Below are positions 1 to 64,000 of a stretch of 64,000 bases of DNA, piece by piece. The notes beneath the pieces were generated by a model. It searched no databases and was not told where the DNA came from. It saw only the letters and a list, made by a program, of their open reading frames with translations. The translations under genes and the position numbers were made by a program. This DNA is from Phycisphaeraceae bacterium. Lineage in GTDB: Bacteria > Planctomycetota > Phycisphaerae > Phycisphaerales > Phycisphaeraceae. Where the stretch lies: NCBI GenBank assembly GCA_002704825.1, contig PAIY01000228.1, forward strand, positions 1 to 64,000, given 5' to 3'. The first letter of the stretch is position 1. Each line of letters opens with the position of its first letter.

Positions 1-54
1 AATTTGCAATTTTCTACTGCATGCCACTGGATTCCCGCCTGCGCGGGAATGACG
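1..54. repeat. REP-like repeat, copy A (right half, cut by window edge)
   Basis: Contains CCACTGGATTCCCGCCTG followed by CGCGGGAATGAC. The same half-unit occurs at 2540-2570, 3808-3838 and 26987-27017. The bases before it resemble the loop of the complete copies, so the left arm probably lies outside the window. Confidence 0.8.
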
Positions 55-196
55 AAAAATACCAAGGCATGGAGTTTAATGATTTGAACTGCTTTAGCCG
101 CATCACTTGTGATGCGCGCAGTGTTACGTGACGTTAAAAAGCGCATCGCAAGCGATGCGGCTAAATTGATAAATTAAAAAATTGGATTCTGCAAAA

Positions 197-2323
197 TCAA
201 TCCTCATCCGCATCGTCTTCATCCTGCGTATCGGATGCTGGCGGGGTGTCCCACACCACTGTGAGTAAACGTTGATCGGTACGCAATGGCGCATCAAGGT
301 CCGGCGGTGTTTGGATGCTGCCATCAGCTAACTCGATGGCGATGACCTGGGCGTTGAACTGTTTACGAAAGTCGCATTGCTTGAGTGATTTGCCCACAGC
401 CGTCAGCGGGACAAAGAGCTTTTGAATGTTGGCATGTGTGTTGGAAACGCCAAGGATCAGTTGATCCACCTGCAGGTCGGCTTCCAGTGCACCAAGACCT
501 TCGTGTTCGCTGAATGCCTGCGTATGTGTCTGAGCCAAACGTTCATGCAGATGATCGACGATGGCTTTGCGTTCGAGCATGCCCAACCATTTGCTGCGAT
601 CCCCAAGGTCCAAGACCGGCAGGACTTCATGATCCTCACGGGCGAAAATCGCCAGCGAGGAAAACAGGTCATCTTCCGGTGAGATGAAGGCAACATTCTC
701 CGTCATCAGGTCCTGGGCAACGATCACCGAAGCCATCAGGAAATTGTCCGCACCCACAACATGCCCAAGGTCCGAAGCCGAGATAATGCCTTTGAGTTGG
801 CCATCTTTGGTGACTGCGAAAACAGGACGCGTCCCCGGCTGAACGCGGGCGATGATCTCATCCAACGACATGTCAGGCGTGATGGTCATCGGCCAATGCC
901 TGGTCATCACCTGGCTCACACGCGTGGACTCAAGCAGATGGATCACCGGGTCAGCAGCATGGGCAGGCGAGTCGGCTGCGGAGCGAAGCTGTTCGTGATT
1001 CAGTCCCCAACCCCGACCGATCAGGTAACTGGTCACACAGACAATCATCAGGGGTGCAATCAAGCCATACGAACCGGTCATCTCGGTGACCATGACCATG
1101 GAGGCGATGGGTACGCGCATGGTTGCAGCCAGAACACCGGCCATCCCCACGGGGATCAGTGCTTGTCGGAGTTCCTCGGGGAAACTGTGGGGGAAGAATG
1201 CCAGACCGATCGCACCGAGAGTCGCCCCCACCATCCCGCCGATGAACACCGACGGACCGAGCACACCGCCGGGCGCACCGGAACCGACGGTCAAGCCGGT
1301 GGCCATGCACTTGACGATGACGATCAAGCCAAAGAGTCCAGCCCACATCCAATAGCCGTAGTGCTTGACGGATTCTGCTTCCATGAAGGTGCCATCCAGG
1401 ACACCTTGAACGAAGTGATAACGGTCATCCATCACCTGCGGGAGCATGCATGCCAGCGCACCGGTACACAGTCCGCCGATGGCAGCGGTCATCCAGACGG
1501 GCATATTGAATCGGGGTCGAAGCTGTGTTTCGACGGTTCGCATGCAGATGGAAAAGAAGATGGCGGTGATGCCGCACATCGGCCCGAGCATGGCATACCA
1601 GAGCAGGTCCTTGCCGGAGGTAAAATGCAGGTCAATGACGCCTTCAAGAATCGGTGCCGAGTAACCCCAGAGTTGCATGTAGATTGAGTAACCAACGACC
1701 GATGCGACGAACGAGGGGACGATGGCGTCGGACTCAAATTCAGGTTCGGAATAGAGAATACCGGTGGCAAAGAGCGCACCGCCCAGGGGGCATCGGAAGA
1801 TGGCACCAATGGCAGCAGCACAGCCACAGACCAGCAGAATGCGTCGCTCGTGAACGGTCAGGCGAAAGAGCTTGCCAATGGTCGAACCGATGGCTGCGCC
1901 CAACGCTGCGATTGGTCCTTCAGGCCCGGCCGAGCCACCGGAGGAAATCACCAACGCTGCACCGATGTTGCGGATGATCGGCGAGTTGATGTGCATGCGA
2001 CCTTGTTTGTGGTGAAAGGCGCGGGTGAGAATGTCCACGCCGTGCCCCTGATTTTTCTGGGCAAACAGGTGTACGAGCATCCCCGCGACCAACGCGCCCA
2101 TGGCAGGTAAAACCAGGATTCGCCAGTCAAAATGGAACATCGTCAGCGATTCGGGATTGATGTACTGACCGATGAGATGGTGTGTGCCTTCATGGATGGC
2201 AAACTCAAGCAGGGCTGCAGCACAACCGCTGAGTAACCCTGCCAACGTCGCGACCAACAGCCGCCTGATCCATCGACGGGCAGGCTGAGGGACATGCAAC
2301 AGGTTGGCAGTGTTTTGCCACAT
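197..2323 (-). CDS. ClC-family chloride channel/transporter with CBS pair and TrkA_C-like tail
   Basis: Membrane protein of 708 residues that moves chloride, either as a channel or in exchange for protons. The first ~440 residues are hydrophobic and carry the ClC selectivity motifs GSAGPEGP (about residue 130, with the gating Glu) and GSGAPGGVLGP (about residue 355). A CBS-domain pair follows at roughly 465-590, with SRVSQVMTRHWP and AQDLMTENVAF starting the two repeats. The last ~100 residues resemble a TrkA_C ligand-binding domain and end in an acidic tail. This layout is common in bacterial ClC proteins whose transport is gated by nucleotides. It stands alone between two repeat-rich intergenic stretches, so no operon partner is evident. 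Confidence 0.93.
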   Translation of the reverse strand: MWQNTANLLHVPQPARRWIRRLLVATLAGLLSGCAAALLEFAIHEGTHHLIGQYINPESLTMFHFDWRILVLPAMGALVAGMLVHLFAQKNQGHGVDILTRAFHHKQGRMHINSPIIRNIGAALVISSGGSAGPEGPIAALGAAIGSTIGKLFRLTVHERRILLVCGCAAAIGAIFRCPLGGALFATGILYSEPEFESDAIVPSFVASVVGYSIYMQLWGYSAPILEGVIDLHFTSGKDLLWYAMLGPMCGITAIFFSICMRTVETQLRPRFNMPVWMTAAIGGLCTGALACMLPQVMDDRYHFVQGVLDGTFMEAESVKHYGYWMWAGLFGLIVIVKCMATGLTVGSGAPGGVLGPSVFIGGMVGATLGAIGLAFFPHSFPEELRQALIPVGMAGVLAATMRVPIASMVMVTEMTGSYGLIAPLMIVCVTSYLIGRGWGLNHEQLRSAADSPAHAADPVIHLLESTRVSQVMTRHWPMTITPDMSLDEIIARVQPGTRPVFAVTKDGQLKGIISASDLGHVVGADNFLMASVIVAQDLMTENVAFISPEDDLFSSLAIFAREDHEVLPVLDLGDRSKWLGMLERKAIVDHLHERLAQTHTQAFSEHEGLGALEADLQVDQLILGVSNTHANIQKLFVPLTAVGKSLKQCDFRKQFNAQVIAIELADGSIQTPPDLDAPLRTDQRLLTVVWDTPPASDTQDEDDADED

Positions 2324-2661
2324 GGTCTTGTGATTCTACCTTATCAGCGGATGTAAAAAATTCATTCGTAACTTGATTGTCGGGGCTTTGATCATCACCA
2401 AAGCCTGTTTTCCAACCGCGTGCACACACAACGCATGCCACATTTTTGTTTTTTTAAAGCAATCTGCAAAAACAAGCGACATCATTCGTCACGCCCGCGA
2501 AGGCGGGAGTCCAGTGGAATTTGTATGCGTCAACTGCATGCCACTGGATTCCCGCCTTCGCGGGAATGACAAAACGGTTTTTCTGATGACGCCAATCCTT
2601 GCTTATTGCTCAACCTTGAATGACGCGTGCGTTGCGAAATTCAAGTCGCAGTCCGACGCCA
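2324..2661. other. Intergenic region with REP pair
   Basis: Gene-free stretch between the ClC gene and dapA. It holds the complete REP-like inverted pair at 2488-2570. I see no convincing small ORF; the promoter of the ClC gene should lie in its left part. Confidence 0.6.
2488..2570. repeat. REP-like inverted pair, copy B
   Basis: Two inverted ~30-bp units around a ~22-bp loop. The left unit reads GTCACGCCCGCGAAGG and the right unit ends CGCGGGAATGAC; each unit is itself a small GC-rich palindrome. The same arrangement and a similar loop occur at 26935-27017. Confidence 0.85.
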
Positions 2662-3540
2662 TTACAGGGCGCCACAATCCTCAAGCAATGCCTTGAGAAT
2701 CGCCTTGTTGTCTTCGCCCATCTCACACATGGGAAGACGCAACAAGCCGGTGTCCATGCCTGCAAACATCATGGCCGTCTTGATCGGGATCGGGTTGGTC
2801 TCGATCGAGAGCATGCCTTTGCAGAGCTTAAAGAGATCAAGATGTAATTCGCGAGCCTTGACAAAGTCACCGGAGAGGCCAGCCTCGGTCAACGCCTTGA
2901 TCTTGGCTGGCAGCAGGTTGGAGATCACACTGATCACACCCTTGCCACCGATGGACATCAGCGGGAGGCTCATCGCATCATCGCCGGAGAGAATGGTGAA
3001 ATCCTCACCACAGGTCATGGCAATTTCCGAAGCCGTATCCAGCGAGCCGGTGGCTTCCTTGATGGCCACGATGTTGGGATGCTGTGACAGTCGGTAAACG
3101 GTCTCACAGGTCAAAGCCACACCACTGCGACCGGGAATGTTGTAAAGCATCACCGGCACGCCCACATCAGCAATCTTCATGAAGTGACGGTACATGCCTT
3201 CCTGAGTCGGCTTGTTGTAGTAAGGGTTGACCGAGAGCACGCAGTCCACGCCGGCTTCCTTGGCATGTTTCGTCAGCTCAATGGCTTCAGTCGTTGAGTT
3301 GGAACCGGTACCCGCGATGACGGGAACGCGACCTGCAGAAGCTTTGGTGACTTCCTCGATCACGCGGGAGTGTTCGTCATTGTTGAGCGTGGGCGATTCG
3401 CCGGTCGTGCCACAGGGGACCAGGCCATCGATACCGCCTTCGATCTGAAAGTTCACATTTTTGACCAACTGCTGCCAATCGACTTCGCCGTCCGCGGTGA
3501 AGGGAGTGACCATTGCAGTAAACGCGCCTTGGAGCTTCAT
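2662..3540 (-). CDS. dapA: 4-hydroxy-tetrahydrodipicolinate synthase
   Basis: Condenses pyruvate with aspartate semialdehyde, the first committed step to lysine and diaminopimelate, in the cytoplasm. The start chosen is the ATG at 3540, giving MKLQGAFTAMV and 292 residues, the usual family length; an AAGGA Shine-Dalgarno lies 8-10 bases upstream and the longer reading adds only eight unconserved residues. The TIM barrel shows the substrate loop PCGTTGESPTL, the proton-relay Tyr in LYNIPGRSG and the Schiff-base Lys in VAIKEATGSLD. The neighbours are unrelated and the gene is probably monocistronic. Confidence 0.96.
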   Translation of the reverse strand: MKLQGAFTAMVTPFTADGEVDWQQLVKNVNFQIEGGIDGLVPCGTTGESPTLNNDEHSRVIEEVTKASAGRVPVIAGTGSNSTTEAIELTKHAKEAGVDCVLSVNPYYNKPTQEGMYRHFMKIADVGVPVMLYNIPGRSGVALTCETVYRLSQHPNIVAIKEATGSLDTASEIAMTCGEDFTILSGDDAMSLPLMSIGGKGVISVISNLLPAKIKALTEAGLSGDFVKARELHLDLFKLCKGMLSIETNPIPIKTAMMFAGMDTGLLRLPMCEMGEDNKAILKALLEDCGAL

Positions 3541-3807
3541 GAGTCCAATCCTTATTGAGTTCAAAAAATCTGAATAGACGGTCTACTGTATCGCTCAGCC
3601 GGTCTGTTGGCAAGAAAGAAAAAGGTGAGTTGGAAAGGGATTTGGGTTTAGAGCAGTCCAAAAAAATAATCTCCATGACATCGCATTGTTCGTCATTCCT
3701 GCGCAGGGACATGATGCACGTCGTTTTTAAAGTTGAGAGTTGTGTCGAATAAGATCGACCCTTAACTCATCAATAGTCACGTGGCATGCTGTTGACGCTT
3801 GCATTTA

Positions 3808-3838
3808 CCACTGGACTCCCGCCTGCGCGGGAGTGACG
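3808..3838. repeat. REP-like repeat, copy C (half unit)
   Basis: CCACTGGACTCCCGCC followed by TGCGCGGGAGTGAC matches the right half of the full copies. A degenerate left half (GTCATTCCTGCGCAGG) lies about 100 bases away at 3691-3707, as if the element had been split or decayed. Confidence 0.7.
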
Positions 3839-3870
3839 GAGGGTGGAAATTAATTCCCGGGAACACTCTG

Positions 3871-3965
3871 GGGATTGGGGATTCGTGTTGTTTTACATAA
3901 GCCTTTTAACGCTTCCTGTCTTATCGCCTTGCCCTGATCGGCAATCCCTAATCACCAATCCCTGA
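3871..3965. repeat. Dispersed palindromic repeat (GGGATTGG / CCCTAATCACCAATCCC)
   Basis: Begins GGGATTGGGGATT and ends CAATCCCTAATCACCAATCC, so its ends are imperfect inverted copies. A related sequence with the same CCCTAATCACCAATCCC end and an inverted core containing AAGGCGATA lies at 33139-33209 inside a larger element. Confidence 0.6.
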
Positions 3966-4018
3966 CAAAAAAGCAGCCCCGCTGTCTCGTACGGTTGGAA
4001 ACGGGACAACGGGGCTGG
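3966..4018 (-). terminator. Rho-independent terminator after the chemotaxis gene
   Basis: On the minus strand AGCCCCGTTGTC pairs with GACAGCGGGGCT and is followed by TTTTTT. It lies 25-75 bases past the stop of the chemotaxis gene and probably ends the TonB/YfiR/MCP transcript. Confidence 0.85.
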
Positions 4019-4042
4019 ACGGCAAATGTTCAATGTTGTGGG

Positions 4043-5617
4043 TCAGGCGACCGGTTCGGGTTTTTGAACACGGAACTGACTGACCGCGGTGCGGAGTCGG
4101 TTGGACTTGCTGTCGAGTAACTCTGCAGCCTGGGCGGCCTGCTCGGTACTCTGGGCAGCATCCTTGATCACCGAATTGATCGAATCCATGTTGCGCGAGA
4201 TTTCCTCAACGCCATGGGCCTGCTCCTGTGATGCAGCGGCAATGGTCTCGATCATCTTGGACACCTCAGCGGTGCTGGCCACAATCGTCTCCAGTGCGTG
4301 ACCGGCTTCATCAGCCAGTTCCACACCCCCCTGAACGCGCTGTGACCCAGACTGCATCTGTTCCACGGCACTGAGTGTGTGCTGCTGAATGACCTTGATC
4401 GAGTCGGTCACCTCTTCGGTTGCACGCGTGGTGCGTTCGGCTAACTTGCGGACTTCATCGGCCACGACCGCGAAACCGCGACCATGTTCACCGGCACGCG
4501 CTGCTTCAATCGCAGCATTGAGTGCCAGCAGGTTGGTCTGATCAGCAATCTCATTGATGACTTCAACGATCTGACCAATCTTATCGCCACGACGACCGAG
4601 TTCTTCAATCACCGAGGTGGTTTCGTTCACCGACGAAGCGATTTCTTCCATGCTCGAAGCGGTCTGCTTGACGACATCACCGCCCTTGCTGGCACGATCG
4701 CCGGCTTCCTGAGCCTGGTCAGAGACACGGGTTGCATTGGCGGCCACATCGCGGACGGTGCTTGCCATCTCTTCGACAGCTGCGGTGATGTTCATGGTCA
4801 TCGACGCCTGTTCGCGGATACCACCAGCAATGGAGTTGTTGGTCTGCGAAATTTGTGACGCCGTGGCTGCGACTTCTTCAGCTGAAGAAGTGACATCGAG
4901 CACCACATCATGAATCTTGCCAACAAAGACATTAAACCAGTGAGCCAGTTCACCCAATTCGTCCTTGCGACTTTCGTCGACACGGCGGGTCAGGTCGCCT
5001 TCACCCTGGGCAATGTCCTTGAGGGCTTCAGACATCTTGTTGATCGGACGGCCAATGGATGCCTGGATGATCCAGACCATCAGGATGCCGACCGCCAGTG
5101 AACCGCCGATGACAATGCCGATGATGGTGGTGAATCGGGCCATCTGTTCCTGACGTGCTGTCAGATCACTTTGGACGTAGATACCACCGATACGCTGACC
5201 ATCGGACTTGATGTCGTGAAAGACCTCCAGCGTGGAATCCGTGTACGTTTCACCCACCTGCTCAAAGGCTGGCGGTGTGTACTTGGGCAATTCCTTGTCT
5301 TGGTCACCCTCTGCGACATACTGATACGTCGCCATGGGTTGATTGTCGCCATCGTAAATGGCAGCGGCTTTGATATGTGGATTGGCTTTGAGACGCTTGA
5401 GCGTATCCCTGGCCGTATCACCGTCGGCAAACTCAATGGCGCCGGTTGCGGAGTTACCCACCACGTCTGCCAGGGTTCCCAACTCGCGGATCATACGTTG
5501 ATCCATGGACATCAATTCGTTGCCCACAAACAGTCCGCCGCTAAGCAGCACGGAAACCGTCACAGTGGTTGCGATACAAAGCGCCAATCGCCTCCGAATG
5601 GTTAAATGAAACCGCAT
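4043..5617 (-). CDS. Methyl-accepting chemotaxis protein with CHASE8-like sensor
   Basis: Inner-membrane chemoreceptor of 524 residues that would signal to CheA/CheW. A membrane segment at about 12-34 precedes a ~120-residue periplasmic domain, a second membrane segment (~160-185), a HAMP domain (~186-240) and a long helical signalling domain containing the conserved tip ([19 protein letters not shown]) and [13 protein letters not shown]. The periplasmic part ([20 protein letters not shown], then [11 protein letters not shown], then GGIYVQSDL) resembles CHASE8, the sensor type of the YfiN diguanylate cyclase. An AGGAGAAA site precedes the ATG. The gene directly follows a yfiR-like gene, which supports a YfiR-CHASE8 partnership. 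No C-terminal CheR-tethering pentapeptide is seen. Confidence 0.92.
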
Positions 5618-5663
5618 GATGCTTTCTCCTCAATAATCGAGCGGTTAATACGAGTGTTCCAAG

Positions 5664-6182
5664 TCAATCAACGATCTTGGCCATCTGCAACAGCTTGGCA
5701 TTGATCTTGAGCTTGGCAGCATCAGCCTGGTTCTTGTTGATCTCCAGGTTGATCTTGTTGGTTGCAATCAGACCCACCATGCCTTTGTTCTTGGCAAAGT
5801 CGGCAGTGTCACCCACGGTGAGAATCGGGGCGTTACCAATCTTCTCAAGCACGGGCTTGATGTCCGTGTTAACGAAAAGAATGCTGCATTTTTTCAGATC
5901 ATCCGCGGATGCATCGGCAGCAAGATAGGTCGTCTTGATCGGGCGATCGCCTGCGGTCTTGCCATCGACAATCTTGTCGAGCACGCCGTCAAATGGATCT
6001 TTACCCACCACGCCGATCACAAAGTCGCCACTGCCACCCGGCCAGGCAACATACTTGGTGAAGTTAAGCAGGAAGGCACATTTGACCTTGTCGAGTTTGT
6101 CCGCGGCACTGGCCTGGGTGGCCATTGAACCGACAAGCAAGAGCAAGGCGATCATCAAAGTGGAGCGTTTGAAAGTATTCAT
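5664..6182 (-). CDS. YfiR-family periplasmic regulator (DUF4154)
   Basis: Periplasmic protein of 172 residues with an N-terminal signal peptide (hydrophobic stretch ending TQASA). The mature part carries YfiR hallmarks: KCAFLLNFTKYVAWP, FVIGVVGKDPF, CSILFVN, ILTVGDTADFAKNKGMVGL and INLEINKNQADAAKLKI. In Pseudomonas, YfiR binds and represses the periplasmic domain of YfiN. Here the next gene, 46 bases downstream, encodes a chemoreceptor with a similar sensor domain. A GAGG Shine-Dalgarno is well placed. Transcription probably comes from the upstream receptor genes through the terminator-like hairpin at 6201-6232, or from an internal promoter. Confidence 0.88.
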   Translation of the reverse strand: MNTFKRSTLMIALLLLVGSMATQASAADKLDKVKCAFLLNFTKYVAWPGGSGDFVIGVVGKDPFDGVLDKIVDGKTAGDRPIKTTYLAADASADDLKKCSILFVNTDIKPVLEKIGNAPILTVGDTADFAKNKGMVGLIATNKINLEINKNQADAAKLKINAKLLQMAKIVD

Positions 6183-6200
6183 GATTACTTACCTCAAAGA

Positions 6201-6232
6201 GAAAAAACTTCTCTGCCCAATGATGGGCAGAG
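6201..6232 (-). terminator. Intrinsic terminator or attenuator between TonB receptor and yfiR
   Basis: On the minus strand CTCTGCCCA and TGGGCAGAG form a perfect 9-bp stem with a 4-base loop, followed by AAG and TTTTTT. It starts 19 bases after the receptor stop and ends just ahead of the yfiR ribosome site, so it could lower expression of the downstream signalling genes relative to the receptor. Confidence 0.8.
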
Positions 6233-6250
6233 AGATGTTGGTTCAAAGAA

Positions 6251-8152
6251 TCAGAAAGTGATAGCCACCTTGCCGAAGACGCCGGATTGGATTTCGCCAT
6301 TACCGCCCTGGGTATTGACATATTCCGGATGGCTGTTATCTGCGAGGTTCTGGCCCCAAATTGAGACTTCAACATTATCCTTGGGCTTCCAGGTCAGACC
6401 GATGTCATAGCGGAAGAAGGAGTTGATGCCGACAGACGGGATGTTGTCATACCAGTACAGAGCCGTATTGACTGCGAGTTTGTCGTTCAGATCGTAGTAG
6501 GCACGAACGTTGAACTGATTGCGGGGCGAGGTACCTTCGTTGTTTGAACTGCTGGCCGTACCATGCGATTCGACATCCTGGAAGGTGTAGTTAGCCATCA
6601 GCTTAAGGTTTTCTTCAACCTGCCAGGTTGCTGTGGCTTCAAAACCATAGGCTTCAGAATAGACATCGTTGCCAAAGGTTGTGCCGTTGGAACTAATCTG
6701 GTTTTCATACTTGTTAAAGAAGGTTGCAAGATCAAGAGACAAAGCCTTGGACAGTGAAATACGGTAACCGCCTTCGTAGGCCATGACGTTCGTCGACTCA
6801 ACTCCGGGATTGCCAAACAGCGGGATAAACGGTGCAACAAAACCTTCTTCAACACGTGAGGGTGTTCGCACTGCTCGTGAGATTGCTGCCCAGAAGGTGT
6901 GTCCATCCTTGATACGCCAGGACAGACGAGCACTTGGCTGAACTTCAACGCCGGTGTAATCGTTATGTTCAATCTTGGTACCGACGGTGAAGAACAGTTT
7001 GTCATCCACAAGCGTCATGGTGTCCTGCACAAACGCGCTGAAGGTATTATCCGATGCATTGGTTGAATTGAACGTGAAGATTGAGACACCCGGGGCAACA
7101 TACACAGGCAGGATGGAATCCTTGGTCCAATGATAGTTCAAACCCCAGATGATGTTGTGCTTGCCTTCATCCAAAGTAAAGTTGTGTTGAAGGTCGAAAT
7201 CCAAGGAATGGCGTTCCTGATTCAAAGTGCTGTCTGCACGATGCACATAGTCATAATAGAACTGCATCTGCAGGCTAGAATCCTCTGAAAAATCGTGCGT
7301 CAGGCGTGCAAGAATATTACCACCATCATAATCCAGAATACCAGTACCCGATGTGTCCGCATCGATGTTGAAATAATCAGCTTGTACGGTCAGATGATTG
7401 GAACCGGTATATGTATCCGTACGGAAACCAAATTGGCCACGATGCCATTCATCAAAGTTATCCGAAGACGTACCGGGCAGATTGGTATCATCAAACAATT
7501 GATACTTGCCATATACACGGTAATAGGAATCGTCATTGAACTTGCCACCGTAGCGGACAGCGGTGGTGCTCAGATCCTCAGTTCCGCCAGACTGCGTGAA
7601 CAGCAGCCCCTGGGTGTCCTTGGCATCCTTGGTGGTCACATTGATCACACCGTTGACAGCGTTGGCACCCCACAGCGTGCCGCCGGGGCCACGAATGACT
7701 TCCACGGATTTCAGGTCTTCCATCACATAATCCTGACTGTCCCAGTAAACACCTGAGAACAACGGTGTATAGAGACTGCGGCCATCCATCAGGACCAGCA
7801 TTTTATTGTTGTAAGGCCCATTGAACCCGCGAGCACTAATCGCCCAGTTCGATGAGTTGATACGAGCCACGTGCAGACCCGGAACCAAACGTAAGAGTTC
7901 GGGAATCGACTGATGCCCCGAACGCTCAATATCTTCTTCGGTGATCACGCTGATGGCGCCCGGCGCGTCGGAGAGTTTCATCCCCTTGCCCTTGGTCACC
8001 GAGGAAACCTCGACATTCATCAAGGCGTCCAGATCCATCTCCGCGAAGTCTTCATCAGCCTTGATCAGGGAAGTACTCGCAAAAAGTACAACACAAAACA
8101 GGGACACGATCAGTTTTGTGTGACGCAAAATGAAATGGGTGGGAGTCAACAT
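6251..8152 (-). CDS. TonB-dependent outer-membrane receptor (paralogue 1)
   Basis: Outer-membrane active-transport protein of 633 residues with a signal sequence (hydrophobic 12-30), a plug domain and a 22-stranded barrel. The plug region shows LSDAPGAISVITEEDIERSG, GLHVARINS, RGFNGPYNNKMLVLMDGR and VEVIRGPGGTLWGANAVNGV; the protein ends in GKVAITF with the expected C-terminal Phe. The mature N terminus (EDFAEMDLDALMNVEVSSV) is shared almost exactly with the next gene upstream. The substrate cannot be read from sequence. It belongs to the receptor class often found with YfiR and a signalling protein, as here. No obvious TonB box was seen. Confidence 0.94.
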   Translation of the reverse strand: MLTPTHFILRHTKLIVSLFCVVLFASTSLIKADEDFAEMDLDALMNVEVSSVTKGKGMKLSDAPGAISVITEEDIERSGHQSIPELLRLVPGLHVARINSSNWAISARGFNGPYNNKMLVLMDGRSLYTPLFSGVYWDSQDYVMEDLKSVEVIRGPGGTLWGANAVNGVINVTTKDAKDTQGLLFTQSGGTEDLSTTAVRYGGKFNDDSYYRVYGKYQLFDDTNLPGTSSDNFDEWHRGQFGFRTDTYTGSNHLTVQADYFNIDADTSGTGILDYDGGNILARLTHDFSEDSSLQMQFYYDYVHRADSTLNQERHSLDFDLQHNFTLDEGKHNIIWGLNYHWTKDSILPVYVAPGVSIFTFNSTNASDNTFSAFVQDTMTLVDDKLFFTVGTKIEHNDYTGVEVQPSARLSWRIKDGHTFWAAISRAVRTPSRVEEGFVAPFIPLFGNPGVESTNVMAYEGGYRISLSKALSLDLATFFNKYENQISSNGTTFGNDVYSEAYGFEATATWQVEENLKLMANYTFQDVESHGTASSSNNEGTSPRNQFNVRAYYDLNDKLAVNTALYWYDNIPSVGINSFFRYDIGLTWKPKDNVEVSIWGQNLADNSHPEYVNTQGGNGEIQSGVFGKVAITF

Positions 8153-8314
8153 TGTTTACTTTCTGTATTACAAAAAGGATTCTGTCATTCTGGATCGACC
8201 CGAAACCATTCGCGGATAAGGCCGATCCAGATTGTTTGGTAATTCAATTGATCTCTGGAACACCTGTAAGACCTGGCAGAATTTGTCAAAGCCATACAGG
8301 TCCGAGAAACGGTT

Positions 8315-10228
8315 TTAGAAGGTGATGGTCACCTTGCCGTAAACGCCGCGTTCGATTTCACCATAAGCACCCTGGCTATCGGTGTACTCTGGATGGCTGT
8401 TATCCAGGAGATTCTGTCCCCAGACGGCGACTTCGATATTGTCCTTGGGTCGCCAGGTCAGGCCCAGGTCATAACGGAAAAACGAGGGAATATTGACGGC
8501 AGGCACATTGTCATACCAGTAAAGGGCTGTGTTGAGTTCGAACTGATCATTCAGGTCATAATACGCACGGACGCTTGCCTGGTTGCGCGGGCTGGTTCCT
8601 TCCTGGGCCGCACCGGCTGCTGGGTGCGCTTCGACATTCTGGAAGGTGTAGTTGCCGATGAGCTTGAGGTTCTCTGCCACTTGCCAGGTCGCGCTGGCTT
8701 CAAAGCCGTAGGACTCGGCATGCTGATTGTTATCCGGAGGAAAACCGGTCGAAGCGAGATCTTCATACTTGTTGATGTAGGTCGCCATATCCAGTGCAAG
8801 ATGCTCATTGAAGGAGATGCGGTAACCCGCTTCATAAGCCAGCACATCGGTGGAACGCAGGTTGGGATTACTGAAGTTAAGGAAGGTACTCGTCAACCCC
8901 GTTTCCAATCGCGAAGGCGTACGAACGGCACGGGAAATGGCACCCCAGAAGGTATGCCCATCCTTGACGCGCCAACTCAAACGAGCACTGGGCTGGAATT
9001 CAAACTGCGTGTATTCGTTGTGTTCGATCTTGGTGCCGATGGTGAAAAACAGTTTGTCAGGAGACAGTGTCATCGTGTCCTGAATAAACGCGCTGAAGGT
9101 GTTATCAGCCTTGGCACGCGGGATGAAGTCAAAGGAGTTCGTCGGCAACGGGACGATCGTGTCCCGGCGCCAGTGATAATTCAGACCCCAGATCATGCTG
9201 TGACCTTCAGCAGGCACGAAGCTGTGCTGCAGGTCAAAGTCCAATGAGTTGGCTTCCAGGTCATTGAGCGCTTCGTCTTTGCGGACGACGTGGTCATAGT
9301 AGAACTGGAGTTGGAGATTCGAATTCTCGGAGAAATCGTGCGACCAACGGGCAAGCAGATTTCCGCCGCGTAAAATATTGGTCCCATTGTTGGCATTGTC
9401 GTTGGCATCCATGTCCGCGTAGTACCAATCGCCCTGCAAGGTCAGATGATCCGCCCCCGCCTGGTTATCGATACGAAAACCGGTCTTGGTTCGCTTAAAT
9501 TCATCGTCGTTCTCGTTGCCGGCCGGTGTCTTGGTATCGTCGAACATCTGATACTTACCGTAGACGCGGAAATGTGCATTGTCGTTGATCTTGCCACCGT
9601 AACGCAAAACCGTATTGTTAAGATCCTCGGTTCCCGCAGAAGTCGAAAAGAGCACGCCCTGTGTGTCCTTGGCATCCTTGGTGGTAATGTTGATCACCCC
9701 GTTAACGGCATTGGCACCCCAAAGTGTACCGCCGGGACCACGAATCACTTCCACGGATTTGAGATCTTCCATGACCGTGTCCTGAATATCCCAGAACACA
9801 CCGCTAAATAGCGGCGTATAAATGCTCCGGCCATCCATCATCACCAGCATGTATTTGTTGTACTGGGCATTAAACCCACGGGCACTGATCGCCCAGTTGT
9901 TGGCATCAATCCGACCCACGTGCAGACCTGGAACCAGGCGTAACAATTCGGGAATCGATTGGTGACCCGTTCGTTTGATATCTTCTTCAGAGATCACAGT
10001 GATGGCGCCCGGTGCGTCGGAGAGTTTCATCCCCTTGCCCTTGGTCACAGAGGAAACCTCGACATTCATCAAGGCATCCAGATCCATCTCCGCGAAGTCT
10101 TCTTCAGCCTTCACCTGCGTGCCGGCACAAAGTCCGACGATCAAAACACAACAGAAAAGCGTTTGCATCCGTGCAAAGCGGCCTTTGAGATTCAGGCCTG
10201 ACGATAAAGTCCATTTGCTGTGCAGCAT
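8315..10228 (-). CDS. TonB-dependent outer-membrane receptor (paralogue 2)
   Basis: Paralogue of the gene at 6251. The start chosen is the ATG at 10228 (MLHSKWTL), which has AAGGAG six to eight bases upstream; the longer reading from 10294 lacks support. The protein has 637 residues: signal sequence, then EDFAEMDLDALMNVEVSSV, a plug with GFNAQYNKYMLVMMDGRS and VEVIRGPGGTLWGANAVNGV, a barrel, and the end GKVTITF. The shared N terminus suggests a recent duplication, while the barrel loops have diverged, which would suit two related substrates. A 162-base gap separates the paralogues and holds no gene or clear terminator. Confidence 0.94.
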   Translation of the reverse strand: MLHSKWTLSSGLNLKGRFARMQTLFCCVLIVGLCAGTQVKAEEDFAEMDLDALMNVEVSSVTKGKGMKLSDAPGAITVISEEDIKRTGHQSIPELLRLVPGLHVGRIDANNWAISARGFNAQYNKYMLVMMDGRSIYTPLFSGVFWDIQDTVMEDLKSVEVIRGPGGTLWGANAVNGVINITTKDAKDTQGVLFSTSAGTEDLNNTVLRYGGKINDNAHFRVYGKYQMFDDTKTPAGNENDDEFKRTKTGFRIDNQAGADHLTLQGDWYYADMDANDNANNGTNILRGGNLLARWSHDFSENSNLQLQFYYDHVVRKDEALNDLEANSLDFDLQHSFVPAEGHSMIWGLNYHWRRDTIVPLPTNSFDFIPRAKADNTFSAFIQDTMTLSPDKLFFTIGTKIEHNEYTQFEFQPSARLSWRVKDGHTFWGAISRAVRTPSRLETGLTSTFLNFSNPNLRSTDVLAYEAGYRISFNEHLALDMATYINKYEDLASTGFPPDNNQHAESYGFEASATWQVAENLKLIGNYTFQNVEAHPAAGAAQEGTSPRNQASVRAYYDLNDQFELNTALYWYDNVPAVNIPSFFRYDLGLTWRPKDNIEVAVWGQNLLDNSHPEYTDSQGAYGEIERGVYGKVTITF

Positions 10229-10725
10229 GTTTGTCTCCTTGAAATCTGGACAAGCTACAGTGACAAATGAGTTCTTCGGCCTTTTGATTAACACAGTTTA
10301 GACATTGGTCCTACCCTTTGTTATCAGACCTTTTGTGGAATCATGACTTCCACAATTAGGAATCCTCCCAATATTTCACTCGCAATATTTAACCCAGTTC
10401 CGATAAGTATTTTGTTATCTATCTTGCCAAACAAATACTTACCGGACATATTTGAAGTGACATATGTGTCATGCGAAATAGTTTATATGGAGATCAAACG
10501 TCCGTATTTTAAAAATGGGGTATCTGTACAGGCTACATACCCTGTTCTCGGGTGTGTTTTGGCAATCTGGGGTAGTAAAATATTTAAAAAAAAAGTTGGA
10601 TTCTCTGAAAAAAAACAGCATGTTCCCATGCCGACCAATATGCCCATTGAGTCTGCGCAACAGATATCGCAAACCCTAATCAAACTCGCAAATCCATCTC
10701 AAGATTGTCTGATGGGTCGATGGAT
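10229..10725. other. AT-rich intergenic region
   Basis: About 500 bases upstream of the second TonB receptor and downstream of the sulfatase gene, visibly richer in A and T than its surroundings, with runs of A. A 128-codon open frame on the plus strand (10343-10729) has no ribosome site, no recognisable domain and runs into the sulfatase 3' end, so I do not call it a gene. The receptor promoter should lie at its left end. Confidence 0.5.
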
Positions 10726-12192
10726 TTAGTTGTAGGTCAACTGCTCAGGCCAGGTACGACAGTCGCGGTCGTAGGGCATGACGTCCGAAGTAGCTAGCAT
10801 CCATTGCAACAGGTTCTCGTTAAGATCGGCCTTCACGTCCGAATAACTCGGATCATCAATCAGGTTCACCGATTCCGTCGGATCCTTTTTCATGTCGTAC
10901 AACTCGCTGATGTCCTTGGTTCGGCGAATCAATTTATACGCCGACGAACGCACCATCACCGCACGGCAAATCGACTCAGGCTGGACTTCCTGCTGATGCG
11001 TCTTGGGATAGTAGATGTGCTCGGGGTTGGTGATCATCGGCTTGGGATCGTAGCCTTTATGACCTTCGTGACCACCGTTGAACTCAAAGGCAACATAGTC
11101 ACCGGGCAGATCATAGCCCCCCTCTGCATAGACATAACGATCCGGGTCGCCGGCTTCACCGTTGAGTTGTGGAACAAGCGAGCGGCCGAACTGCGTGTGT
11201 TTGAGTTCATAGCCTGCAAGCTCGGCGGTGGTGATGGCGATGTCCTGAAGTTCGACCGGTTCAGTCACACGATGTCCCTGCTTGCCACCGGGCGTGGAGA
11301 TGATCAGGGGAACGTGGGTCAGATCGTCATCCAGTGCGGAACTCCATTTTTCGACCAGGCCACGATGCCCCGCCCAATCGCCATGATCAGAGAAGAACAT
11401 CAAAGTGGTGCAATCCCCTGCGGGTGATTCTTCCAACGCAGTGAGTAACTTGCCGAACATGTGATCGGCATAGCTGACCATGCCCAGGTAAACAGCCATG
11501 ATCTTTTTCAGATCATCAGCACATTCATCCAGCTTGCGGTGATGGCGAATCCACTTGTGGAACGCGGGTGCTTTTTCGATACGCTTTTCAAGCAACGGTG
11601 GAATCTCATCCGGACTATACATGCTATACCACGGTTCCGGACAGGAATAAGGGCAATGCGGTAATGCAGTGGTGATGTACCACATAAATGGCTTATCGCC
11701 GACCTTCCAATTGCGAACATACTCCGCAGCAACTTCCGCGCACGCCATGTCACGATGGTCGTCGGACATGGGTTCATAGAGAAAATTCATGAATCCCGGT
11801 TCATTGGGATCGTTATGTACACGCTGGGTATGACCTGCACCTTTGGGCATGTGAATCTCATGGACACTTTCAGCAAACGACTCGGCTGCCAACGCATCAT
11901 TCTTACCCACACAGTGAACGTCATAGCCGTTCTGTTTGAGATACTTGAGCGTGTTGGGTTCATCAGGCTGAAGCAGATGCCAGAGACTGCGATGGCCGCG
12001 GACATGTGGATACCATCCCGTCAGAAAGCTGCATCGCGAAGGCGTACAGACGGTGTGCTGAACAAAGCAATTCTCAAATGTTGTCCCCCGTGCAGCCAGA
12101 CGATCAATGTTGGGCGTCTTAACCAATGGGTGACCATAACAGCCAAGCACGTCAGCACGCATTTCGTCGGGATTGTAATAAATGATGTTCAT
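10726..12192 (-). CDS. Type I (formylglycine) sulfatase
   Basis: Hydrolyses sulfate esters, probably on a sulfated polysaccharide or glycan. The start chosen is the ATG at 12192 (MNIIYYNPDEMRADVLGCYG), preceded by AAAGGCAG; this gives 488 residues. The maturation motif CTPSR, whose Cys becomes formylglycine, lies near residue 50, and later metal/active-site segments include FFSDHGDWAGHRGL. No signal peptide is seen at this start, so it may act in the cytoplasm, unless a start further upstream is used. It borders an AraC regulator and glycosidase genes, which fits a polysaccharide degradation locus. Confidence 0.93.
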   Translation of the reverse strand: MNIIYYNPDEMRADVLGCYGHPLVKTPNIDRLAARGTTFENCFVQHTVCTPSRCSFLTGWYPHVRGHRSLWHLLQPDEPNTLKYLKQNGYDVHCVGKNDALAAESFAESVHEIHMPKGAGHTQRVHNDPNEPGFMNFLYEPMSDDHRDMACAEVAAEYVRNWKVGDKPFMWYITTALPHCPYSCPEPWYSMYSPDEIPPLLEKRIEKAPAFHKWIRHHRKLDECADDLKKIMAVYLGMVSYADHMFGKLLTALEESPAGDCTTLMFFSDHGDWAGHRGLVEKWSSALDDDLTHVPLIISTPGGKQGHRVTEPVELQDIAITTAELAGYELKHTQFGRSLVPQLNGEAGDPDRYVYAEGGYDLPGDYVAFEFNGGHEGHKGYDPKPMITNPEHIYYPKTHQQEVQPESICRAVMVRSSAYKLIRRTKDISELYDMKKDPTESVNLIDDPSYSDVKADLNENLLQWMLATSDVMPYDRDCRTWPEQLTYN

Positions 12193-12367
12193 GTCACTGC
12201 CTTTCAAAACCGGGGTAGCACCCGAGGATAGTGTGACAGGACGGCGTCGACAAGATGTTTGAGCAATGAAAGTTTGATGAACTTGCATGAACATGACGCT
12301 GGAGTATTCATCTCGCTATCAATAAAAACAATCGAGCACATGCATGGCTTATGACATCAATAGAAAC

Positions 12368-12844
12368 TCAAATACGCGACAGTGAAATCAATAAATAAGA
12401 AAAGAGTGCTGAGAAAAAACAGATCACAATTGCCAAAACATACCACCATATATTGCGGGGAGCATGCCGATGCAAGTTCAAGCAAAGAAAGCCCATTGGC
12501 AGAGCAAACACGGATACCAATAACATCATCGCCAAGCTGTCAGAATACATCTGAGAATCAAATAACAAACCTAATATCGATGTGGTAACACGCGTATATT
12601 GATATCCAACTAACCCCAAATAGGACCCTGTAAATGCACAAATTGGCATTAAACACACCAGGAACATCATTGGATTAATGCGACGCAGAAAACGATACAC
12701 ACCTTTGGGCTTAGGATGACCTGACCATGTTTCTGGATCAAAACCAACAAACGATCGGCCACACTCAGGGCACACATCCTTTTCCAATTGGTCTAATGGA
12801 TACGAACAGTGTTTACAAAATCGTTTGGGAACTGGATCAGCCAA
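12368..12844 (-). CDS. Small zinc-ribbon membrane protein
   Basis: Unrecognised protein of 158 residues. The N terminus carries a zinc ribbon (FCKHCSYPLDQL and then DVCPECGRSF), followed by three or four hydrophobic helices. This plan recurs in the window at 37761, 39575, 52341 and 53593. The neighbour upstream, 24 bases away, is the AraC regulator on the same strand, so the two may be co-transcribed. Function unknown. Confidence 0.75.
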   Translation of the reverse strand: MADPVPKRFCKHCSYPLDQLEKDVCPECGRSFVGFDPETWSGHPKPKGVYRFLRRINPMMFLVCLMPICAFTGSYLGLVGYQYTRVTTSILGLLFDSQMYSDSLAMMLLVSVFALPMGFLCLNLHRHAPRNIWWYVLAIVICFFSALFSYLLISLSRI

Positions 12845-12868
12845 TGCACACCCTCCGGTGTTGACATT

Positions 12869-13831
12869 CTACCCACTCACAACCTTCTTGCGATAGGCTC
12901 CGGGGGGCATGCCTGCGATTTGTTTGAAGCGTCGGGAAAAATAGTATTCGCTGCCAAATCCCAGTTCATCTGCGATCTGTTTAAGTGGGATTTGGGCATG
13001 CTGCAGACGTTGGCAGGCCTGCTCGATAATCAGTCGGGCGTGGTAGTTGGTTGGCGTCATGCCCGAGAGTCGTTTGAATTTCTTGCGGTAGGTTTGCTGG
13101 GTGACGGCAAAGTGTTTTGCGAGCTGGCGCAGATCCAGGGGCTGATCCAGGGGCCAGGCGCGCAGATGATGCTGCGCCGCTTCAAGCCAACGAACATCGG
13201 CATCCTCCCAGGGGGTCTGCCAGGCCTGACACATCTGACTGATCAACGCAATGAACTTGCCGGTATCGGTGACGGTGGGGTTGCGACCGGGCTTAGCCAA
13301 CGGCAAGACAATCTCATGAATTTTCTCAAGCCAATGACTGACCGGTTCAAGTCGGCGGATGGACACCTTGGGATCGAGCATGTTCTGTCCCACCCAACCG
13401 TGGAAAACTTCGCCGGTGAAATTGACATTGATTTCATCCCAGCGTGTTCCGGGGTCCGGGGCGTAAACGTGTTCCTGGTCAGGGAACATGCAGATCAAAT
13501 CGCCCGCTGAGAGCGCAATGCCTTTGGGATGACGAGCGTCGACATAGCGTCCTTTGCCTTTGAGCAGATAACTCAATGAGAAGTACGGCAGCTTGCGCAT
13601 TTCCATGGGATGCCTGGAGAGTTGCAGCGACATCGCCCAACTATGATGAATCTGTGAACTGCGAAACAACGTCCCACCCGGCAAATGGTACATGGACTCA
13701 TACAGCAGCCAATAGCCACGGGGAGCCTGATCAGTCATACCATAATGGACAAAATAATTACCACCATGGATATGGCTTAATTGTTTTAACGGGGCAAGAA
13801 TACTATCAATTGACGATTGTTTACGCGGCAT
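12869..13831 (-). CDS. AraC-family transcriptional regulator
   Basis: DNA-binding regulator of 320 residues. The N-terminal half looks like a cupin sensor (KGKGRYVDARHPKGIALSAG, FPDQEHVYAPD), and the C-terminal ~100 residues hold two helix-turn-helix units, LRQLAKHFAVTQQTYRKKFK and IADELGFGSEYYFSRRFKQI. It is transcribed away from the prepilin/glycosidase genes, with 61 bases between the start codons, so it probably controls them from this shared promoter region in response to a sugar. Confidence 0.92.
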   Translation of the reverse strand: MPRKQSSIDSILAPLKQLSHIHGGNYFVHYGMTDQAPRGYWLLYESMYHLPGGTLFRSSQIHHSWAMSLQLSRHPMEMRKLPYFSLSYLLKGKGRYVDARHPKGIALSAGDLICMFPDQEHVYAPDPGTRWDEINVNFTGEVFHGWVGQNMLDPKVSIRRLEPVSHWLEKIHEIVLPLAKPGRNPTVTDTGKFIALISQMCQAWQTPWEDADVRWLEAAQHHLRAWPLDQPLDLRQLAKHFAVTQQTYRKKFKRLSGMTPTNYHARLIIEQACQRLQHAQIPLKQIADELGFGSEYYFSRRFKQIAGMPPGAYRKKVVSG

Positions 13832-13892
13832 CAGAATATTATAAACCCCAAACCACGTCCCTCACCACACCATACCGAAAAGTGATAATTGT

Positions 13893-14657
13893 ATGATAAC
13901 ACCACTACCCCATTGCTCAAGAAAATCACACGACGGCTTCACACTCATCGAACTGCTGGTGGTGATCAGTATCATCTCACTGCTCATTGCGATCCTGCTG
14001 CCGGCATTGGGCGCCGCACGCAAGTCCGCTCAAAGCGTTAGCTGTTTAAACAATCTCAAGCAGATCGGCATCGCCGAAGCCGTCTACGAGAATGCCACCG
14101 GGTACTACACCGCAGCACGCATGGGAAGCACAGGTTTGACCTATTGGGTGGATCGCTGGGAGATGCAGCTTCAACGTGTGTCCTTTGGCAAGAGTCGACC
14201 CACAAGCTGGGGTGAAGCCAACCGCATGGTCCAGCGGGACGCTCCCTTTCATTGTCCGACCTTGCAATACGACAACAGCGACTGGAAATCGTACGGCCAC
14301 AACAGCTTTGAATACCTTGTCGAATCGGACTTGGGCGGACGCATGGGACCTGCCAAAATGGTGCAGAATCATTTTCGGTACACCGTCAGTTCCCAATCCG
14401 TCAGCAGCGTCTACAACAACGCAAAAATTATCTTCATCAGCGATAGCTACAACTACAACGCAGTCCATGAAGGTAATTACTTTGACATGCATACGGCAAG
14501 CACACATTGGTATGAAACACCCCCCACAGGGGTCACAAAAGAGGCAACGGGATTTCGCCATCCCGGTGAAACCAAAAATACACTGTTCCTGGACCTGCAT
14601 GCTGAGCCTGTTGGCAAGGATCGTACCGTCGCTGCGGTGCTGGCATTAACTGATTAA
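13893..14657 (+). CDS. Prepilin-like protein (type II secretion pseudopilin-type N terminus)
   Basis: Protein of 254 residues with a prepilin leader: a short basic N terminus, then [23 protein letters not shown], cut by the prepilin peptidase before Phe and methylated. The helix continues to [10 protein letters not shown] and NNLKQIG, as in the planctomycete/lentisphaeral xcpT-like family. The C-terminal domain includes [18 protein letters not shown], a pattern of the H-X9-DG family. Such proteins often sit beside glycosidases and AraC regulators, as here, but their role is unknown; surface display or secretion linked to polysaccharide use is a guess. Confidence 0.88.
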
Positions 14658-14720
14658 CACCTCAGCCAGCAAAGCAATCATCAACGGTTCGTATTTCACT
14701 AATCACATGGAGTAATTACC

Positions 14721-16658
14721 TTGAATCGTCTTCGCAACGTATTGATCATGTTCCTGCACCTGGCAATGACAGCCCCCCTGCTTGCTGCTGGCCATCCACA
14801 ACTCGGCGTCCAGACGCACTACGGACACAAAGGCTGGGAACCACTGTCCACGCTCGACGCCATCAAGGAAATGGGCGTGGGTTGGATTCGTGATGACCTG
14901 TTCTGGAGCAGTGTCGAAAAGGAAAAAGGCCAATACGAGATTCCCGACTATGCATGGGAATGGATCAAGGCCGCCCAGGCACGTGACCTGAAAATCATCG
15001 TGATCCTCAACGGCAGCAACGGCAAATACGAAGACAAATTCGACCCCCAGGCTTATGCCAACTTCGCACGTTTCGTTGCCAAAGAACTCAAAGGCCATGT
15101 CCACGCATTGGAATTGATCAATGAACCATTCAATCACTTCCGACGCGGACAACCCAACTATGGCAAGGAACCCAGTCACTGGAACGCGTGGGATCCCCAA
15201 ACCGGTCAAACCGACCCGTGGTTATTCAAGTATCAACAAGCCATGAACAGCATGGCCGATGCCATCCATGAAGTCGCCCCCAACCAGTTCAAGATTCTTG
15301 CCCTGGGTTGCTCACCGCCGGTCAATGCACGTCTACTGAAAATGGGCATCTCACCGAATGTCGATGGCATGGTGCTCCACCCCTACTCCCACCGTTCGAT
15401 TCCCGAACTCCAGGCCTATGGCAACACCGCAGGCTATCTCAAACGTGACGGCATCACCGTCGGAGACGAGCGAGGTACATTCGTCTCCATCAACCAGGAA
15501 TTAATGGCACTCGCTGCCAAACACAACGGCCCCAAAGAACTCTGGCTCACCGAGCAGGGATACACCACTCGTTGGAAACACAGCGGCTCACGTTTCGCCG
15601 GTTACACTGAATCCGCCCAGGCCAAGTACGCCCAGCGACGCCTCATGGAATGCCTGGGCAGCGGTGTCCGGTTTGCGGCCTGGTACAACTTCTATGAAAA
15701 AGGGAATCGCCCCAACAACAGTGAAGACCATTTCGGCATCATGCGCCGTGATGGCTCACTCAAGCCTGCGTACCACGCCATCCAAACCGTCGCCAAAACC
15801 ATGCTCGGTTGGAAAGATGAAAACTGGGGCGATGTCAAAGTCTTCCTGATGGAGGATCGTCCTGACACCTGGCCGATCGTCTGGGACGGATCACGGATGG
15901 CAAGTACCGGTGCGTCACGTGCCTACACCTTTGCCAAGGACAAACAGCGTGCCGTGGCCATCTGGTCCACCGAACGGGCCGACGGTGATCTGCAGCCGCG
16001 CAGCGCCGATGTGCAGATCATCTCCGATCGGGTGACCCGCACAATCACCGCCCTGGATATGATGACCGGCCAGATCACCGATGTCGCATTCGAACAGAAC
16101 GGCCAGACCATCACCATCAAGCAGATGTCGATTCTCGATCATCCCGTCTTGCTGATACTTGATGGCGCACAACCTGCTGTCACAGAACAAAAACCGTCAA
16201 GCAATGTGTTTGCTTCCGATCAGGCCTGGAAAATCAGCAAAAGCAGTGGCGTGAACGCGACATGGACGCTTGGTCAAAGTGATAATCACAATCAAGCCAC
16301 ACTCGAATTTACCTGGCCTCAAAAGGGCGGATTCTGTGGCGCAAGCACGCAACTGACCCTCAATGAAGGAACTGACATCATCAGCTTTGAACACAACGCG
16401 TCAGTTCCAACCACCCTGCTGCTACGCGTCTATGACAGCAGCAAGCAAACCCACCAATTCAAATTCCGTGCCAGTGGCAGCGGGCAATGGCAAGCTTACA
16501 AAATCAACATCGCCCGGAATCGAAAACAAAGCTGGGGTGGCGCCAACGACAAGACAATCCACTACCCCATCACCGGTATTCTACTGGGCGCCGAACAGGC
16601 TGGTGACGCCAGCAACGGTACGGTCCAGTTCCGTGACCTGCAAATGGCCAAACCCTGA
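14721..16658 (+). CDS. Secreted clan GH-A glycoside hydrolase with C-terminal beta-sandwich
   Basis: Retaining glycosidase of 645 residues starting at TTG 14721, with GGAG eight bases upstream and a signal peptide (MNRLRNVLIMFLHLAMTAPL, cleavage near LLAAG). The TIM barrel shows an acid/base Glu in ALELINEPFNH (~135) and a nucleophile Glu in ELWLTEQGYTT (~278), the clan GH-A arrangement, closest in feel to GH39/GH5-type xylosidases and cellulases. Residues ~490-645 form a separate beta-rich domain (VTWTLGQ-like strands, FRDLQ end) that could bind carbohydrate. It lies between the prepilin-like and sialidase-fold genes, all on one strand. The exact GH family is uncertain. Confidence 0.85.
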   Translation: MNRLRNVLIMFLHLAMTAPLLAAGHPQLGVQTHYGHKGWEPLSTLDAIKEMGVGWIRDDLFWSSVEKEKGQYEIPDYAWEWIKAAQARDLKIIVILNGSNGKYEDKFDPQAYANFARFVAKELKGHVHALELINEPFNHFRRGQPNYGKEPSHWNAWDPQTGQTDPWLFKYQQAMNSMADAIHEVAPNQFKILALGCSPPVNARLLKMGISPNVDGMVLHPYSHRSIPELQAYGNTAGYLKRDGITVGDERGTFVSINQELMALAAKHNGPKELWLTEQGYTTRWKHSGSRFAGYTESAQAKYAQRRLMECLGSGVRFAAWYNFYEKGNRPNNSEDHFGIMRRDGSLKPAYHAIQTVAKTMLGWKDENWGDVKVFLMEDRPDTWPIVWDGSRMASTGASRAYTFAKDKQRAVAIWSTERADGDLQPRSADVQIISDRVTRTITALDMMTGQITDVAFEQNGQTITIKQMSILDHPVLLILDGAQPAVTEQKPSSNVFASDQAWKISKSSGVNATWTLGQSDNHNQATLEFTWPQKGGFCGASTQLTLNEGTDIISFEHNASVPTTLLLRVYDSSKQTHQFKFRASGSGQWQAYKINIARNRKQSWGGANDKTIHYPITGILLGAEQAGDASNGTVQFRDLQMAKP

Positions 16659-16721
16659 TCATCCTTTGCCCCCTACGCACACAACCATCACACACTGCCA
16701 ACACAACAAGGATTTTCAAAC

Positions 16722-17969
16722 ATGCTGGCAAGCGAACAAATCATTTACCAATCCCCAGACCCACAAGGCGTCTACTGCTACTCCCCAGCCTTATTGCAAA
16801 CACCCACCGGTCGACTCATCGCCACCTGTGATCTGGGCGGGCCCGGTGTCAAAAATCTGCCCGGGATCAAATCTCAAAAAGGCGATGACACCGCAGGCAA
16901 CCAGGGCAAAGTCTTCATCTCCGATGATCACGGCGAAACATGGGAACATGTCCACGACTTCCCCATGCTCCACGCCCGACCCTTTGCAGCAGGCGACCGA
17001 CTCTACATCCTCGGACACAGCGGCGCCATGGGAATCTGCGTCTCACATGACGATGGCAACACATGGTCAAATGTCGTCACGCTCGATGATCAACACGACT
17101 GGCATCAAGCGCCCTGCGCTTACGACATCCAGGACAACCAAATCTACATCTGCATGGAAAGCCGCATCCCCAAACACGGTTGGCCCGGTGTCCAGCCTGT
17201 GGTCATGCGTGCCAATCTTGATGACGACTTGACCCAACGTGAAAGCTGGACTTTCTCCAACCCGCTGGATTACGACACGCTATTGGATATCCACCAACCC
17301 ATCGGCACGCCAGTCTTCCCCGAAGGCGTTGTCGCTCCCGATCGCTGGTACGGCAATGCAGGCTGGCTGGAAACCCATGTTGTCCGCATCCGGGATCAAC
17401 GACATCAGCTTCACGACCCGGAAAACAAAACCGTCCACCTGTTCATGCGACTAGCCTCCGGCAGAACCCATCTCGGTGCGATCGCTCAATGTCGTGAACT
17501 CAAAGACGGTCGGCTGAAAACCGAATTGGTCCCCACCGCCGGCAACAGTACGCTGACTTACATCGCACTTCCCGGTGGACACATGAAATTCCATTTACTG
17601 TTTGACGATCTCACACAGATATGGTGGCTTCTTTCCAGTCAAACCACCGACAGCATGGTCAAACCCGAACTGATGGCAAAAGACCGCTACGGCATGCCGG
17701 ACAATGAACGCCATCGCCTGCAACTACACTACTCGACGAACCTTTTCGACTGGATTCCTGCAGGCCTCGTTGCGGTCGGCCAAAGCCAACTGCATTCACG
17801 TCACTATGCCAGCATGATTAACTCCGGTGACGATCTGTTGATTCTCAGTCGAAGTGGTGACGAACGCGCAGCCTCAGCTCACAACGGCAATCTGCTGACT
17901 TTCCATCGCGTGAAGAACTTCCGTGATCTGATCGACCCATCAATTCTGCAAAGTCCGGCTTATGCCTAA
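16722..17969 (+). CDS. Sialidase-fold (BNR/Asp-box) protein
   Basis: Protein of 415 residues expected to form a six-bladed propeller. Two Asp boxes are clear: SDDHGETW (67-74) and SHDDGNTW (108-115), followed by further degenerate blades. Sialidases and related exo-glycosidases share this fold. No signal peptide is visible at the ATG at 16722. It follows the GH-A gene by 63 bases and probably belongs to its operon. Its last 30 bases overlap the 3' end of the convergent gene at 17940. Whether it cleaves sialic acid or another sugar cannot be told. Confidence 0.82.
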   Translation: MLASEQIIYQSPDPQGVYCYSPALLQTPTGRLIATCDLGGPGVKNLPGIKSQKGDDTAGNQGKVFISDDHGETWEHVHDFPMLHARPFAAGDRLYILGHSGAMGICVSHDDGNTWSNVVTLDDQHDWHQAPCAYDIQDNQIYICMESRIPKHGWPGVQPVVMRANLDDDLTQRESWTFSNPLDYDTLLDIHQPIGTPVFPEGVVAPDRWYGNAGWLETHVVRIRDQRHQLHDPENKTVHLFMRLASGRTHLGAIAQCRELKDGRLKTELVPTAGNSTLTYIALPGGHMKFHLLFDDLTQIWWLLSSQTTDSMVKPELMAKDRYGMPDNERHRLQLHYSTNLFDWIPAGLVAVGQSQLHSRHYASMINSGDDLLILSRSGDERAASAHNGNLLTFHRVKNFRDLIDPSILQSPAYA

Positions 17970-18890
17970 GGTCTTGAGTTGCCGGTCGGTGATGAGCAAC
18001 CGCATGCCAAGTTCCCTGGCCTTGCTCTTTGCCAACCGATGGTAACGCGGGTGCGTTGCATAGTTGACCAACAACACAGGCTTGCCGGTTGCGATAAATG
18101 GTTTGATAAATGACAGTCGGTAGGCGGTGTCGTCATCCGACTGTTTTTGATTGCCATCACTGAACAGGTCTTCAATGCCGATCCCGCTGACCAACGCGGT
18201 GTAGGCTTTGTCTTCGAGTAGCTGTTCGCCATTTTGCGGGATGATTAACGCATCGGGATTAAACCGGCGAGCATTTCGGGCGATGATCTGCACCCATCGG
18301 ATCATGTCCTCGCGATAGGTATTGCCGGTCTGTTCATTGCGGCGGTGATCAAACCATTTGTCGGTCTTGGGATCGTGTTCGAAGAAGCTGAACGCGTCGA
18401 TGATATCCAGATACAGGCCATCAAATTTTTGTGTCTGCATGATGGTTGCAACACGCTTGAGAATCATCGCCTGCCAATCACGATGCCAGTAGCGGACTTT
18501 GTAGTTGCCTTCCCAATCGGGATTCACCGCACAGAGAAAACCCGGCGCCCCGTCATCGGGTGTGCCATCCTTGTTGGCATCCCATTTTTTCTCCCAGTAT
18601 TCGCGGTAATCTTCGGCTTCACCGATGGAGATGTAGGCGAGGACCTTGCGGCCGGGTTTGCCATCACGAACCGTCTTGATGGCTTCCGGGGGCCAAGGGT
18701 CACCATCGAATTGCGTATCGAGAATGATCCAATCCCGGTCGGACCTGGCTAAAAGCTTGACGACTTGATCGCGGGTCGCAGCCAAGCCTTCAGGCTGGAG
18801 TATGTAACCGAGCGTTTGGGGGAAAGGGGTTTGAGCAAGCGACAAACTTGCGCAGCAGAGCGTGATCAATATCGCAAATATTTTGAACAT
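17940..18890 (-). CDS. GH114/TM1410-family putative glycosidase
   Basis: Secreted protein of 316 residues with a signal peptide (MFKIFAILITLCCASLSLAQ). The body matches the TM1410/MJ1477 family, now linked to GH114 endo-alpha-1,4-polygalactosaminidases: WIILDTQFDGD, VLAYISIGEAEDYREYW, KFDGLYLDIIDAF, ALIIPQNGEQLL and TGKPVLLVNYA. The Asp in GLYLDIID and Glu in SIGEAED are likely catalytic. It is convergent with the sialidase-fold gene and overlaps it by 30 bases. Confidence 0.85.
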   Translation of the reverse strand: MFKIFAILITLCCASLSLAQTPFPQTLGYILQPEGLAATRDQVVKLLARSDRDWIILDTQFDGDPWPPEAIKTVRDGKPGRKVLAYISIGEAEDYREYWEKKWDANKDGTPDDGAPGFLCAVNPDWEGNYKVRYWHRDWQAMILKRVATIMQTQKFDGLYLDIIDAFSFFEHDPKTDKWFDHRRNEQTGNTYREDMIRWVQIIARNARRFNPDALIIPQNGEQLLEDKAYTALVSGIGIEDLFSDGNQKQSDDDTAYRLSFIKPFIATGKPVLLVNYATHPRYHRLAKSKARELGMRLLITDRQLKTLGISRTLQN

Positions 18891-18968
18891 GGGGATATTG
18901 TAGTCAGCGACACGCCGTATCGCAGCTATTTTTTGATCAAATGCAGGCTTGTGAGATGATGATCAAAA

Positions 18969-20876
18969 TCACACGTCCAGCGCTTCGGCTTCTTCGGCAC
19001 GTTCCATGATGAAGTTGAATCGGGCGCCGGGGTCTTTACCCATCAGTTCGCTGATGACCTGTTCGGTCTTGAGGCCGTCATCAATTTCCACGCGAAGCAG
19101 CGCGCGTGTCTTGGGATTGAGCGTGGTATTCCAAAGCACCTTGGGCATCATTTCACCCAGACCTTTGAAGCGGCTGATGTCGATTTTGGCGCGTCCGCCA
19201 CCATGCTTCTCAAGGATGCGCACGCGGTCTTCATCGTCGTGCGCCCAGTGGGTTTCCTTGCCGATGTCGATGCGATACAGCGGTGGCTGAGCCAGGTAAA
19301 TTTTCCCATCGCGCATCAGCGGTCGCATATGTCGGTAGAAAAAAGTGAGCATCAACGTTGAGATGTGGTGCCCGTCATAGTCCGCATCCATGAGCAGGAT
19401 GATCTTGCCATACCGGAGTTTGGACGGATCACAATCCGCACCAAGGCCGCAGCCCAGCGCGGTGACGATGTCGGAAATTTCCTTGTTTTCAAGGACTTTT
19501 TTCAATGATGCCTGTTCGGTATTAAGCACTTTACCACGCAGTGGGAGAATGGCTTGATGCGCACGATCACGTCCCTGCTTGGCGCTGCCACCAGCAGAAT
19601 CACCTTCGACGATAAACAGTTCCGTGCGGTCACGCTTGTTACTCGAACAGTCTGCGAGTTTGCCCGGCAGGTTCAGTCGGTTGGTCGTCGCGCTCTTGCG
19701 GGTCACCGCTGCCGAGGCAGCGCGGGAAGCTTCACGGGCTTTGGCTGCCATCACCGCGCGGGTGACGATCGCGTTGGCCATCGTGCCGTTGTTGTTAAGC
19801 CAGTGTTCCAATGCGGGGCGCACCAGGCCATCAACCTGCGGCTGGACTTCGGGGTTATTGAGTCGATCTTTGGTTTGTCCCTGGAATTGGGGATCGGGGA
19901 TGAAAATCGAGACAATGCCTGTGAGTCCTTCGCGGAGGTCTTCGGTTTGCAGGTTCACGCCACGCGGTGTGAGTTTGTGGATTTCGATGTAGTTTCGCAG
20001 GGCCTTGGTCATGCCTGCGCGGAGTCCGTTTTCGTGACTCCCCCCTGAGCCGGTGGGGATACCGTTGACATAGCTGCGCAGGTGTTCGTCGGTGGACTCG
20101 GTCCATTGGAGAATAATCTGGACGCGGATGCCGTTTTCTTTTTCCAGGACAAACGGCTGATCATGGACGGGACGCGCACTGCGTTGAGCCATGATTTTGG
20201 TCAGGTAATTGACGATGCCTTCTTCGTGTTGGAAGACTTCCTTTTTCTTGGATAGCTGATCGTCCCAGATGACTTTGACACCTTTGTGGATGTAGCTGAC
20301 GATTTCCAGGCGATCGCGGATGGTGTCGGGATTGAACTCGGTCTTGGGAAAGATCGTGGGGTCGGGATGGAAGTAGATGGTTGTCCCGCTGCCACGCGCC
20401 GTGCCGATTTTTTTGATCGGGCCGGTGGGTTTACCGAGTTTGAAGGTTTGCTCGTAGGTATGACCATCTTTTTTGACGGTTGCGACGAGTTTTTTGGACA
20501 GTGCATTGACGACCGAAGCGCCGACACCATGCAGACCGCCGGAGGTTTTGTAGTTCTGACCTTCGAATTTACCACCTGCATGGAGCGTGGTGAGAATGAT
20601 TTCCAAAGCGGACTTCTTGAGCTTGGGATGAATGTCCACGGGGATACCACGGCCGTTGTCAGCAATGGTCATGGAGGTGCCATCATCGTGAAGCGTCACG
20701 GTGATTTCGGTGGCATGGCCGTTCATCGCTTCATCAACGGAGTTGTCGAGCACTTCCCACACCAGGTGATGCAGCCCTGCTGAGCTCACACCACCGATGT
20801 ACATCCCCGGACGTTTGCGAACAGGCTCGAGTCCTTCGAGGACGGAAATATCTTTAGCTGTATAGGTCGAAGTCAT
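18969..20876 (-). CDS. parE: Type IIA topoisomerase ATPase subunit (topoisomerase IV ParE-like)
   Basis: ATPase/TOPRIM subunit of a type II topoisomerase. The start chosen is ATG 20876 (MTSTYTAKDISVLEGLEPVR), giving 635 residues, with AGGAA upstream. Motifs: RKRPGMYIGG, DNSVDEAMNG, DNGRGIP, KTSGGLHGVGASVVNALS in the GHKL ATPase, the transducer, then TOPRIM EGDSAGGSAKQGRDR and DADYDGHH. The KTSGGLHGVG form is more ParE-like than the KVSGGLHGVG of many GyrB proteins, and there is no long GyrB insert. It follows the A subunit by 144 bases, so the two probably form one operon. Gyrase cannot be excluded, so the gene symbol is tentative. Confidence 0.88.
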   Translation of the reverse strand: MTSTYTAKDISVLEGLEPVRKRPGMYIGGVSSAGLHHLVWEVLDNSVDEAMNGHATEITVTLHDDGTSMTIADNGRGIPVDIHPKLKKSALEIILTTLHAGGKFEGQNYKTSGGLHGVGASVVNALSKKLVATVKKDGHTYEQTFKLGKPTGPIKKIGTARGSGTTIYFHPDPTIFPKTEFNPDTIRDRLEIVSYIHKGVKVIWDDQLSKKKEVFQHEEGIVNYLTKIMAQRSARPVHDQPFVLEKENGIRVQIILQWTESTDEHLRSYVNGIPTGSGGSHENGLRAGMTKALRNYIEIHKLTPRGVNLQTEDLREGLTGIVSIFIPDPQFQGQTKDRLNNPEVQPQVDGLVRPALEHWLNNNGTMANAIVTRAVMAAKAREASRAASAAVTRKSATTNRLNLPGKLADCSSNKRDRTELFIVEGDSAGGSAKQGRDRAHQAILPLRGKVLNTEQASLKKVLENKEISDIVTALGCGLGADCDPSKLRYGKIILLMDADYDGHHISTLMLTFFYRHMRPLMRDGKIYLAQPPLYRIDIGKETHWAHDDEDRVRILEKHGGGRAKIDISRFKGLGEMMPKVLWNTTLNPKTRALLRVEIDDGLKTEQVISELMGKDPGARFNFIMERAEEAEALDV

Positions 20877-20915
20877 ATGTTGATTGAACTTCCTGTCGTT
20901 TGATTGATGTCTTAA

Positions 20916-20993
20916 CCACAGAGTCACAGAGGCACAGAGTTAAAGACAAGAGCAGAGAATTTTGTTTTTCTCTGTGTCTCTGTGACTCTGTGG
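20916..20993. repeat. ACAGAG long inverted repeat, copy 1
   Basis: CCACAGAGTCACAGAGGCAC and its near-perfect inverse (ending TCTGTGACTCTGTGG) flank a ~30-base loop. The same element lies at 61086-61181. Both copies sit between genes of an operon, here between the parC-like and parE-like genes. Confidence 0.9.
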
Positions 20994-21020
20994 TGAATTC
21001 CCTGCGTCATGATTTTCAAC

Positions 21021-23426
21021 TCACAATTCCACGATCTGCACATCAGGTGGGACGACTCGGGTGAAGGTGCCTCGCTTGAGGATTTCACGTCCCTTGCCGC
21101 CACGGGATGTCAGTTCGTATTTACCGGTGTTGAGGCGTTGCTCACCGCCCATGGAGGTCTTGACCGTCATGGTGTCGCGGTCATCCACAGCGGTGGTAAA
21201 GCCGATCACGTAATCGTCCTTGGCAATCTTGATCAGTTGCACACCCTTGGCTGGACCGGAGACGAAGTTGACTTCCTCGGCGTGGCACAGCAAGGCGCGG
21301 GCGCGGAAGGTTGCGACGATGAGTGTTTCGTCGCCTGCCACCGGGTACACACCAACGATCTGCTTGTCCTTGGCCGGGCGGGCAAACTTGCGGCCGGCAC
21401 GGGTGCTCGGTTCGACGAACGGCTGCATGCTGAATCGGATGGAGTAGCCGTCGGTACTGCATGCCACCGCGTGAATCTCAGGCACGTCCTCACCTTCGGA
21501 AGTCACATTGCCGATGACGCGTTTATCCAGACTCAGGGCTGAGAGAATCACTTCACCGTCCTTGAGTTTGAAGAGCTTCTGGATCGGTTCACCATAGCCG
21601 GTCGTCGCAGGCAGGTCGATGAGTCGGGCGGTGTAAGCCACCCCGAGATTGGAGAAGAACACCGCGGTGGCGCGCGTCGAGCCGATGGAGGCAGCGAGCA
21701 CGGTATCGCCTTCGCGGAGTCGGACTTTCTCCAGGTCAATGGGGTTTTTCTGTCGCTTGACCCAACCGTCCCGAGTGACCAGGAAGTAGGTGTCTTCGTC
21801 GACAATGAAGTCCTGTTCGTCGTATTCGATTTCCGCTTCTTCGCCGACGAAGGTGGTGCGCCGCTTGTCACCTTTGCCGTAGTTGTCACGGATTTGAAGC
21901 AGTTCGTCTTTGACAATGCCCCAGCGTCCGACGGCATCCTGTTCATCAAGCAGTTTGCTGATCTCGGCAACGCGCTTTTTCTTGTCCTTAAGCTCATCGC
22001 GAATCAGGTTGATTTCCAGTTTGGCTAAGCGATAAAGCTTCAACTCAAGAATCGCTTCGGTCTGCTCTTCGTCGAGCTGGTTAAAGCGTTTCATGATTTT
22101 CTGAGCAGCATCGGCTTTACCATCCGAAGCACGGATGATCTTGATGATCTCATCCAGTGCATCAAAGACCAGCGCGAAGCCTTCGAGAATGTGGATGCGC
22201 TTCTGCAGTTGCTTAAGTTCGTGTTCCAGGCGCTTGGTGACGACTTCCAGACGGAAGTTAAGGAAGCACTGGAGAATCTCACGCAAATCACAACGCTCGG
22301 GTCGGCCGACTTCGGGATTTTCCGTGGGGATCAGGCAGGTGAGATTGACGTTGAAGTTGGTCTGCAGTGGCGTATGCTTGCAGAGGTATGCCATGACCTT
22401 CTGTTCGTCTGCATCCTTCTTGAGTTCCAACTCAATGCGCACGTCCTCGGTGGAGACATCCTTGATATCCAAAAGCGGTGGGAGTTTGCGTTGGATGACA
22501 ACCTGAGCGATTGACTCAACCAGGTTGGACTTGTTGACCGCGTAGGGAATCTCGGTGATGTAGATCGTCTTGGTCGAACGGGTGGCAGGTCCGAGTTCCC
22601 ACTTGGCGCGGAGTCGAATGGCGCCTTGCCCGTTCTTGTAAATCTCACGCAGCTCGTCGCGGCTGTTGAGCATTTCACCGCCGGTGGGGAAGTCCGGTCC
22701 CTGGACGGCATCATTGGCAATGAGCTGATAGGTCTTGAGTTCAGGATTCTCCAGCAGCTTCACAAGGGCGTTACAGACTTCCTTGAGATTGTGGGGCGGG
22801 ATGTTGGTTGCCATGCCCACCGCGATACCCGTCGCGCCGTTAACCAGCAGGTTGGGCACACGTGCGGGAAGCACCACCGGTTCGGACTTGGTGCCATCGT
22901 AGCTGGGTCGGAAGTGCACGGTCTGCTGGGTGAGTTCCGAACACATCTCAATACTGATGGGCGCCATGCGACATTCGGTGTAACGCATGGCTGCTGCGTT
23001 ATCACCGTCGAGTGAGCCAAAGTTACCCGAACCATCGACCAGCGGGACACGCATGGAGAACGGCTGAGCCATGCGGACCATGGCATCGTAAATTGCCGAG
23101 TCGCCATGCGGGTGATAGTTACCCATCACGTCACCGACGACCTTGGCACACTTGCGGTGTTTGGCGGTGTGGGTGACGCCTTGGGTGAACATGGTGTAGA
23201 GAATGCGCCGCTGAACCGGTTTCATCCCGTCACGCACGTCAGGCAAGGCACGGCTGGTGATCACGCTCAGCGCGTAGTTGAGATATCGGGTTTGCGCCAG
23301 GTCATGCAGTGGCGCACTGTTTTCCGTGGGATCGGAGAGGACATCGTCCAGATCACCACCACTGCCATCGGCGGACGCCGCATCGAACAGCGATTCGTCT
23401 TGTTTGCGTTTTTTACGTTTGGCCAA
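21021..23426 (-). CDS. parC: Type IIA topoisomerase A subunit (ParC-like)
   Basis: DNA cleavage/rejoining subunit of 801 residues. It starts at TTG 23426 (MAKRKKRKQ), supported by GGGAGGG eight bases upstream. The N-terminal part shows [19 protein letters not shown], the quinolone region [20 protein letters not shown] and the catalytic Tyr in [11 protein letters not shown], then the coiled-coil tower. The C-terminal propeller lacks the GyrA box (QRRGGRG) in its first blade; only a late SRGGKGRE is seen. That absence, with the ParE-like partner downstream, favours topoisomerase IV over gyrase, though in this phylum the naming is not settled. Confidence 0.88.
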
Positions 23427-23771
23427 CGCCTCTGCCCTCCCTGGCAGTCAAAATAAGCACTGAATAAAGATATTATCGGCACCTTCATGCCGTTTGCTCA
23501 AGTCCGCCCCGTCGAACCTGCCCGAACCCATCCGGGAATCCTGCACGATACGCCAGAATCGACTGCATCTCAAGTGAGGGAACACTGCTGCGTTAAGTTG
23601 ATGAGCCTGTTCCACGTTCATGCGGGCAACCGGTTGGATTGTACAGGTTGTGCCAATGTTGTGTTTGCAGCGTGTAAGCGAAGTCCGATTATCTGCCTGG
23701 CAATTTTGCATTGGGTCAATCAGTGGGTTATTGCCAAGTGGACATCCGGCCCCATTTTAGAGAGAGACCTC
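23427..23771. other. Divergent intergenic region
   Basis: About 345 bases between the divergently transcribed parC-like and glycosyltransferase genes. Promoters for both must lie here, but I could not pick -35/-10 pairs with confidence. The open frame upstream of the glycosyltransferase start lacks a ribosome site. Confidence 0.5.
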
Positions 23772-25049
23772 ATGCAAATCAGCTCCCAATGGAATATCAA
23801 TGCCAACGCCATTCCCATGGATCACAGCATGTTATTGGTGTTGCCCCTGCCGTTTCACACCGACAACCAAGGCAATTTGCTCGTTGAATCACAGGGGCTC
23901 AACGGTCTGAAATGCTGGTTGGAACACTTTTCCCCGCTGACGCTGGCGGCCCCGGTTCGCCCGATTGACGAGCAGGCCAAGGCCAGGAATGCAACCTGGG
24001 TACCCGTGCCTGAATCGTATTTCAAACGCCACCTCAAGCTTGTGCCGCTGCCTTGGGGTTACCATCCGGCGATGCATTTGAAATACATACGACAGGTCAA
24101 AACGACCCTGAAAAAACTCATTTCCGAACACCGGTATCTGCAGTTTGGGATCAGCGGTTGCACGATTGGAGACTGGCCCGCGACGGCAGCTCGACTGGCA
24201 TACCGCCAGCAACGCCCCTATGCCGTACACACCGACTGGATCACGCATCAGGTCTACCAACACAACGCCAAAGACAAACGTCTACGTCATCGCATTCGTG
24301 GCAAGGTCGAAGGCACGATGATGCGCTTTGCAGAAAAAACCATCATCAACCGAAGCAGCCTTGGACTCTTCCACGGGGCGGACACCTACGAGGGCTATCG
24401 CGATTGGTGTCCCAAGCCGTTCATGATTCACGATGCCCAGGTCCAGCCATCGGAGTTGGCAGCGATGGATGACGTCCAAGCCAAGATCGAATCACTGACC
24501 GACGACCGTCCGTTGAAGATCGTCTATGCCGGTCGCGCGATTTCCATGAAGGGGCCGGACCATTGGCTCAATGCACTGGCTATCGCCCGTGATGCCGGTG
24601 TGAACTTCATCGCTCAGTGGTTTGGCACCGGTGATCAGATCGACAACATGCAGCAGCAGATCAACAAACTCAACTTGTCAGACCGCGTCGCCCTCCCGGG
24701 TCATCTGGAAGGTCGCAAAGCGATGATGGATGCGATCTTTGATGCGGACATGCTGCTATTCTGTCACATGACGCCCGAGTCGCCGCGCATTCTCATTGAG
24801 TCCATGGGACAGGCCACGCCCATCGTCGGCTATGGCAGTAACTACTCCGAAGAACTCATCCACAAGGGCGGTGGCGACCTGGTTCCCATTGGTGCAATTA
24901 ACGACCTTGCCCAGCGCGTCATCGCACTGGATCAAGACCGCGAGCAACTGCGTAAACTCATGCACCAGGCACGTACACGCTGTGATGAACTCACCGACGT
25001 CCGTGTCTTTGGTCATCGTGCCAAACTCATTGAGAAACATCTGGGGTAA
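23772..25049 (+). CDS. Glycosyltransferase, GT-B fold (GT4-like)
   Basis: Protein of 425 residues from ATG 23772 (MQISSQWNINANAIP), preceded by GAGAGAG. The C-terminal Rossmann half shows LKIVYAGRAISMKGPDHWL, FIAQWFGTGDQID, RVALPGHLEGRKAMMDAIF and SPRILIESMGQATPIVGY, the nucleotide-sugar site of group 1 glycosyltransferases, with the EX7E-like Glu in SPRILIES. The acceptor is unknown; cell-surface glycan or exopolysaccharide synthesis is likely. It stands alone, 99 bases before polX on the same strand. Confidence 0.85.
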   Translation: MQISSQWNINANAIPMDHSMLLVLPLPFHTDNQGNLLVESQGLNGLKCWLEHFSPLTLAAPVRPIDEQAKARNATWVPVPESYFKRHLKLVPLPWGYHPAMHLKYIRQVKTTLKKLISEHRYLQFGISGCTIGDWPATAARLAYRQQRPYAVHTDWITHQVYQHNAKDKRLRHRIRGKVEGTMMRFAEKTIINRSSLGLFHGADTYEGYRDWCPKPFMIHDAQVQPSELAAMDDVQAKIESLTDDRPLKIVYAGRAISMKGPDHWLNALAIARDAGVNFIAQWFGTGDQIDNMQQQINKLNLSDRVALPGHLEGRKAMMDAIFDADMLLFCHMTPESPRILIESMGQATPIVGYGSNYSEELIHKGGGDLVPIGAINDLAQRVIALDQDREQLRKLMHQARTRCDELTDVRVFGHRAKLIEKHLG

Positions 25050-25148
25050 CTTTCAGGCAATCGCACACACTGAAAATAGCTGCGACACTGTGTATCGCTG
25101 ACATCCATCAAGTTTAGCGCGTCATCGCTTTGTGATACGCTACGCCCC

Positions 25149-26882
25149 ATGGATACCAACCAACAACTCGCTGCGATTTTCCAGCAGATGGCTGACGTGC
25201 ACACCATTCTGGAAGATGACCGTTTCCGCATCAACGCCTACGCCAAGGCCGCCCGTGTCATTGGGGAATTGCCCACCGACCTGGGGGAGATCGGCGCGGA
25301 GGTCGCGCTGCTTGCCAAGATCGACGGCATTGGTAAATCCACTGCCAGCAAGATCGCTGAGTTCCTGGAAACCGGGAAGATCAAAGCCCACGAAGATGTC
25401 ATGGCACGCATCCCCCACGGCCTGCTGGACCTGCTGCAAATCTCAGGACTCGGCCCCAAAACCGTTGGCCTGATGTGGTCGCAGGCTGGCATCGAATCAC
25501 TTGATGATCTGAAAGAAAAACTCAAAACCGACGAGTTGACCAAACTCCCACGCATGGGCCAAAAGTCGCTGGACAAAATCCGAAAGTCCATCGCGTTCAT
25601 GGAGTCCACCGGCGGGCGCGTGAACATCGGTAAAGCCCTGCCCATCGCCCAATGGTTCGTCGAACAACTCCAAACACTGGGCGAAGTCGAACAAGCCCAA
25701 TACGCAGGATCACTGCGTCGCGGCAAGGAGACCATCGGTGATATCGATATCCTGGTTGCAGCAAGCGAAGACGATTCCAAAACCATCAGTGATTTCTTTG
25801 TCCAACTTCCGGGGGTCACCGAAGTGCTCGCGCAAGGTCAGACCAAAAGCTCCGTGCGCACCGAGCATGGCGTACAGGTTGATTTGCGCATCGTCGAGCC
25901 AGACCACTTTGGTGCAGCATTGATGTACTTCACCGGTTCCAAGGAACACAACGTGGCGATGCGTCAGCGCGCGATCAAGATGGGCATGAGTCTGAACGAA
26001 TACGCGCTGACCAAGGACGATAAACCCGTCGCTGCCAAGTCCGAGGAAGATGTGTTCAAAGCACTGGACCTGCAATGGGTCGCCCCGGAGATGCGCGAGG
26101 ATCACGGCGAGTTAACGCTGGCTGAAAAAGACAAGCTGCCCAAACTCATTGAAGTGGCAGACATCAAAGCGGAGTTACATGCACACACCACCGCCAGTGA
26201 CGGTATTTGGAGTATTGAACAGTATGCCGACTTTGCGATTGATCGCGGGTTTCACACCATAGCCATCACCGACCACTCCAAGGGTCAGGCGCAGGCCAAT
26301 GGTTTGAATGAAAAACGTCTGGTTGAACACATTGAAAAAATCCGTGCTGCTGCCAAAAAGTATGAAGGCAAACTCACCATCCTGGCTGGCAGCGAAGTGG
26401 ACATTCTTGCGGACGGCACATTGGACTATGCAGATGATTTGCTTGCAGAACTGGACATCGTCGTTGCCAGCCCGCATGCCGCGTTAACGCAGGACCCCAA
26501 GACCGCCACCGCGCGACTGCTTAAAGCTGTTGAAAATCCGTACGTCACGATCATGGGGCATCCCACAGGTCGGCTAATCAATCGTCGCGAAGGTTTGAGC
26601 CCGGACATGGGTAAGCTCATTGATGCTGCCAAGGAACGCGGGATCGCACTTGAGATCAATGCCAACCATTGGCGTTTGGACTTGCGCGATTCACATGCAC
26701 GCCTGGCGATTGAGTCCGGCGTGATGCTAGCCATCGACACCGACGCACACGGCCCCGGTGATATGGATGAACTCAAGTACGGCATTCTCACCGCCCGACG
26801 TGCTGGCGTCACTGCCCAAAACGTGATCAACTGCATGAGCCAAACCGCCTTGGCCCAATGGCTCAAGCGTACGCGGTCGTAA
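25149..26882 (+). CDS. polX: DNA polymerase/3'-5' exonuclease PolX
   Basis: Family X polymerase of 577 residues for gap filling in DNA repair. The N-terminal half has helix-hairpin-helix segments ([34 protein letters not shown]), then the nucleotidyltransferase motif [19 protein letters not shown] with catalytic Asp residues, and [14 protein letters not shown]. The C-terminal PHP phosphoesterase domain shows [27 protein letters not shown] and IDTDAHG, the metal ligands of the 3'-5' exonuclease. The length matches the bacterial family and all key residues appear intact. Confidence 0.96.
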
Positions 26883-26934
26883 CATCCACTTTGCTTGATG
26901 ACTGAATAGCTACACGGATTGACCTTCACCATCC

Positions 26935-27017
26935 GTCACTCCCGTGCAGACGGAAGTCCGGTGGAACTTGTAAGTGTCGACAGAATGCCACTGGATTCCC
27001 GCCTGCGCGGGAATGAC
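26935..27017. repeat. REP-like inverted pair, copy D
   Basis: Left unit GTCACTCCCGTGCAGACGG and right unit CCACTGGATTCCCGCC plus TGCGCGGGAATGAC, in inverted order around a ~22-base loop like that of copy B. It lies between the convergent polX and a membrane protein gene. Confidence 0.85.
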
Positions 27018-27057
27018 GTCATGAAAGTCGGAGATGTCGTGTAAAAACTGACATACC

Positions 27058-27810
27058 TCACTGCGGCAGATTGGTGGTTTCGTCAATCTCTTCCGGACCG
27101 AGGATTTCGTCGACGACTTTGCGGACATGCTCCGATGGATCAAACGCATAGGGTTCATCAGTCTCAGGAATCTTCGCGTTGTCTGCCAACTGTTTGCAGA
27201 TTACCAGTAACGCATCCAACTCATCAGCGGTGAGTTTTTCCTTGAGGGGCGATTGCTGCTCTGACTGTGGCTTGTCGGGATCGACTTGAGCTTTGAGAAT
27301 GTCGACGATGGGTTCAAGTTCATCAGGTGGAAACTTTTTGGCTATCCCCGCTTCGGTCATGCGGCCAACCTGAATTCTGGCATCACGTTTCTGTTCATCA
27401 GTTCGGTCGGAGATGTCAATCTGATGGTTCGCCGCATAGTAAACCGTCCCCACCATCAGGGCAGGTCCCTGGATGAGTTTCTCAACGACATCGCCCAATT
27501 CCTGAGCAGCAATGCGCTTGTCCAGAAACGCTTCATAAAGTCGATCGGTCTGATGGATGATGTCCTTTTTCTGCTGCTCGGGTAACGGCAATTCCGTCAA
27601 GGCAGCGTGCAGACTCATGTTCACGACGGAGGCGATCATCTTGTCTTTGTAGACCCAGCCGAGCATGACGATCGTGCCAATGAACAGGCCGAACATCACC
27701 AACGTAACGAGAATCAAGACAAGCCATCCGCCTGAACTTTTGCGTGGTGGGCCGTCGGGGCGGGGTGTTGGCGGGGTGGGTGATTGGGGTGTCGATGCAG
27801 GCTGATTCAT
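27058..27810 (-). CDS. Single-pass membrane protein of unknown function
   Basis: Unrecognised protein of 250 residues. A Pro/Thr/Ser-rich N terminus (about 25 residues) precedes one transmembrane helix (GWLVLILVTLVMFGLFIGTI), then a ~200-residue, largely helical and charged region that is probably periplasmic. No known motif is visible. Its start lies six bases after the purU stop, so the two are co-transcribed, but no functional link is evident. Confidence 0.75.
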   Translation of the reverse strand: MNQPASTPQSPTPPTPRPDGPPRKSSGGWLVLILVTLVMFGLFIGTIVMLGWVYKDKMIASVVNMSLHAALTELPLPEQQKKDIIHQTDRLYEAFLDKRIAAQELGDVVEKLIQGPALMVGTVYYAANHQIDISDRTDEQKRDARIQVGRMTEAGIAKKFPPDELEPIVDILKAQVDPDKPQSEQQSPLKEKLTADELDALLVICKQLADNAKIPETDEPYAFDPSEHVRKVVDEILGPEEIDETTNLPQ

Positions 27811-27816
27811 GTTGGC

Positions 27817-28707
27817 TTACTCTTTGTCGTCGTGATCCAGGAAGGTGCTTAAGCCGGGACGGAAGACGACTTTTTCGTCGATGACCACCAGCTTTTCATC
27901 CAGGTACATCTGCACAGCATCGGAGAGGACGCGGCCTTCAAGTTGCTGGCCTTTGAGTTTGACTTCGTCGGAACTGTCCTTGCCGACGTTGATGTGAAAG
28001 ACGTCCTGGAGAATGATGGGCCCCTGGTCGAGTTGTTCGGTGACCAGGTGCGCGGTGCAGCCGGTGACGCGCACGCCCGACTCCCATGCCTGGTGATACG
28101 GCTTGGCGCCGGGGAAGTAAGGCAAGAGTGACGGGTGAATGTTGATGATGCGATGCTTGTAGGTTTCCAACACATCGGGCGTGATGACCTGCATGTAACG
28201 GGCAAGAACCGCCAGATCGGTGTTGTAATGATTCAGACGCTCAAGCAGCCACTTCATGTGGGCAGGCTTGTCAGTGGAGGGCATGTGTTCAAAAGGAATA
28301 CCCGCCTTGTCTGCCATGGGTTTGAGATCAGGATGGTTACTGAGTATGCAGACGATATCACCACGGAGTTTACCTGCGTGATCATCACGCAGCAGCTGCT
28401 CAAGACAGTGCGGTTCCTTGCTGACTAGGATGGCGACCTTTTTCTGACGACGTTGATCATGCAGCGCGACGCGCACGGTCATCTGAATCTGTTGCCCCAA
28501 CTCCAAAAGACCAGTGATCAAACCGTCGAGGGTGGCCGACATGTCAGCCAGGTCGACGAGCATGTCCATGATGAACTGCCCGTGGACGACCTGTTGTTCG
28601 ATGTCTTCAATGTTAACGCCCTGCTCAGCCAGGTAGGTCGCAAAGCGTGCAACGACACCTTTCTGATCCTGCCCGATGACACTGACAACTGCTTTGATCT
28701 TGGCCAT
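27817..28707 (-). CDS. purU: Formyltetrahydrofolate deformylase
   Basis: Hydrolyses 10-formyl-tetrahydrofolate to formate and tetrahydrofolate, balancing one-carbon pools and supplying formate for PurT. The start chosen is ATG 28707 (MAKIKAVVSVIGQDQKGVVA) with GGAA upstream; it gives 296 residues, near the family norm, whereas the longer reading adds an unconserved N terminus. An ACT domain fills residues 1-85. The formyltransferase fold follows, with VLARYMQVITPDVLE, IINIHPSLLPYFPGAKPYHQ (catalytic His) and the late Asp in TEQLDQGPIILQ. Confidence 0.94.
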   Translation of the reverse strand: MAKIKAVVSVIGQDQKGVVARFATYLAEQGVNIEDIEQQVVHGQFIMDMLVDLADMSATLDGLITGLLELGQQIQMTVRVALHDQRRQKKVAILVSKEPHCLEQLLRDDHAGKLRGDIVCILSNHPDLKPMADKAGIPFEHMPSTDKPAHMKWLLERLNHYNTDLAVLARYMQVITPDVLETYKHRIINIHPSLLPYFPGAKPYHQAWESGVRVTGCTAHLVTEQLDQGPIILQDVFHINVGKDSSDEVKLKGQQLEGRVLSDAVQMYLDEKLVVIDEKVVFRPGLSTFLDHDDKE

Positions 28708-28876
28708 GATGTTGGTTTCCTGACAATGATAAACAAGGTTGTCATTGTAACGAAAACCGGGGGATGGGGTTTGATAACAAGCTTGATCGCACAATATGCG
28801 TATGTCGATGTTGAGCTTCGCTCAATCCCGCGTTGACACAACGCGGCTCGCCTGAGTGAACGCCGTGCGTTGTTTA

Positions 28877-31282
28877 TCAACTTGCACATTGCAGGACGAC
28901 CACGCCGCCGTGGTGTTCGGTGATGTTGCCATCGGGCATGGTGATGATGCAGGGGACGTTGTCGGGCGTTTGGGCCTTGAGTGTGAATGTACCTTCGATT
29001 TGGGTCAGTTCGACTTTCACCGGGCCATGCGGTGTCGGGACGATGCCCTGGGCCTGCTTCTGTCGGCCGAGTTGGGGCTTGATACCGATGGTCGCATAGC
29101 CGCGTGCTGCCGGATGCACCCCCAGTACGTGACTGACAAACCAGTATGCCGGCCAACCACTCCATGCATGACAATCACTCCGCCCCGGATTTTCCAGCGT
29201 ATCCGGGCGTTCGGGCAGTGTCGTCAGATGCAGATCAAGGAACGTCTGCCAACCATCGAGTTTCTCCCAGACGCGGTCGGGCAAGCCAAGCTGACTCATC
29301 ACACGGGCGAAGTAGAACTGGAAATACATGGTGCAGCGTGCGAATTTTTCATCCGTCTGTGTAAAGAGATTTTCCGTAATGCTCGACAACTGTGATTCGT
29401 CAGCCGTCCCCGTCAACACGGCAAGCAGGTTGGCATGTTCGGAAAACTGATCCCGATGTTCACTGTCAGCAAAGAGTCCGCGGTCCGCAGACCACATGTG
29501 TTTGCGGATCGCATCACGCAAACTCTGAGCCTGCTGCTGATACTTCACTACCACATGCTCATCGACTTCTGCCACCGGCGCCATCTCGATCATGGCATGC
29601 AGCGCATCGAGCAGGAACAGGTTCATCACCGTACTGGGATAAACCGTCGGATCGCCTTCACGTTGGACTTGATGCGAACCACCCCCCTTTTTCCAGAACG
29701 GAACCCAGTCGACAAACTGCCACCATTCCAGGGAGGCAAAGAGTCCGTCGTCGTTGTATCGCTGGGTGAACCAGTGAATGACCTGCTGCATGCCGTTGTA
29801 GAGTTCTTTGACCAGTTCGGTTTCGCCGATGTGTTGATCGTAAAGCTGAACCGCACGCACCCAGATCAAACTGAATGTCGGGATGAACTGCGGGTGTCGC
29901 GAGGGGTAGCGACTCATGGTCAGGCCGAAGTGCTGACGGGAGTGATCCATGTCGGTGAGCAGGCGACGCCAGAGCAGAACATCCCCGCCGACATTGCAGG
30001 CAATGAGCGCCTGGATGATCGAGTCCCCGACGTATTGGAGTTGCTCGTAATAGGGACAGTCGGTGAAGTGATCCTGGGCACAGAGTCTTAGCGTATGCCA
30101 ACTCAAATCCCAGATTTCGTTGGCAAGATCGTTGTCCGTCTGGAACTCAGCCTGCCGAGTTAGCGGGTATGCATGGAAAAGGGAATCGAACTGCGTGATG
30201 GTGAGTGGTTCATCCTGAGTATCGACGTAGAGTTCGATGAAACGATAGGTCTGCCAACGCATGGGGGAGTAGAACGCGGTCTTACCACCGGCGATGACGA
30301 CGTCGCTGTGTCCTTCGATCTGCTGGCCGTCTGCCTGATCGCGGATGCCTTTGTTCCAGTCTTTACTGAAGCCTTCTGCGTAGACCATTTTCAGACTCGC
30401 AGCTTTGCCATCGCTGAAGCTGATCTGCGGGTAAGCGGTGGTGAGTTGGCCTTGATCGAAAATCACGCGCACCGAGGTGTTGGCAGGGATCGTCACCGGC
30501 TCGCGTTTGTAGATCAGGTTTTCCCAATCTGTTTGCTGCGTGTTCTCCGACGTGCGAGCGATCTGGAAAAACACCTGCTGGCCAAGTTCGGGTTGTGGGA
30601 TCACGCTGGGGACCAGTAGCCAAGGCGCTGCATAATCGGTCACCGGATCACTGCGACGATACACCGGGAACAGACGATGCACCGGCTGCCAACGTTCATC
30701 GTCCAGTGACAGCGTCAACGGGTCCTCGGGCATCTTCGTTAAGTCCACCGATTCGGTGTAGCCCAACGCCCAGTAGTAATAATTGGGTTGCTCGGAGTCC
30801 GAGGTCTTGCCCCCACCGATCTGTGGCGAGAAGGTTGGGTCATGCAAGACGTGCCATTTGGATTCACCATTGCCCTTGGTCGACAGGGACACCAGCACAT
30901 CATCTTGCTCTTCATTGAACACCGCACCGTGAAGCATCATGCCCGCCCGCGCGTGCATTTCATTGATCGGGCCGTTGGAACCAAAACTCAGTACTTCGAC
31001 AACCAACTGATAGGTGTTGGGGTTGAGTTTGATTTTTCGTTCAAAGCCGAAGCTGTCGTAGTGATAATGATAAAAGTCCCCTGCTGCTGGTCCGACGCCG
31101 AGCATCTGGCCGTTGATGTAGAGCTTGTACCGACTGTCTGCTGAGAGATGCAGCTTCAGGTAACCCACCTGATCCAGCGTAAAGTCCAAGCGGAAAAAGC
31201 ATCGCTCAAACGGCAGGGTCTGCGGTTGTTCCCGCCAAACCCAATGAACGTCCCAGGGACCGGTGTGTGACAGATCAATCAT
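28877..31282 (-). CDS. GH78-type alpha-L-rhamnosidase
   Basis: Inverting glycosidase of 801 residues that removes terminal alpha-L-rhamnose, probably from plant or algal polysaccharides. N-terminal beta-sandwich domains (FFRLDFTLDQVGYLKLHLSA, SRYKLYINGQMLGVGPA) precede the (alpha/alpha)6 barrel with DHFTDCPYYEQLQYVGDS, DMDHSRQHFGLTMSRYPSR and SLEWWQFVDWVPFW, and a C-terminal beta domain (HPAARGYATIGIKPQLG). No signal peptide is seen, so it may work on imported oligosaccharides. It is not clustered with the other glycosidases of the window. A GC-rich hairpin just past its stop (28829-28846) lacks a T tract. Confidence 0.88.
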   Translation of the reverse strand: MIDLSHTGPWDVHWVWREQPQTLPFERCFFRLDFTLDQVGYLKLHLSADSRYKLYINGQMLGVGPAAGDFYHYHYDSFGFERKIKLNPNTYQLVVEVLSFGSNGPINEMHARAGMMLHGAVFNEEQDDVLVSLSTKGNGESKWHVLHDPTFSPQIGGGKTSDSEQPNYYYWALGYTESVDLTKMPEDPLTLSLDDERWQPVHRLFPVYRRSDPVTDYAAPWLLVPSVIPQPELGQQVFFQIARTSENTQQTDWENLIYKREPVTIPANTSVRVIFDQGQLTTAYPQISFSDGKAASLKMVYAEGFSKDWNKGIRDQADGQQIEGHSDVVIAGGKTAFYSPMRWQTYRFIELYVDTQDEPLTITQFDSLFHAYPLTRQAEFQTDNDLANEIWDLSWHTLRLCAQDHFTDCPYYEQLQYVGDSIIQALIACNVGGDVLLWRRLLTDMDHSRQHFGLTMSRYPSRHPQFIPTFSLIWVRAVQLYDQHIGETELVKELYNGMQQVIHWFTQRYNDDGLFASLEWWQFVDWVPFWKKGGGSHQVQREGDPTVYPSTVMNLFLLDALHAMIEMAPVAEVDEHVVVKYQQQAQSLRDAIRKHMWSADRGLFADSEHRDQFSEHANLLAVLTGTADESQLSSITENLFTQTDEKFARCTMYFQFYFARVMSQLGLPDRVWEKLDGWQTFLDLHLTTLPERPDTLENPGRSDCHAWSGWPAYWFVSHVLGVHPAARGYATIGIKPQLGRQKQAQGIVPTPHGPVKVELTQIEGTFTLKAQTPDNVPCIITMPDGNITEHHGGVVVLQCAS

Positions 31283-31437
31283 GTAGCTGGCCTTTGATCA
31301 TGTTGGCTGTGGTGAAAGTGAAAGATTGATGGTAACCAAATGTGATGTGAATGCTAAGACAATCTTGCGCTGGCTGACAAATCGTTGCTTGGTCGTTGGT
31401 TCATGCGGGTTTAGGTGTTTTGATTTACAATGCGCCC

Positions 31438-31977
31438 ATGGCTCAGCGCAAAATCGAACAAATGGGCGAGAAGGTCTTCGACGGCAAACGCTTTGACGTG
31501 GTCCAGTTGGAGTTAACCAATCGCAATCCGGATGCGGGGACGTATCACAAGCAAATCGTGCTCCATCCCGGGGCGGCGGTGATCCTGCCAATGATCGATG
31601 ATGATCACGTGGTGATGATCCGTAACGAACGCCACATCGAGGACGAAGCGTTATGGGAACTTCCCGCAGGCACGCTCGAACCACCCGAACCGCCAGACGT
31701 CTGCGCAGGACGTGAACTGGTCGAAGAAGCCGGTTACAAGGCCGGGAACATCGCGTTTCTCACCAGGTTCTATTCGTCACCGGGCATCTGCACCGAGATG
31801 ATGCACTGTTACCTTGCAACGGATCTGACGGCAGTGGGGCAGCAACTTGAACCCAACGAGAAGATTACCGTTAAAGTCATGCCCTTCAATGAGGCGATTG
31901 AAATGATACGCGACGGGAAAATCATTGATGGTAAAACCGTCGCAGCCTTGTTGTATTATCAGACGTTTTGCAGATAA
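31438..31977 (+). CDS. Nudix hydrolase, ADP-ribose pyrophosphatase type
   Basis: Protein of 179 residues from ATG 31438 (MAQRKIEQMGEKVF). The Nudix box is complete: G78, E84, then RELVEEAG at 92-99. The N-terminal strand domain and the sequence VMIRNERHI and ELPAGTLEP before the box are as in ADP-ribose/NDP-sugar pyrophosphatases, which cleave nucleoside diphosphate derivatives to two monophosphates. It is divergent from the rhamnosidase gene, with 155 bases between the starts. Confidence 0.92.
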   Translation: MAQRKIEQMGEKVFDGKRFDVVQLELTNRNPDAGTYHKQIVLHPGAAVILPMIDDDHVVMIRNERHIEDEALWELPAGTLEPPEPPDVCAGRELVEEAGYKAGNIAFLTRFYSSPGICTEMMHCYLATDLTAVGQQLEPNEKITVKVMPFNEAIEMIRDGKIIDGKTVAALLYYQTFCR

Positions 31978-32135
31978 CCCCCCCCGGAAGTTTCCCGGAA
32001 GTTCCCCGGAAACCCCCGAATGCTACCTGGAGTTTTGCGGGGGCACTTTGACCGCCTTGCCACGCCTGCGGTATCTTGCGTTGGCAAAGCAACCGAAGTC
32101 AACCATGATGGGTATCACCCACAGGACAGAAACCG

Positions 32136-33059
32136 ATGGGCGTATACGACCGCGACTACACACAGGCAGACAGCCCTTTTGGCCCCTCCAAACGCGTGGG
32201 CAATTTTCTGATTCCCGCACCGGGCTGGCTGTCGATGGTGGCGATCCTGATCATCATCAATGTCGCGGTGTTCGTGATTGATGCGATCCTCATTAACTTT
32301 GCCAAAATCACCTTCCACGGCATGGCCCCACTTCATGGGATCGGCTACTTCTCATTTGTTACCGCTTTTGAGCACTTCCAGGTCTGGCGTGTACTCTCGT
32401 ATCAATTCCTGCATGCAGGGGTCAGTCACCTGTTCTGGAACATGCTTGGACTGTTTTTCTTCGGGCCGATGGTCGAAACTTACCTGGGCTCCAAACGGTT
32501 CCTGGCCTACTACCTGTTATGCGGTGTGTCGGGCAGCCTGTTTTATGTGTTGATGATGCTGATGCATATCCTGCCGGAGTACAATGGGCAGAGTGGCTAT
32601 ATCCCACTGGTCGGTGCCTCGGCCGGACTCTTTGGCGTGATGGTGGCAGCCGCAAAAATCTCCCCCAATACGCAGGTCCTGTTCATGTTCATCATCCCCA
32701 TCAAGATGCGCGTGATGATCTGGATGATGGTGGGTGTGGCAGCATTGACCCTGCTCAGCCAAGGCAATAACGCTGGCGGTGAAGCAGCCCACCTGGGCGG
32801 CGCGATTCTCGGTTTCTTCCTGATCCGTAAACCGAGCCTGCTGAACTTCGCGGACATGGGAGGCAGTCGTCGCAGTAAACCCACGCTGGCGCAACGCGCT
32901 AACCAATGGAAAGCCAACCGCGATCAGAAATCCCAACAGGAACTCGATGAAGAAGTCGATCGCATCCTGGCTAAAGTCAAAGCCTCGGGCATTCAGTCGC
33001 TGACCGAGAAGGAAAAGAAGACGCTCAACAAGGCCACCAATCAACAGCGTCGCGGTTGA
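32136..33059 (+). CDS. Rhomboid-family intramembrane serine protease
   Basis: Membrane protease of 307 residues with about six transmembrane helices. The conserved signals are HAGVSHLFWNM in helix 2, the catalytic Ser in VGASAGLFG (S162) and the catalytic His in EAAHLGGAILGF (H219). The cytoplasmic C-terminal tail (~75 residues) is charged and includes DEEVDRILAKVKASGIQSL, a short motif also found at the tail of other bacterial rhomboids. Substrates are unknown. It follows the Nudix gene by 158 bases. Confidence 0.93.
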   Translation: MGVYDRDYTQADSPFGPSKRVGNFLIPAPGWLSMVAILIIINVAVFVIDAILINFAKITFHGMAPLHGIGYFSFVTAFEHFQVWRVLSYQFLHAGVSHLFWNMLGLFFFGPMVETYLGSKRFLAYYLLCGVSGSLFYVLMMLMHILPEYNGQSGYIPLVGASAGLFGVMVAAAKISPNTQVLFMFIIPIKMRVMIWMMVGVAALTLLSQGNNAGGEAAHLGGAILGFFLIRKPSLLNFADMGGSRRSKPTLAQRANQWKANRDQKSQQELDEEVDRILAKVKASGIQSLTEKEKKTLNKATNQQRRG

Positions 33060-33095
33060 GTGAGTCTCCATTCCGCCAGTTGATCATGCATCAGC

Positions 33096-33251
33096 ATTAG
33101 AGCGTTTCCAGCAATTCATTTTCACGTTTAGGCAGATAAGGGATTAGGGTAAAGACAAGGCGATACCTGAATAACAGGCCTAATCCCAAATCCCTAATCA
33201 CCAATCCCTTTGAGAAGGTAGTTGAACATGAATTGCTGGAAACGGTCTAAT
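33096..33251. mobile_element. MITE-like element with 24-bp terminal inverted repeats
   Basis: The ends ATTAGAGCGTTTCCAGCAAT and the inverse of the right end (ATTAGACCGTTTCCAGCAAT) match at all but one position, and the match continues to TCAT. The 156-bp element has no coding capacity and encloses the GGGATTAG...CCCTAATCACCAATCCC repeat related to 3871-3965. No target-site duplication could be fixed by eye. Confidence 0.65.
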
Positions 33252-33611
33252 CTGAACTTGCAGCTTTCATCTGATTTTTCATACCCATGCACCATGATCA
33301 AACGCATATCGACGCGCGTTTTATTGTCATTGGCGTGGTGCCTTGAACGGCATGATTTCAAGTCAACCGAGCCAGGATGACTCGGCTATATACAGTATCG
33401 ATCGCCAATCGCTGAGATGACAGATGGAACATGATCGCCTGCCTGTGTGATCCGATCTGTAACAGTCCAACCCAGAACACCGGCTCGACACGGGCCGACT
33501 CACCAAGACAATACCCGCTAATCACACTGCAACACACACGTCTATTAGCTCAAAGATCTTCATTCAAACAAGCAGGGTTATTGTTTCAAATCGTTCAAGC
33601 ATCACCCAATT

Positions 33612-33647
33612 AAAAACACCCCGATGCATTGAGCACACGGGGTGTTT
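33612..33647 (-). terminator. Terminator after the PEP-CTERM gene
   Basis: AAACACCCCG and CGGGGTGTTT form a perfect 10-bp stem around a 14-base loop; on the minus strand a TTTTTAATT tract follows. It lies 25 bases past the PEP-CTERM stop. Confidence 0.88.
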
Positions 33648-33671
33648 GTTGATTGTATTGTGATATCTGCG

Positions 33672-34370
33672 TCATGCGGTGCGGCGATGGTTGCGGCGAC
33701 GACGCATGATCAGGAGGCTGCCAAAGCCCAACAGGGTCAAGGTGGCCGGTTCGGGAACCACACTATTGGTGGCAGTGAATGAACCAAAGGTAAAGTCATC
33801 TGCTACGCCTGAGCTGGCAATCACCAGGTTGATCGACTTGATATCCGTCAGGTCAACACCAGCGGTCAGGAAGTCGGCATAGTCAAAGCTCAGCGTGCCA
33901 GCGAAGCCATCGTTCAGATGCTGGATGCTTGAATAGGCATTGCCACCATTGTCCAAGACGCTGACGTGGGCGGTACCTTCACCATTGGCGTCATAGACCA
34001 CCAGCGAGAAGCTGCCCGTGGTGGTGCCACCGAGCAGGTCAAGATTCAGCGATCCATCCAGGCCGGCACCGTCATAGAGTGAGCCGTAGAAACCGGAGGA
34101 ACCGGCAATGCCGTCGAAGGCAATCGTGTTGCCAATGACCGGTGAATAGAAAATGTTGATCCCACCGGAGGATGCAACCACCAACGTGTCACGATAACCA
34201 CCGAGCACACCAGAGTGAAAACCGTCATCGACCGCACTGGTCGTGCCGAAGGTGCTCAGGTCAACACCGGTTGCAAAATCGTCAATCAGAATATCTGCAC
34301 GGGTCTGCGTCTGTGAAAAACCCAAAACCAATGTCAGAACCAGCAAAAATGGAATGAAGTGCTTTTTCAT
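33672..34370 (-). CDS. PEP-CTERM sorting-domain protein
   Basis: Secreted protein of 232 residues. A signal peptide (MKKHFIPFLLVLTLVLGFS) is followed by a Gly/Ser/Asp-rich beta domain and a C-terminal sorting signal: VPEPATLTLLGFGSLLIMRR and an Arg-rich tail. Such proteins are handled by an exosortase/archaeosortase-like system and end up in the envelope or matrix. The central domain is not recognised. The 250 bases upstream are non-coding and contain a CCGGTCGG/CCGACCGG hairpin (34416-34451) that could be part of the leader. Confidence 0.9.
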   Translation of the reverse strand: MKKHFIPFLLVLTLVLGFSQTQTRADILIDDFATGVDLSTFGTTSAVDDGFHSGVLGGYRDTLVVASSGGINIFYSPVIGNTIAFDGIAGSSGFYGSLYDGAGLDGSLNLDLLGGTTTGSFSLVVYDANGEGTAHVSVLDNGGNAYSSIQHLNDGFAGTLSFDYADFLTAGVDLTDIKSINLVIASSGVADDFTFGSFTATNSVVPEPATLTLLGFGSLLIMRRRRNHRRTA

Positions 34371-34621
34371 GGCGTCTCAATCCCCCTTAAAGTTGTTGTT
34401 CTCGTCAACAAGATTCCGGTCGGCAAAATCACCCCTGACGCCACCGACCGGTTTCCCTCCTTGTTCGTCCAATAAAAAACTACTGGACTTTATACAGAAT
34501 AAGTCGAACCATTTAAGCTTCAATGGCAATGCAAGTTAATTGGCAGAAATAGCTGCCAAAGAGTTGGGTTTGTATCGATTGTGACGATTGTCCGCCAAAA
34601 CAAGGCGTTTAGATGGCATTA

Positions 34622-36505
34622 TCAACCGTTGCCACTGAGCTGGCGGACGGTTTGATCGAAGTTGCGCACGATGTTGAGTAGCAGCACGTAGACCATCACG
34701 CTGTAGCCCACTGCCGCCAATGCCGCCCCCATCACGAGGTTCCATCGGCCGGGTATCGGCTCAGCCATCATGCTGTGAACCCGTTCATAAGGATTGATGA
34801 TCACCAGCATATGCGTCACCGGGCTGAAACTGTTGATGATCGGCCCGACCACCGGGATGTTGGCTGCCGCACTCCAGCCGCAGAACCCAAGCACCATGCT
34901 GATTGCAGACAATATGCCCACCGACCAGATCACCGCACCGAGTACGCCCTTGCTTTTGACTGACCAGTTCATGCCGACCATCACACAGAAGCCGACAAAC
35001 GGCAAAAGCATCAGCAGCAACAACAACGCGGCCTCAATGTTTAGCAACGGGTACGTCGCCGTGGCATTACCGGCACCATAGCTGACCATTGCCTGAGGCC
35101 ACTGCTGGGCGCGACCGATCCACGTGTACACACTGACCATCGCCAATGTCACCACGGGGACGGTCAACATCATCGTCAAAAAGCTCACCAACCCACGCAG
35201 CTTGCCCCAGATGTAAAGCTTGGGCGTCACCGGCGTGGTCAGAATCAAATCCAGCGTCCGGTCTTCCCGTTCACGACTCACGCAACTGGCACTCATGTAC
35301 AACGCCACCAGGCAGATCACCGCCAACTCCATGATTAACAGCGTTGCCAGAATATTGCGGAACACTTCATGCTGAGGCAGGTTCCGACCACCGGCGTTGG
35401 CGATCGATGGCAGGTTTTTACTGTGATACAACCAGATCAGTAGCGCGCCGGCCAACCAACCAATGAGCACGAACGCCCATTTGCCCAGAATCCCTGCAGC
35501 CACTTTGCCACGCGTCGAAGCCTCACGCCAGGCAATGGGATTGAGCCAAACCGTTCGCGGTTGGCGGCGACGCTCGCCCTGACCTTTACCAATGCGGAGT
35601 TTCTTTTTGAGTTTGTAGACCCACTGACTCTGCCCCTGCCCGATCATACGCACCCACAGTGAACAGAACGTGAGCATCGACACGCTCAATAAAGTCGTCA
35701 CCGTCGCAAACACGCCAAACGGGTGACACAGATACAACTTGGCAAGCCCCGAGTAACCCGTCAGTTCATCCGGCGAAGGCGCGTGATAGTTGGCAGCATT
35801 CAAGTAGCTTTCAAGCACCAGAATCGGGTGCAGCGGTGTCAGGTAATTCGTGCCATCCGCAACAATCGGGAAGTTCCGCAGCAGTGTCACGTCGATCATG
35901 TAACCGGCAACGAGATAACCAGCCACACCGATGACAAAACCCACCACGGCTTTGCGGCCACCAATGCGCATCACTGATAACGTCACCGCCACCGCACCCA
36001 TGAGTAATGCCGACAACGCTGCCACTGCAAAACTCACGAACACCGCACTGACCGGCACACCGCCGAAGATCAATAACACGGAAAACAAAGGCAATCCGCT
36101 AATCAATAATGCCAACACGAAATACAGTCGACCCAGCAGCGAACCAAAGACAATCTGCAGGTTCGATAATGGCGTGGTGAGCATGATGTCAAAGGTTTTG
36201 CCCTGCTGCTCCGCCGAGATCGCCCCTGCCATGAACAGCGGTGAAAGCAAGCAGATGAGAATCACCTGCCCGTAAGCGATCTGAGCAAAGACGTGCGCAC
36301 CGGCTTTGGCCAGCGCGGTCATGGAGATGTCCTGCCCAATCCCACCCCCGGAAGCCAAGGCAAGCATCACGAGCATGACCATGACACCAACATAGCCCAT
36401 GCGCACCCAAAGGTGTCGCACCCGTCGTGATCCCCCGTGAACGATTCGCATCAGAATCGGATTGGCTGGGATCAACTGCCAAAACCAGTAGATCAACCAT
36501 TGCAT
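34622..36505 (-). CDS. ABC-2 type transporter permease (double module)
   Basis: Membrane protein of about 627 residues from ATG 36505 (MQWLIYWFWQLIPANPILMR), with around twelve hydrophobic segments in two similar halves. Each half shows the ABC-2 permease pattern: SAEQQGKTFDIMLTTPLS in the first and SREREDRTLDLILTTPVTPK in the second. No ATPase gene lies next to it, so its partner is elsewhere. No good ribosome site precedes the start. A decayed copy of its first ~25 codons lies at 38657-38785, including part of the upstream sequence. The substrate is unknown. Confidence 0.85.
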   Translation of the reverse strand: MQWLIYWFWQLIPANPILMRIVHGGSRRVRHLWVRMGYVGVMVMLVMLALASGGGIGQDISMTALAKAGAHVFAQIAYGQVILICLLSPLFMAGAISAEQQGKTFDIMLTTPLSNLQIVFGSLLGRLYFVLALLISGLPLFSVLLIFGGVPVSAVFVSFAVAALSALLMGAVAVTLSVMRIGGRKAVVGFVIGVAGYLVAGYMIDVTLLRNFPIVADGTNYLTPLHPILVLESYLNAANYHAPSPDELTGYSGLAKLYLCHPFGVFATVTTLLSVSMLTFCSLWVRMIGQGQSQWVYKLKKKLRIGKGQGERRRQPRTVWLNPIAWREASTRGKVAAGILGKWAFVLIGWLAGALLIWLYHSKNLPSIANAGGRNLPQHEVFRNILATLLIMELAVICLVALYMSASCVSREREDRTLDLILTTPVTPKLYIWGKLRGLVSFLTMMLTVPVVTLAMVSVYTWIGRAQQWPQAMVSYGAGNATATYPLLNIEAALLLLLMLLPFVGFCVMVGMNWSVKSKGVLGAVIWSVGILSAISMVLGFCGWSAAANIPVVGPIINSFSPVTHMLVIINPYERVHSMMAEPIPGRWNLVMGAALAAVGYSVMVYVLLLNIVRNFDQTVRQLSGNG

Positions 36506-36840
36506 GGGGGAGATTGTACCGTGAATCGACCGATTGTGAATCAATTGACAGGGACAAATAGCACGCACTGCATGATCAAGGCAAGATCAATGTTGTCATC
36601 ACCAAGCCAGCGGATCATAATACGTTCAAACCTTGACATGCCGGGACGGTATCCGGCCCATGTTCATAACCGGTGGGAATAGATGAAACAGCTCAATCAG
36701 ATCGTCTTCACGCATCGCAAGCTGGCTATCTGCCTTTCACTTCAATTCCCCATAGACATTCATATCACAAACCAACACGCACGCTGCATCGGTGATGCAT
36801 GCTGTGATGTAATGACACACTCTCTCAAGGAGCACACAAC
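36506..36840. other. Divergent intergenic region
   Basis: 335 bases between the divergent ABC permease and YbjQ genes. A clear AAGGAG ribosome site precedes the ATG at 36841. I see no further gene or strong hairpin. Confidence 0.5.
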
Positions 36841-37272
36841 ATGATCATCGTCAACACCGAGGAAGTACCCAACCGTCAAATCAGTGACGTGCTGGGCCTG
36901 GTCCAAGGCAATACCATTCGCGCCAAGCATGCCGGCCGAGACATCATGGCCAGCTTGAAAAACCTGGTCGGTGGTGAACTCAGGGGTTACACCGAACTGC
37001 TCACCGAGTCGCGACGTCAGGCAATGGATCGGATGATCGCCCAGGCTCAGCAACTCGGTGCCGACGCCGTAGTCAATGTACGCTTTACCACCAGCGCGGT
37101 GGCGTCGGGCGCAGCAGAAATGTACGCCTACGGGACGGCAGTGAAACTGGCGCCCAAACCTCAGCCGATCCCAGCCCCCCAACCGCAAATCCAACCCCTT
37201 GCCCAACAAGTCCCCATGATGGACAACAACCAACCCCCCGTCGCACAGAACGATGCACCCAGTGCTTATTGA
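36841..37272 (+). CDS. YbjQ-family protein (1)
   Basis: Protein of 143 residues of the YbjQ/DUF74 heavy-metal-binding-type family. The core shows IVNTEEVPNRQISDVLGLVQ, GRDIMASLKNLVGGEL, ESRRQAMDRMIAQAQQLGAD and AVVNVRFTTSAV, and it forms a homopentamer in known structures. The last ~35 residues are a Pro/Gln-rich tail that the family lacks. AAGGAG precedes the ATG. It is 24 bases ahead of a second YbjQ-like gene. The molecular role of the family is not established. Confidence 0.85.
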   Translation: MIIVNTEEVPNRQISDVLGLVQGNTIRAKHAGRDIMASLKNLVGGELRGYTELLTESRRQAMDRMIAQAQQLGADAVVNVRFTTSAVASGAAEMYAYGTAVKLAPKPQPIPAPQPQIQPLAQQVPMMDNNQPPVAQNDAPSAY

Positions 37273-37296
37273 CCCTGATCAGCGAAAGGTACGCTC

Positions 37297-37761
37297 ATGG
37301 ACTTTATCCTTGGGATGTTGCTTGGCCTGATCTTCGGGCGACGCAACGAACGAAATCACATCCGGTCACTGGAACAGCGCGAAGGCATTCTCTTTCCCAT
37401 CGTCAAACTCGATAACCGCAAACGCATCAAAGACCCACAAACCGTGGCCGATGCGCAGATGGTCATCGGCCAGGCGGTCATGGCAAGCGACTATGCCAAA
37501 ACGTTCTTCGCACGTTGGCGAAATATCTTCGGCGGTGAGATGAAATCATTCCAATCACTACTCACACGCGGGCGACGCGAAGCCCTGCTGCGCATGATCG
37601 AAGACGCAAGACGACTGGGCGCCACCGAAGTCTGGAATGTCCGCTTTGAAACGTCCAACATCAGTATGGCAACAGGCAGAAGCGGCATGGCGCAGGTGGA
37701 AATCGTGGCCTTTGGTACGGCTGTCCGTCGCGCCCAGCCTATCACACAGGTGTTGGCATAA
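37297..37761 (+). CDS. YbjQ-family protein (2), with N-terminal hydrophobic segment
   Basis: Protein of 154 residues related to the preceding gene: FFARWRNIFGGEMKSFQSLL, RREALLRMIEDARRLGATEV and WNVRFETSNI align with the YbjQ core. It adds an N-terminal hydrophobic start (MDFILGMLLGLIFG) that may anchor it in the membrane. Its stop overlaps the start of the prsW-like gene (TAATG), so these genes are translationally coupled. Confidence 0.83.
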   Translation: MDFILGMLLGLIFGRRNERNHIRSLEQREGILFPIVKLDNRKRIKDPQTVADAQMVIGQAVMASDYAKTFFARWRNIFGGEMKSFQSLLTRGRREALLRMIEDARRLGATEVWNVRFETSNISMATGRSGMAQVEIVAFGTAVRRAQPITQVLA

Positions 37762-38648
37762 TGGCAAATGGGCACGGCATCGAAGACGAACCCATCTATG
37801 GCGGTCAGCCCGTCGACGCCTCCGGCATTGATCCCTCCGAAGCAATCGCTGATCGCACGCTTGAATACACCGACACCCATCACGAAATCGCCCAACACTC
37901 CGTCTTCGATGAACCGGGCTACACCATCTCCGCCGATCAAGACCAACCGCGCCTCATTGACCGACCCTGGCATTGTCTGAATTGCGACTACAACCTCCAG
38001 GGCTGTCATGTCGGCCAACCGTGTCCAGAATGTGGCCACATCCAATATGACCGACCGATCCGTCATGGTGAACTCGGTTACGCGTCGTGGCTGCAATACA
38101 AAGCTGCGCAGGTTTCGGCCATCCAATCATGGTTATTCCTGGCAGTGTTGGCGTTTGTCAGCGGTCCCCTTGCCATCGTCGGCACGCTTTGGCAAACCGT
38201 GCAGGTCCAATCCGGCCTCGACGTTTTTGGCCTGCTGGGCGTTATCATGATCGCCCCCATGATTGAAGAAATCATGAAGGTCTTAGCCATCGCCTTGGTC
38301 GCAGAACTCAAGCCCTACTGGGTCTGCACTCCCGGGCAGATCGTCATCTGTGCAGCGCTGTCAGGCCTGGGTTTTGCCGTAATCGAAAACGCGATGTACC
38401 TGCTGGTCTACATCAACCATCCAACCCCCGCGATTATCGCCTGGCGATGGTCGGTGTGCGTTGCGCTGCATGTGGGATGTTCGACAATCGTGGGAACCGG
38501 TGTTGCCAACGTCTGGCAGCGGACCATGCTAACCGCCCAGCGTCCCCAAGTCCCCTTCCAACTCAACCGCCTGACATTAGCCATCATCATCCACGCCAGC
38601 TACAACGCCCTGGCCACCCTCCTCGAACTCGCCGGTGTCTTTCAGTGA
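37761..38648 (+). CDS. PrsW-like intramembrane metalloprotease with zinc ribbon
   Basis: Membrane protein of 295 residues. Residues ~70-95 form a zinc ribbon (LNCDYNLQGCHVGQPCPECG); the rest is a multi-helix PrsW domain with the metal-site motif MIEEIMKVLAIAL, the segment GLGFAVIENAMYL and a His in VALHVGCSTIVGTG. PrsW proteases cleave membrane proteins, for example anti-sigma factors. The start overlaps the stop of the second YbjQ gene, which makes a three-gene YbjQ-YbjQ-PrsW operon. The fused zinc ribbon is the oddity; its target is unknown. Confidence 0.87.
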   Translation: MANGHGIEDEPIYGGQPVDASGIDPSEAIADRTLEYTDTHHEIAQHSVFDEPGYTISADQDQPRLIDRPWHCLNCDYNLQGCHVGQPCPECGHIQYDRPIRHGELGYASWLQYKAAQVSAIQSWLFLAVLAFVSGPLAIVGTLWQTVQVQSGLDVFGLLGVIMIAPMIEEIMKVLAIALVAELKPYWVCTPGQIVICAALSGLGFAVIENAMYLLVYINHPTPAIIAWRWSVCVALHVGCSTIVGTGVANVWQRTMLTAQRPQVPFQLNRLTLAIIIHASYNALATLLELAGVFQ

Positions 38649-38656
38649 TGAACGTA

Positions 38657-38785
38657 TTAACTGGGTAATCCAAGTGGCTTCCCCTCTGAAGCCCAAGACA
38701 AGCTGCCATGCTCCCCGCTAACGATTCGCATCCGAATCGAATTGGCCAGAAGCAAATGCCAGAACCAGTAAGCGATCCAATGCAT
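38657..38785 (-). pseudogene. Truncated copy of the ABC permease 5' end
   Basis: Reading on the minus strand from ATG 38785 gives MHWIAYWFWHLLLANSIRMR, which matches the start of the ABC permease at 36505 (MQWLIYWFWQLIPANPILMR) at 13 of 20 positions. Similarity extends upstream of the ATG and stops after about 25 codons; the frame then ends at residue 42. This looks like a decayed partial duplication rather than a gene. Confidence 0.7.
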
Positions 38786-38814
38786 GGGAAAATTGTCCCC
38801 CTATACATCGCGAT

Positions 38815-39282
38815 CTACAGCTTATGCTCTATAGGTATTGCCGTTTTATTTTTTCCAGCAGCAGCAATCAATTCATCATGCATTTGTTCGCGATTCTCAA
38901 AGTTTGCATATTGAATAACTCGATTCCGTCCTGCATATTTCAAACGGATTCCCACCGTTTTTTGATTGTCTGTATGAACCGCAATCAAGTCATCGGGAAT
39001 CTTGAACTGAAGCACATGGCCTGATATTTTCAATTCGATTATGCCCGGTTTAAATTCAATCCAATCGATCGATTGGATAAACCGCAACTCCCTGAAGAAT
39101 TGAACTGCCACCCAGATCGAAAGCACCGTCCCTAGGACACCAATCACGCAGTAATGCCATTGCTGCCAACCGTCCACCAATAAAAATAGTCCCGAACATA
39201 GCAACGTCAGCACGATCCCAACAGCAATGAGATATTGCCATAACGCGATATGCCTTCGAGTAAATCGCTTTGCCCTGCACAT
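38815..39282 (-). CDS. Two-helix membrane protein of unknown function
   Basis: Unrecognised protein of 155 residues from ATG 39282 (MCRAKRFTRRHIALWQYLIA). Two hydrophobic helices (~15-35 and ~45-65) precede a ~90-residue soluble domain (WIEFKPGIIELKISGHVLQF, DDLIAVHTDNQKTV) with a PH-like strand pattern. A longer reading to 39366 would cross the island boundary repeat at 39320, so its extra N terminus is an artefact of the integration. It lies just outside the island. Confidence 0.65.
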   Translation of the reverse strand: MCRAKRFTRRHIALWQYLIAVGIVLTLLCSGLFLLVDGWQQWHYCVIGVLGTVLSIWVAVQFFRELRFIQSIDWIEFKPGIIELKISGHVLQFKIPDDLIAVHTDNQKTVGIRLKYAGRNRVIQYANFENREQMHDELIAAAGKNKTAIPIEHKL

Positions 39283-39319
39283 GATGATGAATCGCAGACT
39301 GATTACAAGAAATGAGAAA

Positions 39320-39343
39320 AATGCGGGCGAGAGGACTCGAACC
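39320..39343. repeat. Left attachment repeat (tRNA-Leu 3' fragment)
   Basis: 24 bases (AATGCGGGCGAGAGGACTCG then AACC) identical to 51356-51379. Here they are followed by unrelated sequence, so only the last ~20 bases of a tRNA gene are present: the displaced 3' end left by integration. Confidence 0.9.
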
Positions 39344-39440
39344 CAGTTTTCAACCCACCCAACCACGCTTCTAAAACAATTACAATCAACACCTTACCAA
39401 ATAAAAAATATCAAATCCCAGCTTCACTGAGTTTTGAGAA

Positions 39441-39460
39441 TCGGTACATATATCGGTACA
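39441..39460. promoter_or_regulatory. TCGGTACA pair, candidate recombinase arm sites (left)
   Basis: Two direct TCGGTACA repeats at 39441 and 39453, about 100 bases inside the left attachment repeat. Three more copies in the same orientation lie about 105 bases inside the right one. Confidence 0.55.
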
Positions 39461-39574
39461 GAAATAGGACTTATTTTCATTTGACTCGACTGGCAATAAG
39501 CGGGTGATGCTGAGATGTAAAACTACATCCAGCTTACCAGCAAGCACAGTATTCCGAAAGAGAAAACAGGCTCT

Positions 39575-39820
39575 TTACCCGCGCCTGCGTTCGTCCATCG
39601 CAACAAGACCACCGATGATAATCACGCCCATCATGATCCATGTCAGATGGCCACTCCCGATGAAGCTGTGAGCCAATATGAAGCCGATTGCAGCAATGAC
39701 CAACAATCCGCATCCTGCCAACTGCTGCCCCGCTGTTTCGCGTAGAGGTTGACCACAGTGTGGGCAGGTGTGGGCTTGCTCGGACACCTCACGACCACAT
39801 GAGGGACATTCTCGCATCAC
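39575..39820 (-). CDS. Small zinc-ribbon protein with two membrane helices
   Basis: Protein of 81 residues. CPSCGREVSEQAHTCPHCGQ forms a zinc ribbon at the N terminus; two hydrophobic helices follow, then DERRRG. It overlaps the start of the... next upstream gene's stop by four bases (ATGA), so both are translated from one message. Function unknown; it is the first island gene on the left. Confidence 0.72.
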   Translation of the reverse strand: MMRECPSCGREVSEQAHTCPHCGQPLRETAGQQLAGCGLLVIAAIGFILAHSFIGSGHLTWIMMGVIIIGGLVAMDERRRG

Positions 39821-40008
39821 TTAGACCCCTTGGGCTTGGTCTTGAGGTAAAAGACCAAAGCAATCGCGGTGATGATCCCCACAATCACCAATCGTGAGAC
39901 TTCATGGGGCAGGGCTTCATCAGCCACCATCACAAAGCTGATTGGCAACTCCCAAAGCAGCATCACTAAAAACACGATAGTCGCCAGTACATGAACAGCC
40001 TTTTTCAT
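39817..40008 (-). CDS. Small two-helix membrane protein
   Basis: Unrecognised protein of 63 residues: two transmembrane helices separated by a short acidic loop, ending KTKPKGSK. Its stop overlaps the ATG of the zinc-ribbon gene by four bases. GGGG lies at ribosome-site distance before the ATG. Confidence 0.6.
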   Translation of the reverse strand: MKKAVHVLATIVFLVMLLWELPISFVMVADEALPHEVSRLVIVGIITAIALVFYLKTKPKGSK

Positions 40009-40189
40009 TCGTTGCCCCGTTTCTATGGGAAAGGTCTAAATCGAAACCATCAGACGCTAAGCCTTGGATGAAATGCCTAAGCGCCTTTTGTTAACAAGTC
40101 ACATCACAATTGCTGCACCCCCTAAGGCAAGCATTACCAGCATCCTATCTTGACCACATTTTGTTTTCAAGGGCATTTAATGCGCTGAT

Positions 40190-40459
40190 ATGTGCGTGAA
40201 GAAATCCATCTACAGCAAAGGGAATGACAAAGTCGCTGACGCGATCAAGTTATTTCGTGGAAATGCTGGTATGACACAAAGAGACCTTGCCAAAGAACTG
40301 GGATGCCCTCAGAACACCGTACTGAGGCTTGAGCAGGGACAGAGACGTGTTGACATGATGGAATGGGTTGCCATCTGCAAAGCCTGTAACGTTGATCCCA
40401 TCGCCACAATCACAGAACTCTATAGCGAAGTCATACGCTCCACTGAAACGAGCACTTAA
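40190..40459 (+). CDS. XRE-family helix-turn-helix regulator
   Basis: Protein of 89 residues with one HTH domain: MTQRDLAKELGCPQNTVLRL followed by EQGQRRVDMMEW. This is the Cro/C1 fold. It reads away from the two small membrane genes and towards the repeat-rich region at 40460-40995, which could contain its operators. It may control island excision or the HUH-like gene. The upstream part of the ORF has a poor ribosome site, so a start a few codons in is possible. Confidence 0.85.
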   Translation: MCVKKSIYSKGNDKVADAIKLFRGNAGMTQRDLAKELGCPQNTVLRLEQGQRRVDMMEWVAICKACNVDPIATITELYSEVIRSTETST

Positions 40460-40995
40460 CTGACAATTTGCCGACTGCGTGGAATCTGTGCTGGATCGTT
40501 GTGCGCGCTGTGTTCACGTGAAGGGGCATATTCTTACGTAAACCTGTATTATGTTGGGGCTTATCAAATACCTAACAAATACCTATAATTTATCGCCTAA
40601 GATATTGCTTTAAAAATAGTTAGCCTATTTCAAGCACATATCCATTTACAGCCTCTCACAATACTTTCTCCAAGCACTTAAAATGCCACACTAACCCTAT
40701 TTTCAGGGGAATAACGCCCATTTGTGGGTGGTTGCGCCATACGAGCAATACATCTTTGCGTTTTTGCACATCAAAGACATATCAATGCCAAACCGGGGGG
40801 GGCTTTGACATCTTTTTCGAATGTCACCCCCAAAAGGCGTAAGGGCTGGTTGCGACATACGACCAACAGCCATTTCTTAGCTGATAACCCGAAAAATTTC
40901 ATCTATTTGAAAATGCATCCGTGAACGGAGCACCGCATTGGCAAACAATCTAATAGGCGGGGCGATGATTCGACAGGATGATAAAGGTAAGAAAC
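40460..40995. other. AT-rich non-coding region with repeats, possible operator or origin
   Basis: Over 500 bases with no convincing gene. Two copies of GGTTGCGxCATACGAxCAA lie at 40730-40748 and 40848-40866, and a G-run (40794-40801) followed by CTTTGACAT pairs with ATGTCACCCCC near 40821-40831. AAATACCTA is repeated near 40567-40586. Together with the HUH-like gene just downstream, this could be a replication or transfer origin, or an operator region; I cannot decide between them. Confidence 0.4.
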
Positions 40996-41445
40996 ATGAA
41001 TCAAGAGATGCAAACCAGAGCGGCAGTGCTTGGAACCCTCAAAGGTCTTGGTCCTTGGACATTCGCGCTAACTTGGAATTTTAACCACAGCACCTTCGAT
41101 AAACAAGAATACAGCTTGCTCAGCGAGTTTGATAAACGAATCAACAGATCGCTTCTGAGCAAAAAGCACCACCTGCTACCTGACTGCAAACGCATTCTGT
41201 TCATTGCCATCAAAGCACACAAATCAGCACCGCACTATCACGGCGTGATTAAAGTGCCTTCAGATAAGCACGAGCGTTTTCTTGCGAAAGCCCCAGAGAT
41301 TTGGAACCGCATATGGCCCGCAGGCAGTCTGCACATTGGCCACGATCCCAACAGCTTCAAGTGGCAAGATTACATCGCATTCAATGACAACTGGCATAAC
41401 CTCAGCGATGAGTTTTTTGTCTCAACACAATTTAGAACCAGATGA
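40996..41445 (+). CDS. Small HUH-like protein
   Basis: Protein of 149 residues from ATG 40996, with AAAGG upstream. The feature of note is PHYHGVIKVP, an H-hydrophobic-H segment in the context seen in rolling-circle Rep and relaxase-like HUH nucleases (compare RPHYHG in phage and plasmid Rep proteins). Before it lies TFALTWNFN. The last part has WQDYIAFNDNW, where a YxxK-type nucleophile motif is expected, but Lys is absent, so activity is doubtful. It could be a short or decayed Rep-like protein of the island. A terminator follows at 41522. Confidence 0.5.
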   Translation: MNQEMQTRAAVLGTLKGLGPWTFALTWNFNHSTFDKQEYSLLSEFDKRINRSLLSKKHHLLPDCKRILFIAIKAHKSAPHYHGVIKVPSDKHERFLAKAPEIWNRIWPAGSLHIGHDPNSFKWQDYIAFNDNWHNLSDEFFVSTQFRTR

Positions 41446-41787
41446 CTTTTCGAGACCTCTAACAGACATAGCATGAAATCATTTTCTGGCACCAAACTTT
41501 TACATCCTGCCAGCACACAGTAAGGCCAAGATGGGGCAACGCCTCCAGAGCCTTTTTTCATGCACTAAATACCAACGTTTTGCTGCTATGACCTATCGCA
41601 GCATTAGTAAATGTACGTTTACAGGCTGTTGTGATTGGAAAACGGTATTTTGAACTTCAGCAATGAATTATCTTTGGCCTTTTTGAATGACGCGTCCATA
41701 CGACGTTTGATGCCAACTTGTGAAATTAGATGAATGATATGATGAGCACGTGTTAGCCAAATCGAGCACTCAATCGAGTCGCTCCTA
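41446..41787. other. Gap between convergent island genes
   Basis: 340 bases between the 3' ends of the HUH-like gene and the HNH gene. Apart from the terminator at 41522-41558 I see nothing in it. Confidence 0.5.
41522..41558 (+). terminator. Candidate terminator after the HUH-like gene
   Basis: AAGGC pairs with GCCTT around an inner GGGGC/GCCTC stem, and six T residues follow on the plus strand. Confidence 0.55.
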
Positions 41788-42885
41788 CTACTCGGCCAAA
41801 GCTTCGTGTTTGAGAGCATCCTCTTGGTATTGTTTAATAATATCCGTTATCAGTGAATTAGTGTTGAGCACAAACTCATAAAGTGCGGCGTAGTAGATGT
41901 GCTTTGGACGGTATCCGGCGCGTCGTGCATATTGACGATGCAACTTCTCGAGTTGTTTGCGTACAGAGTTTTCCGTTGCCGAAATGTCGTCATCTCGCAA
42001 TAAATCAGCAACTTCTTTCTGTACATTTTGAATGTCTACATCAAGCGTAGTGCCCCAAAACTTTGTCAGCCCAAACATCTTATCGAGATTCGCCACGCGT
42101 TCCTTTTCAATTGCATCGACAGCCTCAAACTTGAGGGTCAGTAAGCGATCTGATTTTTCGTCAAAGCGCAGCAAGAACCGATCATGGGCTGACCGCCACC
42201 GAGGGTGAAACCACTTGCTGGTCTGATGGGCCGCAGTCCAATCCAAGGGCAGGACGGTGGACTTATTCATGTTGGCATCCGAACTGGAAGGAATAAGATT
42301 GTCTGGATGCAAACAAATAAATGGGAAGGATTCCTTCGGCAGGAAATGATCGAGTTGCGGACGCTGCATCGTGCCATCAGAGAAGGGACACACTGGAAGC
42401 AACGGGTCACGGGCCAAGTGTTTTCGCTTTAGCACATCTCCACCGCCGTGAAGAGTGGACGGATATCCTGCCGACTCGTAAAACCAAGGATTATAGAAAT
42501 CCAGCATAAGGTGACGCATCGCTTTACGTACTGGAGTTGCCTTCCAGAATGTCGAGTCTGTTTGACGCAGCCGATGTTCGGGAGGAATACAATACAGTTT
42601 TTTGAATCGATGCTGCTCGTCCATGATTTCATTCAGTTCGCGTTTGGCGGATGCATTTGCGGCGGCAATAGTGTTAAGCCAAGCCTGCCGGCGGCCATTC
42701 TCGTTCTCCCAGAATCGGCGTATCCAATCAGCATCAACTCGCGGCCATGCTGTACTCGACAACCATTCTTGGTCAACCGTCGATCCAGCAGGTAGTGCGC
42801 ATAATGCCCGCACCAGTTTCCGCTGGATCACGACGATTCGCATCAAACGTCGTCGGAGACTCGAATCAGGAACCGGGTGAAGCAT
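41788..42885 (-). CDS. HNH-type nuclease, PtuB-like, last gene of the defence operon
   Basis: Protein of 365 residues, the likely nuclease of the operon. The HNH core reads CPFSDGTMQRPQLDHFLPKE (C166, D179-H180) and HPDNLIPSSSDANMNKS (N196, N205), the DH...N...N layout of McrA-like nucleases and of PtuB. Only one Cys is left at the position where others have a CxxC zinc knuckle, so the metal-binding shell is reduced. The N-terminal ~140 and C-terminal ~120 residues are not recognised. It overlaps the upstream ATPase gene by 20 bases, so both products are needed together. Confidence 0.78.
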   Translation of the reverse strand: MLHPVPDSSLRRRLMRIVVIQRKLVRALCALPAGSTVDQEWLSSTAWPRVDADWIRRFWENENGRRQAWLNTIAAANASAKRELNEIMDEQHRFKKLYCIPPEHRLRQTDSTFWKATPVRKAMRHLMLDFYNPWFYESAGYPSTLHGGGDVLKRKHLARDPLLPVCPFSDGTMQRPQLDHFLPKESFPFICLHPDNLIPSSSDANMNKSTVLPLDWTAAHQTSKWFHPRWRSAHDRFLLRFDEKSDRLLTLKFEAVDAIEKERVANLDKMFGLTKFWGTTLDVDIQNVQKEVADLLRDDDISATENSVRKQLEKLHRQYARRAGYRPKHIYYAALYEFVLNTNSLITDIIKQYQEDALKHEALAE

Positions 42886-44734
42886 TCGTCAATTCATCCA
42901 AAATCTGTTGTAATTTTGCCCGTGGCCAGCCACCGCCAATGGTGTCAACCAACTTCTCCAGTTCGGCACGGTTCTTATCCGTCCAATCTTTCGCCAATTG
43001 CTTACGAAGTGCCTGCTCGGCGCGTGTGCCGATTGATGCCGTCATATCAAACACATGCAGCATCACCCGCCCCGGCTCCGCCCCGAACGTTGGGACTGAA
43101 ACCGGCTTAATCTCCGAGTGACCTTCTGATCGCACCAGACGCACTATTTCGCTGGCAAACGCATCGGTCAAAGCGATACTTGTATGGGTCGCTACGACGA
43201 CCTGTGCCTTAGTAGTCTTTAGCACGTTATCATCGACGATGTCGATGATCTCCCGCTTCCACGCGTCATTGAAATGTGTTTCCGGCTCGTCCAGTAGAAG
43301 CATGCCACCGTCCTGACCATCCAGCAGCAACAATAGTGACATGCGACCAAGCAGCATCTGTTCGCCATCACTGAAATCGTTCCAAGTCAATACCACATCA
43401 TCCTTGTCACCATCGTGGGCTGACATAGGACTAACTCGCTTCACTGTTACGGTCGCATCTTCGATTAGCCCTATAGCACGCCATGCCTGTAACGTCTGAA
43501 ACACATCCCACAACGGAAGATTTGGGCCTGTACTCAACGCCTGTACTACCGCCTCGGCTCCATTGGTCGCACCTGACACGCGTTTGATTACTTCCTGTAC
43601 CTCGACTGGAAGGTTACGATCACCATATACACCTTTGACATCAGCCTCAAAGTCTGGTCGTATCGTCCCCAGATCGATCACCATCTGCATGCGGTCCAGC
43701 GGTTGACTGATCACTTCATCAGCTAGAGCACACATCGTCAACCACTGCGATTGCCATTCCGCGTTCATCTTCGCGGTCGTCGGTCGATAAGTAATACTCA
43801 AGTGAGTCGGCCACCACCAGTCGATTTCATTTAGCAGCGTCCGCGCGTCCTTGTTTGTCGGACGTTTGCCGCGTTGTTGATCGAGGGCCATCTTCAAGAG
43901 TTGCTTTCGCCAAGCCGACATATCCCGCTGCGATTGATGCTTGCCCAATTCCTCTGCGGCAATAGTCAAACCCACCGCAATTGCTGCCAACTTCAAGTCC
44001 AGAGGCGCTAACAGCAGACACTTCGAATCAGCTTCCACATTGTCGGGCACAATCTGATCGCGAAGAGCTTGGCGTTGTGCGTCGTCGATCGCCACATCCG
44101 CTGAGGCCAATTCCCGACTCAAATTCCAGCCACGTGGTCGATCCTGATCGTCACTAACCTCGTTACTGCTCAGAGTCACAAGTTCATCACTTGGTAATTC
44201 CGGTTCACGAATCTTTCGCCACACCGTCATGTCACCTGATGTGTAAGCCACCAACGGCGTCGGAAGGTGCCTGCTAACCATTTGGTTCCCCACCAACTCA
44301 TCCCCCCGAATAAGCTTCTCTTTGGATTGTGGCAGCGATATATTCTCCGGATTATGTATACCCAACACCAAACCGGGCCAGTCTGATACATCGGGTTCCT
44401 TGATGTATTTCTTCCAACACCATGACCCCGTCGGCACCACCGCAAACACCGCCTTGCTCCGTGATCGCTCCAAGTGGCGAAACACCACAGTAGCATGATC
44501 GCCTTCCACCTCTGTCTCATACACCATCGCCACCGGAAACGGCGGCAACTTCTCAGCATGCAGCCAGCGGAATGTTTCGTACACCGCACGCAGTAAGCTG
44601 CTCTTACCTGTGCCGTTGAGCCCCACGACAAATTGAAGAGCCCCCTTTCGCGAAAGAATCGATTCCTCACGAAAGACCACCTCAAGGTCTTTTAGAACGC
44701 CGTAGTCGGGCAGGTGCAGATACTTTAGCCGCAT
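42866..44734 (-). CDS. ABC/SMC-type ATPase, PtuA-like, of the defence operon
   Basis: ATPase of 622 residues from ATG 44734 (MRLKYLHLPDYGVLK), two bases after the hsdS stop. Walker A GLNGTGKSS at 38-46, signature FSDGEQMLL at about 454, Walker B LLLDEPETHFND at about 479 and the switch His in VATHTS at about 517 are all intact. The insertion between Walker A and the signature is ~400 residues, long enough for a coiled-coil or lid domain. No TOPRIM is seen, so it is unlike OLD nucleases. PtuA of Septu and retron-linked ATPases are the closest class; I also recall a family called restriction system-associated AAA ATPase, which fits its place. Confidence 0.85.
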   Translation of the reverse strand: MRLKYLHLPDYGVLKDLEVVFREESILSRKGALQFVVGLNGTGKSSLLRAVYETFRWLHAEKLPPFPVAMVYETEVEGDHATVVFRHLERSRSKAVFAVVPTGSWCWKKYIKEPDVSDWPGLVLGIHNPENISLPQSKEKLIRGDELVGNQMVSRHLPTPLVAYTSGDMTVWRKIREPELPSDELVTLSSNEVSDDQDRPRGWNLSRELASADVAIDDAQRQALRDQIVPDNVEADSKCLLLAPLDLKLAAIAVGLTIAAEELGKHQSQRDMSAWRKQLLKMALDQQRGKRPTNKDARTLLNEIDWWWPTHLSITYRPTTAKMNAEWQSQWLTMCALADEVISQPLDRMQMVIDLGTIRPDFEADVKGVYGDRNLPVEVQEVIKRVSGATNGAEAVVQALSTGPNLPLWDVFQTLQAWRAIGLIEDATVTVKRVSPMSAHDGDKDDVVLTWNDFSDGEQMLLGRMSLLLLLDGQDGGMLLLDEPETHFNDAWKREIIDIVDDNVLKTTKAQVVVATHTSIALTDAFASEIVRLVRSEGHSEIKPVSVPTFGAEPGRVMLHVFDMTASIGTRAEQALRKQLAKDWTDKNRAELEKLVDTIGGGWPRAKLQQILDELTNASPGS

Positions 44735-44736
44735 AT

Positions 44737-46524
44737 TCAATCCCCCGTTTCTGGTTCCTCATCACTCAGCGTATCACTCACTACACGACTATGAATGCGA
44801 GCCAACCGTGAAAGTTCGGTCATCCGCTTCAATTCCGATTCTTCCTCCTCGCTCGCTTTCTCACGAACAAGGCGATAGACATTGCCGTAGCCTGCGTGTC
44901 CGCCACTATCGCCACTGCTGCTTACTCCCACACCAAGTGGCCGGCTGACCAGTTTCATCACGCCACGCGCCACCAACACCTCAAGGTGTCGCCGCAAAGC
45001 GTCGTCGGGCAGGTCGTCCAGCGGCTCGTTCAGCCAGTCACGCATCGAGTCCAGTGTAAACGCATCCCCAACTTCGGAAGCCCCCCCAAAAGTGTCCGAT
45101 GTCATCGCCTGTCGGACTTGATGAAGTAATTCTCGCTGCTCGCGGCTTAATTCGGAGTATCGGCCAGTCGTAGGCACATCACCGACTATCATCGACCGTA
45201 CTGGTTTGACCAGATTTACCCCTGCCGTCTTGAGCGCTGCATCGCGTTTAGCCACCTCCTTTGCCAGTTTGTCCCGATTCGCCTTTCGCCACGCGGTAGT
45301 CAGCCCCCCGCTGAATGCTTGGGCAAGGAGAGAAGCAAACAATTTAGCCTCACAAACGGCAGATTGCTTTGTCGCACTGCGTACCGTGCGCACCTGGGTG
45401 AGACGTTCAATAAATGTGAGTTGTTGTTTCAAAGGAGGCAGCGGTATCCGAATACGACTGTATTCCGCCGTATTAATATTGACTTGTACCGCCGAGCGGC
45501 GGGTGTTCTTCAGAAATAGCCGACGCCCACCCGGTGTTAGAAAGAGACTGTGAACGTAGTCCGGGTACACGACCGTACGATCGAAACGCACACGCATCAA
45601 ATGTGAGTCAAACGCGAGACCATCTTCTGCTTCTGTGATGATGACTGACTTGCCGAGATGATCGATCGAACCGATTGCACGGACGAGAACTAGGTCACCG
45701 GCTTGAACCAAATGGCGCACATTGTTCATATCTGATCGCGGCACTTGCCCAGCAAAAGTAAGATCAAGTTCGTTGCCCTGAATGTCTCCAACGCGAATGC
45801 ACCTAATGCCATCATCGGTGTCTGCCGCAGGAACCATCGTTCCATAGTTCGGCGACATCTCAAACAGATCACCAAGTGGCTTGATGTCAAACCCCTTGGG
45901 ATTCGACAACGGATCGCCGAACATGTCGTTGAAGATGGCAGGGATCAGTAGATTGGTCAGGTCGTCGGCCTGACGGCGGAGGCGACGTACTGCCCGGGCC
46001 TCGCCCAACACTTTCACAATCAACTTCTGCTCACTCAATGGGGGAAGAGGAATTTCTGTTGCAAGTACGTCGGAAGGAAGTAAATTGGCGATATTGGTCG
46101 TTTGCCTTGCCCGTTGCCTGAGATGCGCCTGAACAGGATTGCTAGCAAGCCACAGATACGCAAACTGAGAATCAAGTAGCGAAGACTCAACTCTGAGCCG
46201 TGATATGAACCCGCCAAACACTGCCTCATTTCTCAGCCTTGGCACAAAGCAGCATTTCCCCACGAGGTTATTACTGTTTGCTGTTGATACGAGTATGTCA
46301 CCCTCACGCAGAAAGTAGTCACGTTCATGCACGTGAGTGCGGGGTAAGAAGATTACATCGTTGGTGTCCAGTTCCTCCTGCACATTCGAAGTTCTATAGC
46401 AGGCAACGGCACCTGCCGCATCTGCCTCAACCAAATCTGGTGGGCTGAACGCAACGCCAGTCTTCATTGAGCAGACGGCCTCTAAACGAACTTGATTCCA
46501 TTGCTGGGGGAGTACATCAATCAT
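44737..46524 (-). CDS. hsdS: Type I specificity subunit HsdS with long C-terminal extension
   Basis: DNA-recognition subunit of 595 residues. Two target-recognition domains are visible: residues ~1-200 with central PLPPLSEQKLIVKVLGEARA and ~200-420 ending RIPLPPLKQQLTFIERLTQ, the conserved spacer helices. The last ~175 residues are an unusual extension with MTSDTFGGASEVGDAFTLDS and a winged-helix-like HLEVLVARGVMKLV. Its ATG overlaps the hsdM stop by four bases, and its own stop lies two bases before the ATPase ATG. The extension may contact the ATPase or HNH protein in place of HsdR. Confidence 0.9.
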   Translation of the reverse strand: MIDVLPQQWNQVRLEAVCSMKTGVAFSPPDLVEADAAGAVACYRTSNVQEELDTNDVIFLPRTHVHERDYFLREGDILVSTANSNNLVGKCCFVPRLRNEAVFGGFISRLRVESSLLDSQFAYLWLASNPVQAHLRQRARQTTNIANLLPSDVLATEIPLPPLSEQKLIVKVLGEARAVRRLRRQADDLTNLLIPAIFNDMFGDPLSNPKGFDIKPLGDLFEMSPNYGTMVPAADTDDGIRCIRVGDIQGNELDLTFAGQVPRSDMNNVRHLVQAGDLVLVRAIGSIDHLGKSVIITEAEDGLAFDSHLMRVRFDRTVVYPDYVHSLFLTPGGRRLFLKNTRRSAVQVNINTAEYSRIRIPLPPLKQQLTFIERLTQVRTVRSATKQSAVCEAKLFASLLAQAFSGGLTTAWRKANRDKLAKEVAKRDAALKTAGVNLVKPVRSMIVGDVPTTGRYSELSREQRELLHQVRQAMTSDTFGGASEVGDAFTLDSMRDWLNEPLDDLPDDALRRHLEVLVARGVMKLVSRPLGVGVSSSGDSGGHAGYGNVYRLVREKASEEEESELKRMTELSRLARIHSRVVSDTLSDEEPETGD

Positions 46525-49004
46525 CCGGCGTTCCCAACCATGTCCAGCAGATTCTTGAGCTTGGAGCGGATATCCGCATGCACCTTGTCGAGTTGTTTGA
46601 TCAATGCGGCAGGCTTTTCGTAGTCGCCGGGTTCAAAGACAAAGGGCTTGTAGCGACCAGCGGAAAGGTTCAGGTCAGCGGCTTCAATACAGTCAGGATC
46701 GAGTCGATCACGGTAGTCGAGTTTGACCGTGCCATCTTTCTCAAAGATTTTCAGTTGCTCAGTGAGGAACTTGAGATATTTGAGATCGACTTCGCCATTA
46801 GCGTTATGTGTAGGCTTGCGGATTTCTTTGCCCGTCTTGGGATCTTTACCCCACGAATCAAGCTGTGCCCAAGCTCGTACGGGTGTGATCCATGCCAATT
46901 GCTGAACATCTTTCTGAGCGTCAGCATCTTTACGATCACGGCGTTCGGACTTGACGCTACGGAGAAGGAGGTTGTAGCCATCGAGTCGGGCGAAGCATTT
47001 TAGGATGACGAGCATCTGCTTTTGAGGCACCGTTTCAAGTATGGGCTTTCTCGGTTTTGTGGTGATGCCTTTGAATGCTTTAGCAAGTTTGGCCTGCGCC
47101 CCCAATGCGGTGGTGTCGAGTGTGTCGCGCAGGGCGATTAGGGCAAACTGGTCGAACTCATGATCGAGTATCCGCTTGCTACGACTAAGTTTGATCAATT
47201 CATTACGAAACTGTCGAAGGCGTCTGTCCAAGTCAGTCTTGGCTGTTTGTAAAGTTTTATTTTTACTTTTGTCCTTTGACCATGACGCGGCGAGAGTTGC
47301 TTTTACGAGGCGCTCGTAGGCCTTGACAATCAATTTCTCACCATCAGCACAGACCTGTGCGGTAGCATCTTTGGGATCACGGTTTAATTCGGAGAAGACC
47401 TCTTGGATGCCCAATGCGTGGCCAGCCTGAGATTTTTCATTAGGAAAAACGTGGAGAAAGTCCTCATCGAGCACGCGCCATCGTTCTTGCCAATATTCAG
47501 GCTGATGATAGGCAGTGGTTACAGCCTGATCTCGCTGGTTGGGCATATCGGTGCCTTGGAGTACCTTGTGCCAACTTTGGAATTTTTCGACAGCGTCATA
47601 GAGATCATTGTTCTGGTAGAGCCGGTCCTTGCGCTTCTGATCGAGTGTGTATGCTTCATCGTTGACCTCGTAAAACCAGACCTCATGAGTACGAGGCGGA
47701 TCGCCGGGCACGATTGCAGTGTCGTCGTCCGAACTCTTGGCCTTCTGGAAAATGAGAATGGAGGTCTTCACTCCGGCATAGGGCTGGAACACGCCCCCGG
47801 GTAGCGAAACGACGCCTTCAAGGGTGTGTTCAAATAGCAGTTGACGACGAAGCTCAATGTGAGCCTTGGTAGAACCAAACAGAACGCCATCGGGCACAAC
47901 GACGGCACATCGTCCACCGATGCGTAGCAAATCAAGCATTAGCCAAACAAAAAGCAATTCACTCTTTGTGGTGATCGGCTTATTTTTATTGCCCGAAGCG
48001 GGGAAACGACGGCGATTGGTTGACAGATCGCCTTCATCCACGCTACCAGTGAACGGTGGATTGGCGAGAATGAAATCGAATTTGTTACTAAGGCTCTTCT
48101 CGTCCATCCGTTTGGATAACGCGTCGAGTTGTTCAATGTTGGGGAAGTCCAGATCATGAAGAATGAGGTTCATCCACGCAATACGAACCATCGTGCGATC
48201 ATTGTCATAGCCATAAAAACAGTTATTGAGGTCAAGCCCGTCAGGCAGTGTGCCGAACGTACGGTGCGGGGTGCCGTCCCATTCAATGCGAAGTGTTTGA
48301 GGGTCAGTGGCCTGTTTTTTCCAGTGCAAGAGTGTATTAACAAGAAACCCACCAGTACCGCACGCGGGATCGAGGATGTTCGAACCAACGGGTGGGTCGA
48401 GCATTTCTACCATGAAGCGGATGATGTGGCGCGGTGTTCGGAACTGACCATTCTTGCCGGCTGACTGAATCTCACTAAGCAAATACTCGAAGATATCGCC
48501 CATGATATCCGCGTTGGCGCTGCGGGAGTCGAGTTGGGTAAACAAATCGTCGATCTCCTCGACGGCTCGTTTTAATGTGTCGACCTTGTTGGTATCGAGG
48601 ATAAAATATGCGTCATCGAGCCGACCGCTAATCTTTTCAAGTGGATCGTGATTAGACGGATTGTTCGCCTTCAGCCACTTCTCCAAGTTGCGCAGCCAAG
48701 GAAAGACCGTTTCGTTAAGCAGTGTGAATGAGGGGTCTTTGCGGATGTGGCTCCACTTGCACTTGGTGTAGTCGTTCTTGATCTTTCGATTTTGTCGTTT
48801 CCGTCCCCTCTTGTTCTGTTCGTAATCGATGTAGAAAATAGTTGGCTTGCCTGATTTGACGCGCTGCTGGTCGAAATGTTCGAGCTGACGGAGAAAGAGC
48901 AGGTAGGTGATCTGCTCGATGGCAACGAGGGGATTAGTCATACCCGCAGACCAGAACATGGTCCAGAGGCCGTGAATCTTATTTCGCAGTTTCGGTGAAA
49001 GCAT
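46521..49004 (-). CDS. hsdM: Type I methyltransferase subunit HsdM (long form)
   Basis: N6-adenine DNA methyltransferase subunit of 827 residues; classical HsdM has about 500-530. The N-terminal helical domain is followed by motif I (DPACGTGGF, ~212) and the catalytic NPPF (315-318). About 300 residues beyond the usual end are rich in charge and coiled-coil-like, and carry the unusual FVFEPGDYEKPAALIKQLDK near the C terminus. It forms an operon with hsdS, the ATPase and the HNH gene through overlaps, and no hsdR exists on the island or elsewhere in this window. An upstream HTH gene, 135 bases away, reads the same way. Confidence 0.92.
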   Translation of the reverse strand: MLSPKLRNKIHGLWTMFWSAGMTNPLVAIEQITYLLFLRQLEHFDQQRVKSGKPTIFYIDYEQNKRGRKRQNRKIKNDYTKCKWSHIRKDPSFTLLNETVFPWLRNLEKWLKANNPSNHDPLEKISGRLDDAYFILDTNKVDTLKRAVEEIDDLFTQLDSRSANADIMGDIFEYLLSEIQSAGKNGQFRTPRHIIRFMVEMLDPPVGSNILDPACGTGGFLVNTLLHWKKQATDPQTLRIEWDGTPHRTFGTLPDGLDLNNCFYGYDNDRTMVRIAWMNLILHDLDFPNIEQLDALSKRMDEKSLSNKFDFILANPPFTGSVDEGDLSTNRRRFPASGNKNKPITTKSELLFVWLMLDLLRIGGRCAVVVPDGVLFGSTKAHIELRRQLLFEHTLEGVVSLPGGVFQPYAGVKTSILIFQKAKSSDDDTAIVPGDPPRTHEVWFYEVNDEAYTLDQKRKDRLYQNNDLYDAVEKFQSWHKVLQGTDMPNQRDQAVTTAYHQPEYWQERWRVLDEDFLHVFPNEKSQAGHALGIQEVFSELNRDPKDATAQVCADGEKLIVKAYERLVKATLAASWSKDKSKNKTLQTAKTDLDRRLRQFRNELIKLSRSKRILDHEFDQFALIALRDTLDTTALGAQAKLAKAFKGITTKPRKPILETVPQKQMLVILKCFARLDGYNLLLRSVKSERRDRKDADAQKDVQQLAWITPVRAWAQLDSWGKDPKTGKEIRKPTHNANGEVDLKYLKFLTEQLKIFEKDGTVKLDYRDRLDPDCIEAADLNLSAGRYKPFVFEPGDYEKPAALIKQLDKVHADIRSKLKNLLDMVGNAG

Positions 49005-49138
49005 GGGTATCCTTAGGCGACCAAATAGGCCGCAAGTGTAATCAATTCGTTAATCTCATGGGCGTAAATAGCTTGCATTCCGATAGCCACCCAGCACATT
49101 TGATTTGCGGATCAATTCGCTTAGTGCAAATAGCGGCT

Positions 49139-49333
49139 TCAGTCACCATTCTGAGCATCCTGTCTCTTCTCAAGCCAATGGTCTATAGCGTCTCGCTTGA
49201 ACCGCCAGTGGCGGCCAATCTTAGTCCCCGGTACTTCACCGCGCCGAACAAGGTGATAGAGGGTGGACTTACTGATTTTAAGGTAGTCCGCCAACTCGTC
49301 GATCGTCATTACGGAATCGGTTTGCCTTGGCAT
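49139..49333 (-). CDS. Excisionase/HTH_17-type DNA-binding protein
   Basis: Protein of 64 residues from ATG 49333 (MPRQTDSVMTIDELADYLKI), with AGGA at ribosome-site distance. It is one MerR-like winged helix: IDELADYLKISKSTLYHLVR then RRGEVPGTKIGRHWRFKR. Such proteins act as recombination directionality factors or as small regulators. It lies between the recombinase and hsdM genes on the same strand, so it may both help excision and control the defence operon. Confidence 0.85.
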   Translation of the reverse strand: MPRQTDSVMTIDELADYLKISKSTLYHLVRRGEVPGTKIGRHWRFKRDAIDHWLEKRQDAQNGD

Positions 49334-49680
49334 GATCGTGGTCCTGTCCAATGCGGGGAAGGCCAGGCGGTGTAATTGGGATACCCCCAGACCCTACCTG
49401 CCCATTGCAAGAATATCCTATTTGACAGTTAGTGACGATTGATGTCAACAACTGATAATACATGGTGGTTCTAGTCACCGCAGGACACGTAAAATTAGAG
49501 CACTTTGACCAACAGGAAGCCTTGCTGGTGGACACGTTGAATTATTGCTTTTTTGCAACCTTGTCGATGATATGTTAGTTGGCCAATGGTGAGGTGTTGA
49601 GTCGATACAAGGCTGAGTTTTACGATCCCCTATCCGTCTTTATCAAGCTGTTTCTGAGTACGATAGCAACCCGAATCAAT
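49334..49680. other. Promoter region of HTH protein and defence operon
   Basis: Non-coding stretch between the recombinase and HTH genes. It contains the TTGACA/TGTCAA inverted pair at 49422-49448 but no second gene. The -10 box of a promoter on the minus strand could not be fixed. Confidence 0.5.
49422..49448 (-). promoter_or_regulatory. Candidate operator or promoter of the HTH/hsdM operon
   Basis: TTGACA and TGTCAA form an inverted repeat spaced by 15 bases. On the minus strand the outer TTGACA would also serve as a -35 box. It lies ~90-110 bases before the HTH gene. Assignment is weak. Confidence 0.35.
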
Positions 49681-51177
49681 TCACGCTTCAAGGAAGTGTT
49701 GCAGTTGCTCGTGAACCTGCATCGTCGCCTCAGCCACCTTATCGAATGGGCGATTGGAATAGATATCTGCCAAATCATCGCTCTTTACAGCGCGCCCGTG
49801 CATCAAGAAAACACCTGCGATTTCACCATCACTCACATTACGTACAAGCTGAGCAGCAGTCTTGCGCATATATTTAAAACCAAATTGCTTGTGTTTCACT
49901 TGAAGTTCTGGTCTTACTTTTACAACACGCTTCATGAACCTAGACCATTGACTGCCAATACTTTTTCCTGTCGACGGCTCGCCTCTCGTCGATAAAACCG
50001 CAGCTTCATGGTTGCCACCATGTTCGGCCCAATGAGCTTCAAGAGCTTGCATAGTTTCCGGCCAAAGAGGCCATTGCCCTAACACGTGATTCTTGTGTCG
50101 AAGCCGCTTGATCTGAGGGGGGTCAGAAGAATCATCAATCTCTGATTTTAGCAACGATTGAATTTCAGCCCCCGCAGCCCCTGTATTTAAACTCAACAAC
50201 ATTAACAGTCGTTCATATGGTCTAGCCAGTCCGTACAGAATGCCTAGCTCTTCTATTGTCCAGACAAGTACCCCCTCGGCTTTCTCTGAAATTTCTTTAG
50301 GGGTCATTATGCTTTTGGCATCGACTCTGAGTATTCGCTCAGCACCTTTGGGTTTATCCCATTCCCATGTATCTGATTCATCAAGCCAATTCACGAAACG
50401 ACGAGCATCGCTGAGCATATTGCCAACCGTAGCGACACTGATTGGACGCTCAGTTACACCCTTTACAGTTCGAGCAAAGGGACGACTTGCCCAATAATTT
50501 GTAATCTCTTCAAGAGCAGAGCGGCCAACCTCATCAAGCGGACGATCCACCACACTATGCTTAAGTTGTAATGCTCTTTTGCTCTGTGTTTCCGCACCTT
50601 TAATGTGTCTACCAGCTAACCATTCAGAGAAGGATTCGATAGCTGCGTGAAGCATTTGCCCGTTGTGCGGTCTTGTTGGAGAACGAACTTGTGCAACACT
50701 GGCTTGGTACTCGGCAACAACTCGCATATCTTCCACTTTCCCTGCTGCGACTTGCTTTCCCGCTTCAAGCAATTCAGGATCAGCAGGTGTAACCGTGACC
50801 ATATGGAACATCGACTTTATATGTGCAAAAGTCAAAGCATAAGAATAGGCTCGATGTACAGGATCGGGAATCGTGTTTATTTGTGGTGGTACATCAAACA
50901 CAATGTTTCTCTTACCTTTGGCAATCTGTTTGGCTCCCCACAATTGCCATCCGTACCATATGGTTTCTTTTGCTTCAAACCCTCCCGCAATACATTCTTT
51001 CACAAGGTCATTCCATATCTGCTCGATAAGCAACACTGACTGCTCAGCACGAGACCTATCGTATCCCAAAGCAAAACGAACAGATAACTTTTTGCCACTT
51101 GCTGAAATGACATTCCCCATATCGCGGGTAAAGCCGCGCCCTTCACGAAAAGTAACTTCGACTGATGATCGTGTCAT
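49681..51177 (-). CDS. Diverged tyrosine recombinase (integrase)
   Basis: Protein of 498 residues, the likely integrase of the island. The C-terminal half has the recombinase layout: LLSLNTGAAGAEIQSLLKSE at about 335, FKYMRKTAAQLV with Arg at 438, FLMHGRA with His at 460 and ADIYSN with the presumed nucleophile Tyr at 473. The first catalytic Arg (TGxRxxE) is replaced by Ala. Residues before ~320 include a SAM-like core-binding domain (VGNMLSDARRFVNWLDESDT). It lies 182 bases from the tRNA-Leu and is transcribed away from it. Planctomycete integrases are often degenerate at this Arg, so activity is possible. Confidence 0.75.
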   Translation of the reverse strand: MTRSSVEVTFREGRGFTRDMGNVISASGKKLSVRFALGYDRSRAEQSVLLIEQIWNDLVKECIAGGFEAKETIWYGWQLWGAKQIAKGKRNIVFDVPPQINTIPDPVHRAYSYALTFAHIKSMFHMVTVTPADPELLEAGKQVAAGKVEDMRVVAEYQASVAQVRSPTRPHNGQMLHAAIESFSEWLAGRHIKGAETQSKRALQLKHSVVDRPLDEVGRSALEEITNYWASRPFARTVKGVTERPISVATVGNMLSDARRFVNWLDESDTWEWDKPKGAERILRVDAKSIMTPKEISEKAEGVLVWTIEELGILYGLARPYERLLMLLSLNTGAAGAEIQSLLKSEIDDSSDPPQIKRLRHKNHVLGQWPLWPETMQALEAHWAEHGGNHEAAVLSTRGEPSTGKSIGSQWSRFMKRVVKVRPELQVKHKQFGFKYMRKTAAQLVRNVSDGEIAGVFLMHGRAVKSDDLADIYSNRPFDKVAEATMQVHEQLQHFLEA

Positions 51178-51198
51178 AGCTAATCAAATATCCCGTAA

Positions 51199-51251
51199 TC
51201 GGTACAAATCAAGAATGAATCGGTACAGAAAACGGGGCAAAAATCGGTACA
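51199..51251. promoter_or_regulatory. TCGGTACA triplet, candidate recombinase arm sites (right)
   Basis: Direct TCGGTACA repeats at 51199, 51220 and 51244, the same orientation as the pair at 39441-39460. They lie just upstream of the recombinase gene. Confidence 0.55.
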
Positions 51252-51320
51252 TTTTGCATTGTGCTCAAAATGACATGCCCCGTAAATCACGACAAACAAA
51301 TGATATGAAAAAACTTAAAC

Positions 51321-51350
51321 AAAAAACCCCAACTTGTGAATCGTTGGGGG
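51321..51350 (-). terminator. Terminator downstream of tRNA-Leu, on island DNA
   Basis: On the minus strand CCCCAAC, a 9-base loop, GTTGGGG and TTTTTT follow the tRNA 3' end within ten bases. It is inside the island, next to the attachment repeat. Confidence 0.85.
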
Positions 51351-51355
51351 GAAGC

Positions 51356-51379
51356 AATGCGGGCGAGAGGACTCGAACC
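51356..51379. repeat. Right attachment repeat (within tRNA-Leu 3' end)
   Basis: Identical over 24 bases to 39320-39343. It covers the 3' acceptor strand and part of the T-arm of the intact tRNA gene. Confidence 0.9.
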
Positions 51380-51441
51380 TCCACGGGTGTTACCCCACCA
51401 GAACCTAAATCTGACGCGTCTGCCAATTTCGCCACGCCCGC
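51359..51441 (-). tRNA. tRNA-Leu (anticodon UAG)
   Basis: 83 bases with a perfect 7-bp acceptor stem (GCGGGCG / CGCCCGC), a leucine-type long variable arm, the T-arm GGTTCGAGTCC and an anticodon stem-loop TCAGA-TTTAGGT-TCTGG reading UAG, which decodes CUA-type leucine codons. CCA is not encoded. The gene is the insertion site of the island and stays complete. Confidence 0.96.
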
Positions 51442-51682
51442 TTGGAGTGGATGGCACATGATACACGGATCATTCGTCTTTCGCATCCAATCCTGAGATG
51501 ACCTGTACCGACATCAAGGTACTCGACACCGTGTCCCGACGGGTGTTGCGGGGAGGGATTGGACCCAATTGATGTACAGATTGGCCGATATCACGCATGG
51601 ATTGATTTGGGCTGCTGAGATATGATCATCTTTGTACTTGTTGACATTTATCTTTGATCCAACTTTCACAAAGGAAACGCGC

Positions 51683-52213
51683 ATGAAATTCGCAATCTCA
51701 ACCTTGATGCTGATGATGTGTCTGACCGGCATGCTCCATGCTGAACAGGAAGCTGCCCCGAACCTGCTGGGGGACAAACTCGATGCCAAGTCCGGCTGGA
51801 AAATCTGGATTCACCAACCCGTCCGCGAAGCCGGTGCCAAAGGGGAATTGAAAGACAATACGGCGATCCTCACCCCGCCTGCCGAAGACGCCCTGGAAAA
51901 AATGTCCGTCCACTGGATGCAGCTTTACAAAGAAGTGACGTTGGAACAAGACAAAAGCTACACCCTGACATTCAAGACCGACGCTCCTGAAGACTGTGAA
52001 ATGCAGGCTGTGTATCTGCTGAGCAAATCGCCTTACACGCACTATTTCGATCACACCCTCAAAGTCAAAGCCGGCCCGCAGACACACAAGGTGACCATCA
52101 CCCCCAAGCCCTCCAAGGATGGCTATGACACACCGCGGTCGCTGCGTCTTTTCTGTGGCTCAGTCAAAGGTGCAACCACCATCAGTGATATCAAACTTGT
52201 TGAACCCAAGTAA
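51683..52213 (+). CDS. Secreted CBM4/9-like beta-sandwich protein
   Basis: Protein of 176 residues from ATG 51683, with AAAGGAA upstream. A signal peptide (MKFAISTLMLMMCLTGMLHA) precedes one domain that resembles a family 4/9-type carbohydrate-binding module: NLLGDKLDAKSGWKIW, LYKEVTLEQDKSYTLTFKTD and ISDIKLVEPK at the C terminus. No catalytic part is present. It may bind cell-wall or environmental polysaccharide; this is inferred from fold similarity only. A terminator follows the stop. Confidence 0.7.
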   Translation: MKFAISTLMLMMCLTGMLHAEQEAAPNLLGDKLDAKSGWKIWIHQPVREAGAKGELKDNTAILTPPAEDALEKMSVHWMQLYKEVTLEQDKSYTLTFKTDAPEDCEMQAVYLLSKSPYTHYFDHTLKVKAGPQTHKVTITPKPSKDGYDTPRSLRLFCGSVKGATTISDIKLVEPK

Positions 52214-52311
52214 ACAAGACGAGATTTAAAACCAAAGGCAACCCGTGCCGCAGGAGTGACATTGCTTTTGAAAAACAGCGTGCAGATTAAAACATTCTGT
52301 GAGAACATACC

Positions 52312-52347
52312 ACGCGAGCCTGTTTTTCAGGTTCGCGTTTTTATTTT
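52312..52347 (+). terminator. Terminator after the CBM-like gene
   Basis: GCGAGCCTG pairs with CAGGTTCGC (one G-U) around TTTTT and is followed by GTTTTTATTTT. It also overlaps the stop of the convergent gene at 52341. Confidence 0.8.
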
Positions 52348-53507
52348 GCAGACACCCTGACCACGTAGCCACACTCAGGGCAGGTGTCCGACGCAGCGTT
52401 GATCAAAAGGTAATCACACTGCGGGCAATGGGGCTCAAACAGTTTGATCTGAAACGCCATGTGACACACACGGCAATGACTTTCCCCAATGGGTAGCGTC
52501 TGCTGGGTCTGACAATGCGGACAGGTCAGAGACAGTTCCCTGTAAACCAATTCCGACTCTTCGCGCGTGCGTCGTTGCGTTCGGCGACGGTTGGCACCAT
52601 GGATCACCAGCAAAGCGAATGTCCCGCAAATGGTCATAAACGCGCAGGCACCCGAGAGTCTTGCCAAGCCGTCGACGCTGCCTTTGGAGAAGATGTCCAT
52701 CGCTGCGAGTTGCACGAAAAGTCCGGTGGCAACGGCCATCCCCTGGACCACCATGCGCGTGATGGCTTGGCCGCCACCTTTCATGGTCAGTAACCAGATG
52801 ACATTGCCATGGGCATAGAGGATGCTGATGATCGTTGCCAGCGCAAACCATGTTGGGTCTTTGCCCCCACCGATCCAGATTTCGATGAGCAAAAACAGGT
52901 AACTGGTCAGCGTTGCGATCAAGCCGACGAGTTTATGGGGTCTAAACCGGCCTGCGAGAATCAGGACAGCAAGCAGTCCATAACCAAGCAATGCCCAGCT
53001 TGTCTCCCACCAATCGCTGTAGGAACCGAGCGTGCTGCGAAGTCGAAAACTGTCATTGATCGCAGCAAGTAACAATAGCAATTGCGTGATGCAACTGACC
53101 GCAAGCAGGATATGGCCAGCAAGTTTGACGCCTTCTTTACGCTGCAGATACAACGCCAACATGGCCAGCAAACCGGTGATCGGCAGCGTCAGACTCATGT
53201 AGCCGCAGACTTCCCAGAAATCATTTTCAAAAAAGTCTGCATCGACAAACCAAATCAGCAGCAGGCAAAGCAGAAACTCGATACCGGTGAGTCCCATGCC
53301 CAGCAGGCCGGTACGATGGAAGTTATCCACGCGCGAAAGTCCGCTGCTGATCTGATAAAACAGACAGCCCATGGAAACAGTGACGGCCGAGCCGATGATT
53401 TGCCAGGTGAGTTTGTCACCGCCAAAGAGAATACCGATCGCCCCACCGATGGCAGCGATGGCCAAAGTTGCCAGCAAGGTGCGTATGATCCATTGTCGTG
53501 TGGACAT
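52341..53507 (-). CDS. Zinc-ribbon multi-pass membrane protein (paralogue 1)
   Basis: Unrecognised protein of 388 residues from ATG 53507 (MSTRQWIIRTLLATLAIAAI), with GGAG upstream. About ten transmembrane helices are followed by a cytoplasmic C-terminal pair of zinc ribbons: SLTCPHCQTQQTLPIGESHC-type CxxC and PHCQ, then HCPQCDYLLINAASDTCPEC. It shares this plan and several segments with the next gene upstream (53593), 86 bases away. The paired ribbons suggest a role in metal- or nucleic-acid-linked sensing, but nothing specific is known. Confidence 0.75.
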   Translation of the reverse strand: MSTRQWIIRTLLATLAIAAIGGAIGILFGGDKLTWQIIGSAVTVSMGCLFYQISSGLSRVDNFHRTGLLGMGLTGIEFLLCLLLIWFVDADFFENDFWEVCGYMSLTLPITGLLAMLALYLQRKEGVKLAGHILLAVSCITQLLLLLAAINDSFRLRSTLGSYSDWWETSWALLGYGLLAVLILAGRFRPHKLVGLIATLTSYLFLLIEIWIGGGKDPTWFALATIISILYAHGNVIWLLTMKGGGQAITRMVVQGMAVATGLFVQLAAMDIFSKGSVDGLARLSGACAFMTICGTFALLVIHGANRRRTQRRTREESELVYRELSLTCPHCQTQQTLPIGESHCRVCHMAFQIKLFEPHCPQCDYLLINAASDTCPECGYVVRVSAK

Positions 53508-53592
53508 GTCAAACTCCAAAGCCAGTCAGGAAGAGGCGTCACCCGTCCCCATCGTGACAAAGGTCATCAGGTTGGAATTTGATTGTACCGGA

Positions 53593-54792
53593 TCAGGCAG
53601 GTTGACCAACCGGTGTTCCGAGATTCTCACTTAATGGATGCCCACACTCCGGGCAGTTGCCAGTGCTTTGACCGATGAGCAGGTATTCGCAGTTGGCACA
53701 ATGCGGCTCGGTGATACGGAAGTGAAACTGTATGCCACAGGTGCAGCAATGTTGGCCGGCTTCGGTGAGCAGTTGGGCGGTCTGACAATGCGGGCAGGTG
53801 ATCTGGAGTTGTGAATAATGAAACTGTGAGGGGATATCATTCCGCCGGATTTTGATCGCATCGACTGCAGCTTTGAATGCAACGACAAACGTCAATGTGA
53901 TCATCACGAACAGGATCATGCCAAAGAGCATGAGGATGGCAGTCTCCTGTTTGCCACGGATATTCATTGCAAAGGCGCACAAGTACATCATCACCGCTGC
54001 ATCCAGGACGCCCAATCCCAACGCGACGTTACGAACCATCCGCCCCCAGAACGGCTTGATGGGAATGCACATCATCAGATTGAAATAGGCAATGACGATG
54101 GCCAAGATTGCACCGATCCCGACCTGCCAGACATTACTCTGTTGGACACGGTAAACACGCATGACATCCATCGTGATCAACACACACGTCACCGCTGTCC
54201 CCACCAACGCCAAGGCCTTGTACCATCGCCAGGGTCCCGCAAAGAGAACCGCCAAACCGATGCCAACGCAGGCTTCCAACACGGTGAGAACCATCAGCAG
54301 ATTGGTCAATCGCCAATTACGCAGGATCTCTGAACAGAAGCCTGCGGTGGTCAGCATCACCATGAACAATGCGGTTGCGATGATGAGAATCCATGAGGAG
54401 ACGAATAGCGCTTTGAATCGTTTGAGATAGGCTCCCAATCCCATCAATACCGCTGCAGGCATCATGGCGATGATCAGGACGATGAAGAACTCTTCCCAAT
54501 CACGCCCCCGTCGAAAGGCTGAATTGGTCCAGGTAAAAAACAAGCCTTTGAACATCAGACACGTTAACGTCACCCAACCCATCGCCACCCATGAGGCATG
54601 TTTGCCATGTTTAAGCAGTGACAACCAACTGGCTGGATACAGCAGCAGGCAGGCAACGGCGGTGGCGATTGCCCCACCAATCGCCGGGCCGAAGATATCG
54701 TCTTCCATGATCACCAGGCCGTAGCAACCTGCCAGAACATTGAGTCCAAGTAGAGCGAAGAAGCCCCAGAGTATCCATTTGCGAATTTGCAT
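53593..54792 (-). CDS. Zinc-ribbon multi-pass membrane protein (paralogue 2)
   Basis: Unrecognised protein of 399 residues. It has about ten transmembrane helices, then the tail QITCPHCQTAQLLTEAGQHC and HCANCEYLLIGQSTGNCPEC, two zinc ribbons in tandem. The overall design and the order of ribbons match the gene at 52341, so the two are a tandem duplication that has diverged in the membrane part. Probably co-transcribed. Confidence 0.75.
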   Translation of the reverse strand: MQIRKWILWGFFALLGLNVLAGCYGLVIMEDDIFGPAIGGAIATAVACLLLYPASWLSLLKHGKHASWVAMGWVTLTCLMFKGLFFTWTNSAFRRGRDWEEFFIVLIIAMMPAAVLMGLGAYLKRFKALFVSSWILIIATALFMVMLTTAGFCSEILRNWRLTNLLMVLTVLEACVGIGLAVLFAGPWRWYKALALVGTAVTCVLITMDVMRVYRVQQSNVWQVGIGAILAIVIAYFNLMMCIPIKPFWGRMVRNVALGLGVLDAAVMMYLCAFAMNIRGKQETAILMLFGMILFVMITLTFVVAFKAAVDAIKIRRNDIPSQFHYSQLQITCPHCQTAQLLTEAGQHCCTCGIQFHFRITEPHCANCEYLLIGQSTGNCPECGHPLSENLGTPVGQPA

Positions 54793-54998
54793 GCTGCCCC
54801 CTGATGTTCAAGTCTTAACTGCCCATGATAGTATCCGTATCCATCCTATGTGAGCGAACGGAGAATCACCCAATCATACAACCTATCCATCTTTTTTGAT
54901 GCTTATCAAGCATGCAAGGTTCCGGCTATTGCGCGCCTTTTGTGCATTGAAATGAAGGCCTCGAAACATAACTCCCATAAAAACGCCATCCGACATGC

Positions 54999-55014
54999 TG
55001 GCACGGACTTTGCA
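54999..55014 (+). promoter_or_regulatory. Sigma-54 (-24/-12) promoter of the nitrate operon
   Basis: TGGCACGGACTTTGCA fits the consensus TGGCACG-N4-TTGCW exactly, and the base before it is C as preferred. Transcription would start near 55025. Position and strand fit the nitrate genes that start at 55259. Confidence 0.75.
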
Positions 55015-55024
55015 CATAGACCAC

Positions 55025-55097
55025 CAGAACTCTCGTTCTGACACTTTCCATCTTGCCCAACGCTCGGGCAAACTCCCTCACCCGGACAACGAAGTCC
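55025..55097 (+). promoter_or_regulatory. Hairpin leader, possible ANTAR-protein target
   Basis: Three hairpins in 73 bases: CAGAAC-TCTC-GTTCTG at the inferred transcript start, TTGCCC-AACGCTC-GGGCAA (55053-55071) and GGAC-AACGAA-GTCC (55084-55097). The last loop has A at position 1 and G at position 4, as in ANTAR targets such as the NasR site; the one before starts the same way but has seven bases. No terminator with a T tract was seen after them. Confidence 0.35.
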
Positions 55098-55224
55098 TTC
55101 CTTGATCAAGCTGTATTGTCACCAGCGCAGGTGTTGCAATGCCGCTGAAGGTCTGTTGCGTTCCGGGTGTGCTTCGTTGGTGAAGTCTGTGGGATTGAAA
55201 GGTCAGCACGCGAATTGGATATGA

Positions 55225-55255
55225 CAGCGAGTGTCACACGAAGTGACCGTCGCTG
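55225..55255 (+). promoter_or_regulatory. Hairpin in front of the first nitrate gene
   Basis: CAGCGA pairs with TCGCTG and GTCAC with GTGAC around ACGAA, with a 2x2 internal loop. It ends three bases before the ATG at 55259 and could affect initiation there. Confidence 0.4.
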
Positions 55256-55258
55256 AGC

Positions 55259-56980
55259 ATGGAAAGACGAGTGATGATTTCCAAGACCACCGAAAAACCC
55301 GATGCGCCCAAGGCCTCGACATCCACGGATACGGCCGCCTCATCCAGTGGTGCTGGCAAAGACCTGCTCTTGGCACTCCTCACCGAGCAGCAAACCTTCA
55401 CCGTTGTCGATCGCTTTTCCCAGGCACATCAGGCAGGCGACATCCCCGCGCAGGCTGCTTACTACCAATCACTGATCCCCACCGACAAACCGCAAGCGGG
55501 TCAGCAATATGCCTTTGAAGTCAACCTCGATGCCTGCACCGGCTGCAAAGGTTGTGTCACCGCCTGTCATAATCTCAACGGTCTGGATGACAACGAAGCC
55601 TGGCGTGAAGTCGGACTGCTCACCAGCAATGATGTCTCACTGCCTGTCGTACAGCACATCACCACGGCCTGTCATCACTGCGTTGAACCCGGTTGCCTGG
55701 AAGGCTGCCCCGTCATGGCATATGACAAGAATCCGGACACCGGCATCGTCAAACATCTTGATGATCAATGCATTGGTTGTCAGTACTGTCTGCTCAAATG
55801 CCCGTACGATGTCCCCAAGTACAACGCGGATATGGGCATTGTCCGCAAGTGTGACATGTGTACCGATCGACTTGACGAAGGTGAAGCGCCTGCATGCGTG
55901 CAAGCCTGTCCTGACAAGGCGATCTCCATCAAGTTGGTCGACACCGTTGAAGCACAAAAAAACGCACAAAAACAGGACTTTTTGGCTGACTCACCCGATT
56001 GCACCATCACCACACCGACCACGCGATATGTCAGCAAGCGTCTTGCGGGCGTCTCACTGCATGCCCCGCAAAGTAAGCCGCGTGCTGAGCATGGGCATTT
56101 GCCGTTGGTGGTGATGCTGGTCTTGACGCAATTGGGTGTTGGTGCCTTGCTTGCTGAGCGTTTGCTTCTGCCGTTTGCCAATAGCTGGACACAGCTCATC
56201 AGTTCGGCCATGGGATTCGGCATCGGTATGTTCGGCATGACGTGCGCGATCCTGCATCTGGGGCGACCACTGTATGCTTACCGCGCGTTTCTCGGCTGGC
56301 GGACCAGCTGGCTCTCGCGTGAGATCATCGCGTTCAACGGCTTTGCTGCTGCAGTGCATTTGCACATCACCATGGTTGCACTCAAGAACAATCTCATCCC
56401 GACATTCATTCTTGAGAAGATCCCCTTTGCCATCCCCACGATTCCCACATGGCTCACCGGTTGGGCCTCGGTTCTCACGGGATTGGCGGGAGTGTTCTGT
56501 TCCATGATGATTTATATCGACACCAAACGTCCTTGCTGGAACCTCAAAAACACAGCAACCAAATTCGGCATGACCGGTGTGGTGCTTGGCCTTGCAGCTG
56601 CCATCGTCGCAACGTGTGTCGGTGCGATTCTCAATCAGTCCGCCATCAAGCCCGACCATCTCATGCTCATGAATCTGGCGTTGATCATCGCGACCGCCAT
56701 CAAGGTCGGTTTTGAACTCACGCATCTGACCTACAACACCAAGGCTTTACCGTTGGTACTTGTCGCACGTGTTGCACTGGGGATCACCGGCGGGGTGCTC
56801 CTGCCGTTCGTGTTCCTGACCATGGTTTCAATGGCGGACCCGATGATTCTTGCTGCGATCTCCGGCACCAGCTTTGCATGCCTGACTCTCGGCGAGTTGG
56901 CTGAACGTTACCTGTACTTTGCTGCCAGCGATGCGTTGCGCATGCCCGGCATCACGATCTCTGACGGAGGGCACCACTGA
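55259..56980 (+). CDS. Fused ferredoxin/DmsB-DmsC-like electron transfer protein
   Basis: Protein of 573 residues that probably supplies electrons to the nitrate reductase. Residues ~80-230 contain four [4Fe-4S] motifs: [37 protein letters not shown] and CDMCTDRL...CVQACP, as in DmsB. The C-terminal ~290 residues hold eight hydrophobic helices, as in DmsC, the quinol-linked anchor of DMSO-reductase-type enzymes. DmsB and DmsC are normally separate. The first ATG is used here; the ATG at 55274 is an alternative. The stop overlaps the nasA start (TGATG). Confidence 0.85.
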
Positions 56981-59244
56981 TGTCGCAAACCAGGACACTT
57001 AATCTTCCCCTGCTCAAAACTGCAGCCAACATCATCCGCCAATGGGACGGTCCGTTGACCCAGCAAATCGTGCGTGATCCGGGGGGCTTTGGACTGGGGC
57101 AAATCCCGCGTAAAGCCAAGCCCGATGCCACCACCACCATGACCTGCGGCTTTTGCGCAACGGGTTGTGGCCTGAACATTCACCTGCAAGATGGCAAAGC
57201 CGTCGGCCTGTCACCCAAAACCGAGTACCCCGTGAACCTGGGCATGGCCTGTCCCAAAGGTTGGGAAGCATTGGCTGTCACGCAGTCTGACGATCGCGCG
57301 ACCACGCCCCTGCTCAAAGACGAAACCGGCAAGCAGCAACCCGTCGACTGGGACACCGCACTGACCACCTTCACCACGCGCATGAAAAAAATCATCGCAG
57401 AGCATGGCCCCGAATCCGTTGCCTTCCTCTCCACCGGCCAAATCGCCTGTGAGGAAATGGCACTGCTCGGATCACTGGCAAAGTTCGGCATGGGCATGAT
57501 TCACGGGGACGGCAACACACGCCAATGCATGGCCACCGCGGTCACCGCTTACAAACAATCCTTCGGCTTCGATGCTCCGCCTTACACCTATGAAGATTTC
57601 GAAGAATCCGACGTCATGTTCTTCGTCGGCTCAAACCTCTGCATCGCTCACCCCATCCTCTGGCAAAGAGTGATGCGCAACAAACACAATCCCGACATCA
57701 TTGTCATCGACCCCCGCAAAACTGAAACGGCGATGGCGGCAACGCATCATTTGGCAATCTCACCCAAGAGTGACCTGGCTTTGCTTTACGGCATCACCAA
57801 CCTGCTCATCGTCAATGACTGGATTAAGCGCGATTACATCGACGCACACACCACCGGCTTTGATGAATTTGCTGAACATGTCAAAGCCTACACGCCCAAC
57901 CGTGTTGCCAAACTCACCGGCATTGATCCCGACACGCTCTGCACCATGGCTCAGAAAATCCATGACGGCAAGCGCGTGAGCTTCTGGTGGACCATGGGCG
58001 TTAACCAATCTCACGAAGGCACCCGCGTTGCCCAGGCCATGATCAACATCTGCCTCATGACAGGCAACATCGGCCGCCCCGGTACCGGTGCCAACTCCAT
58101 CACCGGCCAATGCAATGCCATGGGTTCTCGCCTCTTTTCCAACACCACCAACCTGCTTGGCGGACATTACTTCACCAAACAACAAGACCGCGAGAAAGTC
58201 GCCAACATCCTTGGCATTGATGTCAATCGCATCCCCACGCAGGATAGCCTGCCTTATCACCAGATCATTGAAGGCGTCGAAACAGGCAAGATCAAAGCAC
58301 TCTGGTTTATCGCAACCAATCCATCCCATTCGTGGATCGGGCAAAACAAATTCCGTGACCTGATGGGCAAGCTCGACTTACTCGTCGTGCAGGACATGTA
58401 CCACAACACAGAGACTGCCCAACAAGCTGACCTTGTTCTCCCCGCTGCCGGTTGGGGTGAAAAGGATGGCACGCTCATCAACTCCGAACGACGCTTCGGA
58501 CTTCTGAAAAAAGTCTCCCCCGCGCCCGGTGTTGCCTTGGCGGACTTCTCGATTTTCAAGGCCATCGCAGCGTACTGGGGTTGCGCGAACATGTTCGAAA
58601 AATGGACCGACCCCGAAGCCGTCTTCAAAATCCTCACCCAGCTCTCCGAAGGCCAACCCTGTGACATCACCGGCATCGCAGACTATCGCATGCTCGATGA
58701 CAACGGCGGGATTCAATGGCCCCTTAAACAAGGCGACGAACTGCAAACCCACCGTCGACTTTTTGCTGATGGCAAGTACTTTCATGAAGACGGTAAAGCC
58801 AAGTTTCTCTTTGAAGAAACCCGCAACATGCCCGAGATGCCCAACGGTGATTACCCGTTTGTTCTCCTCACCGGACGTGGCAGTGCTGCCCAATGGCATA
58901 CGCAAACCCGCACGGGCAAGTCCGCCGTGTTGCGCAAGCTTTACCCCAATGACATCTACGTGCAGATCAATCCTGTTGACGCTGATGCATTGAGCATCGA
59001 ACCGACGCAATGGATTTATGTCTACTCCCGTCGTGGCTATCTCAAAGCCCGCGCGTTTGTCACTGCAACCGTCGCGCCGGGGCAAGTCTTTATCCCCATG
59101 CATAATCACGAAACCAATCGCTTGACCAAACCGGTCTTCGACACTTATTCGCATCAACCCTCATACAAGGCCTGTGCTGTCGCGTTAAGTCTGAGCAAGC
59201 CTTGGATCGCATCCGAAGAATCAGAAGGAGTCAGCCATGAGTAA
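56980..59244 (+). CDS. nasA: Assimilatory nitrate reductase, molybdopterin subunit
   Basis: Mo-bisMGD enzyme of 754 residues that reduces nitrate to nitrite in the cytoplasm. The [4Fe-4S] motif is [14 protein letters not shown] and then MACPKGW, and the Mo ligand Cys is in [11 protein letters not shown]. Other family signs are [17 protein letters not shown] and [20 protein letters not shown]. No Tat signal is present. The C-terminal molybdopterin-guanine domain shows [20 protein letters not shown]. An SD of GGAGG lies before the ATG. The next gene starts inside its 3' end. Confidence 0.93.
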
Positions 59245-61069
59245 TCCGACTTTCACTGACGCACAAAAACAATATCTCCAGGGCTTCGTCGCAGGCGTGG
59301 ATCTGCAACGTCACAACAAGGGACTGGGTTCACTTGCTGGATCATTGCCGATTCTCAATAACAGTGGCGCTGCAGCCGGGGGTGAAATGGTCACCGTCGG
59401 GACTTCCGGGGGCGGGGGGCCGGATGCTATTCATCATCAGGCACAGGATCGCTTCACCTCCGCTGGCAAAAAACTCTGTAACGAAGAGAAAGCCAAGCGT
59501 GAGAAGAACGCCCTGGACATTTACGACGAAATGGTCGATCGCGCGAAAAAAGGTGAATTCCCCAAGGGTTCCGACGTGTTTCTCACCAAGTTCCATGGCC
59601 TGTTTTATGTCGCCCCCGCACAGAACTCATACATGTGTCGCATGCGACTTCCCGGCGGTTTACTTAAGAGTCATCAACTGCGTGGCGTTGCGCAAATTTC
59701 CAACAGCCATGCTGGCGGCTATGCCCATGTGACCACACGGGCCAATCTCCAGATTCGGGAGATCCCGCCCACCGATACCATCCATGTTCTTAATGGGTTG
59801 GCAGATCTCGGCATCATCACTCGTGGGGCAGGCGGCGACAACCTGCGCAACATCACCGCCAGCCCCACTGCCGGGATCGATTCACAGGAGTTGATCGACA
59901 CCTCCCAACTCGCAAAAGACATGCATCACTACATCATCCAACACCGCGAAATGTATGGCTTACCGCGTAAGTTCAACATTGCCTTTGACGGGGGTGGCAA
60001 AGTCTCCTCCGTCGCAGACACCAACGACGTTGCCTTCATGGCAGTGAAACTCGAAGAAGAAAACGCCACCGCCGACTTCCCCGCAGGCATCTACTTCCGG
60101 CTGGAACTGGGTGGCATCACCGGCCACAAAGACTTCGCCCGTGACACCGGCATTATGCTCAAGCCCGATCAATGTGTCCAAGCTGCAGCAGCCGTCGTCA
60201 AATGCTTTATCGAACATGGTGATCGCACCGACCGTAAAAAAGCGCGTCTCAAATACCTGCTCGATGATTGGGGTTTTGAGAAGTTCATCGCTGAATGTCA
60301 AAAGCATTTAGCCTTCGATTGGCCGACCTTTGATCTTGCCAAATGCACACAGCGAGGCAAGGTTGATCGTCTGGGACATGTCGATTTTCACCGGCAAAAA
60401 CAGGACAATCTGCACTATGTCGGTGTAACGCTCCCCGTGGGTAAACTCGAACAGGAACAGATGTTTGCCATCGCCGACATCGCCGATCGCTTTGGCAATG
60501 GTGATATCCGTTTGACGGTTTGGCAGAACCTGTTGATCCCCAACATCCCGACTGAAAAAATCGACGCGGTCAAAGAAGCCATCGAAGCTGCGGGATTGCA
60601 TTGGAGTCAAAGCAACATTCGTGCTGGACTCATCGCGTGTACCGGTAATAACGGTTGCAAGTTTGCTGCAAGCGATACCAAGCGACATGCGATGCGGATT
60701 GCTGAGCATGTTGAAAACACCGTTGCGTTGGATAGCCCCGTGAACATTCACGTCACCGGCTGTCATCATTCCTGCGCCCAGCATTACATTGGTGATATCG
60801 GTTTGATGGGCGCTTCGGTGAGTGTCGATGACGATATGGTCGAAGGCTATCACATGTATCTGGGCGGAGGCTATGGTGAAAACCAGGGCATCGCCCGTGA
60901 CTTTTTCCAGAACGTCCAGGCCACCGACACACCTGCGATTGTCGAACAGTTACTCACCGCTTACATGAGCCATCGCACGGATGACGCAGAGAGTTTTGCA
61001 GCGTTTTGTAACCGCCACGAAATCGACCAACTCAAAGCCTACTGTGCTTACGAACCTGCTGTTGCATGA
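59237..61069 (+). CDS. nirA: Siroheme nitrite reductase (NirA-type)
   Basis: Reduces nitrite to ammonium with six electrons. It is 610 residues long, with the siroheme/[4Fe-4S] Cys set CTGNNGCKF and [13 protein letters not shown] near residues 470 and 515, and the repeated domain pattern of the family ([36 protein letters not shown]). An N-terminal extension of ~100 residues begins [20 protein letters not shown]. It overlaps nasA by eight bases and AGAAGGAG lies before its ATG. The electron donor is probably the last gene of the operon. Confidence 0.92.
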
Positions 61070-61085
61070 TGTTTTGTGATGGATG

Positions 61086-61181
61086 AACCACAGAGTCACA
61101 GAGACACAGAGCCTGAAAAACAAGGCAAAAATAATTGATCTCTGAAAAATTTTTTCTCTGTGGCTCTGTGACTCTGTGGTT
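61086..61181. repeat. ACAGAG long inverted repeat, copy 2
   Basis: AACCACAGAGTCACAGAGAC and its near-perfect inverse (ending TCTGTGACTCTGTGGTT) around a loop of about 40 bases. It is the same element as 20916-20993, again between genes of one operon. Confidence 0.9.
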
Positions 61182-61216
61182 AAGACAAAAATGATTGACA
61201 TTGAAGGAAGTTGAAA

Positions 61217-62797
61217 ATGACCAGCCCGATTGTTCCCCTATTACCTGAGACCGCACCGTTCAGTGAAGACCAACGGAGTTGGCTAAATGGTTTTTTTGCA
61301 GGTTTGCTAGGCGCAGATATCGGCGCGGCGGCCGCTACCTCCATGGCACCAACCACCGACGCACCTGCTGCGGATGTCGAGGAAGACGATGAGGATCATC
61401 CCTGGCATGACGCTGCGATGCCGATGGACGAACGTATGGCATTGGCCGAGGGTCGACCGCTCAAAAGCAAGATGATGGCTGCCATGGCGCAGCTGGATTG
61501 TGGTGCCTGTGGTTATGTTTGTCAGAGCTATTCGTCTGCCATTGCGTCCGGTGAAGAAAAGAATCTGACGCTCTGCCAACCTGGCGGCAAAGACACAGCC
61601 AAGAAGCTCAAAGAGTTGATTAAGACGGCTGATATCACCGTCGAAGGTAAACTACCGGCAACACCAGGCGACGAAAACGCTGTAAATACAGGGGTTTTTG
61701 ACCGTAAAAACCCATTCCCCGCACCACTATTGGCTGCTACCAGACTCAACGCAGCGGGTTCCGCCAAGGACACGCGGTATGTCAGTGTCGACATCATGCA
61801 CTCGGGCTTGAGTTACAAAGCCGGTGACGCATTGGGTGTATATCCGGAAAACTGCTTTGCGTTGGTCAATGACATTCTCTCATTGCTTCATGCATCCGGC
61901 GGTGAAATTGCGATGTATCGCAACCAACTCATACGTGAATTGGACATCATCAAACCAACCGATGAATTGCTTGAACTGATGCAGGTGAATGCTGTGGATC
62001 AGGCAGATAAAGACAAGATCACCAGGTTACTCGAAGAGGAAGCAGTCGAAGGTTTGCCTGCCGAGCCGCAGATAATTGATCTGCTGCTTTTCTTTGAGAA
62101 CATCAAACTCAAGGTCAAAGATTTTATCGGGACGCTGCTGCCGATGTCACCGCGACTTTATTCAATCAGTTCATCGCCGAAGGCTTACCCGGACGAAGTG
62201 CATTTGACCGTGGGCGTGGTGGAGTACGAGATGGCAGGTCGCAAGCGCAAAGGTGTCGCATCGACTTACCTGGGCCAACGCGTGCATCAGCATCAACCGG
62301 TTCGCGTGTTCATTCAACCGTCACACGGATTCGCGCCACCATCGGATACCAATAAGCCCATGATCATGGTCGGCCCGGGTACGGGGATTGCGCCATTTCG
62401 TGCGTTTTTACAGGACCGTAAAGCAGATGGTGCAGTCGGTAAAAACTGGCTGTTTTTCGGTGATCAACATGAAGCGACGGACTTTTTGTACCGCGATGAA
62501 CTCGAACAATACGTGGCAGATGGCATTCTCAGCAAGTTGACGACGGCATTCTCGCGTGACGGCGACGAAAAAGTTTACGTCCAGCATCGCATGCTCCAGC
62601 ATGCCGCTGAATTGTGGGCATGGCTCAATGACGGTGGTCATTTTTATGTCTGCGGTGATGCCAAGCGCATGGCCAAGGACGTGGACAATGCGTTACATCA
62701 GATTATTGCCCAGCAAGGTCAGATGAGTGACGAGGATGCCAGGGCATATGTGAAACAGATGTCGGCCAATGGTCGTTATCAGCGCGATGTTTATTGA
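61217..62797 (+). CDS. CysJ-like FAD/NADPH reductase with Fe-S domain instead of flavodoxin
   Basis: Reductase of 526 residues from ATG 61217, with GAAGGAAG upstream. It probably feeds electrons from NADPH to the nitrite reductase. The C-terminal ~320 residues are a sulfite-reductase-type FAD/NADPH module: RLYSISSSPKAYPDEVHLTV, GPGTGIAPFRAFLQDR, YVCGDAKRMAKDVD and the end RYQRDVY. In place of the N-terminal FMN domain of CysJ there is a small Fe-S domain with four Cys (95, 98, 102, 120) in LDCGACGYVCQSYSSAIASG, like the RnfB-type cluster. The N terminus shares a motif with NirA. Confidence 0.88.
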   Translation: MTSPIVPLLPETAPFSEDQRSWLNGFFAGLLGADIGAAAATSMAPTTDAPAADVEEDDEDHPWHDAAMPMDERMALAEGRPLKSKMMAAMAQLDCGACGYVCQSYSSAIASGEEKNLTLCQPGGKDTAKKLKELIKTADITVEGKLPATPGDENAVNTGVFDRKNPFPAPLLAATRLNAAGSAKDTRYVSVDIMHSGLSYKAGDALGVYPENCFALVNDILSLLHASGGEIAMYRNQLIRELDIIKPTDELLELMQVNAVDQADKDKITRLLEEEAVEGLPAEPQIIDLLLFFENIKLKVKDFIGTLLPMSPRLYSISSSPKAYPDEVHLTVGVVEYEMAGRKRKGVASTYLGQRVHQHQPVRVFIQPSHGFAPPSDTNKPMIMVGPGTGIAPFRAFLQDRKADGAVGKNWLFFGDQHEATDFLYRDELEQYVADGILSKLTTAFSRDGDEKVYVQHRMLQHAAELWAWLNDGGHFYVCGDAKRMAKDVDNALHQIIAQQGQMSDEDARAYVKQMSANGRYQRDVY

Positions 62798-62840
62798 TTG
62801 CCTTGAACAATCAGTGCATTGAAAACTTACCAATACGTTA

Positions 62841-62880
62841 AACCGCGGATTGCACAGCAGTGTGACCCGCGGTTCTTTCG
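62841..62880 (+). terminator. Terminator of the nitrate operon
   Basis: AACCGCGG pairs with CCGCGGTT around an 18-base loop, followed by CTTTC. The T tract is short, so efficiency is uncertain. Confidence 0.6.
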
Positions 62881-62909
62881 TGGTCAATTGCAATGGGGTC
62901 ACGATACGT

Positions 62910-62931
62910 CCCCGGGGTTAAAACCCCGGGG
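62910..62931. repeat. Perfect palindrome CCCCGGGGTT-AA-AACCCCGGGG
   Basis: Perfect inverted repeat of ten bases around AA, followed by CTTTA. It resembles short GC-rich palindromes that are dispersed in planctomycete genomes, but no second copy is in this window. It may act as a second terminator. Confidence 0.7.
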
Positions 62932-63033
62932 CTTTAATGTGCATGCGTTGATGCGTTGGTGGCTGTTGAGCATCAGTGTGTATTGAAGCGCGATTGATAC
63001 TGCGATTAAAAGACATTGGATTGGATGCGCGCA

Positions 63034-63070
63034 GAAAAACCGGTCTGTGGTTGGGGAACCACAGACCGGT
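63034..63070 (-). terminator. Terminator of the flagellin gene
   Basis: On the minus strand ACCGGTCTGTGGTT and AACCACAGACCGGT form a 14-bp stem around CCCC, followed by TTTTT. Confidence 0.93.
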
Positions 63071-63109
63071 GGAGCATCAATTTAGGAGAGCTGGGTATTG
63101 CTTTTGGTC

Positions 63110-64000
63110 TTAGCCGAGCAACTGCAGTGCTGCTTGTGGCTGCGAGTTGGCAATACTCAGGATGTTGGTCGAGGCCGAGGAGAGAATCTGGGCACGGGTC
63201 ATGGCAGCGGTTTCCGATGCGAAGTCTGTATCGCGGATGCTGCTTTCTGCGGCCGAGGTGTTCTCAAGGGCGACGCCCAAGCTGTTAATCGTCGAGTTAA
63301 TGACGTTGGATTGGAAGGCACCAATCTTGCCTCGCAGGCTCGAGACCTGGCTGATGGCGGCGTCAACAATCTTTTGTGCGGTTTCAAGGTCACCGTCGAC
63401 AAGGTTGGAGGAATTACCCGATCCAAGATCGTCAAGGTATCCGACATTGATATCACCGAGTTTTCGTGATGCAACGTTGCCCAAACCGATGGACACCTGG
63501 TTGTTGATATCAACCGATGGCCCGAGGTTGAACTTGGCACCACCACCGGTAATGGTTAATGCGGAGATGGTTTGCAAGGTATCAGCACCACCACTGGCAG
63601 CAGAGATTTCAATCTCCATGTCCAGGAAGTCGGTTGCAATGCGTGCGGTTCGACCATCGGAGGTGGCGGCGATGCCGTTGATGATGGCACCAATGTCCTG
63701 ACCACTGTCACGAATGGGATTGGTTACGTTGGCGAAGGTTGAACTGGTGCCACTCAAATCGTTTTCGTTGTTGGCAGACAGTTGAACCACCGAACCAGCT
63801 TGCCCACCCTGACTGATGACGTCAAAGGACACAAACTCATTGGAACCGTACTCGACAGATTTGATCGAGAAGCCGGTCACACCGGATACCGCAGCCGAAA
63901 CGCCTGTGACATCCTTGAAGGTGTTGATGGCCTCGACCATGGAATCCAGCGAGGTGCCTGAGGCAAAGCTGAATTCACGGCTTCCCTTGGAACCAGCGAT
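63110..64000 (-). CDS. Flagellin (C-terminal part; gene runs off the window)
   Basis: The last 297 codons of a flagellin, the subunit of the flagellar filament; the N terminus lies beyond the window edge because the frame stays open to base 64000. The C-terminal D0/D1 helix is typical: VDAAISQVSSLRGKIGAFQS, NTSAAESSIRDTDFASETAA and NILSIANSQPQAALQLLG. The preceding part is the variable, Ser/Gly/Asp-rich surface region. It supports a motile organism and matches the chemoreceptor at 4043. Confidence 0.93.
   Translation of the reverse strand: MAGSKGSREFSFASGTSLDSMVEAINTFKDVTGVSAAVSGVTGFSIKSVEYGSNEFVSFDVISQGGQAGSVVQLSANNENDLSGTSSTFANVTNPIRDSGQDIGAIINGIAATSDGRTARIATDFLDMEIEISAASGGADTLQTISALTITGGGAKFNLGPSVDINNQVSIGLGNVASRKLGDINVGYLDDLGSGNSSNLVDGDLETAQKIVDAAISQVSSLRGKIGAFQSNVINSTINSLGVALENTSAAESSIRDTDFASETAAMTRAQILSSASTNILSIANSQPQAALQLLG

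What the first reader, a model, noticed from the sequence alone, without database searches (positions are those of the whole stretch)
41788..49004. Type I HsdM-HsdS operon in which an ATPase-HNH pair replaces HsdR
Four genes are chained by overlaps or a 2-base gap: hsdM, hsdS, ABC/SMC-type ATPase, HNH nuclease. No hsdR is on the island or elsewhere in the window. HsdM (827 aa) and HsdS (595 aa) both carry long C-terminal extensions, which could dock the new effector. ATPase plus HNH is the layout of Septu PtuA-PtuB. I infer that methylation marks self DNA and the ATPase-HNH complex attacks unmethylated DNA, giving a hybrid of type I modification and a Septu-like effector. A family name for restriction-associated AAA ATPases exists in my memory, so the association may be catalogued, but I know of no mechanism for it.
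Basis: partly seen in the sequence, partly recalled or inferred. Interest (0 to 1): 0.85.

Follow-up and report, generated by a model that had tools for sequence, protein, structure and literature searches.

The report
Restriction operon with spare nuclease pair
A mobile DNA island in a planctomycete carries a DNA-marking system that has lost its usual cutting enzyme but keeps a linked ATPase-nuclease pair, which in most relatives sits beside the cutter as an extra weapon rather than replacing it.

Summary
hsdM, hsdS, an ABC/PtuA-like ATPase and an HNH/PtuB-like nuclease form one tight operon at 49004-41788 (-). It lies on a 12-kb island bounded by 24-bp tRNA-Leu repeats. No hsdR is on the island or detectable in the 89%-complete genome.

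The inference that the pair replaces HsdR is wrong as a general rule. In 28 of 32 assessable operons the order is hsdR-hsdM-hsdS-ATPase-HNH, and the HsdRs keep their nuclease and motor motifs. HsdR loss is derived here: the nearest planctomycete relatives outside its subclade still have it. One independent intact HsdR-less operon occurs in Pseudomonas protegens, so loss is tolerated.

New here: the ~270-residue HsdM extension co-occurs perfectly with the ATPase (the same 4 of 392 planctomycete genomes). That suggests a docking module. In two sister genomes the pair outlives HsdR and most or all of HsdM, and shows purifying selection.

Most likely the pair is a PtuAB-type backup effector attached to the methylase complex, in the logic of PrrC and PARIS. 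The coupling of such ATPases to nucleases in restriction systems is already noted in the literature. I rate this a new variant of a known kind.

The parts
46521..49004 (-). hsdM, 827 aa adenine methyltransferase subunit with a ~270-residue helical insert before the common HsdM tail
   Evidence: PF02384 3e-55, PF12161 4e-11; 63% identical over full length to HsdM of the hsdR-bearing planctomycete operon L054
46524..47504 (-). HsdM C-terminal extension (residues 501-827)
   Evidence: Profile A4 hits the same 4 of 392 planctomycete genomes as the ATPase; model shows three long confident helices
44737..46524 (-). hsdS, 595 aa specificity subunit; residues ~405-595 are a conserved C-terminal extension
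   Evidence: PF01420, Specificity_I 5e-75; extension conserved in relatives
42866..44734 (-). ABC/OLD/PtuA-like ATPase, 622 aa from the conserved ATG
   Evidence: PtuA PDLC00293 1e-30, TIGR04435 91 bits, below its cut-off of 300; Walker A GLNGTGKS and DGEQ signature, H519 invariant; best solved match retron Ec78 PtuA 1.9e-11
41788..42885 (-). HNH nuclease, 365 aa, PtuB-like core; catalytic H180, N196, N205 kept, three of four structural zinc cysteines lost
   Evidence: PDC-M01B 2e-16; alignments; all nine best fold matches are PtuB of retrons or Septu, though each is weak
49139..49333 (-). 64-aa excisionase-like helix-turn-helix gene between integrase and hsdM, where hsdR lies in relatives
   Evidence: PF12728 1e-20; coordinates
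49681..51177 (-). tyrosine-integrase-like protein, 498 aa
   Evidence: Weak PF00589; adjoins tRNA-Leu; 30% identical to a protein beside operon L054
51356..51379 (.). attachment repeat within the tRNA-Leu 3' end
   Evidence: 24-bp exact direct repeat, spacing 12036
39320..39343 (.). attachment repeat at the other end of the island
   Evidence: flanks are contiguous in a same-genus finished genome, the empty site
51358..51441 (-). tRNA-Leu, integration target, left intact

Best explanation
This is an HsdR-less derivative of a five-gene defence cassette, hsdR-hsdM-hsdS-ptuA-like-ptuB-like, carried by a tRNA-Leu integrative island. HsdM2S methylates its target sites (inferred from intact motifs). 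The ATPase-HNH complex is a PtuAB-type accessory effector that docks on the methylase complex through the HsdM helical extension and probably the HsdS C-terminal domain (inferred from co-occurrence). Most likely it is held inactive there and released or activated when a phage blocks or perturbs the complex, for example with a DNA-mimic anti-restriction protein. The HNH then cuts nucleic acid (phage DNA, or host tRNA as reported for retron-Eco7) and stops infection. Because the pair does not need HsdR, HsdR could be lost. Shown: gene content, ancestry, loss of HsdR, co-occurrence, motifs. Inferred: docking, silencing, trigger and target. My confidence is about 0.9 for the ancestry and accessory-effector part and about 0.45 for the guard mechanism.
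For: 28 of 32 assessable operons have hsdR directly upstream of hsdM: 26 mapped plus L054 and L055; the window, L036, L053 and L080 do not. Those HsdRs keep VEAK, Walker A (ATGTGKT) and helicase motifs. On the ATPase tree the window and L053 are sisters (91/88), inside a 100/99 clade with the hsdR-bearing L015 and L054 and a 100/100 clade that adds L055. The HsdM extension and the ATPase occur in the same 4 of 392 genomes, Fisher p about 1e-9. The pair is PtuA/PtuB-like by profile and the HNH by fold. The pair persists in G349 and G809 without HsdR at the locus and with HsdM truncated or gone, and between those two genomes dN/dS is about 0.10 (ATPase) and 0.17 (HNH). Precedents for effectors tied to type I systems: PrrC in EcoprrI (PMC3874165), PrrC and PARIS as 'RM guardian systems' (PMC12707154), OLD-ABC plus HNH dyads as backup effectors (PMC12839542), retron-Eco7 PtuAB depleting tRNA-Tyr (PMC11555353).
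Against: No experiment and no complex model; docking is inferred from co-occurrence only. If HsdMS were needed to silence the pair, G809, which keeps only a piece of HsdS, should be harmed unless that piece suffices or the pair is silent. L036 and Herpetosiphon L007 have HsdMs of 571-625 aa; L036 lacks most of the extension. The co-occurrence rests on four positive genomes with related operons. When HsdM was lost relative to the G349/G809 split is unknown, so the low dN/dS may partly predate it.
Confidence: 0.55

Rival explanations
1. One reading: HsdMS finds unmethylated target sites and recruits the ATPase-HNH complex, which cuts that DNA in place of HsdR.
For: HsdM and HsdS are full length and HsdM motifs are intact although HsdR is gone. 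A second, independent intact HsdR-less operon, P. protegens L036, lies in a genome whose two other HsdR-type genes have their own HsdM and HsdS. The HsdM extension is specific to ATPase-HNH operons in the sampled genomes.
Against: HsdR with intact motifs is kept in 28 of 32 operons, so the pair does not normally substitute for it. Two sister genomes keep the pair without all of the DNA-recognition or methylase parts. L036 lacks most of the HsdM extension.
Confidence: 0.22
2. Decay product: after HsdR loss, HsdMS is an orphan methylase and the ATPase-HNH pair works as an independent Septu-like or PDC-M01-like system that only happens to be co-transcribed.
For: HsdR or HsdM is lost or broken in relatives L015, L053 and L080, in L015 and L053 beside transposase genes. 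Related ATPase-HNH pairs stand alone in Streptomyces and Priestia plasmids. The pair evolves under purifying selection in operons without HsdR.
Against: This subfamily is linked to hsd genes in every locus with enough sequence, gene overlaps that suggest translational coupling are kept, and the extension co-occurs with the pair.
Confidence: 0.19
3. A cognate HsdR is encoded elsewhere in this genome, in the unassembled ~11%, and the system is an ordinary five-gene type I cassette acting partly in trans.
For: Assembly is 88.9% complete in 268 contigs.
Against: In relatives hsdR lies directly upstream of hsdM. Here that place holds an excisionase-like gene and the integrase inside an att-bounded island. 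No HSDR_N was found. Sister genomes G349 and G809 also lack it at this locus.
Confidence: 0.04

Closest known systems
Type I restriction-modification system with EcoEI-type HsdR
   Same: hsdM and hsdS with standard domains; in relatives an HsdR with EcoEI_R_C, HSDR_N and helicase motifs
   Different: No hsdR here; HsdM has an extra ~270-residue helical region; two extra effector genes
Septu / retron Ec78 (Eco7) PtuA-PtuB
   Same: ATPase and HNH adjacent and overlapping; best solved matches by sequence are retron Ec78 PtuA and PtuB; best fold matches of the HNH are PtuB of retrons and Septu
   Different: Coupled to HsdMS instead of standing alone or with a reverse transcriptase; HNH is longer (365 against ~215-266 aa) with its own N- and C-terminal helical parts
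PADLOC candidate PDC-M01 (A ATPase, B HNH)
   Same: All 16 HNH proteins scanned match PDC-M01B; ATPase matches PDC-M01A weakly
   Different: A typical PDC-M01A such as the Streptomyces one scores 523 bits; ours about 40
EcoprrI-PrrC
   Same: Nuclease gene with an ABC-ATPase domain embedded in a type I operon (PMC3874165, PMC2610378)
   Different: PrrC is one protein cutting tRNA-Lys; here a separate ATPase and HNH; target unknown
PARIS (AriA-AriB) and OLD-ABC/HNH dyads of BREX and RM-like systems
   Same: OLD/ABC ATPase paired with a nuclease beside a DNA-modification defence (PMC12839542)
   Different: PARIS uses TOPRIM; the dyads described there sit with BREX. The Krishnan 2020 survey of RM-like systems was not readable here and may describe this very operon

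Membership tests
Type I restriction-modification system (restriction-competent) | hsdM and hsdS with N6_Mtase and Methylase_S domains | tested here: met
Type I restriction-modification system (restriction-competent) | hsdR | tested here: not met
   Absent from window and from the available genome; genome 89% complete
Septu | PtuA-like ATPase next to PtuB-like HNH nuclease | tested here: met
Septu | Works as a two-gene system on its own against phage | not testable with these tools
   Genetically tied to hsdMS in this subfamily
TIGR04435 restriction system-associated AAA ATPase | Score above curated cut-off (300 bits) | tested here: not met
   91 bits; all 16 relatives match the family but the best E-value is only 4.8e-34
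PADLOC PDC-M01 | HNH matches PDC-M01B and ATPase matches PDC-M01A | tested here: inconclusive
   HNH 1.7e-16, ATPase 2.7e-11 but PtuA 1e-30 is better
MADS (methylation-associated defence system) | MAD2, MAD3 and MAD5 over cut-off | tested here: not met
   122.9 against 720, 15.2 against 420, 46.7 against 400 bits
PrrC-type RM guardian | Effector gene embedded in a type I operon | tested here: met
PrrC-type RM guardian | Effector silenced by the RM complex and activated by anti-restriction | not testable with these tools
   Needs experiment

The most novel reading that the evidence does not exclude
HsdMS plus a PtuAB-like pair is a self-sufficient HsdR-independent defence, in which the HsdM helical extension ties the ATPase-HNH complex to the methylase so that methylation state or phage inhibition of the methylase directly controls a Septu-type nuclease. 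It would have arisen at least twice, in planctomycetes and in Pseudomonas protegens (the latter without most of the extension).
Probability: 0.22. Interest if true: 0.72.

Novelty: new variant of a known kind. Interest (0 to 1): 0.45.

Why it matters
The five-gene cassette couples a sequence-marking enzyme to a PtuAB-type nuclease, and natural HsdR-less versions separate the two outputs. They allow a direct test of whether PtuAB-type effectors guard restriction systems, as PrrC and PARIS do, and of how a methylase complex can control a Septu-like nuclease. The HsdM extension is a concrete, deletable candidate for the control point.

Tried and rejected
Single-protein scan of viral contigs found nothing, nor did phage records. 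HsdR remnant in the window: none above noise. HsdR in trans: only weak matches to shorter helicase-like ORFs in the own genome. MADS membership rejected on cut-offs. Fold search of the HsdM extension gave no solved match (best E 0.88). Literature searches found no paper describing an hsdRMS-PtuAB-like operon, but the likeliest one (Krishnan 2020, doi 10.1093/nar/gkaa726) is not held. The 22-bp repeat at 41938/46578 was taken as chance.

Full report
What is there. Domain searches confirm HsdM, HsdS, an AAA_21/ABC-type ATPase and, through PADLOC rather than Pfam, an HNH protein of the PDC-M01B/PtuB kind. Catalytic motifs are intact: DPACGTG and NPPF in HsdM, GLNGTGKS and DGEQ in the ATPase, and H180, N196 and N205 in the HNH, which are invariant across relatives. 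The HNH has lost three of the four structural cysteines that most relatives keep, yet its model is confident (pLDDT 91) and its nine best structural matches are all PtuB of retrons or Septu; each match is weak on its own (best E 3.4e-3) but nothing else competes.

The island. A 24-bp exact repeat of the tRNA-Leu 3' end at 39320 and 51356 bounds a 12,036-bp element with an integrase-like gene and an excisionase-like 64-aa gene. In a finished genome of the same genus the left flank lies directly against the tRNA, an empty site. The element therefore looks complete, and it has no hsdR. The genome shows no HSDR_N domain and only weak matches to shorter helicase-like ORFs with a full-length HsdR query; it is 88.9% complete.

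Relatives. An alignment of the window ATPase with that of a Pantoea plasmid operon found 34 loci in 84,980 species genomes. Mapping showed the order hsdR-hsdM-hsdS-ATPase-HNH wherever the contig reaches far enough, except L036; the Herpetosiphon plasmid operon L007 has a second methylase gene. Planctomycete searches added L053, L054, L055 and L080. In total 28 of 32 assessable operons have hsdR, with nuclease (VEAK) and motor motifs kept. The exceptions are the window, P. protegens L036, L053 (HsdM cut down beside an IS3-like transposase) and L080 (only an HsdS piece, ATPase and HNH). In P. protegens the two HsdR-type genes elsewhere each lie next to their own hsdM and hsdS. The pair is therefore an addition to a complete type I system, and HsdR was lost secondarily at least twice.

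Phylogeny. On the ATPase tree the window is sister to L053 (91/88), within clades containing the hsdR-bearing L015, L054 and L055. All three known members of the window's subclade lack hsdR (window, L053, L080), so the loss may be ancestral to it; L080 was found after the tree was built and is placed there by taxonomy (same genus as L053) and 84% ATPase identity to L053.

The HsdM extension. A profile of the C-terminal 327 residues hits full length in exactly the four planctomycete genomes that hold the ATPase, of 392; three others match only the last ~55 positions, a tail found in other HsdMs. Of 369 genomes drawn from the class of P. benzenivorans only that operon-bearing species matched. 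A model shows three long, confident helices with no solved counterpart. A dedicated docking module is the simplest reading, but co-occurrence is not proof and the four operons are related.

Selection. Between G349 and G809 the ATPase has dN 0.09 and dS 0.88, and the HNH 0.09 and 0.52, with intact frames. The pair is functionally constrained in a genus where HsdR is gone from the locus and HsdM is broken or gone, although the timing of loss relative to the split is not resolved.

Mechanism. Two readings survive: a guard or backup effector (PrrC/PARIS logic) or an HsdMS-guided restriction effector. The usual co-presence of HsdR and the persistence of the pair after loss of methylase and recognition parts favour the first. 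The two intact four-gene operons, in the window and in L036, keep the second alive. The HNH target (DNA or tRNA) cannot be told: Septu PtuAB is reported to degrade DNA and retron-Eco7 PtuAB depletes tRNA-Tyr (PMC11555353).

Known context. NCBIfam TIGR04435, named restriction system-associated AAA ATPase, is the nearest ATPase family by name, but our protein scores 91 bits against a cut-off of 300. [quoted passage not shown] I therefore call this a new variant of a known kind: HsdR-less, with a specific HsdM extension.

Noticed in passing
L015:4401-8244: In Planctomycetes bacterium TBK1r the hsdM of the five-gene operon is split by a DDE_Tnp_1 transposase gene while the other four genes stay open.
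   Followed up: partly
L080:11730-15419: Operon reduced to the HsdS C-terminal piece plus intact ATPase and HNH; the kept HsdS piece contains the conserved extension next to the ATPase.
   Followed up: partly
40978-41445: Small ORF on the island with weak similarity to phage-type replication proteins (REP_ORF2-G2P, E 0.0012), which may hint at the island's replication mode.
   Followed up: no
L007:4028-10426: Herpetosiphon plasmid operon has two N6-methyltransferase genes around hsdS before the ATPase.
   Followed up: no
L054:4225-6174: A protein about 30% identical to the window's integrase lies directly downstream of the five-gene operon, suggesting recurrent mobility with related integrases.
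   Followed up: partly
41788-42885: HNH protein keeps the catalytic residues but has lost three of four zinc-binding cysteines; L015 has lost one, so the loss looks stepwise in planctomycetes.
   Followed up: partly
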